Below, in pieces: positions 1 through 64,000 of a stretch of 64,000 nucleotides of DNA (its first letter is position 1; the number at the start of each line of letters is the position of its first letter). This DNA comes from Tetraselmis striata. Its lineage: Eukaryota > Chlorophyta > Chlorodendrophyceae > Chlorodendrales > Chlorodendraceae. A program made the translations under genes and the position numbers. The stretch covers positions 1 to 64,000 of the forward strand of contig VCJN01002684.1 of assembly GCA_006384855.1 (NCBI GenBank), given 5' to 3'. The notes under the pieces were generated by a model. The model was given only the letters and a program-made list of their open reading frames with translations. It made no database searches and was not told where the DNA came from.

Positions 1-208
1 TAGGGATACATGTTTCTGATAGACATGTATCGAAAGGAGAAGACATAGGGATACATCAACTGAAGGAGAACCGGTACAAAACGCTTTGGGCGGGTTGTGG
101 GCCGCCCCTGGTGGTCATGCCTCTAGCGATAATCGGGCGGGTTGGTTGGGTATGAATGCGAGTGGAAACGGCCACGTCCGGTGCCTCCTCGCGAGGTGGG
201 CTGTGTTG

Positions 209-1290
209 TCCCTATGACTCAGAGGCGATGGGTGGCGGGATGCGGCCGCGGCCTTGCCCATGGCCTCTGCCGAGGCCGGAGCAGCCGGAGTCGTCCATTG
301 GGCCGCGGCCTCTGCCGCGACCGGTGTGAGTCGTACGGGCCGGGGGGAGGCGTCCGGGATGTGAGCATCTAGGGTCCACATACCTTTGTTTCTTGGTGTG
401 GCGGGTAAATTTCACGGTGGCCCAGCCCGTAAGCTGGGACATCACCGCTTTCTGGAACTCGGTGCGCTCTGCCTCGGTGTGTGTGGACTTGGTGTATGCC
501 TCAAGGGCGCCGCCTTCGTAGGCACCCAAGGAGACATCCATGATGCGGAGGTCAACGTTGCCGCTTGGGGTGGCGCTGAGCAACCACGTTGGGCGTCGGG
601 AGAGATTGCCTGCGGCTGTGGTGGGAGGGTTTTTAGGGGGAGGAGGACACACCCTAAAGCGGCATGGGGCCTCAGGGGCATCCTCTATGCGGAGGCGGAC
701 GTGCTTTGAGTGGACCGCGAAGATGACGCCTAGGGGGGGGATTGGAGGGACATGGCGAAGCGCGAAGCCCCGGGTTCATTGGAGATGGGACGGCGATGTA
801 TTGCGGTGGCCCCGGGCCGGCACTTGTACATGTCAAGGGTGGCCGGGTATAGGTCTGGGTCAACACCGGCCTCCCGGAGTTCCTCAGACAGGCGGGCCAT
901 GGTGTGCGGGCTCCCCTCTGGGAGCGCCGCGTGCTCGCGGCGGAGTGCATCGACCACCGCCTTTGCCATCTGTGTCGGGTCAGGCAGGGGTTTGGTGAAG
1001 GGGGTCTAACGGAGAAGTGTGGCAGTCGACAACGTAGGTGAAAAAGTCGTCGCTGACTGGATTGGGCGGTGGTTCGCCATAGTGCGAGGTGTCTGGCAAT
1101 GGGGTTTTACTGATTTGTAGATGGAGCTCGGGCATAAAGGTTGTTGCCGGGAGGCAGATGACCGCCCCTTGGGCCACCAGAGCCAGCACGTCGGCAGCTT
1201 TGGTAGTGGCTAGTTCCAGCCGGGCCGTGTGGGCGGGGAGGCGAGGTTTGTGAATGTGAACAACTTCGAGGAGCTCGCATATGGCAGGGT
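209..1290 (-). pseudogene. Minus-strand gag-like coding debris, frames broken
   Basis: I do not recognise the product. Three consecutive minus-strand stretches have protein-like composition but lie in different frames: about 1290-983 (ending near SDDFFTYVVDC), 969-730 (starting MAKAVVDALRREH) and 652-212 (containing MDVSLGAYEGGALEAYTKST, then an Arg/Gly-rich tail). The order of an acidic/helical part followed by an RG-rich tail resembles retroelement Gag proteins; that is an inference from composition only. The stretch at 9.0-10.7 kb has a similar character on the same strand. Frame changes could be introns or decay. No protease, reverse transcriptase or integrase motif was seen. Confidence 0.3.
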
Positions 1291-1298
1291 CTGGGAGG

Positions 1299-1320
1299 CA
1301 CTGTGAGATTCAGATGTGAC
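1299..1320. repeat. 22-bp inverted copy, partner at 9013-9034
   Basis: Twenty-two bases beginning CACTGTGAGATTCAG are present here on the plus strand and, perfectly, on the minus strand at 9013-9034. In both places the leading CTGTGA can serve as the stop of an ORF reading into the repeat, so it may be a shared 3' end of two related elements in opposite orientation. Confidence 0.6.
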
Positions 1321-1540
1321 GTAAATGTGCCCTACTGGTGACGAACGACGACATACGGGGACGATACGGGACGGACGAGGGACGTGGATTTCATACCCAG
1401 TAGCGACGACTATCGCGCGCGACCTGTAAAGTACTATATGAATTTCTCGTTTCCATAATTTCATCAAATTGATATGCGCACGCGGGCTCGCGTGTCGCCC
1501 GCCGACGCGGAGCACCCGGGCTAAGTACAGGCGGATGTAC

Positions 1541-1620
1541 GCACTCATTGCACATCGCCGCACATCGCTGACCGCACATCGCTGACCGCTGACCCCGCGG
1601 TGTGCCGCGATGTGCGGCAC
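1541..1620. repeat. Degenerate CGCACATCG tandem repeat
   Basis: Short imperfect repetitions of CGCACATCGCTGAC occupy this stretch. A related but different decamer array (CCGCACACCG) lies at 7399-7448. The surrounding 1300-1740 holds no convincing gene. Confidence 0.6.
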
Positions 1621-1896
1621 GACGGGCGGAGGTGTGGGCGGATGTAGGTGGTACGGTAGGTGGTAGGCGGTAGGTGGTGTTCGTAGGTGAGCGTTTTAAT
1701 GCAGCCGTCCTAACTGCTGATGATTGTGTAACGCCCCAGCACGCGCATGAAGTACGGGGTCGCCTCACGGTCACCGCCGCTCACCGTTGAATCAAGCGCG
1801 GACAGCCGCGCACTCGCATCTGTGTTGCCTGCCGGTGGTGGGTTACATCCACCCCAACTCTCAACCCCCCCCCGCCCCCCGCGCGCGGCAGCAGGC

Positions 1897-3932
1897 ATGC
1901 CGGCAAAGGGATGGATAGCGAGTGTGTCGAAGGATGGCGTGTACACATGCAAGCACTGCCACGGCATCGTGACGGGTAGTAGTGAAAGGACGGCGCGAGA
2001 GCGGCACTTCCGGAAATACCCGAACTGTAGCCACTCGTTGAAGCGTGCGGCTAAGTTGCGCCGCAAGGCCGCCTTATCACAAGCAGCAGCAACAGGGGCG
2101 GCAGCAGCAGCAGCAGCAACAGCAGCAACAAGCGCGGCAGCAGGAGTAGCTGCAGCCGTCGGAAACGGCCCGCCGGCGCCGGTCTCGGACGACGGCGGCT
2201 CGAAGGTGGACGATGTGATGGGCGTGGGGGAGGACCCCGTTGGCGAAGACGGTATGGACATCGACGCGCCTGCGTGGCCGCCGGCGGGCGTCGAACCCGC
2301 GATGAGGGCGTGATATGGAAAGGCGATCCCGGCGACTTCTACATGAAGGTCATCGCCAAGAAGTTCCGGGGAGTATGGCACTACGGCGTGATAACCGGCG
2401 TCGTTACCGAGTGGGTGTTGGAGGACTACGACGGGGCGACCCAGTGGCGCGCTGTTTTCGAGGACGGTGACATTGTGGACCTTCTGCGTTCAGAGGTGAG
2501 TGGGCCCGGCCTGCGTGCTGGTGGCACCACTCAACTGCGGTTGTATGGAATCACACGCACCCGCCCGGTCGGCGTGGCAGGTTGTGGAGGCTATGGCGGC
2601 TGCCCAGGAGCACCCCCCTGTGGATGCGGACGGGGAGGCTCGCTTGGTAACCGTCCATCAAGGCGATGACTTGTCCAGTGAATCACGCACCTTGCCCGGC
2701 GTGCGTTCAACACAACCCGGCTGGCGGAGGCCAAGCAGAACACTGGCTGCCATGGCGTGTGCCATGTGCATGTGGTCCTGGGCTATGTCAGCATGATCAA
2801 CCTCTTCCCCCTCGCGCCGTTCCACCTGTTTTTTTTTGGCTTGGGAAGGGACTTCTGGAGGAAATTTGTCACCGTGCAGGGCCACATTGGATTCCGAGCT
2901 ATGAAGCAGGAAGACCGGCGCCAGGCTTTAGTCCCGATACCCAGCAACTTTGAACGCGGGTTGCGCCCTTCGTTTGCAGTGTCCAAGAATCGAAAGGTAA
3001 CCCCCCCCCCCCCCCCCCCGGGCGTGGGCGTGGGCATGGGCGTGGGCGTGACGGCATTCCCCTCCATGACTGCAGGGTCAAGCAAGGTGACGGTGCAGTC
3101 CGGCTGGGTCATGGAGGACTGCTTGCACCACATGGAAACGTTTTCCATTCTTAACGCCGGTCCGCTGCTCGAGGAGGCCCGGGTGAAGGCGATCATGACC
3201 GAGAAGGAGCTTCGCGTCCCTAGGCGGTGCTTGGGCACATGTACAAGCGCATGCAAGGAGCTGCGTGGTTCGTCACGCGGTGGGGGTTGCAGAATGTGGT
3301 GACGGAGGAGGACGGCCCCGAGCGCAAGGCGCAGGTGGACGCGCTCACTAGGGAGGGGAGGACTCGATACCCCGCGCGGCGCCAAAGCGCGGCGGCCGGG
3401 GCAGCGCGGCGCCAAGGCGCGGCGGCCGCGGCAGCGCGGCGCCAAGGCGCGGCGGCCGGGGCAGCGCGGCGCCAAGGCGCGGCGGCCGGGGCAGCGCGGC
3501 GCCAAGGCGCGGCGGCTGGGGCAGCGCGGCGCCAAGGCGCGGCGGCCGGGGCAGCGCGGCGCCAAGGCGCGGCGGCCGGGGCAGCGCGGCGCCAAGGCGC
3601 GGCGGCCGGGGCAGCGCGGCGCCAAGGCGCGGCGGCCGGGGCAGCGCGGCGCCAAGGCGCGGCGGCCGGGGCAGCGCGGCGCCAAGGCGCGGCGGCCGGG
3701 GCAGCGCGGCGCCAAGGCGCGGCGGCCGCGGCAGCGCGGCGCCAAGGCGCGGCGGCCGGGGCAGCGCGGCGCCAAGGCGCGGCGGCCGGGGCAGCGCGGC
3801 GCCAAGACAGCGGCGGCCGGGGCAGCGCGGCGCCAAGACAGCGGCGGCCGGGGCAGCGCGGCGCCAAGACAGCGCATACAGCGGAATCGGCGGAAAGGGA
3901 TGCATTACAAGCTGTGGACGGCAGCCGCTGAA
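1897..3932 (+). CDS. Zinc-finger/Tudor-like multi-exon gene with repeat tail
   Basis: The start at 1897 (MPAKGWIASVSKDG) is the ATG nearest the first domain; an upstream in-frame ATG at 1747 also exists. Residues 16-46 form a BED-like C2HC finger (C18, C21, H37, C44), followed by Lys/Arg-rich and poly-Ala linkers. A second block (about 2320-2490) reads like a Tudor/Agenet-type barrel (VIAKKF, GVWHYGVI, WRAVFEDGDIVDLL). It ends at a good donor (AG|GTGAGT, 2496). Further coding blocks follow at about 2582-2690, 2690-2996 (donor before a poly-C run), 3080-3220 and 3224 onward, where the protein runs into the 30-bp repeats as (RRQGAAAGAA)n. Frame changes near 2300 and 3220 are unexplained (introns or lesions). 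Finger plus Tudor suggests chromatin or a domesticated/transposon-borne DNA binder; no transposase core was seen. Confidence 0.45.
3363..3880. repeat. 30-bp coding minisatellite, 17 units
   Basis: Seventeen units of about 30 bp, each carrying GGCGCCAA and CGGCGGCCGGGGC. The first fourteen keep a 30-bp period and encode a 10-residue Arg/Gln/Ala/Gly repeat in the frame that enters from 3227. The last three units have a 31-bp period (GCCAAGACAG), which shifts the frame at each unit. Near-identity between units points to recent expansion. Long ORFs on the other strand and frames here are products of the repeat. Confidence 0.95.
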
Positions 3933-4525
3933 AACTATGCGGTCAGGCCGCAACAACCCCAGCACTGGCTTCTGGATACCTCTGATCTGGCTGACGGCAG
4001 CGGGCTGCGGGATGCAATAAAAAAAAAAAAAAAAACGCACCAGCTTGGCAGCAATTGGCAGTTCTTTTGCCCCCCCCCCTCCACCCCACAGACACACTAC
4101 CAATACCAGTTTCTCATCCCGGCGGGCAGTTGATGCGTATACCCAGGCTTGTGCGTACGCGGTGCGGGGGGGGGGGGGGGGGGGGGGGGAATCACTATAG
4201 CTAAGCTAGTGATGTGAGATATGAGTGCAGCAACAGATATTGTGCAAGATATAATACGATGGCATGCAAGCGGGTCCCCGCTCTTCCACAATCATTGGCC
4301 CTGCGCCCTCTTGCCCCGCCCCCGGTGCCCTTTAGCTGCTCTCAGCATCCCGAGTGGGATGGGCGGGGCAGCGGTTGCTACCGAGTGAGGCGTAGCATCG
4401 TTTGCAGTAGCAACGCAGCCTTTCCGGTTGCATAGTGTGACGCAGCCTGGATGTAACCCAGCAGTACGCGCAAAGTGCAAGTGTTACACGTCCGTGTGCC
4501 CCACCCAATGACATTGCGCCCGACC
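3933..4525. other. Non-coding spacer with A15 and G24 runs
   Basis: The sequence carries a poly-A run at about 4018-4035, a C-run at 4071 and a G24 run at 4166-4189. No ORF here has convincing protein character and no repeat partner was found in the window. Confidence 0.6.
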
Positions 4526-5227
4526 TCACTGACGGCATGTCTCGCTCTCCTTCAGCTCCTGGGCCGTCCGCCGCCTCACCCTGCGCACCCTACCAGCCGC
4601 GCGTGCCTTCTCGGAAGCCTCACACACGGCGGCGCGAGTCGCGTCGTGGAACGCGTCCCTGACATGGCGGAACTCCGCCCTCTTCGTGGCCGTGGTCGGG
4701 CAGGGGACTGCCCGCTGATGGGTCGCCATGCATGGGTACTTGGGGCCGCACAAAGCCGGGGTGCCGTCGCAGCAACACTCGCAGTCCGTCCGTTGGCCGC
4801 AGTCCACGCATGACGGGCGTCCGGCCAGGACACGCACATGATAGTGCATGTGGCCGCCTCCCGCCACTGCTCGTAGTGCTCCGGTCAACATGGCGACGAG
4901 CAAGTCGGCATGTCCCGCAGGTGGCTGCGGGGCGGGTGGCGCGAGCGCAGCCTCGCTCGCCTCGACAACCCCCTCAGCCCGATCAGTCGCCTCGACCACG
5001 GCCTCCTCCGCCTCCTGACCCGGCGCACCAGGCGCATCATCGTCGCCTGGCAGGGCGTCCCCCCCCGCAACGGCGCCGTCGGCGGTGGCCGACGCCGTCG
5101 TGGCGGGGTGTTGTGAGGAGGTGGCCCTAGACATAGGTGGGGCCGGCACCGCCATGTGTTGCTCCACATGCGGTGCGGTTCCTGACGCGACAGCTCCGTC
5201 GCACCAGTACCGGCGCCGGCACCCCAC
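4526..5227 (-). CDS. Cys-rich putative zinc-binding protein, unknown function
   Basis: A 233-codon minus-strand ORF. The N-terminal part is Ala/Pro/Glu-rich and low-complexity; a second possible start (MAVPAPPMSR) lies near 5155. The C-terminal third is distinctive: about residues 130-170 contain CVDCGQRTDCECCCDG followed by two more Cys (LCGPKYPC), a dense Cx2C...CxCCC cluster typical of metal binding or a disulfide knot, then a basic helical tail rich in Arg, Ala and Glu. I do not recognise the family. Related minus-strand coding character continues upstream to about 5420 in another frame, so a 5' exon is possible. A plus-strand ORF (5459-5758, starting MSAERRAKLRLAK) overlaps that upstream part and may be the true reading there. 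Confidence 0.4.
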   Translation of the reverse strand: MGCRRRYWCDGAVASGTAPHVEQHMAVPAPPMSRATSSQHPATTASATADGAVAGGDALPGDDDAPGAPGQEAEEAVVEATDRAEGVVEASEAALAPPAPQPPAGHADLLVAMLTGALRAVAGGGHMHYHVRVLAGRPSCVDCGQRTDCECCCDGTPALCGPKYPCMATHQRAVPCPTTATKRAEFRHVRDAFHDATRAAVCEASEKARAAGRVRRVRRRTAQELKESETCRQ

Positions 5228-5758
5228 GCACGCCTGCTGGGCTTACCACCAACCGGCATGTTTCCTTTGGGAGGCGGTTCATCCGCGTCGGAGGTGAGCG
5301 GCGGTGCCTGTGTGGGTGTGGATACTGCCCGGCCATTAGGGCTCCCGCCGCCTGTCGCTCCGCCGACCCACGCCGCGGCGTGTGCTGCGCCCCGCATAGT
5401 CGCCTCGAATATAATATACATGACGCGGGGACGGGGGGGGATTCGTGCGTTTCGTATGTCGGCGGAAAGGCGTGCGAAGCTGCGGCTGGCGAAGGTGGTG
5501 GAAGTAAGCGTGGCGGCGTCGGCGGCGTATTACCGTGCGTGCATGCGTGCGCAACCCCGCGGCAGCAAGCGCCGGACTCGGCGTGTGCCAGCGGCAGAGC
5601 TGCGAAGCCATGGACACGGTACGGGATGCCAAGTCTGGCTAAGCAACTGCCGAGGCTGGCGGCTTAACCCCCATGTCCGGCGGTTGAGGGACGGAAAGTG
5701 CGTAGAAGTTGATCGGGAAAGCGGGCATATAAGCCTGGCTCTGCTAGGTTCCTATTAA

Positions 5759-6149
5759 GTAATGGCGGTTTGTGCTAAGTAATTCTTAGGGGTAGACCAT
5801 GCAGCGCAGGTAGGGGGCGGTATAAATGAGGCCGGGCACATATACTGCTCCACGAAACGACACTGTCGCACGTGTAGTTGAATAGACGCCCCCCCCCCCC
5901 CCCCCCCGCCCCCCCCCCCCCCCCCCCGCCGGGTCGGCCCGCCGACCCGCCACGGCATGTAATATCTGTCATGCATCGCCGGGGTATGTATGTGTGAGTG
6001 GATACCCCGCCGCCACATCCCCCCCCCCCCCCCCCCCCCCCCCCATTTACACTTGTGCACTCATAAAGTTTGGGCTGGTTTCGGAGCAATACATGTACGT
6101 ATGTATATACATAGAATGGAACGTAGGACCTGCGCGGAAAGAGGGGGGG
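5759..6149. other. Spacer with three long poly-C runs
   Basis: Two C19 runs separated by one G (5889-5927) and a further C run near 6019-6044 dominate. Translations across them give only poly-Gly or poly-Pro. No gene seen. Confidence 0.7.
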
Positions 6150-7310
6150 CTGGCGGAATGCGTTGGGGGTGCGTAGAGTAGCGTGTTGGTGAGATTTGGG
6201 GTGCATCGGACGCCGGATGCCCATCCACCCAGCGTAAAAGACGCGTACGGAATATTCACACTATATGTATTCACACGCAAATGTGTGAAAACCGGACATT
6301 CCGTGCCGGATGGGTGGGAATACGGCGTCCGATGCAGCCAAAACCCCAGCAACACGCTATTCTGTGCACCGCCAATGCACTCCGCCAGCACCGCCTCATT
6401 CTCTGTCGATTTCGAAAACGCCTTCACATTACCCACCGCTAATTGCAATTGCCACCGTGTAATGTTGTCACGATGTGCGCACACAACAACACTTACTACC
6501 GGTTCCGACGCGGATGGAGGCGAGGCTTGCGGAGTGCGTTGGGGGTGCGTAGAGTAGCGTGCTGCAAATAATTGGGGTGCATCGGACGCCGGATGCCCAC
6601 CCACCCGGCGTAAAAGACGCGTAATATTCACACGTTATTAACACACAAATGTATGAAAACCGGACATTCCGTGCCGGATGGGTGGGAATACGGCGTCCGA
6701 TGCAGCCAAAACCCCAGCAACACGCTATTCTGTGCACCGCCAATGCACTCCGCCAGCACCGCCTCATTCTCTGTCGATTTCGAAAACGCCTTCACATTAC
6801 CCACCGCTAATTGCAATTGCCACCGTGTAATGTTGTCACGATGTGCGCACACAACAACACTTACTACCGGTTCCGACGCGGATGGAGGCGAGGCTTGCGG
6901 AGTGCGTTTGGGGGTGCGTAGAGTAGCGTGCTGCAAATAATTGGGGTGCATCGGACGCCGGATGCCGCACCCACCCGGCGTAAAAGACGCGTAATATTCA
7001 CACTGCTTTATTAACACACAAATGTGTGAAAACCGGACATTCCGTGCCGGATGGGTGGGAATACGGCGTCCGATGCAGCCAAAACCCCAGCAACACGCTA
7101 TTCTGTGCACCGCCAATGCACTCCGCCAGCACCGCCTCATTCTCTGTCGATTTCGAAAACGCCTTCACATTATCCACCGCTAATAATTGCAATTGCCACC
7201 GTGTAATGTTGTCACGATGTGCGCACACAACAACACTTACTACCGGTTCCGACGCGGATGGAGGCGAGGCTTGCGGAGTGCACTTGCGGTGCACAGACTA
7301 GCGGGAGACT
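6150..7310. mobile_element. Tandem array of three ~0.37-kb inverted-repeat elements
   Basis: Units start at about 6196, 6572 and 6941 (periods 376 and 369 bp). Within each unit an arm of about 80-90 bp (GCGGAGTGCGTTGGGGGTGC through GCATCGGACGCCG and CCCACCC) is matched by its reverse complement (GGGTGGGAATACGGCGTCC through AACACGCTATTCTGTGCAC). Between arms lies about 130 bp of unique core containing GCTAATTGCAATTG. This looks like a MITE-type element with long terminal inverted repeats that has been amplified head to tail. There is no transposase; the ORFs in the array are repeat translations. An incomplete arm closes the array at about 7280-7310. Confidence 0.85.
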
Positions 7311-7722
7311 AGACCCATTGTCGCTTATTTACAAGCACGGGCGGTGCTGCCAGACCTGATCGTCTACGGCCGATATAATATTCACACTATATTAACATCG
7401 ATGCACACCGCCGCACACCGCCGCACACCGCCGCACACCGCCGCACAACGCTGCGCGCGCACATTCGTCGCACACATTATCCCGGATTCACTCGCCGTAT
7501 CCATTACGCCGTGCTACTTCAACAATAAACATTGCGAAATTACACCGACACAATGCCGCACCGACTAGCTCTTGACAATACGTGCATATAAATAGTAGTG
7601 GCGCGCTGCTCCTCGCCTCCGATGTGTCGTTGACTGCTGCGGAAGGCGGTCGTCGACTGGGTGTTAGTTTCTCCACCTCGGCCGCCCCCCCCCCCCCCCC
7701 CCCCTTCACCGCTCACAGCGCC
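7311..7722. other. Spacer with a CCGCACACCG decamer array
   Basis: Positions 7399-7448 hold about five copies of the 10-mer CCGCACACCG. A C run lies at about 7685-7704. No convincing gene in the rest. Confidence 0.7.
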
Positions 7723-8311
7723 ATGGCCGACCTCGCCCCCCCAGGCAAAAGTGGGCGGCGAGCCTTGTTGTCTCGCGTGTCCGCGCCGCCGGCATCGAGG
7801 AGGACGAGAAAGACATGAGGAAACCCGTGACAAGGTGGGCGCGCAACAAAACACTCCATCCTCCGCATTAGCACGCACCCACTCGTGGCTAACTTGTGCC
7901 GCGCGCAGGTTCGTCCGGGAGCGCCGTAAGGCCCACCTCAACGCCAAGGCTTCCACAGTGCCAGCGGCGCAACTCGTGGTGGCCGAGGAGGCCGCATCCT
8001 CAACCGCTTAAAGGCGAAACGATTGTGGCTTGTTGTGGGTGTCTGGGCACAGGGGGCGTCCCGACGCCAAGGTAAGGAAGCTCATGGCGGCGTCGTCGAC
8101 GGCACAGCCTCCCGGGGTGGTGAAGACACTGACGGATGACAAGAAGCGGAAGAGGCCAGTGAAGAAACGCCGAGGTAAGAAACTGACGGTCGCGGAGTCG
8201 GAGGCGGAGTCGGAGGCGCAGGCGCAGGCGGAGGCGGAGGCGGAGGCGGAGGCAGCGAGATCGTCGAAGCGGAGGGTCCCCCGGGCACGCAAGAACAAGA
8301 ACAAGCAGTAG
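7723..8311 (+). CDS. Possible small Lys/Glu-rich nuclear-type protein
   Basis: Three plus-strand pieces have protein character: a start MADLAPPGKSGRRALL at 7723 with an acidic/basic continuation in the next frame (GIEEDEKDMRKPVTR, near 7796-7840), a middle piece from a CGCGCAG acceptor at about 7909 (FVRERRKAHLNAKAS), and a final piece at about 8070-8311. The last contains DDKKRKRPVKKRRGKK, a strong bipartite nuclear-localisation-like segment, then alternating Glu/Ala and a basic end before the stop. The pieces could be exons of one gene, but I could not close all splice phases, and the repeat (GCGGAG)n makes the Glu/Ala part low-complexity. Function unknown. Confidence 0.3.
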
Positions 8312-8989
8312 CCCCCGCCCCCTTTACCCCCCCCCCCACCCCCCCCAGGCGGGAGCGGCTGGCGGCGAGGGGGGGCGGGGGGGGGGGCGGGGCGGGCGTG
8401 GTCCCCCCGCCCCCGCACCCCCCCCCCCCCCCCCCCCCCCCCGGGGCCACATCCCCCGATGGCAGCTGTCGCGAATATTGTAATTCAATCATTCTTCGGC
8501 AAACCGCTGCCTGCCCCCGCCCTCCCCCTCGCGAATATTTATGTAACGTGAGCACTCTTTGGCAAAACATGGCAGCCAAACCGCCCATCTGATGACCTTT
8601 GATCGGACGGCTGGCAGGCCCGATCAGCAGTACTAGTACTACAAATTCCCCAGTGTTACCAAGTACGTACGGCTGCGATTTGCGCTCCCATGTACTAATA
8701 GTCGTAGTTATCCACAGGACGACTAGGGTTCGTGCCCGGGTACCGGGTACCGGGTACTACATCCCCGGTACCGGCGTAATAAATATATCGCGTACTACCC
8801 GGTACTACACGGACAACCTTGTACCTTGTACGTCAGTGCCATGTACGCTTCACCGGGCTGGTACGACTACCAGAATGATGACAAAAAGGATTTATCGCCC
8901 GCCGGCAATAACGCCGGATGTACTCGCACGTAACTGGATGGACGTGCCGCCACCAGCAGCAGCCTTCACGGATAAATAATAGTCGCTAG
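8312..8989. other. Spacer with C25 run and GGTACC repeats
   Basis: A C25 run occupies about 8418-8442. At 8735-8780 the hexamer GGTACC (also GGGTAC) recurs in GGGTACCGGGTACCGGGTAC and the following CCCCGGTACCGG, forming nested palindromes. No gene seen. Confidence 0.6.
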
Positions 8990-9034
8990 GAGTAGTGCTT
9001 CGTCACCTGTATGTCACATCTGAATCTCACAGTG

Positions 9035-10711
9035 AGGCGAATCTCCGCCGTCGGGTTGATCGCGGTGTGCCGTCTGGGTCGGTGTTGGCGGGGGAGTCAT
9101 GCTCGTCCCAAGCCTGGGCCGTGCGTGTCTCTACCACCGTGGAGGGGTTTTTCGGGCGGCGGGTGGTGTCCCTGGCATTGGCGGCCCTTTCTATGTCGTG
9201 CATAAGGGTGAGGATGTTGGTCAACCACGCATGTAGCTCTGGGGCGGACCAGTCCTCGAGCATGGGGCTGGATATGAATATTGTGCGTTGTGCACGGAGG
9301 TCTTGAGAGATAGCAGGGGCATCGATGCGGGGGAGCACCGGTACTCCGGCATTGGTGTATAGTTTGTTGGCGGGGGCCGTGATGGGGTCCGTCTGCACGC
9401 GGATGGCCTCGATAGCGTCCACCTTGGGTGGGGAGAGTTTTACGGTGCCTGTCGTTACATCCCGTTTGCCTTTGTGGCTTGGCATCGGGAGGCGTTTCGT
9501 ACACACATGAAGGTCAGTGGTTGTGGCCGTGATGTGCGTCCATCTTTTGGATAGACCGGAAGATGGTGAGGTTGGCGTCACGGCGCTCATTCTCGGTTGT
9601 GATGTCAATGCCGCCGGGGTTAGAGTAGTCGTTGAGGACTAGGACGATGATGTCTTGGGGCGGTCCGTTCATCCCCACCCCCGCAGTGAGCAGGGTGGTG
9701 TGAGGAGGCTCCTCTAGGGGGAGTTTCGGGATTTGGTAGGCAGACGAAGCGGCGGCCGCCCCCTTGTGGGGAGGGGCTCGCGACACCATGAGGGCCCATG
9801 AGGGTTTGGAAGGGTCTGCTTTCCTTTGGGTGGGTTCGCGATGCGAGAGTTGGGCCGGGTGGGCGGGTGCTTTGCCGTTGGCGGGCGCGCGGAGCGCGTC
9901 CACAATAGACGCGAGGATGCCTTGTGGAATAGAGGGCAGTGAGCGCGGGGCGCGCGCGCGGACGGGGCCGCAGGCGGCGAGGTGCTGGGGAGAAGTGCTG
10001 CCGGCAGCAGTGGAAGTGCCCGCGGCCATCGAGTGGGCGCGAGTAGTTAGCAGCCGGGTGGCCCGAGCATGGCCCTTTGGGGTCTGCCTTTCGGGGCGGT
10101 GGCGGTGCGGCGTCGCCGGATGTGCCCGCTGCCGGGTGGGCGGTGGGGGATGTGGCGGTTGCCGTCGCGGCGTCGTCATTAAGGTGTGGCCTCAGCCAGC
10201 GCTTTTTGGGCGGCTCTGGCGGTTGGGCGAGGGTTTGCGAGGGTTTGCCGAGGCCTGTGGGCTCTGCGACATGTGGTGCGGCGGCGGGTGGGGACCCTTT
10301 TGTCGTTGCCTTCGCCCTTATGGACCGGCGGGGGGTGATGGGGAACGGATCAACCTGCACGGGACGGCTTGCCGAGTCTTGCGGGACTGCGACAGCCCCG
10401 TCGCCCGGGAGTTTGTTCGCTTCGACCGCCATGCCTTTGTCGGAGGGCAGGCGGTATGGGTTGGTGTAACCAGCGGCCACAAGAGCGGTGGTGTGGGTTG
10501 TGGGGTGTGAGGCGGCGGGCGGGACGGGCGCGCCGCCTGTGGGGTGATTTCGCGCCGGATCTACGATACCGACGTCCGCGTCGCGCGGCGCTTGTCCGCC
10601 TTGCAACACCTCGTCCCCCTCCTCCACGTCCTCCGCGGAGGGCACAGATTTGGCCGTGTCTGCATGCTTGCGGCGGGCGGATTGGCTGCGGGTGGCTCGT
10701 GGTGAAGGCAT
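9035..10711 (-). pseudogene. Minus-strand gag-like coding region, broken frames
   Basis: Coding character runs right to left. It starts MPSPRATRSQSARRKHADTA at 10711 with an Ala/Pro-rich, low-complexity N-terminus, changes frame near 10100 and 9760 (block starting about KLPLEEPPHTTLLTAGVG and ending NDYSNPGGIDITTENERR), and ends with a block from about 9520 to 9028 (DLHVCTKRLPMPSHKG through LHAWLTNILTLMHDIERAAN, stop just inside the 22-bp inverted copy at 9013-9034). I do not recognise the family. It could be one protein split by introns or a decayed retroelement gag; no pol domains follow. Confidence 0.35.
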
Positions 10712-11276
10712 GGCAGGAGCAGGCGACCGGTGGCGACGGGACTACGGATCGACCGGCCACACTGTACTTTACCATGTGTTGTCGTTTGGCGGGCGGGGGG
10801 GTTTTGCGCAGTACCGGCGATTTCGTCGTCCGAAACTACTGGTGAGCGTCGGTACGTATTTACCGGTACCGTGCTATGAGGGAAAGTGTGAAGTGTGCGG
10901 CCCTACAAAGGCAGCCCCCAGACGGCACGACCGCATCGCAAGCTCCACGCGGAAACACTACGCCGCAGCGCGGGGATCTCCGGCCGACAACGGGCACGCG
11001 AGCTCCATCTTCACCCGTTGCGCCGGCCGCGGGCGGGAGGGGGGACAGGCGATCGCGGAAAAGAAGAAGTAAGTCCCGGAGCTAGAGAAGGCGACCGCGG
11101 AGACGATATGCCGAGAGTCGCAGACGCGCATAGTGCTACCCTCGATAACCGTGGCAAAGGAGGGGACAAGGGGCACTTTGTAAGGGCACTTCTCAATTCG
11201 ACACGTGGCTCGTCATCTGCGAGGAGGGTGTGTTACAAGCGGTATTGCATGATGTCTTGGCGAACTATGACGGAGG

Positions 11277-12017
11277 TTAAGCGGTATGATTCTTATGGCA
11301 CGGACCATACACGAACACACGTTGCTGGCCGAGGTGCTCAGAAAGATGCGTGGTTAAAGACGCCGAATCTCTTCCCACGACAAACCACAAGGCGTGTCTG
11401 TTCGTGTCGGGATTTCTTGGGTCTTTGACGCGATGATAAGTAGACGACCCGCTGACAACATACCATCGAGGTAGTACATTCGCGAGAGGGGTCCTTGTGT
11501 CAGGTAGGTGCTCACTCGGAATATGCACGCGTGAAATATCTGCCTTGGAGGCCGCTAGCAGCGGTAGGAGCAAATTCAGGTGACTGAACCAAGGCGACAT
11601 GGAAACGACGACGGGCTCGTTGGACAAGGCAGCGGCCTTGTCGTACATCTCCGGCGACAAGGCGTCCGCGACGAAGTGAAACTCGCGGGACGGGTTTACG
11701 TCGCTCAAGACCCTCCTGGCCATGCCGAAGAGAACGTGTGCCGTGCCGGCGAAGCCGCTGCAGGGATCCCACACGCATAGATGTTGCCATGGCTTTACGG
11801 AGGCCGTCAAGCGGTGATACTCCCACTGAGATGTATAGATGCATGATGGGTTGCTGCCAAACATCTTCCGGTACAGAGCGTGCCCGCGGTTCAAGGTGTG
11901 CTCCGACCACGTGCCAAGCATCCCCGCAATCAAGCGAACTGTGTAGGTCGACATGGTACCACCAATCTCCGGAAAAGTCCGGCGCATGAGCTTATAAGAC
12001 GAGGTGCCACGAGGCAA
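11277..12017 (-). CDS. SAM-dependent methyltransferase-like domain (N6-adenine type)
   Basis: A 246-codon open stretch with clear protein character. The motif WDPCSGFAGTAHVLF fits the glycine-rich SAM-binding motif I, the acidic loop VLSDVNPS follows, and VVSMSPWFSHL sits where N6-adenine methyltransferases carry the catalytic (D/N/S)PP(Y/F/W); here it reads SPWF, so the first Pro is kept and the second replaced by Trp. A C-terminal strand pair (WYVVSG, HALWFVVG) is as in class I methyltransferases. DIRS-type retroelements are known to encode such domains, and a tyrosine-recombinase element lies 6 kb away, but linkage is not shown. It is probably the 3' exon of the larger minus-strand gene at 12160-14162. 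Activity is doubtful because of the altered motif IV. Confidence 0.5.
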   Translation of the reverse strand: MPRGTSSYKLMRRTFPEIGGTMSTYTVRLIAGMLGTWSEHTLNRGHALYRKMFGSNPSCIYTSQWEYHRLTASVKPWQHLCVWDPCSGFAGTAHVLFGMARRVLSDVNPSREFHFVADALSPEMYDKAAALSNEPVVVSMSPWFSHLNLLLPLLAASKADISRVHIPSEHLPDTRTPLANVLPRWYVVSGSSTYHRVKDPRNPDTNRHALWFVVGRDSASLTTHLSEHLGQQRVFVYGPCHKNHTA

Positions 12018-12159
12018 GCGGGTCGGGTACGGAACAATATCTCGTCTTTACAAAATGTGCCAGTGTTTGACGGGTTCCACGCGAGAGCTGCGGGCGTTCA
12101 CCTTGCCCCACTGCAGAGATGCGGGTAATCATACCCATGATGTCGGACATACGTCATGA

Positions 12160-14162
12160 TTTCACGGCAGTGTGGAGGACGGCGGGGGGGGGGGGGGGGG
12201 GGGGCTTACGATTCGAGGTGCAGTCCAATTCAATGCGTCGACAATTGTGACATCCGCCCCCTCCGGACGACACTGAGTGGCGCGCAGCATGTGAGGAAGA
12301 TGATGAGAAGCACCCCCCCCCGCTACGCCGTCGACATGGCCCGGACCCGAGCCGCAGGTCGGGTCCGCCATAACGAAAGCCTTGTGCCGGGCAAGGTAGC
12401 TAGGGGACGAGATGAGGAGCTGGCGGTGAGCTTCCTGCACGTACTCATTGCAAATCCCCCTAACGTCGTTATACATCAGCCAGTTCTCTTTGGAAGCCCG
12501 GAGGAAGGCGCGCATGTTGACGATGCCATCGTCCACAACCCTCCCCTGCAGTCGCATGTCAGCAATGCACGTACTCATTGCAAATCCCCCTAACGTCGTT
12601 ATACATCAGCCAGTTCTCTTTGGAAGCCCGGAGGAAGGCGCGCATGTTGACGGTGCCATCGTCCACAACCCTCCCATGCAATCGCATGTCAGCAATGCTT
12701 GCGTGCCGGGACGGTGTCAGTTGTCGTTGGTATACAATAGACAAAACACAAAAGGTGGAGGGAAGAAGGGGGGGCACCACTCATGCCGAGATGCGGCTGC
12801 TTCCTGCCGCCTCCAATGAAGGTCCATGCACTATCTTCACCAGAGAACCAGCAACTCGTGCAGCAACGAGCCTGTCGCTTAGGTCGGCGACGCGGTCGCA
12901 AAGGTCTTGGCAGCCAAAGAACGCACGAGTGCACGCGTGTTTGAAGGAATTCTTGGTTGCCGACGAGAGAGACGACGGTAGGGTCGGTGATTGGCAGAGT
13001 TTCCACAACAAGGCGAGGTGCGACAAATGGCCGAGTGAGAGGCCTACCTGCGGGCGGCCGACGAAGCGGAGGGGGAGGAGCATACCGGTGGAAGCCGAGC
13101 TTGGGAGCACTTGGAGTGATCCCGGTCCTGGCCTCCTTGGTCGACGGAGGACTGAAGGCGCGATCTGAGCAAGGCCAGCTGTCGCTACAAGCGGCGGTGC
13201 GGGCTTGAAACCCGGAGATGCGGGCTCCTTGGGCGGAGATGCGAGTCGGTGAGGCAAAGATGCGGCAGCGCCATGGAAAGATGTGGCCCCGCGAGTCCCA
13301 CTGCGCGGAACCCTAAGGCGCATGTCGGCTTGACCGAGCTGGACGTTTCGGCCTATGTTGCTGGAAGGCCTTCTTCTCCTCCGGCTCCAACTCCGGTGTC
13401 GGAGCCGGCTCGCCTGGCTGGGGGACAGGGGCCTTGCTCTTCACATCTTCCGCAGTCGGCCTCTCCCTCTTCCTCAAGGGGTCTTGCCACCGGTGCTCAA
13501 CGAGGGATTGTGACCGTCTTTGCGCTTCGGCGCCTCTCTCGGCGGCTTGGCACTCTCCCTGGGACCTAGCGTAGTGCTCGCGGAAGGGGGCGGGGCTCGT
13601 CCAATCGCCAAGAGGGCCGTTGCAGCGCCGTTTTGGGAGCCATCTCCGCCAGTCGCCGATGGCGGTGGGGGAGATGCGGGCTTGTAGGATCCGCTAGCTT
13701 GACGCGGGGCCGCTGTGGCATGATAGTAGCGGTCGTCAACCAAGACGGTGACGGCTAGACTGACGCTTCGGCAAGGTTGGCGGCTGTTGGTCGTTTTCGT
13801 AACAACATGTTTCGACATGCCATGAAGGCCACGCTGAAAATCGAGGTCGTTGTGCCATTCGCGCACGGTGCGAATCGAGCATCTTGTGTGTTTCACCGTC
13901 TTGCTCTGGCACTCCACGAACATGACGCACTCCACGGCATGTAGCTAAGACCCGCCCGGCAAGGCTTGCTGGCTGCCATTGGAGTCGCGGAGAGTGCGCT
14001 TGCGGTCGTCGTATGCGTCCTCATTGAGAGGGTCAAGGAGCGCACGCACCCACAGTTTCCGAACTCCGCTTGCAGCACTCTTCGAGAAGACATGGGTCGG
14101 CAAAATGTCGAGAGCCCATGCAATATTGTTGAAAGCTCTCTCGGAGCACTCGTCGAAACCTG
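12160..14162 (-). pseudogene. Upstream exons of the methyltransferase-like gene, disrupted
   Basis: Minus-strand coding blocks in order: 14160-13947 (FDECSERAFNNIAWALDILP, then VFSKSAASGVRKLWVRALL), 13935-13350 (MECVMFVECQSKTVKHTRCS, then low complexity Pro/Ser), about 13080-12783 (CDRVADLSDRLVAARVAG), the duplicated block 12696-12437 (RVVDDGTVNMRAFLRASKEN), and 12420-12235 (HKAFVMADPTCGSGPGHVDG, another glycine-rich motif-I-like stretch). The 130-bp duplication is not a multiple of three and brings an early stop, and a stop follows the first block, so the gene as it stands looks inactivated unless spliced around both. The first block begins exactly inside the terminal sequence of the large inverted repeat. 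No family assignment beyond methyltransferase-like. Confidence 0.4.
12437..12696. repeat. 130-bp tandem duplication within coding sequence
   Basis: Copy 1 is 12437-12566 and copy 2 is 12567-12696, directly abutting, with only about four differences. Each encodes, on the minus strand, IADMRL(Q/H)GRVVDDG followed by VNMRAFLRASKENWLMYND. The length is 43 codons plus one base, so reading from copy 2 into copy 1 hits a stop. Confidence 0.95.
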
Positions 14163-14555
14163 GTCCGCTTAACCGCGCTTACCACATAGTAAGGTCGAGT
14201 AAGCGCATGTCTGTAGCAAGCTTAACCCCCGCTTAACGTTAAGCGCCGCAGCACTTTATTTCAGGGTAGAGGCATGTGTACGGCAGCGATGTCTTGCACT
14301 GAGTACTAGAGAATAGCGTGACGAGTAGCGCCACCCGTAGTCGGAAGTCATCACTACAGGTCTACAGGGCACCAGTAGTCGCGAGTTATCACTACATAAG
14401 GTACGGCGGGAGTGGCACGAGTACAGTACTCAACGATACTCTAGAAAATCACCAAGCGCGGCGGTAAGCGCGACTACTCCGCTACTACTCGCGAGTAGTC
14501 GCGTGGGTTCAAACGTGACGGGCGGGAGCTGCAGTACTGTTCGCCACATACCGAC

Positions 14556-14687
14556 TATTGAGATATCAAGCTCGAAAAGGGTGCCGATCGGACTTGGATG
14601 TCATCATCCGATATTGTAGAGCTTGAATACCCGTATGAACCGGGCCGAGGACCACACCACATGACTGTACGAGGTACTGTCCCAACA
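14556..14687 (-). repeat. TRIM 3' LTR
   Basis: This LTR comes last in minus-strand orientation. It is preceded by the purine-rich tract read on the minus strand from 14697 to 14688. Confidence 0.88.
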
Positions 14688-14939
14688 CCCCTCCTGGTTC
14701 CGAGGAGAGGGAGGACAGGAAAGTCTGGGTAGAGATCCTAGGACCTGAGCCATAGAAGCCGGGAACATCCGCGCTTGAGCCTTGATGTAGGAGAATTTCT
14801 GGGATCTGATGATCGCGTCACCGGAAGCTGCGAATCGGTCTTACACCGGATATAGAGGAAGAAGGAGAACCCATGAAATCTTGAAATGCTTCAAGCGGGA
14901 GTCGAACTAACCCGGGTATGTTGTCATACAGGTTCGCCA

Positions 14940-14956
14940 CCTAAGCTCCGAAACCA
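14940..14956 (-). promoter_or_regulatory. Primer-binding site of the TRIM
   Basis: TGGTTTCGGAGCTTAGG abuts the 5' LTR. It would pair with a tRNA 3' end reading CCTAAGCTCCGAAACCA. Farther in, the plus strand continues with GGTTCG, like a T-loop, so complementarity to the primer tRNA may extend. I could not name the tRNA. Confidence 0.75.
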
Positions 14957-15084
14957 TATTGAGATATCAAGCTCCGGGTGCCGATCGGACTTGCATGTCA
15001 TCATCCGATATTGTAGAGCTTGAATACCCGTCCGAACCGGGCCGAGGACCACACCACAGGACTGTACGAGGTCCTGTCCCAACG
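14957..15084 (-). repeat. TRIM 5' LTR
   Basis: This LTR comes first in minus-strand orientation. It differs from its partner by a small indel near GCTC and a few substitutions, so insertion was not very recent. Confidence 0.88.
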
Positions 15085-15480
15085 CCGACAACGTGATAAA
15101 TACAGCGGAAATGAATTTCATGCTGGCGGCGGATGATTTGAGGTTTTATAAAAGTAGAAGCGCCAGGCTGGATGTTGCCAACCCAAAAGCCAATGAAACT
15201 GGAGCTTCTAACTGTAGTTAAGCGCATTTAAGCGCGCTTAATCCTATCTGGCAAATTTAATAGGTGCGTGTCGGTCACTTTCAGTTTTATGCAGGTGGGG
15301 TCGGACACTGTGCGAAAGTATTGAGAAATAAACCAGAAAATGTAATTACATCTGACCGCTATTGCCCTTGGCCGCCGCCGCGGCGCGGCCTGCTACCGCG
15401 GCGGCCTGCTGGGGCCGCGCTGCCGGGGCTGCGCCGCCGCTGACCTCTTCCGCCTACCGCCGGCTTGTGGTGCTATGCCC

Positions 15481-16631
15481 GCTGGTTGACTGGCACTCCG
15501 ACTGGAAGAGTCTAATAAGTTGCTGACAGTTGCCGTTTTGACCGCGCCGCTTTCCCCCGTAGCAGCGACAAAGTCGCACCCATGGTCGAGCTCAACGGAG
15601 CTCGGTCATGGCTGGACACGTTACCCGCCACGCACGCCGCTACCGCCACTGCCACCGCCGCTGCCAATCTCCAGCCCCTGTCCCCCAATGTAGCACGCCG
15701 AGTCCGTAGCACTGCATGTATCTGTGAAGTGCGGGTCAAGCGGGAAGGTCAGCGAGCCATTATCCCTCAGATGGAAGAGAAGAGAATAACTCAGGCGGCG
15801 GGTCCGCGGCTACCGCTCCCACCAATACCGTCAGCCCGCGAGCGACGGGTCCAGCTACTGATTACCTTTCGTACCTGTGGATGGTCGGGGGTACTGTTCC
15901 GTCGGATGTGGTGTTTTGGTAATGGTAGAACATATGGGGTAGGTAGACGACGACGACTACGACGCAGCAAGAGTAGCATACCGGACTACCGTACCAGTGA
16001 GTAACGACAACATGTATTAGCAAGCTCCCCAAATACGCACGTCACAGATACGCCCTTCACGCATGGGAATTTAAAAGCGTGTGTATTCAGTAGCTCGGGC
16101 GGTCGCTCGTACCGGTACGGGGTAGGCTAGCAATGCGATGCGGGTAGCGCTGCGGCCCCGACTCCCCGATGCTCGTGCGGTCCCCGCCGGTCAATGAACG
16201 CCTAACGCGCAGCAGACACGCGAGGGCGCAAGCGGTAGCGCGTGCGCAAATACAACACTCGTGGGAATCAGGGAATGCTTACAGTGCGGAAAAGGCTTTG
16301 GAGAGTAGGGAGTAAACTGCCCGCGGGTGGTGGCGTGACGTCGGACTGGCGTGATGACGAAGGGGATGACTTGTGCGGATACGCCCGTCGTGATGCGGTA
16401 GTCGCTAGCAGTCGTAGCCGCTCCGGCGAAGCCCTGAACCTCTCCAGTGGGACCCGGCATTTCCCAAAATTGTCCAGGAGTTGTGATTCTCGGTTTGGAA
16501 AGTCGTGTCACACATTAAATTGAAGCTATCGCCGAGGCGAGTCCGAATCTGAAGAGTTTTTCGAAATCCATTAATTTTAAATCGAGGTCGATATCTTGCC
16601 CAGTCCCAGTGCTTAGTGTCGGTAATATATA
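15481..16631. other. Spacer with one uncertain ORF
   Basis: A plus-strand ORF at 15582-16004 (140 codons, starting MVELNGARSWLDTL, with alternating Ala/Thr then Arg-rich) is the only long one. It has no recognised motif and could be chance. No repeats with partners in the window were found. Confidence 0.4.
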
Positions 16632-17667
16632 GCGAGCAATTCCCCTATTATGGGGCACCCAAATTATGGGGCACCCTCTCGGGGCAAGGCCAGCCGTAGC
16701 CAGTAGGATTGCAGGAATGGAGGTGGGCTTCTCACCAGCCCTAGACCTATCTGTCTGCTAGGTTTTCCCAAGCGGGCGGTGCGCGCATGCCTCGTATGTG
16801 GGAGCTGTGACCGGGATAGTGGAGGTGGGTCAGCTCGGAAAATGTGAAATTTCAAACTTCGAATCTTCACCCGCAACACGTGGCCGCTCTCTGCCAGCCG
16901 ACGACACCTCCTCTCGTAACCTGGCTCGCCACCAGGGCCAGCTGTGACGTGACATACCTAGCAGGGATGATGGGGTGAAGGGCTGCTGTGTTGGTCTGTC
17001 GCGGGGGCGGTCGCTGGGCGTGCGTGCGTGCGTGTGCGAGCAGGAGCGATCTTGGCGAGTCGGCTCGGGAAAAAAAACGGGCGGCGCGCCTTCTCCCCGC
17101 GACGCAGAGCACATTGCCAATCAGCCTATGGCCAGGGCCGTTGCTGCAGCCAGCGCCGCGGCGGAGGCTCTACAGGCTGGGCCTGGCGCGCTCGAGACGC
17201 CAGCAGAGTCGCAGGCAGTGGGCGCCCCCCGGACCGACCCGACCTCGACCGCGATGGCGCTCCAGATCCTCGCCATGGCGCAGGGCTTGCCACCACTCCG
17301 GCAGCCTCTAGCCCCTCTAGACACCAACGTGGGCAGATAGGGGGCGGGGGGGGGCGTCTTTAGGCTCGTGGCCGGGCGTGGTTGTGACGTCGCCGCGCAT
17401 GTGTCCCTAGGTGATGGTGCGCGGCAGGCCCGCCGCGCGGGGTGCCCCATAATTTGAAAACTCCGATTTTCTAAAAAGGCCCGACCTCCACCCTCTGAAC
17501 CCGGCAATTCTATGCCTAAACTTTGTCAAATTGAGTCATAGAACAGGCCACAGACAGCCAACAGCACCCGGAATGGGATGCAAAAGACGGGGATGGCATG
17601 CAGTAATGTGGCGATTCGGGAGATTAGGTTAAACAGAAAGGTGCCCCATAATAGGGTAATTGCTCGC
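16632..17667. mobile_element. 1036-bp non-autonomous TA-flanked inverted-repeat transposon
   Basis: Terminal inverted repeats of 28 bp match at 27 positions: GCGAGCAATTCCCCTATTAT followed by GGGGCACC on the left, and its reverse complement ending AATTGCTCGC on the right. A TA dinucleotide flanks each side (16630-16631 and 17668-17669), the signature of Tc1/mariner-type insertion. A subterminal copy of AATTATGGGGCACC (16663) is mirrored at 17434-17452. The interior ORF 16975-17340 (121 codons, Ala-rich) is not a recognisable transposase, so the element is non-autonomous. Confidence 0.9.
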
Positions 17668-17994
17668 TATGCAAGATCACTGTTATGTATATTGGCCCCA
17701 CGGTCTGGTGCTAGCGACTACGTGCGGCGGGATTCTATAACTTTTCAATAAGAGTCACTTTCGCTCTCAAGAGATATACATATACCACTACGCATTGTAC
17801 TGACGTCGTGATAATGGGTTAATGACAACTAATTGATTAAAGGCGAATAGTTATCGCTCATGTTAATTACTTAGCACGAGGTTAGCAAAATCTAAAGCCA
17901 TGCACAACGGTCTTTCTGCGCGTAGCTGGCTGGCCGTAGCCAGCATCATCCTGGTACTAATACCCACACAGGATGAGCAGCTCCGCGCCAAGGC

Positions 17995-19150
17995 TACTAT
18001 GGACTGCGTGAAGCATGATCCCCAAATAGTCCAAAGCCCCCACGCAGTGGCCGCTCCACATGCATGGTGCCCACACAGCACTATCCACCATCCCACAGCC
18101 CCATGCAGCGGCGGCTCCACTCCTATCCCTACACCTTAATCATAAATCAGCGGTCGCTCCGCCCCTCGCCCCAAGCCTTCATCCATCAACCCATAGCCCA
18201 GCGCAGCGGCCGCTCCGCCCCTTGCCTCACACCTTCATCCATCAATCATCAGACCCGCGCAGCGGCCGCTCCGCGCCTCGACCCACACCTTCATCCCTAA
18301 TTCATCAGACCCGCGCAGCGGCCGCTCCGCGCCTCGCCCCGCACCTTCATCCATCAATCATCAGACCCGCGCAGCGGTCGCTCCGCCCCTCGCCCCGCAC
18401 CTTCATCCGTAAACCCATAATCCCGCGCAGCGGCCGCTCCGCCCCTTTCCCCACACCTTCATTTATAAATCATCAGACACGCGCAGCGGCCGCTCCGCCC
18501 CTTGCCCCACACCTTCATTCATAAGCACAAAGCCCGGCACAACGGCCGCTCCGCTCCTAGCCCAACTACCTTCATCCCTAATTCATCAGACCCGCGCAGC
18601 GGCCGCTCCGCCCATACCCCAACAGCTTCATTCCTGAACCAATAGCCCCGCGCAGCGGCCGCTCCTCCCTTGCCCCTATCAGCATCATCCACACCTCTAC
18701 AGCCCCGCACAGGGGCCGATCCATCCATAGTATAGTCCCACCATTTCCACCCACCTCCCCACAGCCCCGCGCAGCGGCCACTTTGCCACCATCACTATCC
18801 GCAAACCCACAGCCCCGTTGTGTGTTCGGCATGTCCACCGCCATTTCCAAACAAACCTTTACTGCCCCGCCGCAGCGGCCGTTCCGCCTCTAGCCTCATC
18901 ATCTCCCTCACCACCCCACAGTCCCGCGCAGTGGCCGATGCGCCCACAGCTCCGCCAGCCTACATCACCGAGAAGCACTTTGCACTCCTAGCAGCTTCGC
19001 CCGGCATCTGCCATGCCCTGCCGCGGCGTTCCTTAGCTTAGATTCGTGGCTATGTAGCCCCGCGCAGCAACTTGCCCGGCCGCGGTCACTGCCCGCAGAA
19101 ATAGCGCCACTCGCAACCGCTGACGGCTGGCAGGCCCGCGTAGCGGCCAG
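17995..19150. repeat. NotI-rich minisatellite, ~58-bp unit
   Basis: At least fifteen degenerate units share CGCGCAGCGGCCGCTCCGCC then a CACCTTCATCCATCAATCAT-like spacer; most carry a NotI site (GCGGCCGC). Unit edges and spacers decay toward both ends. Plus-strand frames read through as Arg/Pro/Ser repeats (for example 18060-18524), but this is a by-product of the repeat. Confidence 0.9.
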
Positions 19151-19614
19151 ACCCTAGCCATCGGCGAGTCAATCCCGGGGATTGGCTTTGATACACCGAC
19201 CTAAAACCTAAGTTGTCGGTCACTTCAGCACTCGTGAGTGGTATCGACTGAGAGGTCTTGCGAGCCTTGCAAGAAAAAGCACGCATCCCCAGGCATCCCC
19301 AAGCCTAGGGGTGCAAAAACGAGTCAACCGATTCGCCCTCACGCACCCAGCGTCCAAACACAGCGGTCCTACCTACCAGGACCGCCCCGTGGCCGAGATC
19401 CCATGGCTACGAGGATTATGCAGGGTCTAGGGCTCTTGTCTGGCCACGCTGGGTGGTGGGTTGGCGCTTGAGATATGCCGTCTGGCACATAGAGATATCA
19501 CAGGGAGCCGCGCCCTCGCGGCAATTCTAACTGCTACCTGTACTGAGGTGGATTTGTTATTGATGCCCTTTTTGTAATTCACACCAGTACATGGAAAACG
19601 CGGCGGCGGTAAAT

Positions 19615-19801
19615 ATGATCTAAACTAGTTTATGGGGTTTCCATCCTTGACCTAACCGCTTTTCAGCTACAAGTGCTGCGCAGTGGTACGGGAACTAGTA
19701 ACTGTTGTTGCGCCCTTGTTGGGTGCAGCACGAGTAGACATAAAAGCAGCCAGAACAGCTGAGCCTGCCATCTTCCAGTTTTCGCTGCGTTCCACGCAGC
19801 G
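19615..19801 (+). repeat. A1 repeat of the recombinase element
   Basis: 187 bp from ATGATCTAAACTAGTTTATG to TTCCACGCAGCG; the same as A2. It ends 114 bp before the ORF1 start and probably carries the promoter. Confidence 0.93.
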
Positions 19802-19914
19802 ATGTAAAAACTGTCTCGTAACCCGTTGCGAGCAAGGTCACCCCAGGTTGTTCAAGACCACACCCGGCTCGCCATCCGAGTGTGATATTCTCGTCCGTAC
19901 GTCCGTGCGTTACT

Positions 19915-20769
19915 ATGTCAGATGGAGATGAACCCGTCGTTGAGCCGACGCTCACGTCGTTGCAAGCAGATGTGCGTGCATTGGCTACAGCTGTGGCACA
20001 ATTGACGGCTCGTGATCGTGCTGTTGATGGAGAAGGGGCACATGGCTCCGGCTCAGGGCAGCGCTTCGCGGGACAGCCGACAGGCAGCGGGGGAGCCGCA
20101 GAGCGCCCCGACTTGCTAGAGCTAGCCCAGAGCGGCCGTGTCGGAGCAAAATCCGTGAGTGCCGAGGAAGATTACCTCGCGGTGCCAGAGCTACTGCAGA
20201 GAGCAGAGTCTGGTTACGAGGCCGTTCGACCGGTCAGCCGAGTGCCTGGACTTTTCCCGTTGAGCACCGACCTAACGAACGAGTACCTCAAGCAGGATTA
20301 CCGGCGTCTGCCGGCCCAGGAGGAGTACTTGTGGATGTCGTGTTTCGGGGCTCACATGGCCGCCCTTTTCGTGGCGCTCGACGAGCTGCTACCTTACGTC
20401 CCCGCCACTAACCAGGACTTCACCCCCTACCTCGCGAGAGCTCGGAATCACGCCGAGGCCATCGACAAGGCGTTCCGTTTTCGTCTAGCCTTCCTGCGGA
20501 GGCTGAATGAGATCAAGCGTGTGCACGGTGACCAAGGTGTTCTGGATGTGCTGCGAGCTCAGCATTTTCAGCCTGCTGCGGAGCATCTGGGTTCTGCGAT
20601 TTTTGGGGACCTGATGAGGGACTACGAGCGTCGTGTCTTCGAGGCGACCGTTGCCAGCAGCGCCAAGGCGACCGCTACTTCTCGAGTAGCGGCTGCAGCT
20701 GCAGGTCGCGGGCGTGGGCGAGGACGTGGAGGCGGACGTGGACGCGGCCGCGAAGGTGAGCACGAATGA
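19915..20769 (+). CDS. ORF1, gag-like protein with RG-rich tail
   Basis: Chosen start ATG at 19915 (MSDGDEPVVEPTLTSLQADV), 284 residues; an in-frame upstream start lies at 19882. Residues about 15-35 form a predicted helix/coiled coil (heptad-like Leu/Val), 40-95 are Gly/Ser/Glu-rich and disordered, 125-240 are helical and compact (EYLWMSCFGAHMAALFVALD, RFRLAFLRRLNEIKRVHGDQ), and the last 25 residues are an RGRGRGRGGGRGRG box of the sort that binds RNA. There is no CCHC knuckle. In position and composition it matches the first ORF of retroelements (nucleocapsid role), but homology is unproven. A strong splice donor (GAAG|GTGAGC) sits at 20755, inside the RG box. Confidence 0.7.
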   Translation: MSDGDEPVVEPTLTSLQADVRALATAVAQLTARDRAVDGEGAHGSGSGQRFAGQPTGSGGAAERPDLLELAQSGRVGAKSVSAEEDYLAVPELLQRAESGYEAVRPVSRVPGLFPLSTDLTNEYLKQDYRRLPAQEEYLWMSCFGAHMAALFVALDELLPYVPATNQDFTPYLARARNHAEAIDKAFRFRLAFLRRLNEIKRVHGDQGVLDVLRAQHFQPAAEHLGSAIFGDLMRDYERRVFEATVASSAKATATSRVAAAAAGRGRGRGRGGGRGRGREGEHE

Positions 20770-20915
20770 TGGCGTGGGGCGCCGCTCGTCGGAGCTGCAG
20801 GAGCGTTGCGAGGCCACCTTTCGGTGACCGCCGCAAAACGCACCCTTGCAGCTCAACGGCGGGATGAGCGCCCTGTGTCAGGACCTGACCCCCCCACCTT
20901 ACAGACTTCACTTAG

Positions 20916-22409
20916 ACCTTCCTCGGTGCAGCGTTTCTTACAGCTACAGCCGAGTGCGGCTCAACCATCCGCACACCTGCACATGGCGGCTCAACCATCC
21001 GCCTTTCCTACAACCCCATCTCTGCGTTCGTCGGTTGTTACACTACGTGTTACAACCGGTTCGCAACGACCAAGTTTCGCGCGTGTACGTTACGCACGGG
21101 ACAGGCGCTACGAGCGCGACGGGCGCGCGGGGCGGCCCTCTTACCTGAACCTAGCCCCGCAAACCCGTCCAGCAACTACCGGCCAACCGCCGGGAACCTA
21201 ACCGCTGCTGCCGAGTACTTTGCGAACAGTAGCCGTGCTAGTGGAACTCTGCCAGTAAAACGACGCACTTACGTAATTGACGAGCCCGCAGCTATCGCTC
21301 CATGGGCTGCGTCACTGCGATCTCGGCTGTAGGACGCGTTCGGCTCAGACGAGCTCGGCCAGCGGACGCTGGACCTGCTCTCCAGCTCCCTCAGCGCGCA
21401 GACCCTCAAGAGCTACGCCGGCAGACTGTCTCAGTTCGCTGAGTTCTGCCACGACTCCGAGAACATCAGCCCGCTGGAGGCGACTACTGCTACTGTTGTT
21501 CGGTACGTTGCCTGGATCGGGGAGCGAGGTCACATCGCAGCTAAGTCGCTGCAGCCCTACCTGTCTGCCATCAACACCTTCTTCGAGCTGCACAACCTCG
21601 TCCCGATCGCCAAGGACAGCCTACACCTCACTTCGGCAAGGCGTGGGTTGATGTTGCGGCAGCGCCGGCTGGACGCTGCCCCTTTGCGTGTCCCTCTGCC
21701 TGCGGATGTAGCTTACCGCTTCGTCTCAAAGGCCGAGCTAATTGTGTCTGCTCCTTACCCAGAGTCCCACCTCGACTACCGAGCCCTCTTGGCTTCGGTT
21801 GTCAACTTCCTGTTCTTTGCCAGGGGCCTTACTGGCGTCTCCTGTCGAGCGCAAGATGCGCATGTCGACACCTACAACATCACCTTGCAGGTCTACCGCG
21901 AGAAGGGTCGCGCTGGCCGTCGGGGACCCGACGACCTGCGCGTACTTCTCCTTCCGGTGTCCGAGCACCCTCGAGTGGCACGACTCTTACGCTACTTCAT
22001 CGACAGTGTCCAGTCTGTCCCCCTGGTTACCGTTGGCTTGGCTGCCTCCAACTTCTGGGCTGTAAATGTGGCGGAGCAGTCAAAACCTTGGACTGCGGCT
22101 ACGATGTCAGACTGGTTGTCTACAGCGGTCAACCTAGTCAACGCAGCCCCTCCTGCTGGCACTTCCTGGACTTCACACAGTCTACGCAAGGGCGCAGCCT
22201 CTGCAGCAAACGCCATCGGAGCGCCACTGTCCCACATCCGCTACCAAGGCGGTTGGGCCACTAACTCCGATGTCGTCCTGGACTACATCGACCCCAACGT
22301 TCTTCCTTCTCCTGGCGCGTGGTTCTTCTTTGGACACATCGCCCCCCTCCGCCACTTCCAAGTCCAACAGGACTCCGCAGCGGTGGCCTTCCCAGTGCCT
22401 CCTTCATGA
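20916..22409 (+). CDS. ORF2, tyrosine recombinase with one in-frame TAG
   Basis: One frame is open from 20916 to 22409 except for TAG at 21330-21332. The recombinase is recognisable from about 21336: an N-terminal SAM-like core-binding domain (QTLKSYAGRLSQFAEFC, KSLQPYLSAINTFFE) and a C-terminal catalytic domain with Arg in GLTGVSCRAQDAHVD, the HxxR motif in TSHSLRKGAASAANAIGA, a GGW motif and the nucleophile candidate Tyr in VLDYIDP. The decayed relative at 27.1 kb aligns across the stop (DAFGSDELG against EALYGTDVWG), so the TAG lies inside coding sequence: a lesion, recoding, or a 76-nt intron (donor 21257) removing it. Upstream in another frame (20806-21201) lies a Pro/Ser-rich stretch with an AAQPSA repeat, possibly the N-terminus before a frame change. 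Confidence 0.82.
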
Positions 22410-22462
22410 CTTGGCGCTACCCCTTCTCCGTCAATCCACCGCTCTCTACGTTCGCTCAAGAC

Positions 22463-22489
22463 TGGCAAAACCAGACTCAACTTTGAAAT
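22463..22489 (+). repeat. B1 repeat of the recombinase element
   Basis: 27 bp TGGCAAAACCAGACTCAACT then TTGAAAT, same as B2, fused to the start of A2 with a two-base overlap. Confidence 0.88.
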
Positions 22490-22674
22490 GATCTAAACTA
22501 GTTTATGGGGTTTCCATCCTTGACCTAACCGCTTTTCAGCTACAAGTGCTGCGCAGTGGTACGGGAACTAGTAACTGTTGTTGCGCCCTTGTTGGGTGCA
22601 GCACGAGTAGACATAAAAGCAGCCAGAACAGCTGAGCCTGCCATCTTCCAGTTTTCGCTGCGTTCCACGCAGCG
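22488..22674 (+). repeat. A2 repeat of the recombinase element
   Basis: Same 187 bp as A1 with no difference that I can see, implying recent mobility or gene conversion. Confidence 0.93.
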
Positions 22675-22767
22675 CCCCCCCTGACTCCGTTTTCCCTCCA
22701 CGCCTTTCGCTAAACCTTCCTGCCAATTTCGGCTCTTGACCGTGTAAAACAGCCTGCGCGACCTTTT

Positions 22768-22794
22768 TGGCAAAACCAGACTCAACTTTGAAAT
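22768..22794 (+). repeat. B2 repeat, right end of the recombinase element
   Basis: The 27-bp copy of B1. It is separated from A2 by 93 bp of C/T-rich sequence that is only loosely similar to the bases upstream of B1. Confidence 0.85.
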
Positions 22795-23088
22795 ATGCAG
22801 GTACTGGTAAGATAGGTACTGGCAAGATAGGTGGCGCGTGCGATACAGATATGTCTGATCCATATATTGCTTGTGTCGCCCTATATATGCGGTACGACGT
22901 ACACTGCATGTACGGGTACTGCAGTCGAGTCGTCTGCGGTGCCGCCGGGTAGTCGTGATGACATTATAAGCGAGCAGTAGTCGCAGTTAAGCTCGATTAA
23001 GCGGGCATTAAGCGCCGGGCGGGTAATAATTATACGAAATACGGTACTCGTAGGATAAAACTGAGTGCGAATATAGTAGACGTACAGT
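22795..23088. other. Spacer with TTAAGCG motifs
   Basis: No gene seen. GTTAAGC/TTAAGCG motifs near 22985-23015 and 23090-23110 match those in the large inverted repeat, and 23089-23123 is a third copy of its outer end (GGTTAAGCGGACCTCGTTTC then GACGAGTG). Confidence 0.55.
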
Positions 23089-23114
23089 GTTAAGCGGGGT
23101 TAAGCGGACCTCGT

Positions 23115-23960
23115 TTCGACGAGTGAGAAGCCCATTCAAGTGCCTCACAACCGGCGTTGCGTCGCCCACGCGGAAGCAGGGAGGGTTTGTGGCCAAAGGG
23201 AAGAACTCCATGGGGAATCTCGTGAGCTTGCCTAGGAGATGCGGGTAAACCACGTCCCGGCGAGGATGGAAGGTGAAGGAGGAATGACAAGAGATTTGCA
23301 AACACTCGAAGGAGGGCCATACCTTGGCCATTGTGGCGACATGGTCGTCGTCGACCACAAGCGCGGGCGGGTCCTGCACACCGCCGCGGCTTGGAACATG
23401 CATCATGTTGAAGAACCTCCACAAGAAGAAAATGGCGACAGATCTAGCAGCAAGCACGCATCTCGCCGAGCATGTGTTGGCGTTTCTCTGCCGAGTGACG
23501 ACCCCGTGGCAGAAGCCGGTGTCAACATGTGGGGGCTTCCACCCAACGAAGGTATCCGGCATAGAAATCTCGAGCCAAACTGCTTGCCAACCGAGGTAGG
23601 GCCTCGCGAGGGTAAGCTTGGGGATGTGGCAAGGGAGTCGTAGATGACGACAGGGGCGACCAAGGCGCCATATCGCGACTGCTAGACAGCGAACGCGAAG
23701 TGTCCAGGCGTCGTGACGATGCCCAATTAGTCTTCGGTAAGCGGTCGGAGCTGCGGAGGAGTCTGCGAGGAGGGCCCGCCATGCTTCCCTGGAGAGAGAA
23801 GCGGGAAGATGCGACGAAGAATGCAGACGCGAGGGTGCATGCGAGTGGTAAATGCGCGAATGGCACGGTGGCGGAGTAGTATTCGGCGCAAAAACGGTTC
23901 GCAGGGTAACGTGTAGCGACGCATCTCGTCAAACCGCAGTGGACTGATATGCAGTACACA
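23115..23960 (-). pseudogene. Minus-strand coding fragment, unknown, cut by repeat end
   Basis: Two adjoining minus-strand frames have protein character: about 23670-23570 (VVIYDSLATSPSLPSRGPTS), continuing in a second frame as SMPDTFVGWKPPHVDTGFCH, then WRFFNMMHVPSRGGVQDPPA, ALVVDDDHVATMAKVWPSFE, CHSSFTFHPRRDVVYPHLLG and MEFFPLATNPPCFRVGDATP. The block ends in the terminal sequence GTTTCGACGAGTG at 23111-23123. The minus-strand gene at 14160 restarts from the same terminal sequence, so this fragment and that gene may once have been joined. No known domain identified. Confidence 0.4.
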
Positions 23961-24189
23961 TGGCAGGTTCTGACTTGTAGCTACGTGAGTAGTACCTCGT
24001 ACAGTATTGGCTAGAGTCATACTAATACATTAGTCATACTAATACATTCGTACAGTACTAGGTGTTGCTCAAATTTCACCCTCACGTGGGGGTTTTCTAC
24101 GCGTCAAGGGGGTGAAATTTTGCGCGCAGAAAACGGGCCGTTTTGACGCGCATATGGCCCTTTTTCCCGGTGCGAGGAAGGAAAGATAA

Positions 24190-24290
24190 CCATGGGCTGT
24201 GTACGGAGAGCTGACGCATGTCGGGGGAGTGGTACATACCGCGGCGGGGGTACGGTACCTCTTGGTAGGGTGAGAATTTGCGATAGGGTA
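24190..24290. repeat. Inverted partner of 59290-59410
   Basis: About 100 bp here reappears in reverse complement at 59.3 kb. Read on the minus strand (here) and plus strand (there), both encode KF/KLSPYQEVPYPRR followed by SPDMRQLS(V/A)H and a Trp-Leu. A minus-strand ORF just upstream (24445-24296) begins MAARGRAAWLLLPLAYALAF, a signal-peptide-like start. Confidence 0.65.
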
Positions 24291-24499
24291 TGATACTACC
24301 AACATGCAAACGGCTTTAGCTCGGCGAGTGCGTGTGACCTCCAACTTCGTTGATACGGCGAGGATGCAAGATGGGCGTCAACAAAAGCAAGCGCATATGC
24401 GAGCGGCAGCAGCAGCCAAGCAGCCCGCCCGCGAGCAGCCATCACCTTAGCTGTGGGCAACGGATGGCAGGCATGGTGATGGACAACACAACCCCACAA

Positions 24500-25243
24500 G
24501 CCGCAGGCTGACCGGGCAGAAGAGGCCCGCGGCAGCGCAGTCGCCGGGCAGTTGTAGCACGCCGCCGCGTCGCGGCGGCGGCCGCGGGCACCAGAGGGCC
24601 CATAAAATTACATTTTCTGATTTGTTTCTCAGTACTCTCGCACAGTGTCCGAACCCACCTGCATGAAACTGAAAGTGACCGATACTCACCTGTCAAATTT
24701 GCCAAATAGGATTAAGAGTGCTTAAATGCGCTTAACTACAACTAGAAGCTCCACTCTCATTGGCTGTTGGGTTGGCAACATCCTGCCTGGCGCTCTTGCT
24801 CTGATTAAACCTGACACCATCCGCCGCCCGCGTGAAATTCATTTCCGCTCTCTTTATCACGTTGTCGGTATGTGGCGAACAGTACTGCAACTCGTTACGT
24901 TTGAACCACCGCAACTACTCGCGAGTAGTCGCAGAGTAATCGCGCTTACTGCCGCGCTCACTGATTTTTTAGAATATCACAAAGTATTGTACTCGTACCA
25001 CTCCCGCCGTACCTTATAGTGATGACTCGCAACTACTCGCGACTGTTGGTGGCGCTACTCGTAAGGCTATTCTCTATTACTCGGTGCAAGATATCGCTGC
25101 CGTACACATGCCTCCAGCCGGAAATTAAGTCATGCGGCGCTTACCGGCTAAGCGGTGTTGATCTTGCTACATACATGCGCTTCCTTGCGCTAACTATTAT
25201 TTCGGTAAGCGCGGTTTAGCGGACCACGTTTCGACGAGTGACG
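24500..25243. mobile_element. Right arm of the large inverted repeat, uninterrupted
   Basis: Reverse complement of 14148-15480 minus the TRIM. The outer end (25205-25243) reads GCGCGGTTTAGCGGACCACG then TTTCGACGAGTG. The stretch at 24860-24885 preserves the pre-insertion TRIM target. Minus- and plus-strand ORFs of 60-97 codons in the arm are not conserved as proteins between the two arms. Confidence 0.7.
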
Positions 25244-26437
25244 GGCAGGGGTTGGAAGTAGAGGAGCTGCGGCAAGTGGGGTTGAGGAAACATATGGCAT
25301 TACATTGAAATCTATTGAAATTGAAGTAGATTTATTACAACGCGTTGATTTGTTGCTCTCCTCTGCCCAAGCCGAGTTGCTTTTAAAACCTACTTTATCC
25401 AACCGCTGTGGGAACCTCAGGGATTACGGATGCAGCTTCCGGCCTTTGTCCGTTTCGCCCGCGCCCTTCCTCCTTCTATGCCGCTTGATATTGCCCCTCC
25501 CCCCCCCCCCCCCCCTTGTCGCAGCGGGGTTGTCATGTATGGTGATCTGCGGAAGCGTGCATGTTAATGGTGGGTGGGTGTTGGGGTTGGACATGGTAGG
25601 TTTTAGGGACTGTCGGGATATGCGGAGGAGTATATGTAGCCATCCGATGGAGTGTCTTTGCAGTTTTCTACAGAGGCAGATTGCAACGGCGTTGGGGGGG
25701 TGGAGCGGGTTTGTCCGGGGGTCGCTTCTTGGGCGGAGGATCGTGTGGCTATGGGAGACTTCTAGTGTGAGTTTGTGAATGGTACCGCAGCGGCTGAGGG
25801 TGACGGGGATGATTTCAATCGGGCACTTCCAGCCTTTGACGATGTAGGGCGCTCACCATGTGGTGTTTTTTGTGGATGAGAGCGTGTACGGTGGCATGAT
25901 TGAGATCAATGCAGTATTTGAATTCGAATATCTGCACTTTTCGTACTGCTCTAGGATCGCTCTTGGGAGATCTAGTTTCGGTGGCCGGGTCGAAGTGGGA
26001 TCCGACGACGTGTACTGCGTCCGGCTTACAATGTTTTGGGCGGAGGTGGGGGGGGGGGGGGGGGGGGGGGTAGCATGGTCGTGGGGAGCAGGATGGCTGC
26101 TTTGGCGGCACTTTGACCTTTGGTTTCCCCTTGTTGGGTGTCCGCTAGGCGGTCGGGGTTGCTATGCGCGGGACTGTTTGTGTGATTATGTATGTTGATA
26201 TGTCGGAGATGAAGGTGCCTGTTGGAGGAGGAGAAGTCGGCCACATGTTCATAGGGCTGCACGCCACACACTAATAAGTTGGTGGACCTTATGCGCGCTC
26301 GTGCCGCTGGGCCGAAAGACAACTAACTTGTTTGGCATCAAAGCCTAATAAGCATGAGCAAAGTTGCAAGAAATTTTGAATTTTGAATTACGACGCAAGC
26401 ATCGCAAACGCTGCGAAGACATCACCCCGTCAGCGCG
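25244..26437. other. Spacer with C and G runs, no gene recognised
   Basis: A C17 run lies at about 25499-25515 and a G run at about 26047-26070. Plus-strand ORFs at 25305-25778 and 25860-26198 are long but have no recognisable motifs and are likely chance. Confidence 0.5.
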
Positions 26438-28315
26438 TTGGCGGTGGCCCTCGACGCAGCAACTGCGGCCGGGACGGCGGCAACCGCGCGCGACAACTTC
26501 AAGAACGCGTGCCCGGCGCGCGAGACGGCAGCGGCGCAAACCACCTTCGCCAAGGACGTCACCAAGAGCTTCGATAAGGGCAATGCGAAGGCCGGGAGGT
26601 CCCGACGGCCGACACGGCCGAATGATGGGGTGCTCCGCCGTGCCGGCCTCATGCAGCTGCGTTTGGAGGACACGCCTCAGGGCGTGCCTTACAAGCAACG
26701 CTACACTAAAGTCGTCGGCATGAACGGGACTCCCCCACAACCGACTCACCGGTCCGGGCTTTCGCCCTTTCCCCACCCTCGCCAGAGTCAACCCCGCCGG
26801 GTTCATTTTGTCCTTCTACATAACGAGTCTACATCAACTCCCCCTTTCTGGCGCGCCCATCCCGACATGCCGCGCTAACCCTCTTTGCATGTCGCTCGCC
26901 TAACGGCTTCCAGCGGGCGGCCGGCTGACGGGCCATATACTTGCACGACGCCCGTTACGATATCAACGGCTACACCACCCTACCTTCATGGCATCACCGT
27001 GTTATACCCGGCCCCATCGTCACCGCCCGGCGAGCACCATCGTGGAACTTTGTAGCGGCGAACAGCCCCGCGTTTCGGCGCGTCCGCCGCACTACGAAGA
27101 CGGCTACTTCCTTCATCGCTGACGCCGAGGCAAAGGCCCCCTAGAGCGAGCTCATGCGAGGCATCATCGAAGCTTTGTACGGCACGGACGTCTGGGGCGC
27201 GCCAAGGTGCTCGACCTCATGACTACATCGCTCACATCCAGCACCTACTCGAACTACGAGGGAAAGGTCCGCCTCTTCGCCGAAATTTGCATCGACGAGG
27301 AAAGCATCTCCCACTGGACTGCATCACCGAGGCAACGTGCGTCCGATACCTCCCTTGGATTGCGAAACGCGGCAACATCGGCGCCGGCTCTCTGCAACCC
27401 TACCTCTCTGTCATCAACACCTTTCCGCGTCACACCACTCGGGATGACGCCCCGGCTACCGGTCCAACCATCTTCGACATGAAGCGCGCGCTTCAAATCC
27501 GTTAGCTCAAGACGAATGAGGAGCTTCGGCGCGCCTCGGCCCTTGCCATCACGGACATCCTCGACGACCTTGCTGCCCTTCCCACGTCCACCACCGGATA
27601 TACGGCAACATCCCTCGCGACGGCGCAGCGGTATGTTCGACGTTCATGTTTTACTCTCGTGGCAAGTCTAGCGTCTCCTGCCGACTCCGCGACATGACCG
27701 TCAACGCCCACAACATCATCCTCTACGTCAACCGCGAGAAGGCGGGACATCGAAAGCGTCGAGACGGACTCAAGCCCCTACCTCAAATCCCAGCCACCGC
27801 CGTGCCCACTTGGACATCAATTCGGTGCCATATTCGTCATCTACCGCGACACGGCGTTCCGGGCGTCCCCCCCGCCAAGCAACCCGACCGATTTTGGGCG
27901 CTTCCCGGCGACGGGCTACCCCATCCCTCACGTGGAACGCCGCTATCCTCGGCGATTGACTAAAGCGGGGTGTCGGCCGCATCAATGGAGCCCCCCCCCC
28001 CCCCCCCCCCCCCCGGCACCGACATATTCATGTGGACATCGGATTCCTTACGGAAGAATGGTGCAGCGTTGGGCGCAAACGCAACTTTAGTGCCCATGGA
28101 CAATATCCGCCGGTTGGGTGGTTGGCGGGCAATCATGCAAATCTGCAGCAATCAACGACTACATCGACCCGATTACGCTTCCTACCCGGCCGCCGCGCAT
28201 CTATTCGGCTGGCTCTCTCCCTCGGTGGCCCTTCGCAGCCTTATCGGCTGCACCCCCGCACCGTCGGGCGCCGCCTCGCCCCCATCGTGGCCATAAAGAT
28301 CGCGGTGCTGGCTAA
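26438..28315 (+). pseudogene. Decayed gag plus tyrosine-recombinase relative
   Basis: The first block (26438-26878, Ala/Arg-rich, 146 codons) sits in the gag position. From about 27074 the sequence parallels the recombinase at 21.2-22.4 kb: EALYGTDVWG, STYSNYEGKVRLFAEIC, SLQPYLSVINTF, then SVSCRLRDMTVNAHNIIL with the catalytic Arg, and finally TSDSLRKNGAALGANATLV with GGW. Frames change at about 27205, 27505 and 27965, stops interrupt, a poly-C run (about 27990-28013) is inserted, and the HxxR motif has become DxxR. It is an inactive, older copy from the same recombinase family. No flanking repeats were found. Confidence 0.8.
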
Positions 28316-29022
28316 TTTCCCTTACCTAACACTCCCTTTGAAATGTTTAGAGCTGTGTTCTTGAATGGGATTTCCTTTCCCTCCCTTAAGCGTTAGGGTA
28401 TGCGGGTGTCGACAGCGGCTGCCTGCGGCAGGTGCGCGACGTCAATTTGACGTGGTGGCCCCAGAGCAATGCACGCCCGCCGGGCAGCTCAGTCACTCGG
28501 TGCTCTAGCACGGAAAGCCGAACAGCGGCACTTTGCGTACGCCCCTCAGCGACGAAAACATCGGTCACCCCCATATACCCGTCGAATATTATAAAACCAT
28601 CATCGTCCGGTAGGTGGGACCGCCACTCTCTTGGTTTTGTGCTGGCCTCCTGGCCGCACAGCCCGCCCACCCGCTTCTGTGGCTCGTTATTACAGCCACA
28701 AGTGCCCGGCAATTGCCTAGTCTCCCGCCCTTTCCTTGTAACTAAGCATGCGCACTTTTCGGGGTTCCGCCTGTCCCGGGGGCAAAAAAACAGTTTTGGC
28801 GAGGTCCGATGACACTATGAAGCCGCACCCGGCACCCATAGCCCAGGCGATCAGTGGCTCGCTCGCTCATCACGAACTCGAGCGAAAAGACACCAGCTTT
28901 AAATGGGGCTGACGGGCGAGACGGGTGCCGTTGAACAGTGCCTCGGCCTATTATCTTTGTTGTCAGCACGAGTGGAGAGAAGAGCGGAGGCCAGCATTGC
29001 TCGCCACTCTGAAAAAATATTC
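28316..29022. other. Upstream region of the glycosyltransferase gene
   Basis: A minus-strand ORF at 28386-28712 (108 codons, containing DDDGFIIFDGYMGVTDVFVA) has some protein character but no recognised motif. The plus strand immediately before 29023 is not clearly a promoter; no TATA box is obvious within 100 bp. Confidence 0.4.
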
Positions 29023-31137
29023 ATGGCGGGCCGCCCGCCGATGACCGCTGCGCTCCTGCTCTGGACTTGTACGATCGCGGCCGCCGGCCTGTTGCAGAAT
29101 CCAGACGTGGCCGCTGCCTCGGGACCGTTACCCCCGCCGCGGCTGTCGCGTCCCCTGTGGTGGCATGCGCCCTTCTTCAGCGGCGGCGGCTACGCCTCCG
29201 AGGCCGCCTCTTTCGCGGCCGCGCTGCGCGGCGCCCCGCTCCGACTGTGGGTTTCGCAGCACGGCGATGCCTTCAGCCCCGGCGTGCTCTCAGGTGCGCG
29301 GGGTTTCCGGAAGAAACAAGAGACATACTCGCCGTAAACGGCAAACGACTCTGTGCTTTCGGACAGCTCTCTCGCCGGCCGCCGCTGGCCGCCGCCGACC
29401 TCGCTGCCCCAATCGACCGCAGCCAGTGGTCGGCGAAAGCTGGCCGCGCTTCTTAGGTGGCTTATGGCTGTCGGCCGTGTTGCCGCCGCCCGCTGCCCAG
29501 ATATGCTGCCAGAGGAGCGCGACGCCCTGCTGGAGCTGGCGCAGGCGGCCCCTCAGCCGCGCCGCGCGCCGCCGTCGGTGGTTGTGTGCCACAGGTAGGC
29601 GAGCAATTCCTGCCATACCACTATCTGTTGTCTCGGTGGCAGCCCGGGGAGGGGAAGGGGTATCTGATGCTGACACGCGTGTTGTGGCTTCAACATTCAA
29701 TAACTTGGGCGATGCGACGACACGGTGGAGATGACATCGCCCCCCTGCCCCTCCGCCACATTAAAAGAGACCGCTGATATGATATCATTCAATTAATATT
29801 CTTCACGTAAGCAGTATGCCGCTGACATCCATTGCCGAAGCCGCCAACCGCTATAAGCATCACATTTCGTGATGATTGCGCCGCCCCTTCCCGCATTGGC
29901 GCCCACACGAAGCCCCACTCACTGAGCAAACCCCGGCGTCCCTCACCCCGGCATGCCCCCGCAGCGAGCCTGGCGCGTGGGCGGTCCCGAGGCCGCTGTT
30001 CTCCACGAGCGAGTGCCCCCCCGCGCCTTCCGGCCAGCACTACGTGATCGGGCGCACCATGTTTGAAACAGACCGGTACCCCCCTCCCCCAAACGGCCCC
30101 TGCCACACATGGCCTCCTGCATGGCATGCCACGTTCTCTGCATTGCATCGTGTGTTATGGCTCATACTGGGCATGGCTCGGCATGATGTGACCACAATGC
30201 GGCGACATGGAATCTGCATGGCATGACATGTCACATGCATGGCGGGGTGTTTCCACTGTAAAACATGTCATGTCATGCACCTTGTATGGCATGGCCTGTG
30301 CATGGCATAGCGCATGCCCTGCTGGTCACATCCCCTGCATGGAATGTCCCCTTGATTGCATGCCCGCCTCCCCCACCTCCCCCGCCCGCTCACAATGCCT
30401 TTCATGGCTGGGCATGACACACGCCTGGCATGTCCCCCAGCACCACATGTCGCCTTCCGCCATGGCCCCGGACCGGCGTGGCCCTTCCCTCTTGGTTGTA
30501 CCCCCCCTCCCCTTGTAACAATCGAGGCGACGTCCGCCTCAACAGCACAACGCTTGCCACACGGCCGCGTGATGGTAATTGTCACACCCCTCTGCAAACT
30601 CGCCCTGTCCGGCAGGCTCACCGCGGAGCACGTACAGCGCTGCAACAGAATGGACGAGGTGTGGGTGCCCTCCGCCTTTAACCAAGACACCTTTGCCGCA
30701 GCAGGCGTGGAGCGCCACCGGTGCGCCCCCCCCCCCCCCCCCCCGGTCGTTTATCATGTGTAAAATGAAAAGCCTCTCAACCCCATGCCACGCCACCCCA
30801 CCATCGCCTCGTTGGTCCGCATCTGCAAGCAATGCAGTGTTATGACACGGCTTAACCCGCCCCGCCTGGATGAGAGTGGACGGGGTTGACGGGGGGAGAG
30901 GGGGGGTGGGGGGGGGGGGGGGGGGGGGGGGATTTAGCCACGTGTAGCACATCCCACAACCAGCACCCAGGTACCAGTCACCGCCGTGCGGGCAACCTGG
31001 GGCCGGTGGTGCAACCGCGGCGCTGGTAGTGCAGTGCACTATTATAATAAATAATAAAAAAGGAAGCTCGAAAGTGAGACAGCTGGAAGCACATTCACTG
31101 GAAAGCGAACCTCGAGAACAACCCGACATCGGCATTT

Positions 31138-31171
<34 letters not shown>

Positions 31172-31420
31172 CGTGCGCGTCTGTGGGGCTTTAAAATAAT
31201 CAATTGCTTTGCACCTTTGTGTAAGGGATCCCGTGTATTATTCGTTGTGAATTTGTAATTATTTCACCGATTCAGTATTTGCTTCGTCTTGAGGGGAGGG
31301 GGTTCAAAAACGATGTTTATCCCTCTGATTGTTTGTGTTTTGTGCGGTAGATGAAGTGTAAGTATGATACCTGTCTGCATCGATCACAACGAGCTTCATG
31401 CGGATGCTCTAGGTAGGCAG

Positions 31421-31471
<51 letters not shown>

Positions 31472-34419
31472 ATACATGCATCAACATTACAACGGGTTGT
31501 CCACGTACGGGATACGCAATGCGGCGATTCGCACCCCATCACCTGCGCATGGCTCATTGGTTATACCGGGTAGCAGGCTACACTGTGCAGAAGAGGCTGA
31601 GACAGGTATCAAGCGTGAGGGGCGTGGTCCACCAGCAGGCGTGAGCCCGCGTTCTCACTGCCGCTGCCTCCTGTTTCCCGCAGGCTGCGCGTCGTCCCTC
31701 AGGGCGTGGACACGCGCGTCTTTGACCCAGCGCGCCACGCGCCGATGGCTCTGCCGGTGGGGGAGCGCGTCTGGGGGCGCCCCTCGGACGACCGTGGCAG
31801 CGCGTTTGTGTTCCTCTCGGTGCGTGCCGCCTGGACCCCCAGCTCGGGAATGTTCTTGCTCGTGGCGCAGCGGCTCTCTCATGCATTTCCTTCATTTCGT
31901 TTGAGAGCATGAAAGGGAGCTATCATTGCCTCCGCTGACAAAATATATTTTGCCGCCATCTATCTCTAGTTGCATGCTGTAACCCGGCACGCCCTGTCCG
32001 ACTGGCTCCTTCTGTCGTAGGTGTTCAAGTGGGAGGAGCGCAAGGCTTGGAGCGTCTTGTTGCGCGCCTTCCTCGAGGTACACCCCCCTCTTCTCCCTCT
32101 ACCCCCCCCCCCCCCCCCCCCCCCCCCTTTCCCCCCCTCCCTCCCCGCCGCCACCCCCAGGTGGGATTGACCCTTCTCCGTGCCATGTCTCCCACTTTGG
32201 TGGCTGCAGGAGTTTCGCGGCTCAGAGGCGGTCGCGCTGCAGCTGCTCACCAAGCCGTACCACTCCAGCACGGACTTCGCGGGCCAGATGCGCGCCTGGG
32301 CGGCCGAGCAGCCCGGGCTGCCGGTGCGAGACTCCGTCCCCCCGATTGTATGCATCCCCCCGTTTGATGATTTCCCCCTCTCCTCTGGCCTGAGATTGCC
32401 TCAAGGAAGCCCAAGAGGTAAGCACGCGGGGGAGTGGGGAAGGGTTCACTGCTTCTGAGATGGTTCATGCTTTAGGACCCCTGGCACCTAGACGTGTCAA
32501 CACGAGATACCCACAGGCACTGCCTATGAGTTGAACACGTGCCTGGGAAACTGGGTGGTTTCCTGGTGTGGTAGACCACATGGGCTCGCACTGACAAAGT
32601 CCCTCGCGGTTCTTCTCATGTATCCGGGGCTCGTTGAGGGATTGTTTGGGGACTCGATACTGCATACTTGATATGTGCATTGTTTATTGATAGCCTCTGC
32701 ATGACATGGCACCAAACGCGCAATTACGTGCCTGTTAATTGATTGGTAGGTCGTCTATGTTCAACAGCCTGTACTACCCTTTCTAGCTAGGACGTCAGAC
32801 AGCAATTTAACTTTCAAAAGCTCCGAAGCCACATGCATGCCAACCAGATGCTTTATTCTACGGGCACCGACACACCTTTTGCGGGGGAGAGGGGGGGGGA
32901 GGAGGGGGGGGGGGGGGGGGGGGGGGAGATCCGGATCCGAGGGTATTTTCTGTACTACGGGTTCCGACGCACTTATTAAAAAGTGCAAGCCGTATATGAG
33001 AGACTTGGGGGCGTCTAGCGGCAGTTAGTGTATTTGTACTATGCTCGTCGTACATTCACTTGGTTCTAGATAAGGACACGGCTGACGCTTTCTTGTAGCA
33101 TTTGTGGTTCTTGTGTTTTATAGATGCATCAGCACACGCACTCCTGCTACGTGTGCCGACACACTTCGAAGAAAGTAGCAATAAGAAATAGCCCTGACTT
33201 TCGCCACCCAAAACCAAACAAATATATATGATGAACATAATACAAAACGTGTTGCAAGGCACCCCAAAGTTTCTCTTATACGGCTTTCTTGCTTTTAAAA
33301 CGTGTTGCGTCGGCACCCATAGTTCAGGAAGGTGCTCATATCCGGGCGGTGACGTGATTGGCATGGCTATCGCTTCTTTTCAGATTGGAACTCACAAACG
33401 ACTTCCTCCCTTGTCTCTCACATTACCTAACATGTAGGTGATGGAGGACGCGCCGGCGGTGTACGTGGAGACGCGCCACGTGCCACAGCGGGATCTGCCG
33501 GCGCTCTATGCGGGCGCGGACGCCTTCGTGCTGCCGTCGCGCGGGGAGGGCTGGGGGCGCCCCCACATGGAGGCCATGGCGATGGGCTGCCCGGGTGCGG
33601 CCCCGCTGCGCCTCCCTCACCCCGCCTGACGAAACCCCACCATGAGGCTGGACCGCGCTGACGCCTGACGCCTTGCTTGACACGCTATGCTTTCATGTGA
33701 AAGGGTGAGGGGGTGACAAAATCTATTAATGACAATGACAGCATCAGCGATGGCAATGATGTACAGTATATGCTGATATGCACAGTCGCATGTACATGAG
33801 GGGATGAGTTCTTTCTGGTGCCCCCCCCCCCCCCCCCCCCCCATCTGACTACGAGACATGTGCCATCGTCGCACCTTCACATTCCCGCGCAGGGCGCTGT
33901 CACCAGCTTAATGTGCGGCCCGTTGTCTCGTTTCGGTCGTCGTGCGCCTGCGGATATGGCAGGCGCTTCGGCAGATGTATCTCTGGGTTCAGGTTTTCTC
34001 GCCAGGTTCATCAGACTCACCGAGACATCCTCTCTCACATGCATGCTAGAAGTGATCGTCATATGAATGCCAATATTTGCGTGGACGGCTCCCAACTTCA
34101 TCCGTATTTGCGGGTAGTTGTTCTGCACTACTAACGAGTTATGCAATTTCATGCAAGTCGCAATAGAGTACCAATAATATGAAAACCCTACAGTACGGTC
34201 CACTTATATTTGCGCATAGTACCTTTATCATTCACAGCCGTAGTAGAAGCGCCTCATTTAATCGCAGTACAATCTTATCAGCACTTTATCGTCTAGCACA
34301 GATTTTAAATCGAACCTTATTACGGAAATACATTTCTCTTTTGGCCCGCAAATTTTTCATCAGCTGCCTTACCCGTTAATGAGGGAACGAGGCATAGCCG
34401 CCGAGGAAGGAGGGATACA

Positions 34420-34455
<36 letters not shown>

Positions 34456-35167
34456 TTGCCTGTCCCGGTGTACATTGGCATGCCATCACGGGCGTCTCGC
34501 GTATTGTGTGAACACCTATGACGCACAATAGGATAAGGCGGAGGATCGTTTTCAAATACACCGGCGCACGCGACTGCTCACGTCCTTCACTTGTACATCG
34601 CTCCTTTGCATGACGTAGTAATGCATCCGAGTGTGCCAAACGCCTCCCCCATTCATTCTGTCTGCATTGGCGGTTGCCACTCCGACATCCCAGTTTCTGA
34701 TGCCCTGCTGCCCCTCCCTGAATTCGCGCAACAGTTATCGCCACCAATTGGTCGGGCCCCACTGCCTTCCTGTCGGAGCGTGTCGGATATCCGCTGCCGA
34801 TCGAGGGGCTGGTGCCAATCCTCGACGGACCCTTTGCGGGGCATCGATGGGCGGAACCGTCCGTCCCTGCGCTGCGCGCCATCATGCGCCGCCTGTACGA
34901 CGACCCAGCCGAGGCCGCGGCGAAGGGACGGTGCGCGTGCCTGCTCGCATTCTTTGGACGGCAAAGTCGCTCGGCATTGCGAGGCGCGAGTCGAGGCACC
35001 GTTCCATTTTTGAATAACCGAGTCGGCCCAATCCCGCTCGCAGGTTGGCGCGCCAGCACATCGCGGTCAACTTCTCGCTGGATGTCATGCGAGGTGTAGT
35101 GCTGGCAGAGCTACGACGCATTGAAGCCCAGCTGGCCGGTGGCCGCACTGACAAAGAAGAGCTGTAG
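29023..35167 (+). CDS. GT4-family glycosyltransferase, 10 exons
   Basis: Exons: 29023-29293, 29501-29594, 29965-30075, 30616-30720, 31684-31819, 32021-32077, 32210-32323, 33438-33594, 34735-34930, 35044-35167; 1365 nt, 454 residues, all phases consistent and all introns GT-AG. The start [20 protein letters not shown] gives a signal anchor, so a secretory-pathway enzyme is likely. [12 protein letters not shown] is the donor-side Gly-rich loop; VVVCHSEPGAW, then [16 protein letters not shown] and [13 protein letters not shown] are the classical group-1 signatures; [20 protein letters not shown] and [16 protein letters not shown] carry the EX7E nucleotide-sugar motif. A retaining transferase using a nucleotide sugar is expected; acceptor unknown. 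The last exon ends in a coiled [13 protein letters not shown]. Introns are large and full of simple repeats. Confidence 0.92.
30110..30440. repeat. GCATGGCATG-rich intronic repeat
   Basis: In intron 3 of the glycosyltransferase gene, CATGGCATG, GGCATG and CATGTCATG variants recur dozens of times without a fixed period. Confidence 0.7.
30726..30744 (+). repeat. C19 run five bases after a splice donor
   Basis: Intron 4 of the glycosyltransferase gene starts GTGCG (30721) and goes straight into uninterrupted C. Confidence 0.9.
31141..31170. repeat. (TG)n microsatellite in intron 4
   Basis: About fourteen TG units inside intron 4 of the glycosyltransferase gene. Confidence 0.95.
31421..31467. 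repeat. (GA)n microsatellite in intron 4
   Basis: More than twenty GA units after AGGCAGAGAG, in the same intron as the (TG)n tract. Confidence 0.95.
34421..34455. repeat. C35 run, longest homopolymer in the window
   Basis: Thirty-five uninterrupted C in intron 8 of the glycosyltransferase gene. Other intronic C or G runs of this gene are at 30900-30930, 32102-32127, 32905-32926 and 33820-33842. Confidence 0.95.
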
Positions 35168-35352
35168 AGATATGGGTTACCGAGAAAGTAGTTTTGAAAT
35201 TGGCGACGCCGAGAAAATCCACTGCCGCTAGAAAATATATTTGGCCGGAAAAAATATATAACACGCGCAATCGACGACGCCGGAATCGACCTAGTGCTTC
35301 CTGCATTAGCGCCGAGCCGCATATTGACGATGCAAACGTCAATGCAACATCT

Positions 35353-35357
35353 TTACA
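35353..35357 (-). terminator. TGTAA poly(A) signal of the dehydrogenase gene
   Basis: TGTAA on the minus strand, about 76 nt beyond the dehydrogenase stop. TGTAA is the usual green-algal polyadenylation signal. The convergent glycosyltransferase gene stops at 35167, so the two 3' ends share 265 bp. Confidence 0.6.
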
Positions 35358-35432
35358 TGTCGACACTCGCGTGCCCTCGAACATACGCCAGAGCATCGGG
35401 CCGGCCATTGCTATGGGAGCTTGGCAGCGACT

Positions 35433-38400
35433 TCACAGACCAAAGCACACGCTCTTCATCTCCAAAAACTCGTCCAGCCCGTGGATGGATTGCTCGCGCC
35501 CGAGCCCCGACATCTTCCAGCCGCCAAATGGCGCCACCTCCGACGTGATGCCGATCTCATTGATGCCCACCTGCCGAAATAACAACCCCACCGGGTATCA
35601 GCCACTAAAAGCACAAGCCCATAAAAATCACTTTGAAATTGACTCGGCCACGAGTGCTACCCGGTAATAAGCTTTCAAGATTTAGCAGCATATGCGCGCT
35701 ATGATAGTAAACTGACTATAGTTGCCGCGCAGAGCTGTCGTGTATGATAAGTATAAATACAGCATCTGGATGTTCTCGCATAGTTGCCATTTAATATTAA
35801 GCAGAGCTTCGCTGCTTTTTGACGACCGTCGGCAACGGTTGTCATTTTTTGGCGTATTGGCGACTAAGGCGAGAAATCCCGACTGCCGGTGATGTGTGTA
35901 AAGATAAAAGTGGGCAGGATTTCAGAACAGACACCTCAAAACCGACATTTCTCTTCGGGCTTGGAGTCGTATGGAAGTCCAGCCAGTCGCCAGAAACGAT
36001 TCGCTGCGTAAAAACCACAGTTTTTTACTGCACTAACCGATTATTCGCAGATATTATTACCACCGCCCCCGTAGCAATGGAAGTCGGCGGCGACACGACG
36101 AGTAGAACGAACGCCGCTTGCGGATATCAGAGGCTCACCAAGCCGTATTCCAGCGCCTCCGCCACTCGCCAGCTGCGCCCCACGTCGCGCGTGTAGGCGT
36201 AGGCAGCGAGCCCGTACTCGGTGTCGTTGGCCATCGCCACCGCGTCCGCCTCCTCAGCAAAGCGGAACAGCGGCGCCACCGGCCCGAACGTCTCCTCGCG
36301 GTAGCACCGCATCTCGGGCGTCGCGTCCCGCAGCACGGTAGGCTGGAAAAAGTTGCCCCCGCTGCAGTCCTCGTCGCTCAGCTCCGCAGGCGCGCCGCCA
36401 ACCAGCGCCGTCGCGCCCCGGGCCAGCGCGTCTTCCACGTGCTCTCGGACCTGCCGAAATGACATTATGCATTTATATCCATTGGCAATAATAAAAGTAC
36501 AGTTTTCGGACGGTATGCAACAAATTGACACCCTTTCTTAAACGCCTCGGCGAATGGTCACCAGTTGAGAGCTTACACGAGCATGTTTATATAGCACCGT
36601 AGTAAGGTCTAGTGTGTCTTGACAAGGGTGTCTTGATAATAACGTTGCCTTCGATCCATCGCTGCCATCCACAATAAAGCCGAAACGACGTCGGATGCGG
36701 ACCAGTGCACTTCGACAAGGGTGGTGGTGAGACAGCGACTGTTGGGCCGCTGAGCTGACATATCTGACGTTTTCTTTGAGGTCGTGATTAAAAAAACACC
36801 AAGGAGAGGCCGAGCGTCGATCAAGCAACGGCACGGCCGCACCTTGTCCCGCGCGGCTGGCGTGATGAGCGGCCCGCACGTGACGCCCGGCGCCGTGCCC
36901 TGGCCCAGCTGCAGCGCCGCCACCTTGGAAGCCAGCAGCTGCGCAAACTCGTCGTAAACGCCGTCCTGCGGCGCCATGGTTTATTCAGTTGGTAACCGCG
37001 TCGGACTATAGGTCCAATACCGCTCGACGCCATAGTTCGTTCATTCAGCGGATACAAGCCATGTAATTGCAAATTGAAGTACTCTGCTCAGTCGCCCGGT
37101 TGAGCAGATGCCGAAACCCAAATAAACGAGGGCCGCGCACCTGCACGAGCACGCGGTTCGCGCAGATGCAGGTCTGCCCGGCGTTGCGGAAGGCGCTGCC
37201 CAGCGCTGCGGTGGCCGCCTTGTCCAGGTCCGCGTCGTCAAAGACGATGAACGGCGCGTTGCCGCCCAGCTCCAGCGACACCTGTCGCATCGGCGCATCC
37301 AGCGCGCCGTTCGTCTTCAGTCCGCACACGCACGCCAGCGCGTCTCGACCTTAGGATTTCTAGATGTATCGCACGTGTAATATAATAGCGACCCGCGATT
37401 ACCCCCCCCCCCCCCCCCCCCCCCCCAACACCAGCTACACAAAGGCCAAAGCTCGGCCCACACGGCAGTCGCAGGTTCCCGGGCTGTTGCCGCCGTGCGC
37501 GCATCACCTTTTTCACAGTGTTGGCGGCACCCGCCATCAGCATCTTGCCCACCGCGGTAGAGCCCGTGAAGCCGATCTTCCGCACCGTCTCGGACGCCAG
37601 CATCGTCTCCCCTGCGCAGGAACGGTGCACACGCGGCGAGCGGCGCCGGAATTGGTAGCTCAGGCCCGACGACAGGCAGCACGAAGGGATTACTTCGCAC
37701 GCCAGAGTCGCCGACAGGGACATACGACGATACGGCCAAGTCGCCGAGTCGAGGCGAGCGCCATGAAGCCGTAAAAGCATCTCCGGCGTGGAACTTAGTT
37801 GAGTATGCCGGTGACTGCTCAGTAAGGCGATAAGGCGATAAAACAGGATAGTCCTTCATCAACTTCTTAATCTCTTGAAACCCTGTCAAGTGTCTGCATA
37901 AGTCGACAGGTATTGTTGTCTTTCACGATTAACGATATCTTACATGTGCATGCATAAGATAATTGTGCATGACTGCACAGAACCAGCGGCACAGAACCAG
38001 CGGCGGCAGGACCGGGGGGGGGGGGGGGGGGGGCAGTCAGTCTTCTCAGATAAAACAGGCCGCTCACCGATGGCTTTGGCGTCGCCCATCACAACATTGA
38101 ATACGCCATGCGGCAGCCCGGCACGGTCTGCCACCTCCGCCATCGCGAGCGCCGTCAGAGGGGTCAGCTCCGCCGGCTTGAGCACCACCTGCGCCGCACA
38201 TGCCCTCCTCTTAGCGGCGGCCTGGCGCCTTCACACCCATCCATTCTCGGTGTGGAATGGTGAATGGGCATTGAGAGTAGTAGGAGATATAACTGTATAG
38301 GCAAGCCGAGACTATGGACAAAGCTTGCGCTACCAAATATTGAAGTATGTCCTAAAATAATACCAATAATACTTGCAGTCAATAAAGTAAATGGGAGTGC

Positions 38401-40546
38401 TAGGACGGACACAAATCAGCGTAGAATTGCCGGCAACAATTTTAATGTTTTGCGCCATTGAATCAGGATTGATTCGGAGATTCCATGCAAAGTTTGTGAT
38501 TTTATTCCAATAGATTTCCAGACGAATAAGGCATTTCTCAGTTCTCTTTCTACCCGGCCGGGGGGGGGGGGGGGGGGGGGGGGTCAAGAACCGGAACACA
38601 TAGCGGACCGAAAGCACAATAATGCCATAGGAATTATATAGGGCGTTTATCATTATATAGATTATTGATTGATACTGATGCGGCTTTTCCGGTGTTGTCA
38701 ATGCTTCAGTGCCCAACTATTGACAGCCAACGAGGGACACTGGGTGGAGGAGGTCCATCTGTCCCCCCAATTGACCCGAGCCGAGTACGCACCGTGCAGC
38801 CGGCCGCGAGAGCGGGGGCGACTTTGCGCGTAATCATGGACATCGGGAAGTTCCACGGCGTGATGGCGGCCACCACGCCCACCGGCTGCCGCATCGTCAC
38901 AAAGCGCTTCTGGTCCGCCACCTGCGCCAGCAGGGGGGGGCGGCGGTGCGTTTGGTGGGCCGTGGCTGGCGGAGCATGCGAGGCGGGAAGGGCGCTGGCG
39001 ACTGGGAGATGCTCTGCTCATGTGTCCACCTGGTCTCATATGATGCAGTTTAGTACAATGTCCTTGACAAATCGGAGAATAATAATAATAATCATCATCT
39101 TATGAGAAGAAACGCAATATATATGTTACAGAATAACAATGATGAGGAGGAGGAGGAGGAGGAGGAGTGTGACAAAATAAAGAGTAGCCACTTTGGAGGT
39201 AAATTGGGGTGCGGGGAAGGTGCACGGAGGGCATCATTTAACGTTGGAGGCGGGGTATCATGTAGTGTAATAGGGGAAAAACTTGGGCAGCATTTAACGT
39301 TGGAGGCGGGGTATCATGTCGTGAAACAGGGGAAAAAATGTTGGGCAGCGAGGGCAGAGTGCACTCATGTTACCATGTGGACAACATTGGTGGTTGCGTG
39401 TGCGGCATTGAGAGACGCATGCAGAGGAAATGGAGAGACAATTGTAGGCACACTTACCCGCGGGAGCAGCTCCCCATGTATGCGCGCCGCCTCCTCCGCA
39501 AACCAGTGCACAGACGCCACCCTGTGGAGCGGGCCAGCATTTGACGAGGGGGTCGCCGGTCATGCCGACACATCGCAGACGGTTACACAGCCTAGATCAG
39601 CGGCCTCTCAGACAGACTGGCACCCATCTGCCGGCGCACCCCAGACTATACTCGGCGCGTGACTCTGCCAGCGGCTTCCCGGACTCCGCGGTCATGATGC
39701 GCGCGATGTCGTCCTGCGTTGCTGTCAGGCCCTCCGCCCACCTGGACAAATGCAGTAGCAGACGTGGGGCAAGTGAGTTTGTGCTGCAGAGAGGTAGCGG
39801 TGGCCCTCCATACCTCCGTGACGCTATCCAGTCAGAAGCCCCAATTGTACTCAATAGCATCCCCCCCCCCCCCCCCCCAAAATCAGGTTGTGCTGACGCT
39901 CATGCGATGATAGATGTGAAGGTCCTGCTACTCGCAAGCTCGCCGCGCAATCCCGGAGCCTGCAGCGCACCGCGTGAGGTAGGCGCCCCGCTCCCTGCCC
40001 GTCAGCGCCGCCCAGCTCGCACGCGCTGCTTCCGCCGCCTGGATGGCCGCCTCTGCCTCCTTCCCCCCGCCGCTAACGACAGAGGCGACCTCCCTGCCAG
40101 TGGCAGGGTCCGTCACCTGCCGCAAACCACAACCCTCGCAGCCTCAGCACTTGCCACCGTCAACCCCGTGGATATACATGACCTTTCTGAAACGGCTATA
40201 GGGACGTTTCAGACGTACAAGGTCTTAAGGGGTATGCCATCACCCGTGCCACGCCCCTCCCATCGCAAGAATCGTTACTCACCGGCAGACAGGCGGCGCC
40301 GCGTTGCCACTCCCCGTTGATGAAAAGCTCCCGGCGAAGCAGGCCCTGGTCCGATAGCGCACTGGCGAGCTCTGAACCCCCCGCCGCCGCCGCTACCGTC
40401 GAGGCAACCGGCCGCCTGCAGTCGAAGGCGGTGCCGTCGCGGCGGTGGCCGCCGAGGAGGCCAAGTCGACCACCACCGCGGCCGACTGCGGCCGCTCGGC
40501 GGGACAGTGCCGCCGCGCGCGAGGAGCCCAGCAAGAGCATCGGCAT
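35433..40546 (-). CDS. Succinate-semialdehyde dehydrogenase (ALDH5), 11 exons
   Basis: Exons (minus): 40546-40283, 40116-39971, 39741-39640, 39521-39458, 38921-38793, 38188-38068, 37611-37508, 37281-37141, 36965-36843, 36450-36139, 35570-35433; 1644 nt, 547 residues, phases all close. It oxidises succinate semialdehyde to succinate with NAD(P), the last GABA-shunt step. Motifs: TPWNFP (about 213), VLKPAE with cofactor Lys239, FTGSTAVGK, general base Glu314 in LELGG, catalytic Cys348 in [19 protein letters not shown] and the C-terminal [16 protein letters not shown] keeps the second Cys that forms the redox-switch disulfide in human ALDH5A1. The Arg/Ala-rich first 60 residues resemble a mitochondrial (or plastid) presequence. 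The start is the first of two ATGs (MPML) after a TC-rich leader; the frame is open farther upstream. The gene converges on the glycosyltransferase and diverges from PsbP. Confidence 0.94.
39142..39164. repeat. (GGA)n microsatellite in a dehydrogenase intron
   Basis: About seven GGA units in the large intron between exons 4 and 5. The same intron holds a 27-bp near-duplicate at 39238-39320 (CATTTAACGTTGGAGGCGGG present twice). Confidence 0.85.
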
Positions 40547-41178
40547 CGTGGAGATGGAACCCAAGTGGTCGTAGGTTGAGGGAGGATCAATCGCAGTGTG
40601 GAGGCCTGCCGCGTGAGGGTGTGCTGCGCTGTGATGGTGGCGAATATTTCCAAACCAGCGCATCCGTCGGCCCGATGGTGCCGAGGCAGTGGGTGGCGGA
40701 TGGTTTCGGAGACGACGAGTTGCGTCTCTTTATTCGGCGGGGTCAGCGAACACACAAATAGGCATTTAGCACACAGCACCGCCAGCTCGGACCAGCGTAT
40801 ATTCTCGCACATTGCCACGGCATCATAATTTGCCAGATCGGACGGAAGCATGTCAGCAACAGCAAAACGACCCCGCAATACACGGCGAAATTACGCCCTC
40901 ACCCGCGCCTGAGAGGAGCGTGCCCCGGTTTCTCTGCTTGGCAGGCCGCCACGCAGCCAGCACGGTGCGCAGGCCGGCTGAGTAGGCTCCCCGAGGGCAT
41001 CGACAAACGAAAGCGGACAACAGCCGAGGCTTTATTTCGTCAGCAGAGCTCGCTCCGGATCTCCCGCATCACCCACAGAACCACAAAGCCAGCTGTAGGA
41101 AACGCCGCATCGATATTTCTTGCGGGCACAGCGTTGACGACCAGCCCCGCTCTGACCCTCCGCCAGTCCCTACGCACG
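40547..41178. promoter_or_regulatory. Divergent spacer, presumed bidirectional promoter
   Basis: The 632 bp between the dehydrogenase start (minus) and the PsbP start (plus) must hold both promoters. No canonical TATA box is evident on either strand. No other gene is supported here. The promoter call is from gene arrangement only. Confidence 0.45.
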
Positions 41179-43120
41179 ATGCAGTCGCTCCAGGCTTCGT
41201 CGCGGTGCTTCGCCGACCAGGCGGGCAGGGCAGCCCCCAGCCGGCGGCCCTCTCAGCCGCCCGCCGCCCGCCGCCTCGCCGTCGTCGCCGACGCCGCCAC
41301 AGGTGACGAGCGGCCCTCAATCCCATCCCAGCGCCCCCGCTACTACCCCCCTCCGCTCTGATGCCCCTCCCCTCCGCTGGCCGTGCGTCGTGTCCATCCC
41401 AGGGACGACGACGCGACTCGAACCACCCGAAAGCCCCCCCCCCCCCCCCCCCCCTGGCCTGCCACACCTCTTGGAAAGAGTATGACTGATACATAATATG
41501 AAAGGTCGATTCGCTCCGCATTGAGAGGACAAGCACAGTGGTATCACAACCACTGGCATTAAAAGGCGCGCTCTGGAGCGGTGAGGGCGTGTCGGTGAGG
41601 GATGTTGGGGAAGTGGGGGACACGCTATCCAGGGCGAATGTTTCTGCACACGGGGGAGACAGCGTCAGATGTGCTGAATGGGGTAAGGGGGGCTGGCTAT
41701 CGATGCGCCCCCCCGCGACACTCCTTCCCACAGCCTCTGCCTTCACCATTGTGACACGCCATCCCGACAACGCGATTTCAATAAGCACCCGCCATTCGCG
41801 GCACGCTGCCTCACTCTCGTAGCCCCCGTCCCCTCTACACTCCCCCAGGTTCAAAAGTGGAGGGCGCCGCGCCCTCACTGCCCCGCCGCGCCGCGCTGGC
41901 CGCCGCCCTGGTCGCGCTTCCCGCGCTAAGCGGCGCCCCGCAGCCGGCGCGCGCCGTGATGGGCATGACCGCGGGGCGCGTGCCGGGGCTGACCCCCGTG
42001 CCTGGGCGCGAGGGCTACCAGCAGTACCTGCGCCCGGAGGGCAAGTCCGGCGGTCATGGCATCGGCTGGAGCGAGATCCCGCAGTACCGGTTCACGGTGC
42101 CGGAGGGGTGGGAGGAGAAGGCCGTGTCCATCGCCGACCTCGGCGGCACTGGTGGACCCCCCCCCCCCCCCCCCTTCTCCTCCTCCCTCCCTCCCCCCTT
42201 GGTCCTTCCTCCTCACCAGCCGTCAATGCAGTACCTCAATGGTACCAATCAACCAGAGGGCCTGATCGCTCACCATGCCCCCCGAACTATGCGCAGAGAT
42301 CGACATCCGCTTCTCCAATGACACCCAGGGCGAGCTGGCCGTGGTGGTGGCGCCGGTGCTGCGCTTCATGGACGTGGGCTTCAACGCGCAGGTTCCCTAC
42401 CCCCCTCTGGCAATCCTCCCAAAACAGTGTGTCCACTGCGCCGTCTGCATGGGCTACTTTCTGCACGAATGCGGTGACAATGCGCTACACTACCCCCATC
42501 CTCCCCCCACACCATCCCCCTTCCTGCCCTCAGCCCAACGCCCTCCTGTACCTCACCTGCTGACACATGCGTACACTGCCAAGGCGTCCTGCAGATCCTT
42601 AGTTTATTCTCAAATGAGTATATCCATCCCGCTCTGCTCGCTATATTTTTTCCAGCACAATACTACCACACACATTAATATTAACGTTCCATGTGGCTCA
42701 ATGTGTGCCTAGATTAAATGTGAAATATATATGTGTATACTGTATTTCCCCTGCCGATCCCTTCCCTAAGGACCTCGCTACCCCCCCCCCCCCCCATCCC
42801 CCCCTTTTTGGCAGGTTTCCATGGAGGACATTGGCAGCCCGGACGTCATCATCGCGGGCTTCGCGCCCGAGCTCTGGGGGCAGCCGCTGGACGAGGGGGA
42901 CGTGCTGGACACGCAGGTGGTGGAGCGCGACGGGCTGACGTACTACCGCTGGGAGGTGAAGCCCGTGCGCAAGGCGCAGCGGCTGTTTGTGACGGCGACG
43001 GCGACGCGGAACCGGCTGTTCATCATGCTGGTGGGGGCCAACCCACGGCAGTGGCGGAAGTCCGCCGGCGAGCTCGCTGGCATCGTGGACTCGTTCGCGG
43101 TGCCGCCCGGCACGGCCTAG
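41179..43120 (+). CDS. PsbP-domain thylakoid-lumen protein, 4 exons
   Basis: Exons 41179-41302, 41849-42151, 42297-42391, 42815-43120; 828 nt, 275 residues. The start MQSLQASSRCFADQ is followed by an Arg/Ser/Ala-rich plastid transit region to about residue 45, then a Tat-type thylakoid signal with the twin Arg pair (R54-R55), a hydrophobic stretch and an ARA cleavage site near residue 77. The mature part has the PsbP fold: GYQQYLRPEGKSGGHGIGWS, QYRFTVPEGWEEKAVSIADL, IDIRFSNDTQ, VSMEDIGSPDVIIAGFAPEL, DGLTYYRWEV, HLFVT-like QRLFVTATATRNRLFIMLVG and a C-terminal SFAVP. PsbP proteins act on the lumenal side of photosystem II, stabilising the Mn cluster; PsbP-domain (PPD) relatives assist assembly. 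Divergence suggests a PPD paralogue rather than canonical PsbP, not certain. Confidence 0.92.
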
Positions 43121-43299
43121 ACCTCCCCCCCCCTCCTTCCCCCCTCCCTCCCTCCGCCCCACGCGCCCGGCCCGCAGTCAGGACCGGGACCGCTTAGCTC
43201 GGGGCGGCGCAGCGGTGTGACGCCCACCTTCGCCGCCGGGGTGGTGCCCTTTCCCGCATCATCATCCCGGCCGCCCGATAGCCCGCCTCCCCTAACACA

Positions 43300-43304
43300 T
43301 GTAA
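43300..43304 (+). terminator. TGTAA poly(A) signal of the PsbP-domain gene
   Basis: TGTAA lies 180 nt downstream of the stop, after a C/T-rich stretch, and is the first plus-strand TGTAA after the stop. Confidence 0.65.
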
Positions 43305-44535
43305 AAATACCTCATCAGTATACATTCTTCGAGTGCTCGCACGGGCAAACACAATGCAGACATGTGATGCCGCCTCGCCGGCAGCTGCTGGCCGTGTGTA
43401 CCTGCTTGCTGTTCGTCCAGGGCGGTACCTACTACCATCTGGGTGAGATGCCAGCAATGCCTGCGCCCCGCCTCCTCAAGCCCCACCGTTTGGATGTCAA
43501 GCGCGGTGAGCATGTTAAGAGGGAGCTGTGCCATCAGTCAAATATGCACCTACATCTACCTACCATCCGTTTGCGCCATCCGCTTGCGGCAGCGCCCCGC
43601 ACCTACGGCCGTGGCTACAGCTGCACGGGTGCCGACGCTCCAATGAGAACCCTTAAAAAAAACTTGAAATAATCTTCAGACTTAGCTTGCCAGTAACCTG
43701 GAAGAACATCCGCTACAGTTCCGCTATGGTTTCGCCCACATTGGACCTCTGGCAGGCAGGGCAGGTGCATCCTCGCAGTTTTCCGGCCAGGATCCGTAGA
43801 GGGCTACACAACACGTTGCAGCGCTGGTGGCTCGATCATTTCAGACACCCGTCTTGGCCCGGCTCACTTGATAAGCGGCGCAACAACCGTGGTGTCACTC
43901 CTGTCAGCCTCAGCATTCGGCGAAATTCCCTCAGCCATCGCAGTCTACAGCTCGCCCCGTGCGGGAGGGTGGCCACATTGGCCGTGGTCTCGCAGAGTCG
44001 CAGACAAACAGCCGCCGGAATCGGCCCGAGTACCTCGCCGGGACAGCTCAGGCAGGGGCGCCGCCTAGCGGCCCCCGACCCGGGTCCCCTGCTCGGCGCC
44101 TCTGCTTCCTGCTGGAGGCGCCACTCCGCCACGTCACCGCGCAGCGGAACTCTGGCATCTGGTCTCAGCCTCACGCCAGCATCCGACAAACCGCGCGCCA
44201 TTGCCACAGGTCGCAGCTCCGCCCGGCTGGCAGGGGTGTGGACATAGGCTGCAGGGCGCGGCGCGCCTCCGTGTATTGTGACATCTTCTGTGCGGATAGC
44301 TGCCGACAACATGGCCGCAGACTTCAATGGCGGAGGGGCGGGGGGGGGGGGGGGGGGGGGGGGGGAGTGCTGTGAAGCTGCATGGCTGAATGCGTTTGTT
44401 GCAGACCAGGATGACTGACCACATTGCCTCATAGCTATTAATTGTAATACGACCTGTATTTGTTGCCAGGGATGGTTTGACATAGCTTCGCCAGCATACC
44501 CATCTCTCTCTATGGTGTGATATGTAACATATATT
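43305..44535. other. Spacer with G26 run, no gene recognised
   Basis: Several overlapping ORFs on both strands (for example 43687-44247 plus and 44549-43836 minus) have no conserved motifs. A G26 run occupies 44340-44365. Confidence 0.5.
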
Positions 44536-44762
44536 AGCATAATAAACAATAATATCAGATTACATATTTAGTTCAGTTTTTTTTAAACTGTTCCTGATAG
44601 TCTTCCAACTACACATGATATTATATATATAGCTATTTTTTATATAGCATAATAAACCCTAAAACCCTAAAACCCTAAAAACCCAACCCCTAAAAAATAT
44701 CAGATTATGTATTGAATTCAGATTTTTTTTAAATTTGTTCCTGATAGTCTTCCAACTACACA
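44536..44762. repeat. Tandem duplication, second copy split by telomere repeats
   Basis: Copy 1 (44536-44615) runs AGCATAATAAAC...AATATCAGATTA...GATAGTCTTCCAACTACACA. Copy 2 (44646-44762) has the same order but with the telomere-like block between AATAAA and AATATCAG. Confidence 0.85.
44656..44695. repeat. Interstitial telomere-type repeat (TTTTAGGG)n
   Basis: Three perfect CCCTAAAA units (44657-44680) followed by degenerate ACCCAACCCCTAAAA. CCCTAAAA/TTTTAGGG is the Chlamydomonas-type telomere unit. G-rich on the minus strand. Confidence 0.9.
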
Positions 44763-45500
44763 GGGCACCTGTCTTACGGCCCGGCTGCATGAACCCACAC
44801 AGGATCGGCCGTAGTCCGTAGCATTCAGCCCTGTGAAGGCCAGGTTTGTATGTTGTTAGGTGGCATATATAATAAGTGATGGTGTACATGTATGTGTGTG
44901 TGTGTGTGGTATAATTGTATATATATTCTCTATAGCATTGTTATAAGACATGGCAGCCACAAGGCACAACGGATGACGGCAGGAGAGAGAAAGAAAAAAC
45001 ATTGGGTGTTTGGGGCGCTGCGCAGATGTAGCGTAGTGGCAACCATTCCGTCCTGTGCGAAACTCTGTGGAGACAGCGAAAGCGACGTGCAATCACTGCA
45101 ATGTGAATGTACACATGGAGGTTGGTCTCCACCCAGCTTGTGCCCTGAAGGGCCTCCGCACCAGTCAACCTTTTGCCCGAAGTAACAATTTTAGTTGAGT
45201 CCAGAACCACTGAAAGACCTCCCGGAAATGGCATGAATGTTGAATCCAGGCCCAATTGCAGGGCTTCTAGCTCAGGTCAGACTCTACCTCTGTCCCAACT
45301 GCACAGCGTCACGAGACTCTGCCGACTCGCGACTTCCTCCTGAATCCAGTCCGCACACCTGAACTTGAGGATAAGGGCTTCACGCTGTGAGCTCTCAGTT
45401 CATCATGAAGTTGGGCGTCAGCCAGCAGCGGCAGCAGCAGCATGGGTGGGATTACAGTCCGCGCATCATTATTTCGCAGGGAAATGCGCCTTAAGCTTAT
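44763..45500. other. Downstream region of the F-box gene, no gene
   Basis: A short (TG)n tract at 44893-44908 and AT-rich sequence; ORFs of 60-104 codons have no recognisable features. Confidence 0.5.
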
Positions 45501-46670
45501 TTAGGTAAGATCCAGCATGTTGGGGGGATCCGATGACGGCCCCCATGCAATCTCGTCGCCATGCCTGTCTTCGAACGGGACCGAGTATATGTACTGTCTT
45601 GCCGCCTCGTCTAGGAGGTCACTGCCCTGTCTGCCGGGCACTGCCATAAATGCGCTACAATGATGGTAGTTCATCGTCAATAGCGTCGTCAATTTCGGAG
45701 CTTGTTTTAGAAAATCTCGCCAATTGGCATCTTCCCAGCGATCGGGGTCACCTAGCGCGGGCAAGCGAGTGAAATCGCCATCGCAGTTGAAAATGCCCAG
45801 CGTGCGGAGACTTCCCACCCGAACGCCATCCAGGAATTGATCCAGTGTCTCCGCCGGACAATGTCGACAGGAAAGGGCTTGCAGGTTTGGGAAGCAGTTT
45901 CTATCGTGAAAACATTTCTGAGGCGCCCAGAGCGTCCTGATCGACGCCGAGCCGGCGAGACTGCGCACTGTTTCCTCGAGACCATCCGGCCCATAGTGGT
46001 CGAATACGAGGAGGTGCCGCAGCGTGCGTTTCACGGCGCGGAGGTCCCAGTCGATCTTTGTATCCGGGGCAGAAAGGAAAGCGCCGACTCCGTTAAGCTG
46101 CAAGAGCGTCAGGTCTGGCATGGGAGGAAACACCAGCTTGGAAACGCCTTTTCCGGTGTCCCGACGATCCGCTTTATTGACATACTCGATCCACACCCGG
46201 AGCTCCTTCAACCGCGGCGCCACCGCATCAATCAATCTGAGATCGCCTTCCGTCTTCACAACGGTGGCGAGCCGCTCCAGACCTTGCAGTCCAGCAGGAA
46301 ACTGCTGGTGGATGTGGCGCAGAATCTGGCGTGCGCGGCAGAGAATGCTTTCTTGGTTCTTCCGCACAGGCTCCAGTTCTCCGTTGTCGGCATCTTCAGC
46401 ACCTACTTCACGGAAATGTATTTGGTGTTGGATGCCATGTCCACGCTGGAGCAGCACAAGCTCCCGCACGAGCGGCATACCGTGCGGTAAGTGGTCTGGG
46501 CTAGAGTGATGCGGGCTCGCCGTGACGCTGCGGACAATTCCGGCCGCCCTCCAGGCCCGCTGCACCTGCCTAAGATTGGCGACATCGCTGGCAGGGACAA
46601 AGCTGAAAATCTTCTGCTGTATGTCCTCAACGAGAGAGTCGAAGTCGAGGTCGATATCGTCTCCCGCCAT
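45501..46670 (-). CDS. Single-exon F-box protein with LRR-like repeats
   Basis: 389 residues. Residues about 13-50 (LVEDIQQKIFSFVPASDVAN, RQVQRAWRAAG) match the F-box pattern that binds SKP1 in SCF ubiquitin ligases. The remainder has irregular leucine-rich-repeat segments of 25-30 residues (RLKELRVWIEYV, DLTLLQLNGVGAFL, TLRHLLVFDHYGPDG, SIRTLWAPQKCF, NLQALSCRHCPAETL, SLRTLGIFNCDGD, KLTTLLTMNYHHC), a likely substrate-binding surface. The start MAGDDIDLDFDSLVED is the only in-frame ATG before the F-box. No intron is needed, unlike the neighbouring genes. Substrate unknown. The gene is head to head with nothing annotated upstream. Confidence 0.78.
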   Translation of the reverse strand: MAGDDIDLDFDSLVEDIQQKIFSFVPASDVANLRQVQRAWRAAGIVRSVTASPHHSSPDHLPHGMPLVRELVLLQRGHGIQHQIHFREVGAEDADNGELEPVRKNQESILCRARQILRHIHQQFPAGLQGLERLATVVKTEGDLRLIDAVAPRLKELRVWIEYVNKADRRDTGKGVSKLVFPPMPDLTLLQLNGVGAFLSAPDTKIDWDLRAVKRTLRHLLVFDHYGPDGLEETVRSLAGSASIRTLWAPQKCFHDRNCFPNLQALSCRHCPAETLDQFLDGVRVGSLRTLGIFNCDGDFTRLPALGDPDRWEDANWRDFLKQAPKLTTLLTMNYHHCSAFMAVPGRQGSDLLDEAARQYIYSVPFEDRHGDEIAWGPSSDPPNMLDLT

Positions 46671-48473
46671 CGCGCAACACCTAGGTCTATCAATCCTACT
46701 CCCAAGCTCCCCTTTCGGATGTGCCCTACCTCCTTTCTCGGTGCTGCGCCAGAAGTGCGCGGATATGTGCTGCGTCGCTGTTTTACCGTGTACGGGTATA
46801 TTCGTCGTCTTGCGGTATAGGTCGATTCAATCCGACAATAGTGCCCTCAGTGCCGATAGATAGAGTGCGGGTCCGGTGCTGGGTCTAGCAGCGACTGGAC
46901 TTTGGTCAGCTGGTGGCGGCGGCGCTGACGAAAATGAGGGCTGGGCTGCAAGCGGATGCTCGTTGGCTGACCGGTCCGGCGATTGATATCTCGTGGCGGC
47001 GCACTCATCAGAAGCATGTGGTCGGTAATGTGGATGCCAACGGGCGGGATTTTATTGGGTGATCAATGCATATGTATTTGCCTTTTCCTCCGCAGCAATA
47101 GTTGATAATGATAAGGCTGATGGCGGATCGATGTTCTGCCTCGCTGATTTCGCGGAACCCTGCGTAATCAACCAAAGCGCACACTGGCCAAGGACACATA
47201 ATAGACTTTCATCCGGCAGTTTTGCGGAGGGCTGGGATGTTTGCGAATCGGCACTTTCCGTGTGACACTTCGTTGGTACCAGAACAAAACTGCACTGGTG
47301 CGGTCCTTTGCACTCCCGTGTCTTGTTGTCAATTCTGAATATTTGCGAATCGTGACTTTCCGTGCACATTGTTGGCACGAGAATGACAGAAATACATTGC
47401 CCTATGGCGGCTTGTTGTCAATTCTGAATGCTGAGCAGAGGAGAAAACCGACACTGCCAATTACCCAATATGTGTTGTGCCTGCTCATACCGTGCCTGTC
47501 GAAGCCCACCATTGCTCTTGCTCTGAACGCATCACTGGATATAACCTGCCAGTTGCAATTACGCTGCAGACTACCAGTACACCTACCGAGCAGCGGGCCA
47601 AAGCTGCTACTGATACAAGAGGACAAACATCCAGCGGTAGCCTGGAGCCCTGGGCTGGTAGTGGAGCGGCGGTATAGCAAACCGCGGTGCCACTGCTCAG
47701 ACAGGGGACTGGGAGGCGAGGACGACACGTGTCTCTCTTGGGTATGATATCTGCAGGACTGCATGCTGCTGGCACAGCAGACCAAATGAGCGGTCATGTA
47801 GTCGGGACGTAAGACAGCTGGCATGGTTCGCCCAGGAACGAAATTGTGAGAAATGTTATTCGTACCCTTGTAAGTAAGTAATTCCCTTATTGGCCGACGA
47901 AAGGGATCGCCTTTGTGCCCGCCGTTTAAAAGGTCTGCGAACGCCAACATGCGCAGAACGATCGGACTACAGGAACTTTGTCCAGGAGAAAACTTGGCTA
48001 TTTAGGCGACCCTTGCGGCAGGCTTGTGACAAAACAAACCTCACGTGTCACTCCCCACCTATGCAGATTGACTTCTATAGGAATCGAGCTACCATGTGTG
48101 CCTAGTAGGTGCATGTGTGTAGCATATTTCCGACCGAGTAAAGCCTGCGCGCTTTTCAGGCGGGGGGGGGGGGGGGGGGGGGGGGTCATAAGGCTTGTTG
48201 GTCCTTATCATGCCCAGCCAAAATCAAATGCGGCCCCTCGTCGTAAAGTAACCGATTATGTATGTCATTTAAATGTTTGGTGTCATCCGGGCCTGTGCAT
48301 CAAATAAAGTAGCTCGATATGTACGGGTACGTGTACAGCTTGTGCGGGCCTAAATCGAATGCCCATCAACATTTGCGTGCTGACGACACGCCCACTGCCT
48401 CATGCCACTGCAGGATGGCCACCTGCACACCCATCAGTGGGCGATGCCCAGAGCGAGATGTCATGGGAGTCAA
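46671..48473. other. Spacer with tandem 105-bp repeat and G24 run
   Basis: Within 47236-47430 two diverged copies share TTTGCGAATCG, ACTTTCCGTG and CTTGTTGTCAATTCTGAAT (at 47321 and 47410), a tandem duplication of about 90-105 bp. A G run lies at 48162-48186. No gene could be supported. Confidence 0.6.
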
Positions 48474-50261
48474 TCATGCACCCAAGCGGAAGCCTGGGAC
48501 TGCGCCAATCAACGCCAGCCAAAACAGCGCCGCAGCCCACGCGCTGGCAAGTCCCCTGTTGGCGCGAGTCGCTGCAGATGCATTTGGGGGAGGTGGGGCT
48601 GCGGCGCAGTCGCGGCCTTGCCCGCACTCCGCAGCGCTTGTGGGCGGCAGCGCCTGGTCGATGACACCTCGCAGGGCGTCGGCAAGCTCCAGCGACCTCA
48701 CCATGGGGCTGTCCTCCGGGGGGATTGCCACGGCGCCGAATTCCGCCATGGGAACGATCAGCAGGAAGTACCCTTGCGGATAGTTCTGCACAGGGATGGG
48801 CCGTGAGTGATGGCGAGGCGTCCAGCCCACAGAGCGATCGATCGCACCTGGGGCAAGAGGGGATGGGCAGGTGGGCGGGGCGGATCGCGCACCTCCCGGG
48901 GTGCGTAATCCACAATGGGGTAGAAGCCCAAGGCGCCAATGCTTGAGTGGACGCCGCCCTGCGCGCCCTCGGTGCACTCCGGCAGCCACTCGCCCGCGCC
49001 TTGGGGGCACTCCAGCCAGTGCCCGTAGCCGTAGTGCCACGTGGGCCAGGACTCGTAGAACAGGCCGCTGAAGGTGCGGCTCTCGTCCAGCGACACCTGA
49101 GGCAGTGGACACCCGGGGTCCCTATCATTTAGAGGTACACGGCTGAATAATGGAGATGCCATGACCTGCACACACAACATGTGCCGCACCGCCCCCAGCA
49201 TTGGCCATCGCCAGGCAGACCCCCCCCCCCACCACTCTCTCCCCCCAAGCAGCCCTTTCCCCCGGCTCACCTGCGGCTCAGCCGTGTGGTCCTCATTCAT
49301 CATCACCACCGAGGATTCCAGCAGGCCGTCCTCGTAGGGGGGCAGCGCATGCGCAAGCATGATGGCGGTGTAGTCCGCGGGGGAGATTCTCAGGTTGCCG
49401 GCGACGCCGCCGGGGCCGTCGAAGCGGGTGTCGTTCGACAGCGCCAGCGGTCCCCGCAGGTACTGCTCGTACAGCTCATCCCAGCTTTTGCCGGTGGCCA
49501 CCTCCGCCATCCCGGCCGCCACCTCCAGGTTCTCATTGTAGTACGCGAACGTGGTGCCAGGCTCCGACGTCATGTTGGCAAAGCCGGCGGACAGCTCCCG
49601 CGCGCACTCCTGGATGGGCCGCTGCACAGCAAACGAGCTGCAGGTGGTGTTGGCCTGTGTGCGGTTGAATCCGCTGGTGAAAGACATAAGGTGCGCCAGT
49701 GTGAGGCGCGATGCTGGGCCCTCCGTGCTCCAGGAGGGAGACAGCAGCTCCGACGGCCGGGACTCCAGCGACAGCTGGCCATCCTGTACCGCGAACATGA
49801 GTACCATCGCTGCATGCGGCACATCGTCAGTCAGCACCAGCCTACCAGTGGAAAACGGCACCAGCCTTGCTGAACGCGCCAGCGAAGAATCCCCGCTCGT
49901 GCTCTAGCGCCGGCTTACCTGCGACCCACTTGGACGCCGAGGCCACCGGCATGGCGTCTTCCCAAGCAGGGGCGCCATCACCTTTGGCGAAGACGCTGAT
50001 GCCGCTTCCATCACCAAGAAAGACAGAGACGTTCTCAAAGGAGCTGCCGTTCACCGCTTCGTTCAGAGCTGACGTGAGCGCATTGAGCTCTTCCGCACCC
50101 GCTGCCGACTGGGGATCGTCTGAGGATCGGATCGATAACGAACTCGCGGGACCAGACCAGACCAGCAGGATTTCCAGCAGCAGAAGAAATGCTGGGCGGA
50201 TCAGAGCGATGGCTACCGTCCGCGAGCGGTGGAGGCGTCCGGGACCTGCCGCCACTATCAT
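48474..50261 (-). CDS. Serine beta-lactamase-like protein, 4 exons, membrane-anchored
   Basis: Exons (minus): 50261-49919, 49809-49271, 49165-48893, 48785-48474; 1467 nt, 488 residues (an in-frame ATG at 50369 would add 36). An N-terminal hydrophobic segment (LIRPAFLLLLEILLVWSG) is a signal peptide. The serine hydrolase motifs are SxxK (S108-A-S-K111), YxN (Y204-Y-N206, in FAYYNENLEVAAG) and a third box in SSIGALGFYPIVDY, as in the class C/penicillin-binding-like family that is common in algae and protists and rarely acts on antibiotics. Six possible NxS/T sites support secretion. The C-terminus, after an Asn/Ala/Thr-rich hinge, ends in LASAWAAALFWLALIGAVPG, a transmembrane helix or GPI signal. 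Substrate unknown; an esterase/peptidase role is possible. The exon 3 boundary near VMASPLF is the least certain. Confidence 0.88.
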
Positions 50262-50369
50262 CGTCGAGCACCAAATAGTCGAAAGCAGGCGACAAATACT
50301 GGTACTAGTAGTCTTTTCGTCCGGCACGCTCTCCAGCGGCGGATTGAAGCGGCCTAACGTGTCGGTCAC

Positions 50370-52272
50370 CTGCTACTGTTTCCCTTTAATTCGTGTGCCT
50401 GTCTGCTGGTTGACTGCGGTGAGCCCAGAGCGCTGAGATACGGCCTGCAGATCGGCAGCAGCGGGACGTTCGAACCGGCACCCTGTAATATACCTAGGTA
50501 GCGACCGGAGCGTAGTCGCTACATAGCGCTCGGTACGGAGCTACTGGAGAAGCGACGGATGCATTGCGACGTGGCGCGCGCTGATGCGCTGTTGTCGTGC
50601 GCAGCAGCGCAGCTGTTGACAACACAATCAATCAAAAACAGTCCGGGAGCCGATCGATACCGCCGTCGCAGCTACAGCACGCTTTAAATGCGGGTACATT
50701 ATACAGCAGCCCACATAAGTCTTTGCATGTTTTTATGGTTATGATTTGGGTTTGGTCGCCTCTAGTCGGTAAACCCACGCATAGTCTACGCCGTTGCAGC
50801 CATTGCGAGGATAACCATGAATTCCCTATGCTCCTTCTTGGTTCTTGGCTCCTTGTCCTCCTGCTCGACCTTGGTTTCAGGCTTATGTCTCTCTTTTGCT
50901 GGCAACCTTTCATAGTTGCTGTTAGTTCTGTTTGTAGTGCGCATTTGTGAAAGCCCCGATGTAATAATGAAAATAACCATGAAAGAGCGTGCACATTGTG
51001 TGCTAGGGCCAATGCGACGTTGCGCGTGGCGCGCGCGTCGCATGTTATGCGGCACTACCAATGTAACAAGTGCTGCACGGCTGAGCTGTGAACGGTTTGA
51101 GCGCACGGCACGCCGACATTTGGACATAAAGAACCGTTTTTCCTCCCATGGTCGCCGAGATACATGTCTTGGCCACCTACCCCATGCCGCGCGGCGCATG
51201 GTTTGGAGTCTATGGTCAGCTAGCGGGCTACATGTGACATTCGCAAACTGGCCGTTCGCCCTGCAAGAAGCAGTAATATTGCAATCACGTTTTAATTCAT
51301 TACATTTCGGCGTTTTATCAGATTGGGCTGCAAATTAGTGCGATGGAAAGTCCGTGACTTGCGCTTTCCAACGCACTAAATATCAGCCCAATCTGATAAA
51401 ACTCCGGAATTTTATGGCCTGTCAAAGTTACCCCATGTTCTTGTATCCCTGCTAGCCCACTCACGGTGGATGGGGGCGCATGATGGGGGCATGTCATGTG
51501 CCCTTCCACGCAAGCTCCCAGGCGCGAATAGGACCCCTTTGATAGGTCTCCACGTCGCGTGGACCCCGTCATCACTTTGGCTTTTCCCTTTGGATGATGG
51601 GTGACATGTGTGACAACATGCGTGCATACATGTGCAGCAGTGGCGACATTGCTGCCGAGGGGGCCAGCCCGCGCTTAGACTACGGTGCGGGCGGTATAAG
51701 CATGCACCTATGGAATCGAAGGCAATTTATGTTTGCTATTTTCACCCAGCGAGGCGCGGCCAACGGCGCTTATCTTGCAGCTTGGAAAATTGTGGGATGA
51801 TTGGCCCCATCACGACGGCGGGATTACTGGCACACTCTCATGGAAATACCATGCATTGCATCGGTAGCGTGCATGGATTGGGCTCAATCTCGGTGGTCGT
51901 ACAGCGCATGCATACGTCCACCCACCACCGGCAGCGCGCGGGCATATGCGAAGGATGGTAGCTACGCCGCCAACAAGTTATTGTCCCCTATTCGTCGCCC
52001 GTTTTTTCTGTGGTTTTAGCCATGTGCCAAGCACTGCCATTGCCGAAGAACAATTCTAAAAGTGTGATAACGGGGAGAAACGGCTGCCTCCTTGGCGTAG
52101 GAGGCTTGCATACACTGGATTACAAGGCTCCATGGCCCCGTGGCCCCATGGCTTGGGCACCGAGGCGAGGATACGCGCGGATTTCTATGTGCAAAGACTT
52201 TTGTGGGCTGGTGTATGTAATCACCATCATAACAAGTCACCCTGAAACTGCATCTAGCCCCCCTAAACTAGC
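50370..52272. other. Spacer with a 99-bp hairpin, no gene recognised
   Basis: ORFs of up to 140 codons on both strands (for example 50916-51338) lack conserved features. The only structured item found is the hairpin at 51308-51406. Confidence 0.5.
51308..51406. repeat. Near-perfect 43-bp-arm hairpin
   Basis: The left arm (51308-51350, CGGCGTTTTATCAGATTGGG...) and right arm (51364-51406) pair at 38 of 43 positions around a 13-nt loop. It could be a small-RNA precursor, a tiny foldback element or a relic; no flanking duplication was found. Confidence 0.8.
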
Positions 52273-53938
52273 ATGCACCCATCTGCACTGCACCATGGCT
52301 CTGGCTCGGGCGGCCTAGCAGCCGACGAGCGTCCCCTGCTTGTGCCGGTACGAGCCGCCACCGAGACCCTCGCCGAATTGTCTGACAAACACGCCCACGA
52401 CATGTATGTTGCCTTCACCTCGGCGCAACGGGAGAACTGGTTGCACGCCGCCGCCGAGGTCCACTGTACGGATTAGTTCCACCTAACCAGCCTAGTGCTT
52501 CACTCCCGGGCACTGGCCCACCGCGACACCATTGCTCGGCTGACTGACGATGACCGCGCCGTGTTCTTCAACTACATGGGCCGCATTCTACACTCTTGGA
52601 GGACGACGCGGCTGCCCAATGTATGGCAGCCCACGTTAACGGCCATAGATGCCCTTCCTGCAGCAGCAACGGCCTCCCCTACCGCAAGAGCCACAGCAAC
52701 CATGGACTCCCCTTGCTGGCCCACGACGACGACGGTGCCATCTCTCACGTGAACAACTACGTGTGCTTTAGCTGCGGACAGCCGACGAGTGACGACCATC
52801 CCTCCGACAGCCGGGAGGCCGACGGCGTCTACACCTTCCACTGCACCACTTGCGCCGCCAACATCGCAGCTGCATGCGCAGCCGAGGCTTCATGAGCTGA
52901 TCTCCCTTCATCCGCTCGAGTGATCTGCGACTGCTACTCCGGCGTGCGCGACCGTTGGGGGTTGATCCCCACCGACGAAGTTATTTAATCGGGCGAGCCG
53001 GCCGTCCCTCCGTACTACCGCCTAATATTACCCGTACAACATGGCATGCTACCCGCCACAATCACGGCCCGGGCGTCCCTCCGACGGCTGAAGACCCCGC
53101 TGGCCGAGCGCGCACCGGCACGTGGTTTCGCGGATCATGGAATTACCCCCGCAATGTTACCGCCGCTGGCAACGCCGCCAGCGCGGGCTCCGGCTTCGGC
53201 GCCGGCCCCAGTTACGGCGCCTACTCCGGCCCAGTCGGAGCCCGCGGCCCCACTTGCCCCGTTCACCCTCACCCCTGCCAAGTGGTCGAGGCTATCGCTG
53301 CCCTCACCGGCAAGGTCGACCAGGTGTTGAAGGAGAACCAATCTCTAAAGGCCCATGCCCATGCCGGCGCAACGCGCGCCATATATCCCGGCGGCTCCGA
53401 GGTCCCCTCCGGCGTCAACCCAAGCAACCACACGACGCCCGTGGAGCTGATTTCGTCCAGAGGTGCGTCTACCCATCGCTGGGGGGACACGTCCTGCCAC
53501 ACCTACATTAATTCCTACCAAGGCTCCAAGGACCACCTCGACGCGTGCGCCCCCCCCCCCCCCCCCAGCTCTCCGCTACACTACGCCAACCGGGCGTATG
53601 GGGCGCAGCTCCACCTACTGGCCGCTAAGCCGCCTGACGACAAGGCCCGACCATGGCACGAGCTCCACATCTACACCCCCCCCCCCCCCCGCCAACCCGT
53701 CGCAACCCTACCGCGACTGCAACAACCTAGAGGCATGCAACAGACATTCAAAACAAATGTTAGGTTGTTCACTTGTGAAACTAGCTTTTCCGTTGAGCAA
53801 TTTTGCAAGAAATTCTTAAAACGCATGTATTGGAGCGACAATTGCACTCAATCCCATTGTTTGCAGTCGATTTTATGGTTTGCCCGCGTAAAACGTGCAG
53901 AATTGGGCGTGCGCCGCACGGATGCGAGGAAAACTTAA
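52273..53938 (+). pseudogene. Decayed CxxC-rich (zinc-ribbon-like) coding region
   Basis: Plus-strand coding character in changing frames: 52273-52476 (ELSDKHAHDMYVAFTSAQRE, ended by TAG), 52495-52610 in the same frame (IARLTDDDRAVFFNYMGRI), then 52596-52895 with three CxxC pairs (CPSC, CFSC, CTTC) typical of a zinc ribbon. A last ORF, 52955-53938, is Gly/Ala/Pro-rich with a short coiled coil (VVEAIAALTGKVDQVLKENQ) and two C runs. The order of helical part, zinc knuckle-like part and low-complexity part resembles a gag polyprotein, but no retroelement motif proves it. Frame breaks suggest a pseudogene; introns are not excluded. Confidence 0.4.
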
Positions 53939-54778
53939 GTCAGGACACATGCGACAGTCTCAACAGGAGAGAGACTGTGGAAACAAAACAAAGGTGGTAT
54001 GCAATGGTGATGGTGCAAAGGCGAGCAGAGGCTTCAGTGTTTTGACGATACAAAGATATTGGTGTCAAGGTTGTCACAACGCTTACCACATGGCAGCATT
54101 ATACAGTACATATACACGTAGTCACATGTACACATTGTACTAGTACTCATAGGTACTGACTCATAGTATATCGTTCTCGTGCAATTGTCACGCTACGTTC
54201 CGCCCCCCCCCCCCCCCCCTAGAACATAGATAAGCGTCCGGTAGATTTATCGCTTCGCCCGCCCATCGAGGCCGCGGATGGTACGCTAAGCGTAGTCAAG
54301 CGGGGCATGAGAGTCCGCATGTCTTGCAGGTAGCGTCTTGCTTGTGTTATTATTGTGGTCGAAAGGAGGGCGGCGCATGCAATTTCGACCGGACGTGTTG
54401 TGCGCAGTACAGTACCGCGGCGCAACGTAACAATGGGGCTCGTACGTGTATTGGAAGCACCCGTGCTGCATCACATCCGTCGCAAGAAAGGGTTAAGGGG
54501 CGCATCCCGACGGAAAATATGTAGCCTTGCCCCGTAACGCACGGCCGGGCGATCAGTTGGATGGTGACGACGGCTGCTCGGGAGGCCGGCTGGGCAAGAT
54601 GCGCAAGAAGGGCGGATGTCTTAAGCGAGGCTGCACGTGAAGTGTTGCCACCGAGCGCCGCCGCGCATGTTACGAACGGCATTGGTACGAGGCGCAGCCA
54701 ATTGAAGCCCGTCCGGGCTTCGGGACGCATACGGTGTCGCAGTCGCGGGTTGCCGACCGTCAAGTAAGCGTGTAGCCA
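53939..54778. other. Spacer with a C17 run, no gene recognised
   Basis: The C run is at 54203-54219. Minus- and plus-strand ORFs overlap with no motif. Confidence 0.5.
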
Positions 54779-55177
54779 ATGCGCGTAGTATACGACACAC
54801 ATGCTAGGGACAAACGACCGTGGAAGACAGGGGCCGGCAAGGTGCACCAACGGCAACTTACCGCCGTTGCGCACAATCCACAGGGAGAAACCATGACGGT
54901 CACCTCGAGACGACGTTTGGCGTGTCCAGTGGGTGAGCTGCCCCCGACGGGCAGCTCATCTAGCGGGCGGGGTCGCGGTGGCCTTTGTGCGGGAAGCAAG
55001 TCGACTTCGACTAGCAATAGCACGAACACCATGAAGGGATATGGCGAGGCAGCTGCCGATGATGCCCCAACAACAGCCGCCGTTGCGCACAATACCGGCG
55101 TGAGAGAAGTTATGGTCACCACCAGACGCAACGTGTGTCAATTGGACGGGCTGGCCCCGACGAGCAGCCATGCGTAA
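54779..55177 (+). CDS. Possible ORF with two internal ~32-residue repeats
   Basis: 132 codons. Residues about 30-61 (VAHNPQGETMTVTSRRRLAC then GELPPTGSS) and 99-130 (VAHNTGVREVMVTTRRNVCQ then GLAPTSS) are two copies of one module, separated by a Ser/Gly/Thr linker. The nucleotide copies (54865-54965 and 55077-55170) are diverged. Either strand could be the coding one; the function is unknown. Confidence 0.35.
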   Translation: MRVVYDTHARDKRPWKTGAGKVHQRQLTAVAHNPQGETMTVTSRRRLACPVGELPPTGSSSSGRGRGGLCAGSKSTSTSNSTNTMKGYGEAAADDAPTTAAVAHNTGVREVMVTTRRNVCQLDGLAPTSSHA

Positions 55178-55520
55178 TCGGATTGCGAAGCAAGCGTCCA
55201 GGTGACGACGGGGTGCAATAGATGGCACTCGCCGTACGACGCGATGACATCGCACGGGATGTGCCGACCGCGGCCACGACAAAACAACACGGTAATGTTG
55301 GGGACTGTTAGAGCGAGAGCAATGAGCTCTCTCGCGACACTTGCGCGTGAGCGGCGCGTTGAGAAACCCGAACACGGCGGACATATCATGAAGGCAGCGC
55401 AAAACGCCGCCACACGTAGGGACCGTTGTCGCGATGCCATGTAGTGAGGGCGCGTGGCGCAGGTTATGTCTTACAAGACAGCAACAGCCGTCCTGACTGC
55501 ACGGGCGTCCCACTTCTTTT
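55178..55520. other. Short spacer, no gene recognised
   Basis: Overlapping ORFs only; nothing with a recognisable motif. Confidence 0.4.
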
Positions 55521-55892
55521 GGAATCTGCCCGATGCCCTAGCGCCGGCCGATACCCTAGCACCGGCCGGGCACATGTCCCGCGCGCCTTTGCGCGCGCGT
55601 GCCTGTCTCCTGGCCCGCCGGGCGCTCTGCTTTCACTCTCTTCATGTCCACAGTCCCCGCAGCTCGAGCCCGACTCGCTGCTCCCACTGTAAGATGCTCC
55701 GAGCACTTCCACTCACTATCACCTCCGTGGTTGAGCCGTTTAGGTTTCAAGCTGCGGGGACTATGGACAGGAAGAAAGTGAAAGCAGAGTGCCCTGCGAG
55801 CCGGGAGACAGGCGCGCGCGCGCAAAGGTGCACAAGACATGTGCCGGCCGGTGCTAGGGTATCGGCCGGCGCTAGGGTATTGGGCAGATTCC
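55521..55892. mobile_element. 372-bp foldback element
   Basis: Inverted arms of about 145 bp (55521-55665 and 55749-55892) enclose about 83 bp. The arms share GGAATCTGCCC at the outer edges, a doubled CCGGCCGATACCCTAGC block, a GCGCGCGC tract and GTCC(CC)GCAGCT at the inner edges. No ORF is needed to explain it; translated arms give mirror Ala/Arg-rich strings. No clear target duplication. Confidence 0.85.
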
Positions 55893-56079
55893 AACAACTT
55901 CGTCCGTACCGGTTTGTTGCGGTAGGCATAGCGGTCGTCGTTGACAGCTGTAACGCACTGCGGCCTTGGTACCACACGCGTCTGCCACACCTAACCTCCA
56001 CAGTTTGAAATACCGCAAGATATTGCTCTACTATGGGAGCCCCGAAATCCCGTATTGTGACTCAACCTCCGGTGTTGAG

Positions 56080-56087
56080 GTTAAAAC
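56080..56087. repeat. hAT target-site duplication, left
   Basis: GTTAAAAC, identical to 58164-58171. Confidence 0.95.
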
Positions 56088-58163
56088 CAGGGTTGGGCCG
56101 CAGTCCACTTTCCAATACTGCAGGCTGCAGTGCAGTGCAGCAGGCTGCAGTGCACGCTGCAATACTGCAGCATGCACTGCAGCCTGCAGTTAATGCCAAC
56201 TCAACGGGCTGCAGTACTGCAGGCTGCAGTGCAGGCTGTAGTAGCACTGCATTTGCTGATTTTAGGGAAGGGATGGGTGGGACAGTGAAGGGCAAAGGAG
56301 CTGCCATGGCGGATGCAGAGGGGCAGCAATCGTGGTGGAAGTTGTAATACATCATTAAATTGCCTACAGAGGGGACCGAAAAGCCTACCGTGTGTACATT
56401 TGTGTGTGTCCAACGATGATGTCCCAACTCATGCATAGTGAAACATGCGTAAAAAAGCATGATGGCATAAAAACCCCTCTAATCCCCCGCCTCCTCATCC
56501 GCTGGCTCGGCTCCATACTGCTCCAGCATGGACTACACCGCTTCCCATTGAATGCGGCTGGCCTCCCCCTCGCCCTCGCCATCAAGGACTTGACTGGCCA
56601 GCCAATCCTCCCCGCATGGCTTGAGTAGATCCGCCGCCACGACGCTGAAAGCAGCCTCCCCGTAGTACGACGCAAGTAAGTAGCTCCTTGACCTTAGCAT
56701 CCAAGTCCGGATTCTTCTGAATAAAGACGCAGGCACCCATGTTATCCAGGTTCATTCTATTTCTTAAGTGCATGGTGACAAGACCGGCAAGAGAGAACAC
56801 GCGCGCGCACTCAATTTGTGAGCCTGGCACACATAAAGCAATCCTAGCTAATTCAGAGATGAGGGGGAAGGAAGAAGCATGCTTCTTCCACCACTTCAAC
56901 GGGTCCTCTGTCTTCTTGGGGAGCATGTTGCAACAACGGAAGGTGCGCAGCTCAGCCTCCGCAGGGGCCAACATGGCGGCCTCATTGGCCTGGTTAGAGG
57001 CAACCCTCACGTCACCATCATCATAATACAGGGCATCTCCATCATCGTCGTCAACATCATAGTCTGAACCCGCAGAAACTTGCTCAGATGGACCAGCAGC
57101 AGCAGCCGTCTTGGTCTGCATGTGCCGGCTCAAGTGGACCAGCGCGGGGAGGAGGGACTTGTCATCGTATTCCTTCATCAACTCCCGAGCCTCTTCCTGC
57201 TTGCCCAGCATCAGCTTGAATAGGTTGCCCTTGCAGTATCTAGGGTCCAGCTGCATGGCCATGATCTCGTGTGCCTTCTCAGGCACAAACTCGGTGAGCG
57301 GCCTCAGCATAGGTTGGATGTGCTGGGAAATGTGCTTCCTCATGTCCTTTCTCATCTCGTCCAGCTCGGACTCAAACCTGCAGAGGTGAGGGCGTGATAT
57401 ATAAAAAAGTCAACATGATAATTTGAGCTGGCACACATTCAGCCAGCGTTATGATGGTAAGCTGAAAATACCCAGCGCACCGGCATGCATGTTATTCGTA
57501 AAGGTGAAACTAATCAGCACGGACGTCATTGGTTCCAGTGGGGGACTTACTGAGTGGGCTCCTCATCTTGCTGCTCCTCCTGGCGAGCCGGTGAGGGCTC
57601 TGGATGCTCAAGATGGTGGTACAGGCAGGCCAGGCGATTCAGCGCGTCGGACAAGAGCCAATGCCCTTTATCCTGGGCCTTAACCACCACCTTGCATGGG
57701 TAATCCAGCTCATCCACCATGGCCTTCGCCACATGCCAGTCAGCTGGGGTTGGGCAGCGGTCCCGCTTGCTGATGGGCGCATCCTCCGAGTACAGTTGAT
57801 GCACCACGTCCTTCATGAGGAGCATTCGGGCCAGCATCCGCCAGGTCTACAGACATCATAAGTGAAGTGAGGATAAGTTCGGCTGGTGTGTGTGGTCTAC
57901 TAGTATGTGCCCGATGCGGCAACGTGTGATGGTACGAGTGAGTACTGTGCTATCCGCGGCGCTCGGACCGCTGGAACCGTCGCCATATTGCTTGTTATCA
58001 TTGGCGGGCGCCATCCAAACGCTATCCAGTGAGATTTGGGGCACTTTGGGTAACTGCACTGCAGTCCCTTTTCGGGAAATACCGCAGGCTACAGTGCAGT
58101 AGGCTAACTGCATGCTGCAGTTTCTGCAGTCTGCAGTGCACTCGATACTGCAGCCCAACCGTG
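56088..58163 (-). mobile_element. hAT transposon, 2076 bp, 5'-truncated transposase
   Basis: Perfect 8-bp duplications (GTTAAAAC) flank the element. Terminal inverted repeats are CAGGGTTGGGCCGCAGT on the left and CACGGTTGGGCTGCAGT on the right, 17 bp with two mismatches. Subterminal CTGCAGG/CTGCAGTGCA motifs are dense on both ends (56115-56240 and 58045-58155), as in hAT elements, where the transposase BED finger binds such repeats. The transposase is encoded on the minus strand but retains only its C-terminal part, so the copy is probably non-autonomous. Confidence 0.95.
56582..57846 (-). CDS. hAT transposase, C-terminal portion, two exons
   Basis: Exons (minus) 57846-57551 and 57377-56582, phase matched (CA|GTTTGAG giving QFESELDEM). 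About 364 residues; full hAT transposases have 600-800. The first exon (TWRMLARMLLMKDVVHQLYS, WHVAKAMVDELDYPCKVVVK) corresponds to the region after the catalytic core insertion, LDPRYC lies in the second, and DPLKWWKKHASSFPLISELA with RVFSLAGLVTMHLRNRMNLD is the hAT C-terminal dimerisation domain, ending near FIQKNPDL. An acidic loop (DYDVDDDDGDALYYDDGD) precedes it. The BED finger and the first two catalytic Asp are absent; only 317 bp remain to the element edge. It cannot transpose alone. Confidence 0.9.
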
Positions 58164-58171
58164 GTTAAAAC
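58164..58171. repeat. hAT target-site duplication, right
   Basis: GTTAAAAC directly follows the right terminal inverted repeat. Confidence 0.95.
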
Positions 58172-59538
58172 CTCTCAACGGGGACCCCCTAGCTACACTG
58201 CATCGTCGTGACATGGTCACCAAAACTGTCTCGGCTGCCAAACCGGGGTAAGACTCAATGGGGACCGAACTACCTCGGGTGCACAAACCAGGTGCACGAA
58301 TCATGCACAATTAATACGAGGGGCATGTCTGTCGCTGCCGGGGAAGTAACGTGTGTGCGTGGCACAGCGACTGACACCGACGACTTGGTCCCCAGTGCGG
58401 ACTTGATCAGCCGTGACCCTTACGCGCACATGTACGCGAAGCCGTGTGGTGGCTGCCCAAAATAGCTTTCCGTCCGGAAGCGGAGGGTCACGGGCGGTGG
58501 AGCAGCCCGTACAAAGACCTATTGGTACCAGAAATATAAACCGAGGGAACCATCAAACCGTACGGCAAGCGCTATTGCAGATTCCATGTTGGGAGGAGGA
58601 CAGAACCCAACGCGTGCATGTAGTCACGCGGTAATATGCAACGCCAACGTGTGGCCGCCGCCTAGCGGTGTACAAATCGTGCTAATCCTTAGTAGCCTTT
58701 TTTGCATTTCGACGATGCGCATCAATTCTGATCCTTGGTGCAGGTACACCCACGTATATGGCGTGCACACACTAGCTGACGATCCGCGCCACCGCTTAAT
58801 AAACTCTTTATAATTAATGTGGTGATGAACAACATTCCAAACTACATCATACCAATATTCACTATTAAGGAAATGCGGCCCGCCCATCTTGACAGTCACA
58901 ACTACGATCTTCATTTGAATTCTCGACGCATCATATGTGCTACATATATCAAATACGGATATTCAATAAATGGCAAGTCGTGAACAATGCCACATCATAG
59001 GCCGCGGTGGCAAAGAACCCGGTACTAGGCATGAGGCCGCTGGCTCCCCACACCACGACGCGCACTCTATGTCTTCAACTACCAAATTTCGGTGAATGCG
59101 CTTTGATGTATTAATTAGATATTGCTATAGTATCGCAAAAGGGCTGCAGAAAACCGCGCGGCCCCTCATGAATCAAAGTAAGTGCTTAAAACCCGATAAA
59201 CAACAAGGGTATTTCACCATTTAAAACCAAGATTGCTTATGTAGTGTCACATCAACAATTCAATCCATCCGCCTCCCAAAGGCATTACATACCCGATCGC
59301 AAACTATCACCCTACCAAGAGGTACCGTACCCCCGCCGCGCTACCCCCTCCCCCGACATGCGTCAGCTCTCCGCGCACAACACATGGTTGTTTGTCCTTC
59401 CGCGCACCGCACGCCGCCCACAACTCGCCCCGCCGGTCCTACACCCCTAGCGCGCGCCGGCCCAGGCCCGCACGGTCCGATTCCGCACGCAACCCCTTAC
59501 AGTCCATGCAACCCTCCTGCCAGCCAGAGACGTGACCA
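58172..59538. other. Spacer; contains inverted copy of a 24.2-kb segment
   Basis: 59290-59410 is the reverse-complement partner of 24190-24290. The plus-strand ORF 59244-59450 covers it. No other gene seen. Confidence 0.5.
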
Positions 59539-59845
59539 TGTAGACCGCGGAATTGGACGTCGGCTCTTGTGTGTGTGTGAGTGCAGAGGCGGAAGACGAG
59601 GCGACGAGTTGCTGGAAATAAACACGTGATTACAAGCACTGAGGCGCTCCGCGATATGCGTGTCCCCGGCTCCGACCTCCCCTACTCCGTGCTCTGACCT
59701 CCGAGCTCAGGCGCGCGGCGCGCTAATGAGGCTCATATGCCCGATGAGCGCATATCTAGAACAGCTAGCTATTGGTATATCCAAGCGATCTAATCAATGT
59801 TACTTCTATAGCTGCATATATATTGCTAATCATCTACCATCAACA
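59539..59845 (-). repeat. 3' LTR
   Basis: 307 bp. It shares long identical blocks with the other LTR (for example TTACAAGCACTGAGGCGCTC). Confidence 0.9.
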
Positions 59846-59857
59846 CTTCCCCCCCAA
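59846..59857 (-). promoter_or_regulatory. Polypurine tract of the LTR element
   Basis: TTGGGGGGGAAG on the minus strand ends exactly at the LTR edge and would prime plus-strand DNA synthesis. Confidence 0.8.
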
Positions 59858-59965
59858 TGCTGCAATATGAGACATGTAACAAACTGCAAGGCAAGCATGC
59901 CCTTGTCAGCATGCGTTGTCTCAGTTCTTGATCCTGCCCGTCCGTGGCAGTCCTGGCAGGCTTGG

Positions 59966-60439
59966 CTAGTGTCGCCGCGTGGCATGCACCGGTTTTGTCA
60001 GCCGTTGCTTGTATAGCTCGGATTGGCTAAGCATGGCTAAATTGTCTGGTAGCATGTTGCCTCCGCTAATCTTGCCGCGAGGCCAAGGCGGCTGTCCGAC
60101 CTGGCGGCCGTCCCCGAACGCCGTCCTCTCGGTCGCCGCGCGAGATGCGGGAGTTGCTGCCTCTGCAGCCATCTTTTCAGATGCGCTCCGCTTCTCGTGG
60201 GCTTCCGGCGCAGTATAGAGCTCCATCTGATAGGAGTAGAGCTCATCATAGTGGTGGAACGTCTGTCCCTGTACCCCTGCCAACTGCGACATCAGTTGAG
60301 TCTTGAGATGCATGCCATATTGTTCGTAGCCTTGTAAAGCGTCGGATTGACCAGCAGCTCTCTGCGAGCCGGCCTGGTCATCCCTTGACATCGAAGCCAA
60401 ACCAGTGACGGAATGGGTTCGGACAGTGGTGAGCACCAC
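59966..60439 (-). CDS. Gag-like ORF of the LTR element
   Basis: 157 codons starting MVLTTVRTHSVTGLASMSRD. Gln/Glu/Ala-rich and helical (QYGMHLKTQLMSQLAGVQGQ, APEAHEKRSASEKMAAEAAT) with a basic end. Strand and position fit the gag slot between primer site and polypurine tract. No zinc knuckle; homology to known Gag is not shown. It could instead be a captured host fragment. Confidence 0.45.
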   Translation of the reverse strand: MVLTTVRTHSVTGLASMSRDDQAGSQRAAGQSDALQGYEQYGMHLKTQLMSQLAGVQGQTFHHYDELYSYQMELYTAPEAHEKRSASEKMAAEAATPASRAATERTAFGDGRQVGQPPWPRGKISGGNMLPDNLAMLSQSELYKQRLTKPVHATRRH

Positions 60440-61015
60440 TCGTCGCGACAGTGCCTACGGCGGGTTGAGAAAGGTTGGGTCTAGAGACCCACCACCTCCC
60501 GGCTCTGAAGCCTAAGAGATGTCCCTAAGCTCTCCCTTTTCCGAGTCCTCCACCCAGGTGTCGGGCACTACAGGGACGCTGGGGGCTGACCCAACTGTCC
60601 AAGATGGTATTAATCCGACTGATGTGCACTCCCGCCGAGCGCACAGCTCTAGCCCGCAACGCTCCGTAACGCTCCGGTACCTATGTTGTGCACCGCTCGC
60701 AACGCTATGTAATGCCTCGGTACCTGTGCCCCGCTCCGGTACATGTGTGTTGCTGTCAGTCACGTGCAGCTAACCCAAAATGTAAACACTGACAGAACTA
60801 CGCGGACACGGATTCGGTGGTGACTCGAGTGGTCGAGTCGGGGGGGGGGGGGGGGGAGGGGGGGCTTGCAGCGAATAAGTCGCCTCAAAGCCGAGTGGTT
60901 TGCCGAGCCGTGTTCAACATCGGGCTCGCGCTACATGCAGAAAAAAAAGCGCGGACTTCTCAGCGTGTCCTAAGTGATCGAGGACTGCCTCACCCATGCT
61001 GTGACGTGAGGGCAA

Positions 61016-61023
61016 CCATAACC
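61016..61023 (-). promoter_or_regulatory. Candidate half-tRNA-iMet primer site
   Basis: GGTTATGG on the minus strand immediately after the 5' LTR; complementary to CCATAACC of the initiator-Met anticodon loop. Confidence 0.5.
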
Positions 61024-61356
61024 TGTAGAGCGCGGAATTTGACGTCGGCTCTTGTGTGCGCGTGAGTGCAAAGGCGGAGGCTGAGGCGATGAGTTGATGG
61101 AAATGAACAAGTGATTACAAGCACTGAGGCGCTCCGCGATATGCGTGTCCCCGGCTCCGAGCTCCCCTACTCCGTGCTCTGACCTCCGAGCTCCGGCGCG
61201 CAGCGCGTTAATGAGGCTCATATGCGCGATGAGCGCATATCTTGATCAGCTTGCTACTAGTATAATTATCCAAGCGGTCTAACCAATGTTACTTGATACA
61301 ATGGTTAGTCAATGTTACTTCTATAGCCGCACATTGCTAATCATCTACCATCAACA
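61024..61356 (-). repeat. 5' LTR
   Basis: 333 bp. Longer than its partner chiefly by a small duplication around CAATGTTACTT (61287 and 61310). Confidence 0.9.
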
Positions 61357-61416
61357 GACCCGCATCACCTCCACAACCCGAGGACCAGATGGCGTCAACC
61401 AATACCGGAAGAAGTA

Positions 61417-61685
61417 CAAGTCTTGTTAACTACCGGTAGTTGGGGTTTCCTTTCCCTCCGTGCGCGTGTGCCGACTGGGCGGCGTTGCGCGACTCCTACC
61501 CTCTTCCGCGGCGTGCTTGGCATGCCGCTGGGCCGCTGCCGCCGTGGATGAGGGCCGCCGGCTACTTGCGCATGCCTTACCGCTGACGCCGCGCGGAACG
61601 CCAACCTGCATGTGCCGGGGCTGAAAGACATACTACCAATAGTTGGGGAAAGGGAACCCCAACTAATGCTAGTAAACAAGACTTC
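61417..61685. mobile_element. 269-bp TA-flanked MITE
   Basis: Inverted arms of about 40 bp (AAGTCTTGTTAACTACCGGT at the left, mirrored at the right by ACTAGTAAACAAGACTT-type sequence) with TTGGGGTTTCC inside. TA flanks each side (61415-61416 and 61686-61687), suggesting Tc1/mariner-type mobilisation. The interior ORF on the minus strand is chance. A solitary GAAGTCTTGT copy lies at 61711. Confidence 0.8.
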
Positions 61686-61687
61686 TA

Positions 61688-63819
61688 TTTATTGCGCCTT
61701 CGGGAAATAAGTAGAAGTCTTGTCCCCTCGGCGATTGCTTATCATGTTCCACCGTGACGCCCACCAATGGCTCGCTTTTGTGGTCCTGGGTGATATCGTC
61801 CCACAATGGCGATTTCAGTATCCCATGATGCTCACCAACAGGCGCCAATTAAAATGGACAGCACAAGTACTAGCAATATATGGTTGTTTCTTGTGACATA
61901 CGTGGCGCGCATGCATACATAATACGCGCCCCGGCGGCAGAGCGCGAGACAGCGCACTACCGTATCATTTTAGTGATGGGTGATGGCGGATGGGAAATCG
62001 TACGGGGTTCTGCAGCAAAAGTAACACATCTGAATGGTTATCACTATTTTTAAAATATATAGTTGTACTATCTAGTCGGGAATTCCATGCTGAACTCGCG
62101 CGGTGTATCTCGCGATATATTTCATCCGCCAGATAAATACAGGTACGTTTACATACGCTGTGCCACTGTGCTTGGCGGTCATCATCAGCCCGGTGGGGGG
62201 GGGGGGGGGGGGGGGGGCAGTGGCGCAAGACAGTACTCAAGCAATCTTTTTACCGGCATGATTTACTAAACCCCTCCGCATAAGGATTTTCGCCAATTTT
62301 CGCCGAATGCGAGTTTGCGAAAAGCAGGGTAGCTTAATCTACGGTGTGTGATCTGAAATCCTGGAATGTTGAAGGATATTAAGCCGTCATCACAGTGGGG
62401 TGAAATCGAGCCCTAATACCCAAATACCTGTGCCATGCAAGCCTACCTGGTGCCATATTCGGCGTTAATGTCAAATACCCCTTAACACATAGGTTGGTGC
62501 CCATGACGTGCCGTTGCGCATACAGACCATTGGATGATGGGACGGCACTGGCTGAGTAAGGAAACAGGCTAGCAAAGGGGCGAGAGCGGTTTTAGATGGG
62601 GTGGGGGCATGTGAGCGCAGGCCACTGCACGTTTTGTATTGACGATACCATCACTGATGAATGCAGTGTTGCCTTGTTAAGCAACCTTTAAAATTCATTC
62701 AGAAATTCATAGCGGCTCAGGGAAATTGCTCAGAAAGTTCGCAAATAATATGCAGAGTTATCTATGCGAAAAAGGTAACAAGCGAACGTCGCAATCTGGC
62801 GGGCGTCCGGGGACGAGTAGGCGCCTTTTCGTTCGTTAACGTAGAAGTAGCTGGAAAAATGGCGCACATTGCAACAAGTGGCCACATCATGGGCACGGAA
62901 TTTTACGGTTAATGCGTTTCAATACCCAACATAACACCCGGTGATGGGGTCCTGTTTTTTATGTACTTGCACGCGGGCAACTCATACTTGGTCCATGCCC
63001 CCCTTTACCGTTGGGTATGGGCGCCACGCTTTATCCCCCTTCTCACAACGCCATTTCCACCATCATTGAGCCAAGAAAGGCCACGCCATTCTCGTGCCAC
63101 TCCAGCCCACGATAACGCGCTATGGGCACGTACCCATGCACTACTATCAAAAAGCTTCGCCCTACATCACGCGAACCCTCTCATGCTTGAGCATGCAACG
63201 ATTGCAGCAAGATTTTTGCCATGAATTTGCCCCAAAACCAACCGAATCGATAGCAGATAGGGCTTGACACATACCCTCAATGACCTAAATTTAATGCCCT
63301 ACATACAAGGCCTATGGTTCACATACCAAGGGAGTCGTGGTATGAATTCGGCCTATGGCTACATGGTGGCAATGGATGGTTTAATTTTAGCACATACTGT
63401 TTATTCAGCATAAATGTAATCATTGAAGGTAACGGCTGCAGCGCGGCACTAGCAGATCTAATGTGCTATCACAGCAATTGACCCAAGGCGTACTTTGCGA
63501 CATGTATGCACGCGCGCACAGCCTCAATGTAACCATTCATGGATAACATATGTCACAGCATCAAGATTGAATCCGCAGAGCCCATACTTACGTGGAGAGG
63601 TGTACACAGCCTACTATACGGGGCCATCGCCAGGTGCCCACGTTTCGGACAGGGGGATGCCCTTTAGATATACCCAACTTTTACCCAATCGCGCCTCTCC
63701 CGGGCTGAACGCGCCCCAATGTAATGAAAACGTACTTCGACCTTTGGGCTTGGCCACACAACACAACACACGGCACATGTCTTCCAAGCGTGGTCTCAGC
63801 TCGGTGCAGCTCGGGGTCT
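61688..63819. other. Intergenic region with G22 run, no gene recognised
   Basis: GC content falls here. A G run lies at 62196-62217. ORFs (for example 62661-62912 and 62961-63224) are short and featureless. Confidence 0.5.
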
Positions 63820-64000
63820 TTATACCACGTCGCGTCGCTGGTCCCACGCCTTCTTGCTGGAGCGAGCGCTCCGGGCTGCCTTTTCCGTCACCTCATCACC
63901 CGCGTCCAGCTTGCCGAGGGTCTGCTCCTCCGCCCAGCCCTCCGCCTTGGCCTTGGCCGCACCCACCGCCGCGTCCTCGCCGTACTGCAGCGGAGCGTCC
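63820..64000 (-). CDS. 3' end of a gene entering from the right edge
   Basis: Sixty codons open from the window edge to TAA at 63822-63820: DAPLQYGEDAAVGAAKAKAE, then GWAEEQTLGKLDAGDEVTEK and a basic end SKKAWDQRRDVV. Codon use and composition look genuine. The helical, charged C-terminus has no recognised family. It may be a whole last exon or part of it; the edge cuts it off. Confidence 0.6.
   Translation of the reverse strand, partial: DAPLQYGEDAAVGAAKAKAEGWAEEQTLGKLDAGDEVTEKAARSARSSKKAWDQRRDVV

Follow-up and report, generated by a model that had tools for sequence, protein, structure and literature searches.

Tetraselmis striata carries about 1,300 copies of a mobile element that combines split direct repeats with genes for a gag-like protein and a tyrosine recombinase (YR), and in no sampled copy is a reverse transcriptase (RT) found between the two genes. 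We consider it likely that this is a DIRS-order-like element that supplies its own gag-like protein and YR and borrows its RT in trans.

Anatomy of the element in the window

In the T. striata DNA analyzed here (the window, 64,000 nucleotides), a 3.2-kb split-repeat element occupies positions 19615-22794 with the layout A1-ORFs-B1-A2-B2. A1 and A2 are 100% identical over 187 bp, and B1 and B2 are 100% identical over 27 bp. B1 and A2 overlap by 2 nt, a unique stretch of 93 bp separates A2 from B2, and the interior (19802-22462) measures 2,661 bp. The original prediction had claimed this layout with identical 187-bp A and 27-bp B repeats, and both the coordinates and the identities were confirmed. 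The features of the element are as follows.

19615..19801, + strand: A1, left terminal repeat of 187 bp (self-comparison)
19740-19746, + strand: TATA-like ATAAAAG in A1; the box is found in A1 of 23/23 aligned copies
19802..22462, + strand: unique interior without RT (end-to-end alignment in 22/22 fetched loci)
19915..20769, + strand: ORF1, 284 aa in this copy, with a gag-like position and an RG-rich C-terminus (no Pfam family; dN/dS 0.157)
20770..22409, + strand: ORF2 region, broken in the window's copy (alignment to intact copies)
21333..22409, + strand: YR part of ORF2, 358 aa, P0002 (Pfam, catalytic residues, dN/dS 0.108)
22463..22489, + strand: B1, internal 27-bp repeat; B1-A2 is the presumed circle junction (repeat comparison, junction counts)
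22488..22674, + strand: A2, internal copy of A, with a second TATA-like box at 22613
22675..22767, + strand: unique 93-bp tail from A2 to B2, with TGTAA at 22743-22747 as a possible poly(A) signal
22768..22794, + strand: B2, right terminal repeat of 27 bp (repeat comparison)

The split repeats are real and not a product of chance, as the exact 21-base B1-A2 junction occurs at 764 places in the assembly and at 0 in the reversed control. The distance from the start of the TATA-like box to the end of A is 61 bp, and TGTAA sits 25 bp before B2 in a context, GTGTAAAACAGC, that is kept in 21/23 copies. TGTAA is a green-algal poly(A) signal. Judging from these motifs, the transcript would start in A1 and be polyadenylated after TGTAA. 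Scanning the window for tRNA genes and Rfam families gave no matches.

ORF1 and the recombinase are maintained by selection

ORF1, counted from its first Met, has 291 aa in 18 of the 23 aligned copies; the window's ORF1 (P0001) carries a 21-bp in-frame deletion relative to the copy at locus L036. In most fetched copies, a single stop codon follows ORF1 and ORF2 continues in the same frame. Both frames are open in 14/23 aligned copies (a count that ignores start codons), and ORF2 has 553 aa in 12 of these and 554 aa in the other 2. The first Met of ORF2 usually lies at residue 71, and this Met is lost in L051.

P0002 corresponds to the last 358 residues of the 553-aa ORF2. It matched the Pfam families Phage_int_SAM_1 (2.7e-8) and Phage_integrase (8.3e-4, under that family's curated cut-off), and its C-terminal recombinase motif can be aligned to Cre. 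The R-K-H-R-W-Y set is present as R164, K191, H282, R285, W308 and Y318, with R164 and K191 assigned by inspection. The NCBIfam and PHROGs searches covered P0002 and P0004. ORF1 had no meaningful Pfam match, and inspection showed no CCHC knuckle in it; its position and RG tail suggest that it is a Gag. Neither ORF1 nor the first part of ORF2 matched an RT family in Pfam, and the latter gave only a weak match to DUF2201_N (E 0.08).

In the window, ORF2 is broken twice: a 22-bp deletion near position 21158 shifts its frame, and a stop codon lies at 21330. The deletion is private to the window among the 23 aligned copies. The window's copy is thus a degenerate member of the family, of which intact copies exist. 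The RG-tailed ORF1 and the recombinase of the original prediction were both recovered, and the recombinase frame proved to be only the 358-aa part of a longer ORF2 that is broken here.

We then estimated dN/dS over 253 pairs of the 23 copies, pairs that are not independent since the copies are related and were mostly chosen by a perfect A repeat. The ratio was 0.157 for ORF1 and 0.108 for YR, and the shifted-frame controls gave 1.14 and 2.05 for ORF1 and 1.81 and 2.51 for YR. ORF1 and YR are clearly maintained under strong purifying selection. The same pairs gave 0.519 for ORF2 before its first Met and 0.317 for the stretch of ORF2 just before YR. Since dN/dS is higher there, the first part of ORF2 may go untranslated.

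About 1,300 copies, with no reverse transcriptase in those sampled

The assembly searched comprises 224 Mb in 2,903 contigs. The search with A gave 1,181 candidates, and the 40 of these that were scored were all 100% identical. We fetched 22 loci by a perfect A and aligned 23 copies. The same RT-less 2.7-kb interior precedes B1-A2 in 22/22 fetched loci, aligned end to end; among these loci, an internal deletion is present in L043, A1 of L050 is missing its first 81 bp, and the tandem array at L044 extends beyond the range that was fetched.

Because the 22 loci had been chosen by a perfect A, we also counted marks that are independent of A, with two mismatches allowed. There were 1,300 marks for the interior just after A1 (the 5' mark), 1,359 for the end of the YR gene (the 3' mark) and 1,236 for the tail, with 0 in the reversed control for each. 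Whole-assembly counts were 2,280 for A and 2,351 for B. The copy number is about 1,300, from which the family works out at roughly 4 Mb of sequence, a little less than 2% of the assembly. The search for further A/B copies that the original prediction called for therefore showed that the window's copy is not a lone deletion product. The 2,280 A marks do not exceed the 1,300 5' marks and 1,236 tail marks taken together, and so do not point to a further element type that uses A. The tail marks show no excess over the interior marks that would indicate solo A-tail-B forms, whereas the Cafeteria Ngaro elements leave isolated AB repeats (PMC8547959).

The spacing of the marks was examined among the matches listed. 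A downstream YR mark lies 2,338-2,592 bp from 65 of 71 5' marks (these came from the first 100 places listed per search, with four listed 5' marks left out). For the other six, the distance is 5,835 bp in one case (contig C272), with another 5' mark in between, and more than 10 kb in five. Neighboring A repeats are 2,876-2,949 bp apart in 38 of 46 pairs, and the other eight spacings fall anywhere between 968 bp and 96 kb, with the three on C110, C135 and C29 measuring 8.8-11.5 kb. On contig C348, A-interior-B units form head-to-tail arrays spaced 2,917-2,923 bp.

Of eight loci chosen by the B1-A2 junction, five have a long interior stretch upstream of B1; L057 and L058 retain just 359 and 494 nt of interior, and L060 is diverged (74-83%). 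Among the diverged copies that we extended, L064 is full-length and RT-less, and the 5' part of L063 is missing from the stretch fetched. The diverged relatives in loci L046 and L051 were considered as RT-bearing masters and set aside, as no RT was recognized by eye in their frames of at least 100 aa.

Relatives of ORF2 numbered 350 at E up to 0.001. Of the 120 listed, 119 belong to jgi/Tetstr1 (TSEL gene names) and 1 to a JGI metagenome. In the gene models P0102, P0115 and P0061, which belong to more distant relatives (70-80% identity to P0003), ORF1 is joined to YR with no RT. P0085, the sole relative among the 120 with an RT domain, was rejected as an RT-bearing relative: the domain is partial and reads as Ty3/gypsy, which points to a chimeric gene model. 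A peptide pattern was matched by 19 stretches in viral contigs and by 88 in prokaryote genome contigs, none of them confirmed by tblastn. The missing RT that the original prediction had noted in the window is thus common to all sampled copies, and a family in which every other copy bears RT between ORF1 and YR was not what we found.

The element inserts without target-site duplication

Four precise empty sites (L036, L039, L042 and L045), at which the flanks match uninterrupted paralogous DNA, were identified among the fetched loci. No target duplication was seen at any of the four, and the core has 1-3 bp: the shared bases are AT, AT and T at L036, L042 and L045, and a 3-bp core is replaced at L039. 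Looser matches (L048, L051 and further paralogues of L036, L039 and L045, whose offset was larger or identity lower) were left out of this count. Such duplication-free insertion is as expected of a tyrosine recombinase that recombines a circle junction with a short core, and the pattern resembles the integration model for DIRS1-like elements (PMC3266345).

A PAT-type element with reverse transcriptase is present in the same genome

The insertion at L042 lies inside the B repeat of a second, RT-bearing element. We searched for Dam methyltransferase, a domain that accompanies DIRS/PAT elements; of 777 candidates, 150 were scored, and 122 of these matched. The copy on contig C2142 (L062/L061) reads as a PAT-type element. 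A1 lies at 138-338 of L062, and a gag-type frame carries a CCHC knuckle (by inspection). RT (1.9e-15), RNase H and Dam lie in one 696-aa frame, which is overlapped by a putative YR frame; this frame has no Pfam match and is identified as YR by where it lies and by a match to a PHROGs integrase (E 0.0013). The 68-bp B repeats lie at 4103-4170 and 4728-4795 of L061, and the first overlaps A2 by five bases. Across the assembly, the B mark of the PAT-type element was counted 389 times. The 70 places taken from the listing give 36 neighbor spacings; most of these (29) measure 616-636 bp, and three, on C547 and C779, measure 4,734-4,745 bp and resemble head-to-tail arrays. In the PAT-type element, the TGTAA closest to B2 is 83 bp upstream of it, so the placement of TGTAA close to B2 is not general.

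The genome therefore holds a plausible RT donor in this PAT-type element. The repeats of the two elements gave no BLASTN match with each other. The PAT-type YR (L061) had no significant BLASTP match to the YR of the RT-less element and resembled it weakly by profile; the latter YR and P0154 share 20% identity (E 8e-5) and were likewise weakly similar in the profile comparison. Since neither repeats nor YR match, the RT-less element is not an internal deletion of the L062/L061 PAT-type element. The same lack of likeness counts against RT in trans, as it leaves no detectable shared repeat or YR feature by which the PAT-type RT would recognize the element RNA. The original prediction had suggested a non-autonomous parasite of a full DIRS element; this comes close to the mechanism that we prefer, except that the element did not arise by deletion from the L062/L061 PAT-type element.

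Proposed cycle and competing explanations

In the cycle that we propose, transcription would start inside A1 and end near B2, so that the RNA would lack most of B2 and the outer portion of A1. This RNA would be packaged by the gag-like protein, and an RT acting in trans, most plausibly from the PAT-type RT-RNaseH-Dam elements of the same genome, would copy it. The internal B1-A2 block would serve as the template that restores both ends, joined as a B2|A1 circle, and the element's own YR would recombine the circle junction with a short matching target core, with no target-site duplication. Three parts of this cycle are inferred, namely that an RNA intermediate exists, that RT acts in trans and that ORF1 serves as Gag.

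Several features of the element agree with such a cycle. With the TATA-like box in A and TGTAA before B2, the predicted transcript would lose just what B1-A2 can restore. The B1-A2 copy and the tail are retained although a DNA circle has no need of them, which favors an RNA intermediate. For ten more copies, chosen by interior marks, we also compared A1 with A2, leaving out C71 for its truncated A1. In 8 of the 9 copies, A1 is nearest to its own A2 or tied (C4 is the tie and C80 the exception), and the mean A1-A2 difference was 5.2 within copies versus 11.6 between copies. Such matching is expected if both repeats are remade from one template, but it could instead come from gene conversion or from recombination through circles.

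A DNA-only YR transposon, which would be excised as a DNA circle, or copied into one, via B|A junctions, be replicated in circular form or by the host and be reintegrated by YR, would account for sampled copies without RT and for YR-like insertion without duplication. The head-to-tail arrays on C348 suggest in addition that B|A junctions serve as recombination sites. We regard this explanation as unlikely, and take an equally doubtful view of its corollary that the split repeats are recombination sites and footprints of tandem arrays rather than tools of reverse transcription. A plain circle needs neither the B1-A2 copy nor the tail, yet tail marks are about as frequent as 5' and 3' marks, and A1 and A2, if independent, would not remain matched within copies. 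The arrays are no argument against RNA, since array-like spacings also occur in the RT-bearing element. A recombinase-only unit moving as a DNA circle, the second option in the original prediction, is thus less favored than RT in trans. Should the element nevertheless spread via DNA circles with no reverse transcription, for which the chance seems small, its YR, split repeats and capsid-like protein would place it in a class between Cryptons and DIRS elements.

Alternatively, the element may have arisen by deletion from a master that has the same ends and bears RT. Such a master would be rare, diverged or outside the assembly, and its proteins would mobilize the copies seen. Deletion is a common route to non-autonomous elements, a version with RT could lie within the three A-A spacings of 8.8-11.5 kb, and the assembly is split into 2,903 contigs. 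Against this stands the purifying selection on ORF1 and YR in RT-less copies, which implies that the proteins act for the element itself. There is also no surplus of A marks, the only RT among the 120 listed relatives probably belongs to a chimeric gene model, and P0102, P0115 and P0061 are RT-less too, though splicing in the models is possible. We consider a deletion origin improbable.

An ordinary Crypton-type DNA transposon, in which the repeats would be chance or secondary, would likewise encode YR without RT, but this is very improbable, because the long split repeats are fixed here, Cryptons are described in PMC3212892 as being without terminal inverted or long direct repeats, and the element's ORFs had no GCR1_C or DUF3504 match in Pfam at E up to 1.

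Comparison with known elements

TOC1 of Chlamydomonas is a split-repeat element that is not known to encode an RT or a recombinase. In the T. striata element, by comparison, ORF1 and YR are kept under selection.

The PAT/Toc elements, including L062/L061, share with the RT-less element the A1-ORFs-B1A2-gap-B2 layout, a B1/A2 overlap of a few bases, the TATA-like box in A, a gag-type frame in first and YR in last position, and apparent head-to-tail arrays. Split direct repeats, a YR with the R-K-H-R-W-Y residues and insertion without target-site duplication, all of them PAT characters, were thus found. However, the RT, RNase H and methyltransferase (Dam) of PAT elements were missing in the Pfam search of the ORFs, the sampled copies leave no room for RT, and the element is 3.2 kb long versus about 5.9 kb. 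Ngaro elements resemble it in their split direct repeats, lack of a methyltransferase, gag-like ORF1 and YR in last position, but Ngaro ORF2 encodes the RT-RNase H that the T. striata element lacks. The Cafeteria Ngaro elements (PMC8547959) have the A1-[ORFs]-B1A2B2 layout with RT present. Cryptons share a YR without RT and a presumed circular intermediate; according to PMC3212892, they have no long direct repeats and just short (4-6-bp) terminal ones, whereas the T. striata element has repeats of 187 bp and 27 bp.

The element is therefore PAT/Ngaro-like minus RT: we do not class it as PAT or Ngaro, since RT is missing, nor as a Crypton, since it has long repeats. Among the open-licence papers listed, no title or opening of an abstract describes the RT-less family or T. 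striata DIRS elements. As for the undescribed element type of the original prediction, the anatomy of the ends is known, and it is the combination of genes that we did not find described. In the classification of PMC4157794, split direct repeats go with the RT-bearing PAT, Ngaro and Viper elements, and the RT-less YR elements are Cryptons and TEC; an RT-less family with split repeats breaks this pairing, and does so at high copy number.

If RT is supplied in trans, the retroelement has kept packaging and integration and outsourced polymerization only, and steps of the little-tested DIRS-order cycle, such as recognition of RNA by RT and circle formation, would become experimentally separable. 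If RT is not used, the element would be an intermediate between DNA and RNA YR elements and would be relevant to the proposal that Cryptons contributed to how DIRS elements arose. Tandem arrays seem to occur in both the RT-less and the PAT-type element, and they point to recombination at B|A junctions.

Tandem copies and diverged relatives of the RT-less element

Contig C348 (12,154 bp; locus L044) consists mostly of A-interior-B units of the RT-less element arranged head-to-tail at a spacing of 2,917-2,923 bp. Four 5' marks, the interior sequence just after A1, fell on this contig among the matches listed.

Diverged relatives of the element were found at three other genome loci, two of which adjoin younger element copies, and inspection by eye recognised no RT frame in any of the three.

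L046 3719-4289, L051 2771-3272 and L060: diverged element relatives, identity about 73-89% in most blocks

The same genome also hosts an RT-bearing element of the PAT type, for which 389 B marks were counted in the genome. Contigs C547 and C779 possibly carry head-to-tail arrays of this PAT-type element.

L062 1-1300 and L061 1-5001, both from contig C2142: PAT-type element encoding RT-RNaseH-Dam; its gag-type frame has a CCHC motif, and its B repeats are 68 bp long

Relatives in other sources and in gene models

Two proteins from a JGI metagenome, P0007 and P0259, matched ORF2 (90% identity over 87%) and ORF1 (96% over 58%), and we infer from the equal lengths of their contigs that they share one 5,779-bp contig. 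Protein P0154 (1,016 aa, ENA source) carries RT and a Phage_int_SAM_4 recombinase in a single frame, and the recombinase of the RT-less element showed weak similarity to it.

In the T. striata annotation, the element has been entered as many genes. The gene models P0085, P0025 and P0205 look chimeric, each with an element part. The element would be joined to a gypsy-like RT fragment in P0085 and to PF00504 in P0205. In P0025 it appears to be joined to an RT-like N-terminus, for which no Pfam RT match was found.

Other repeats in the window

An inverted repeat pair, probably two copies of another repeat, flanks the element, with one arm about 4 kb to its left and the other about 2 kb to its right. 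The right end of a minisatellite lies about 650 bp to the left of the element. The window also contains a tandem repeat.

14186-15389 and 24564-25197: inverted repeat pair, 80-86% complementary in three blocks of 125-305 nt each
18092-18960: minisatellite, units of about 56 bp, core CGCAGCGGCCGCTCC
6133-7286: tandem repeat, three units of about 370 bp with inverted segments inside the units
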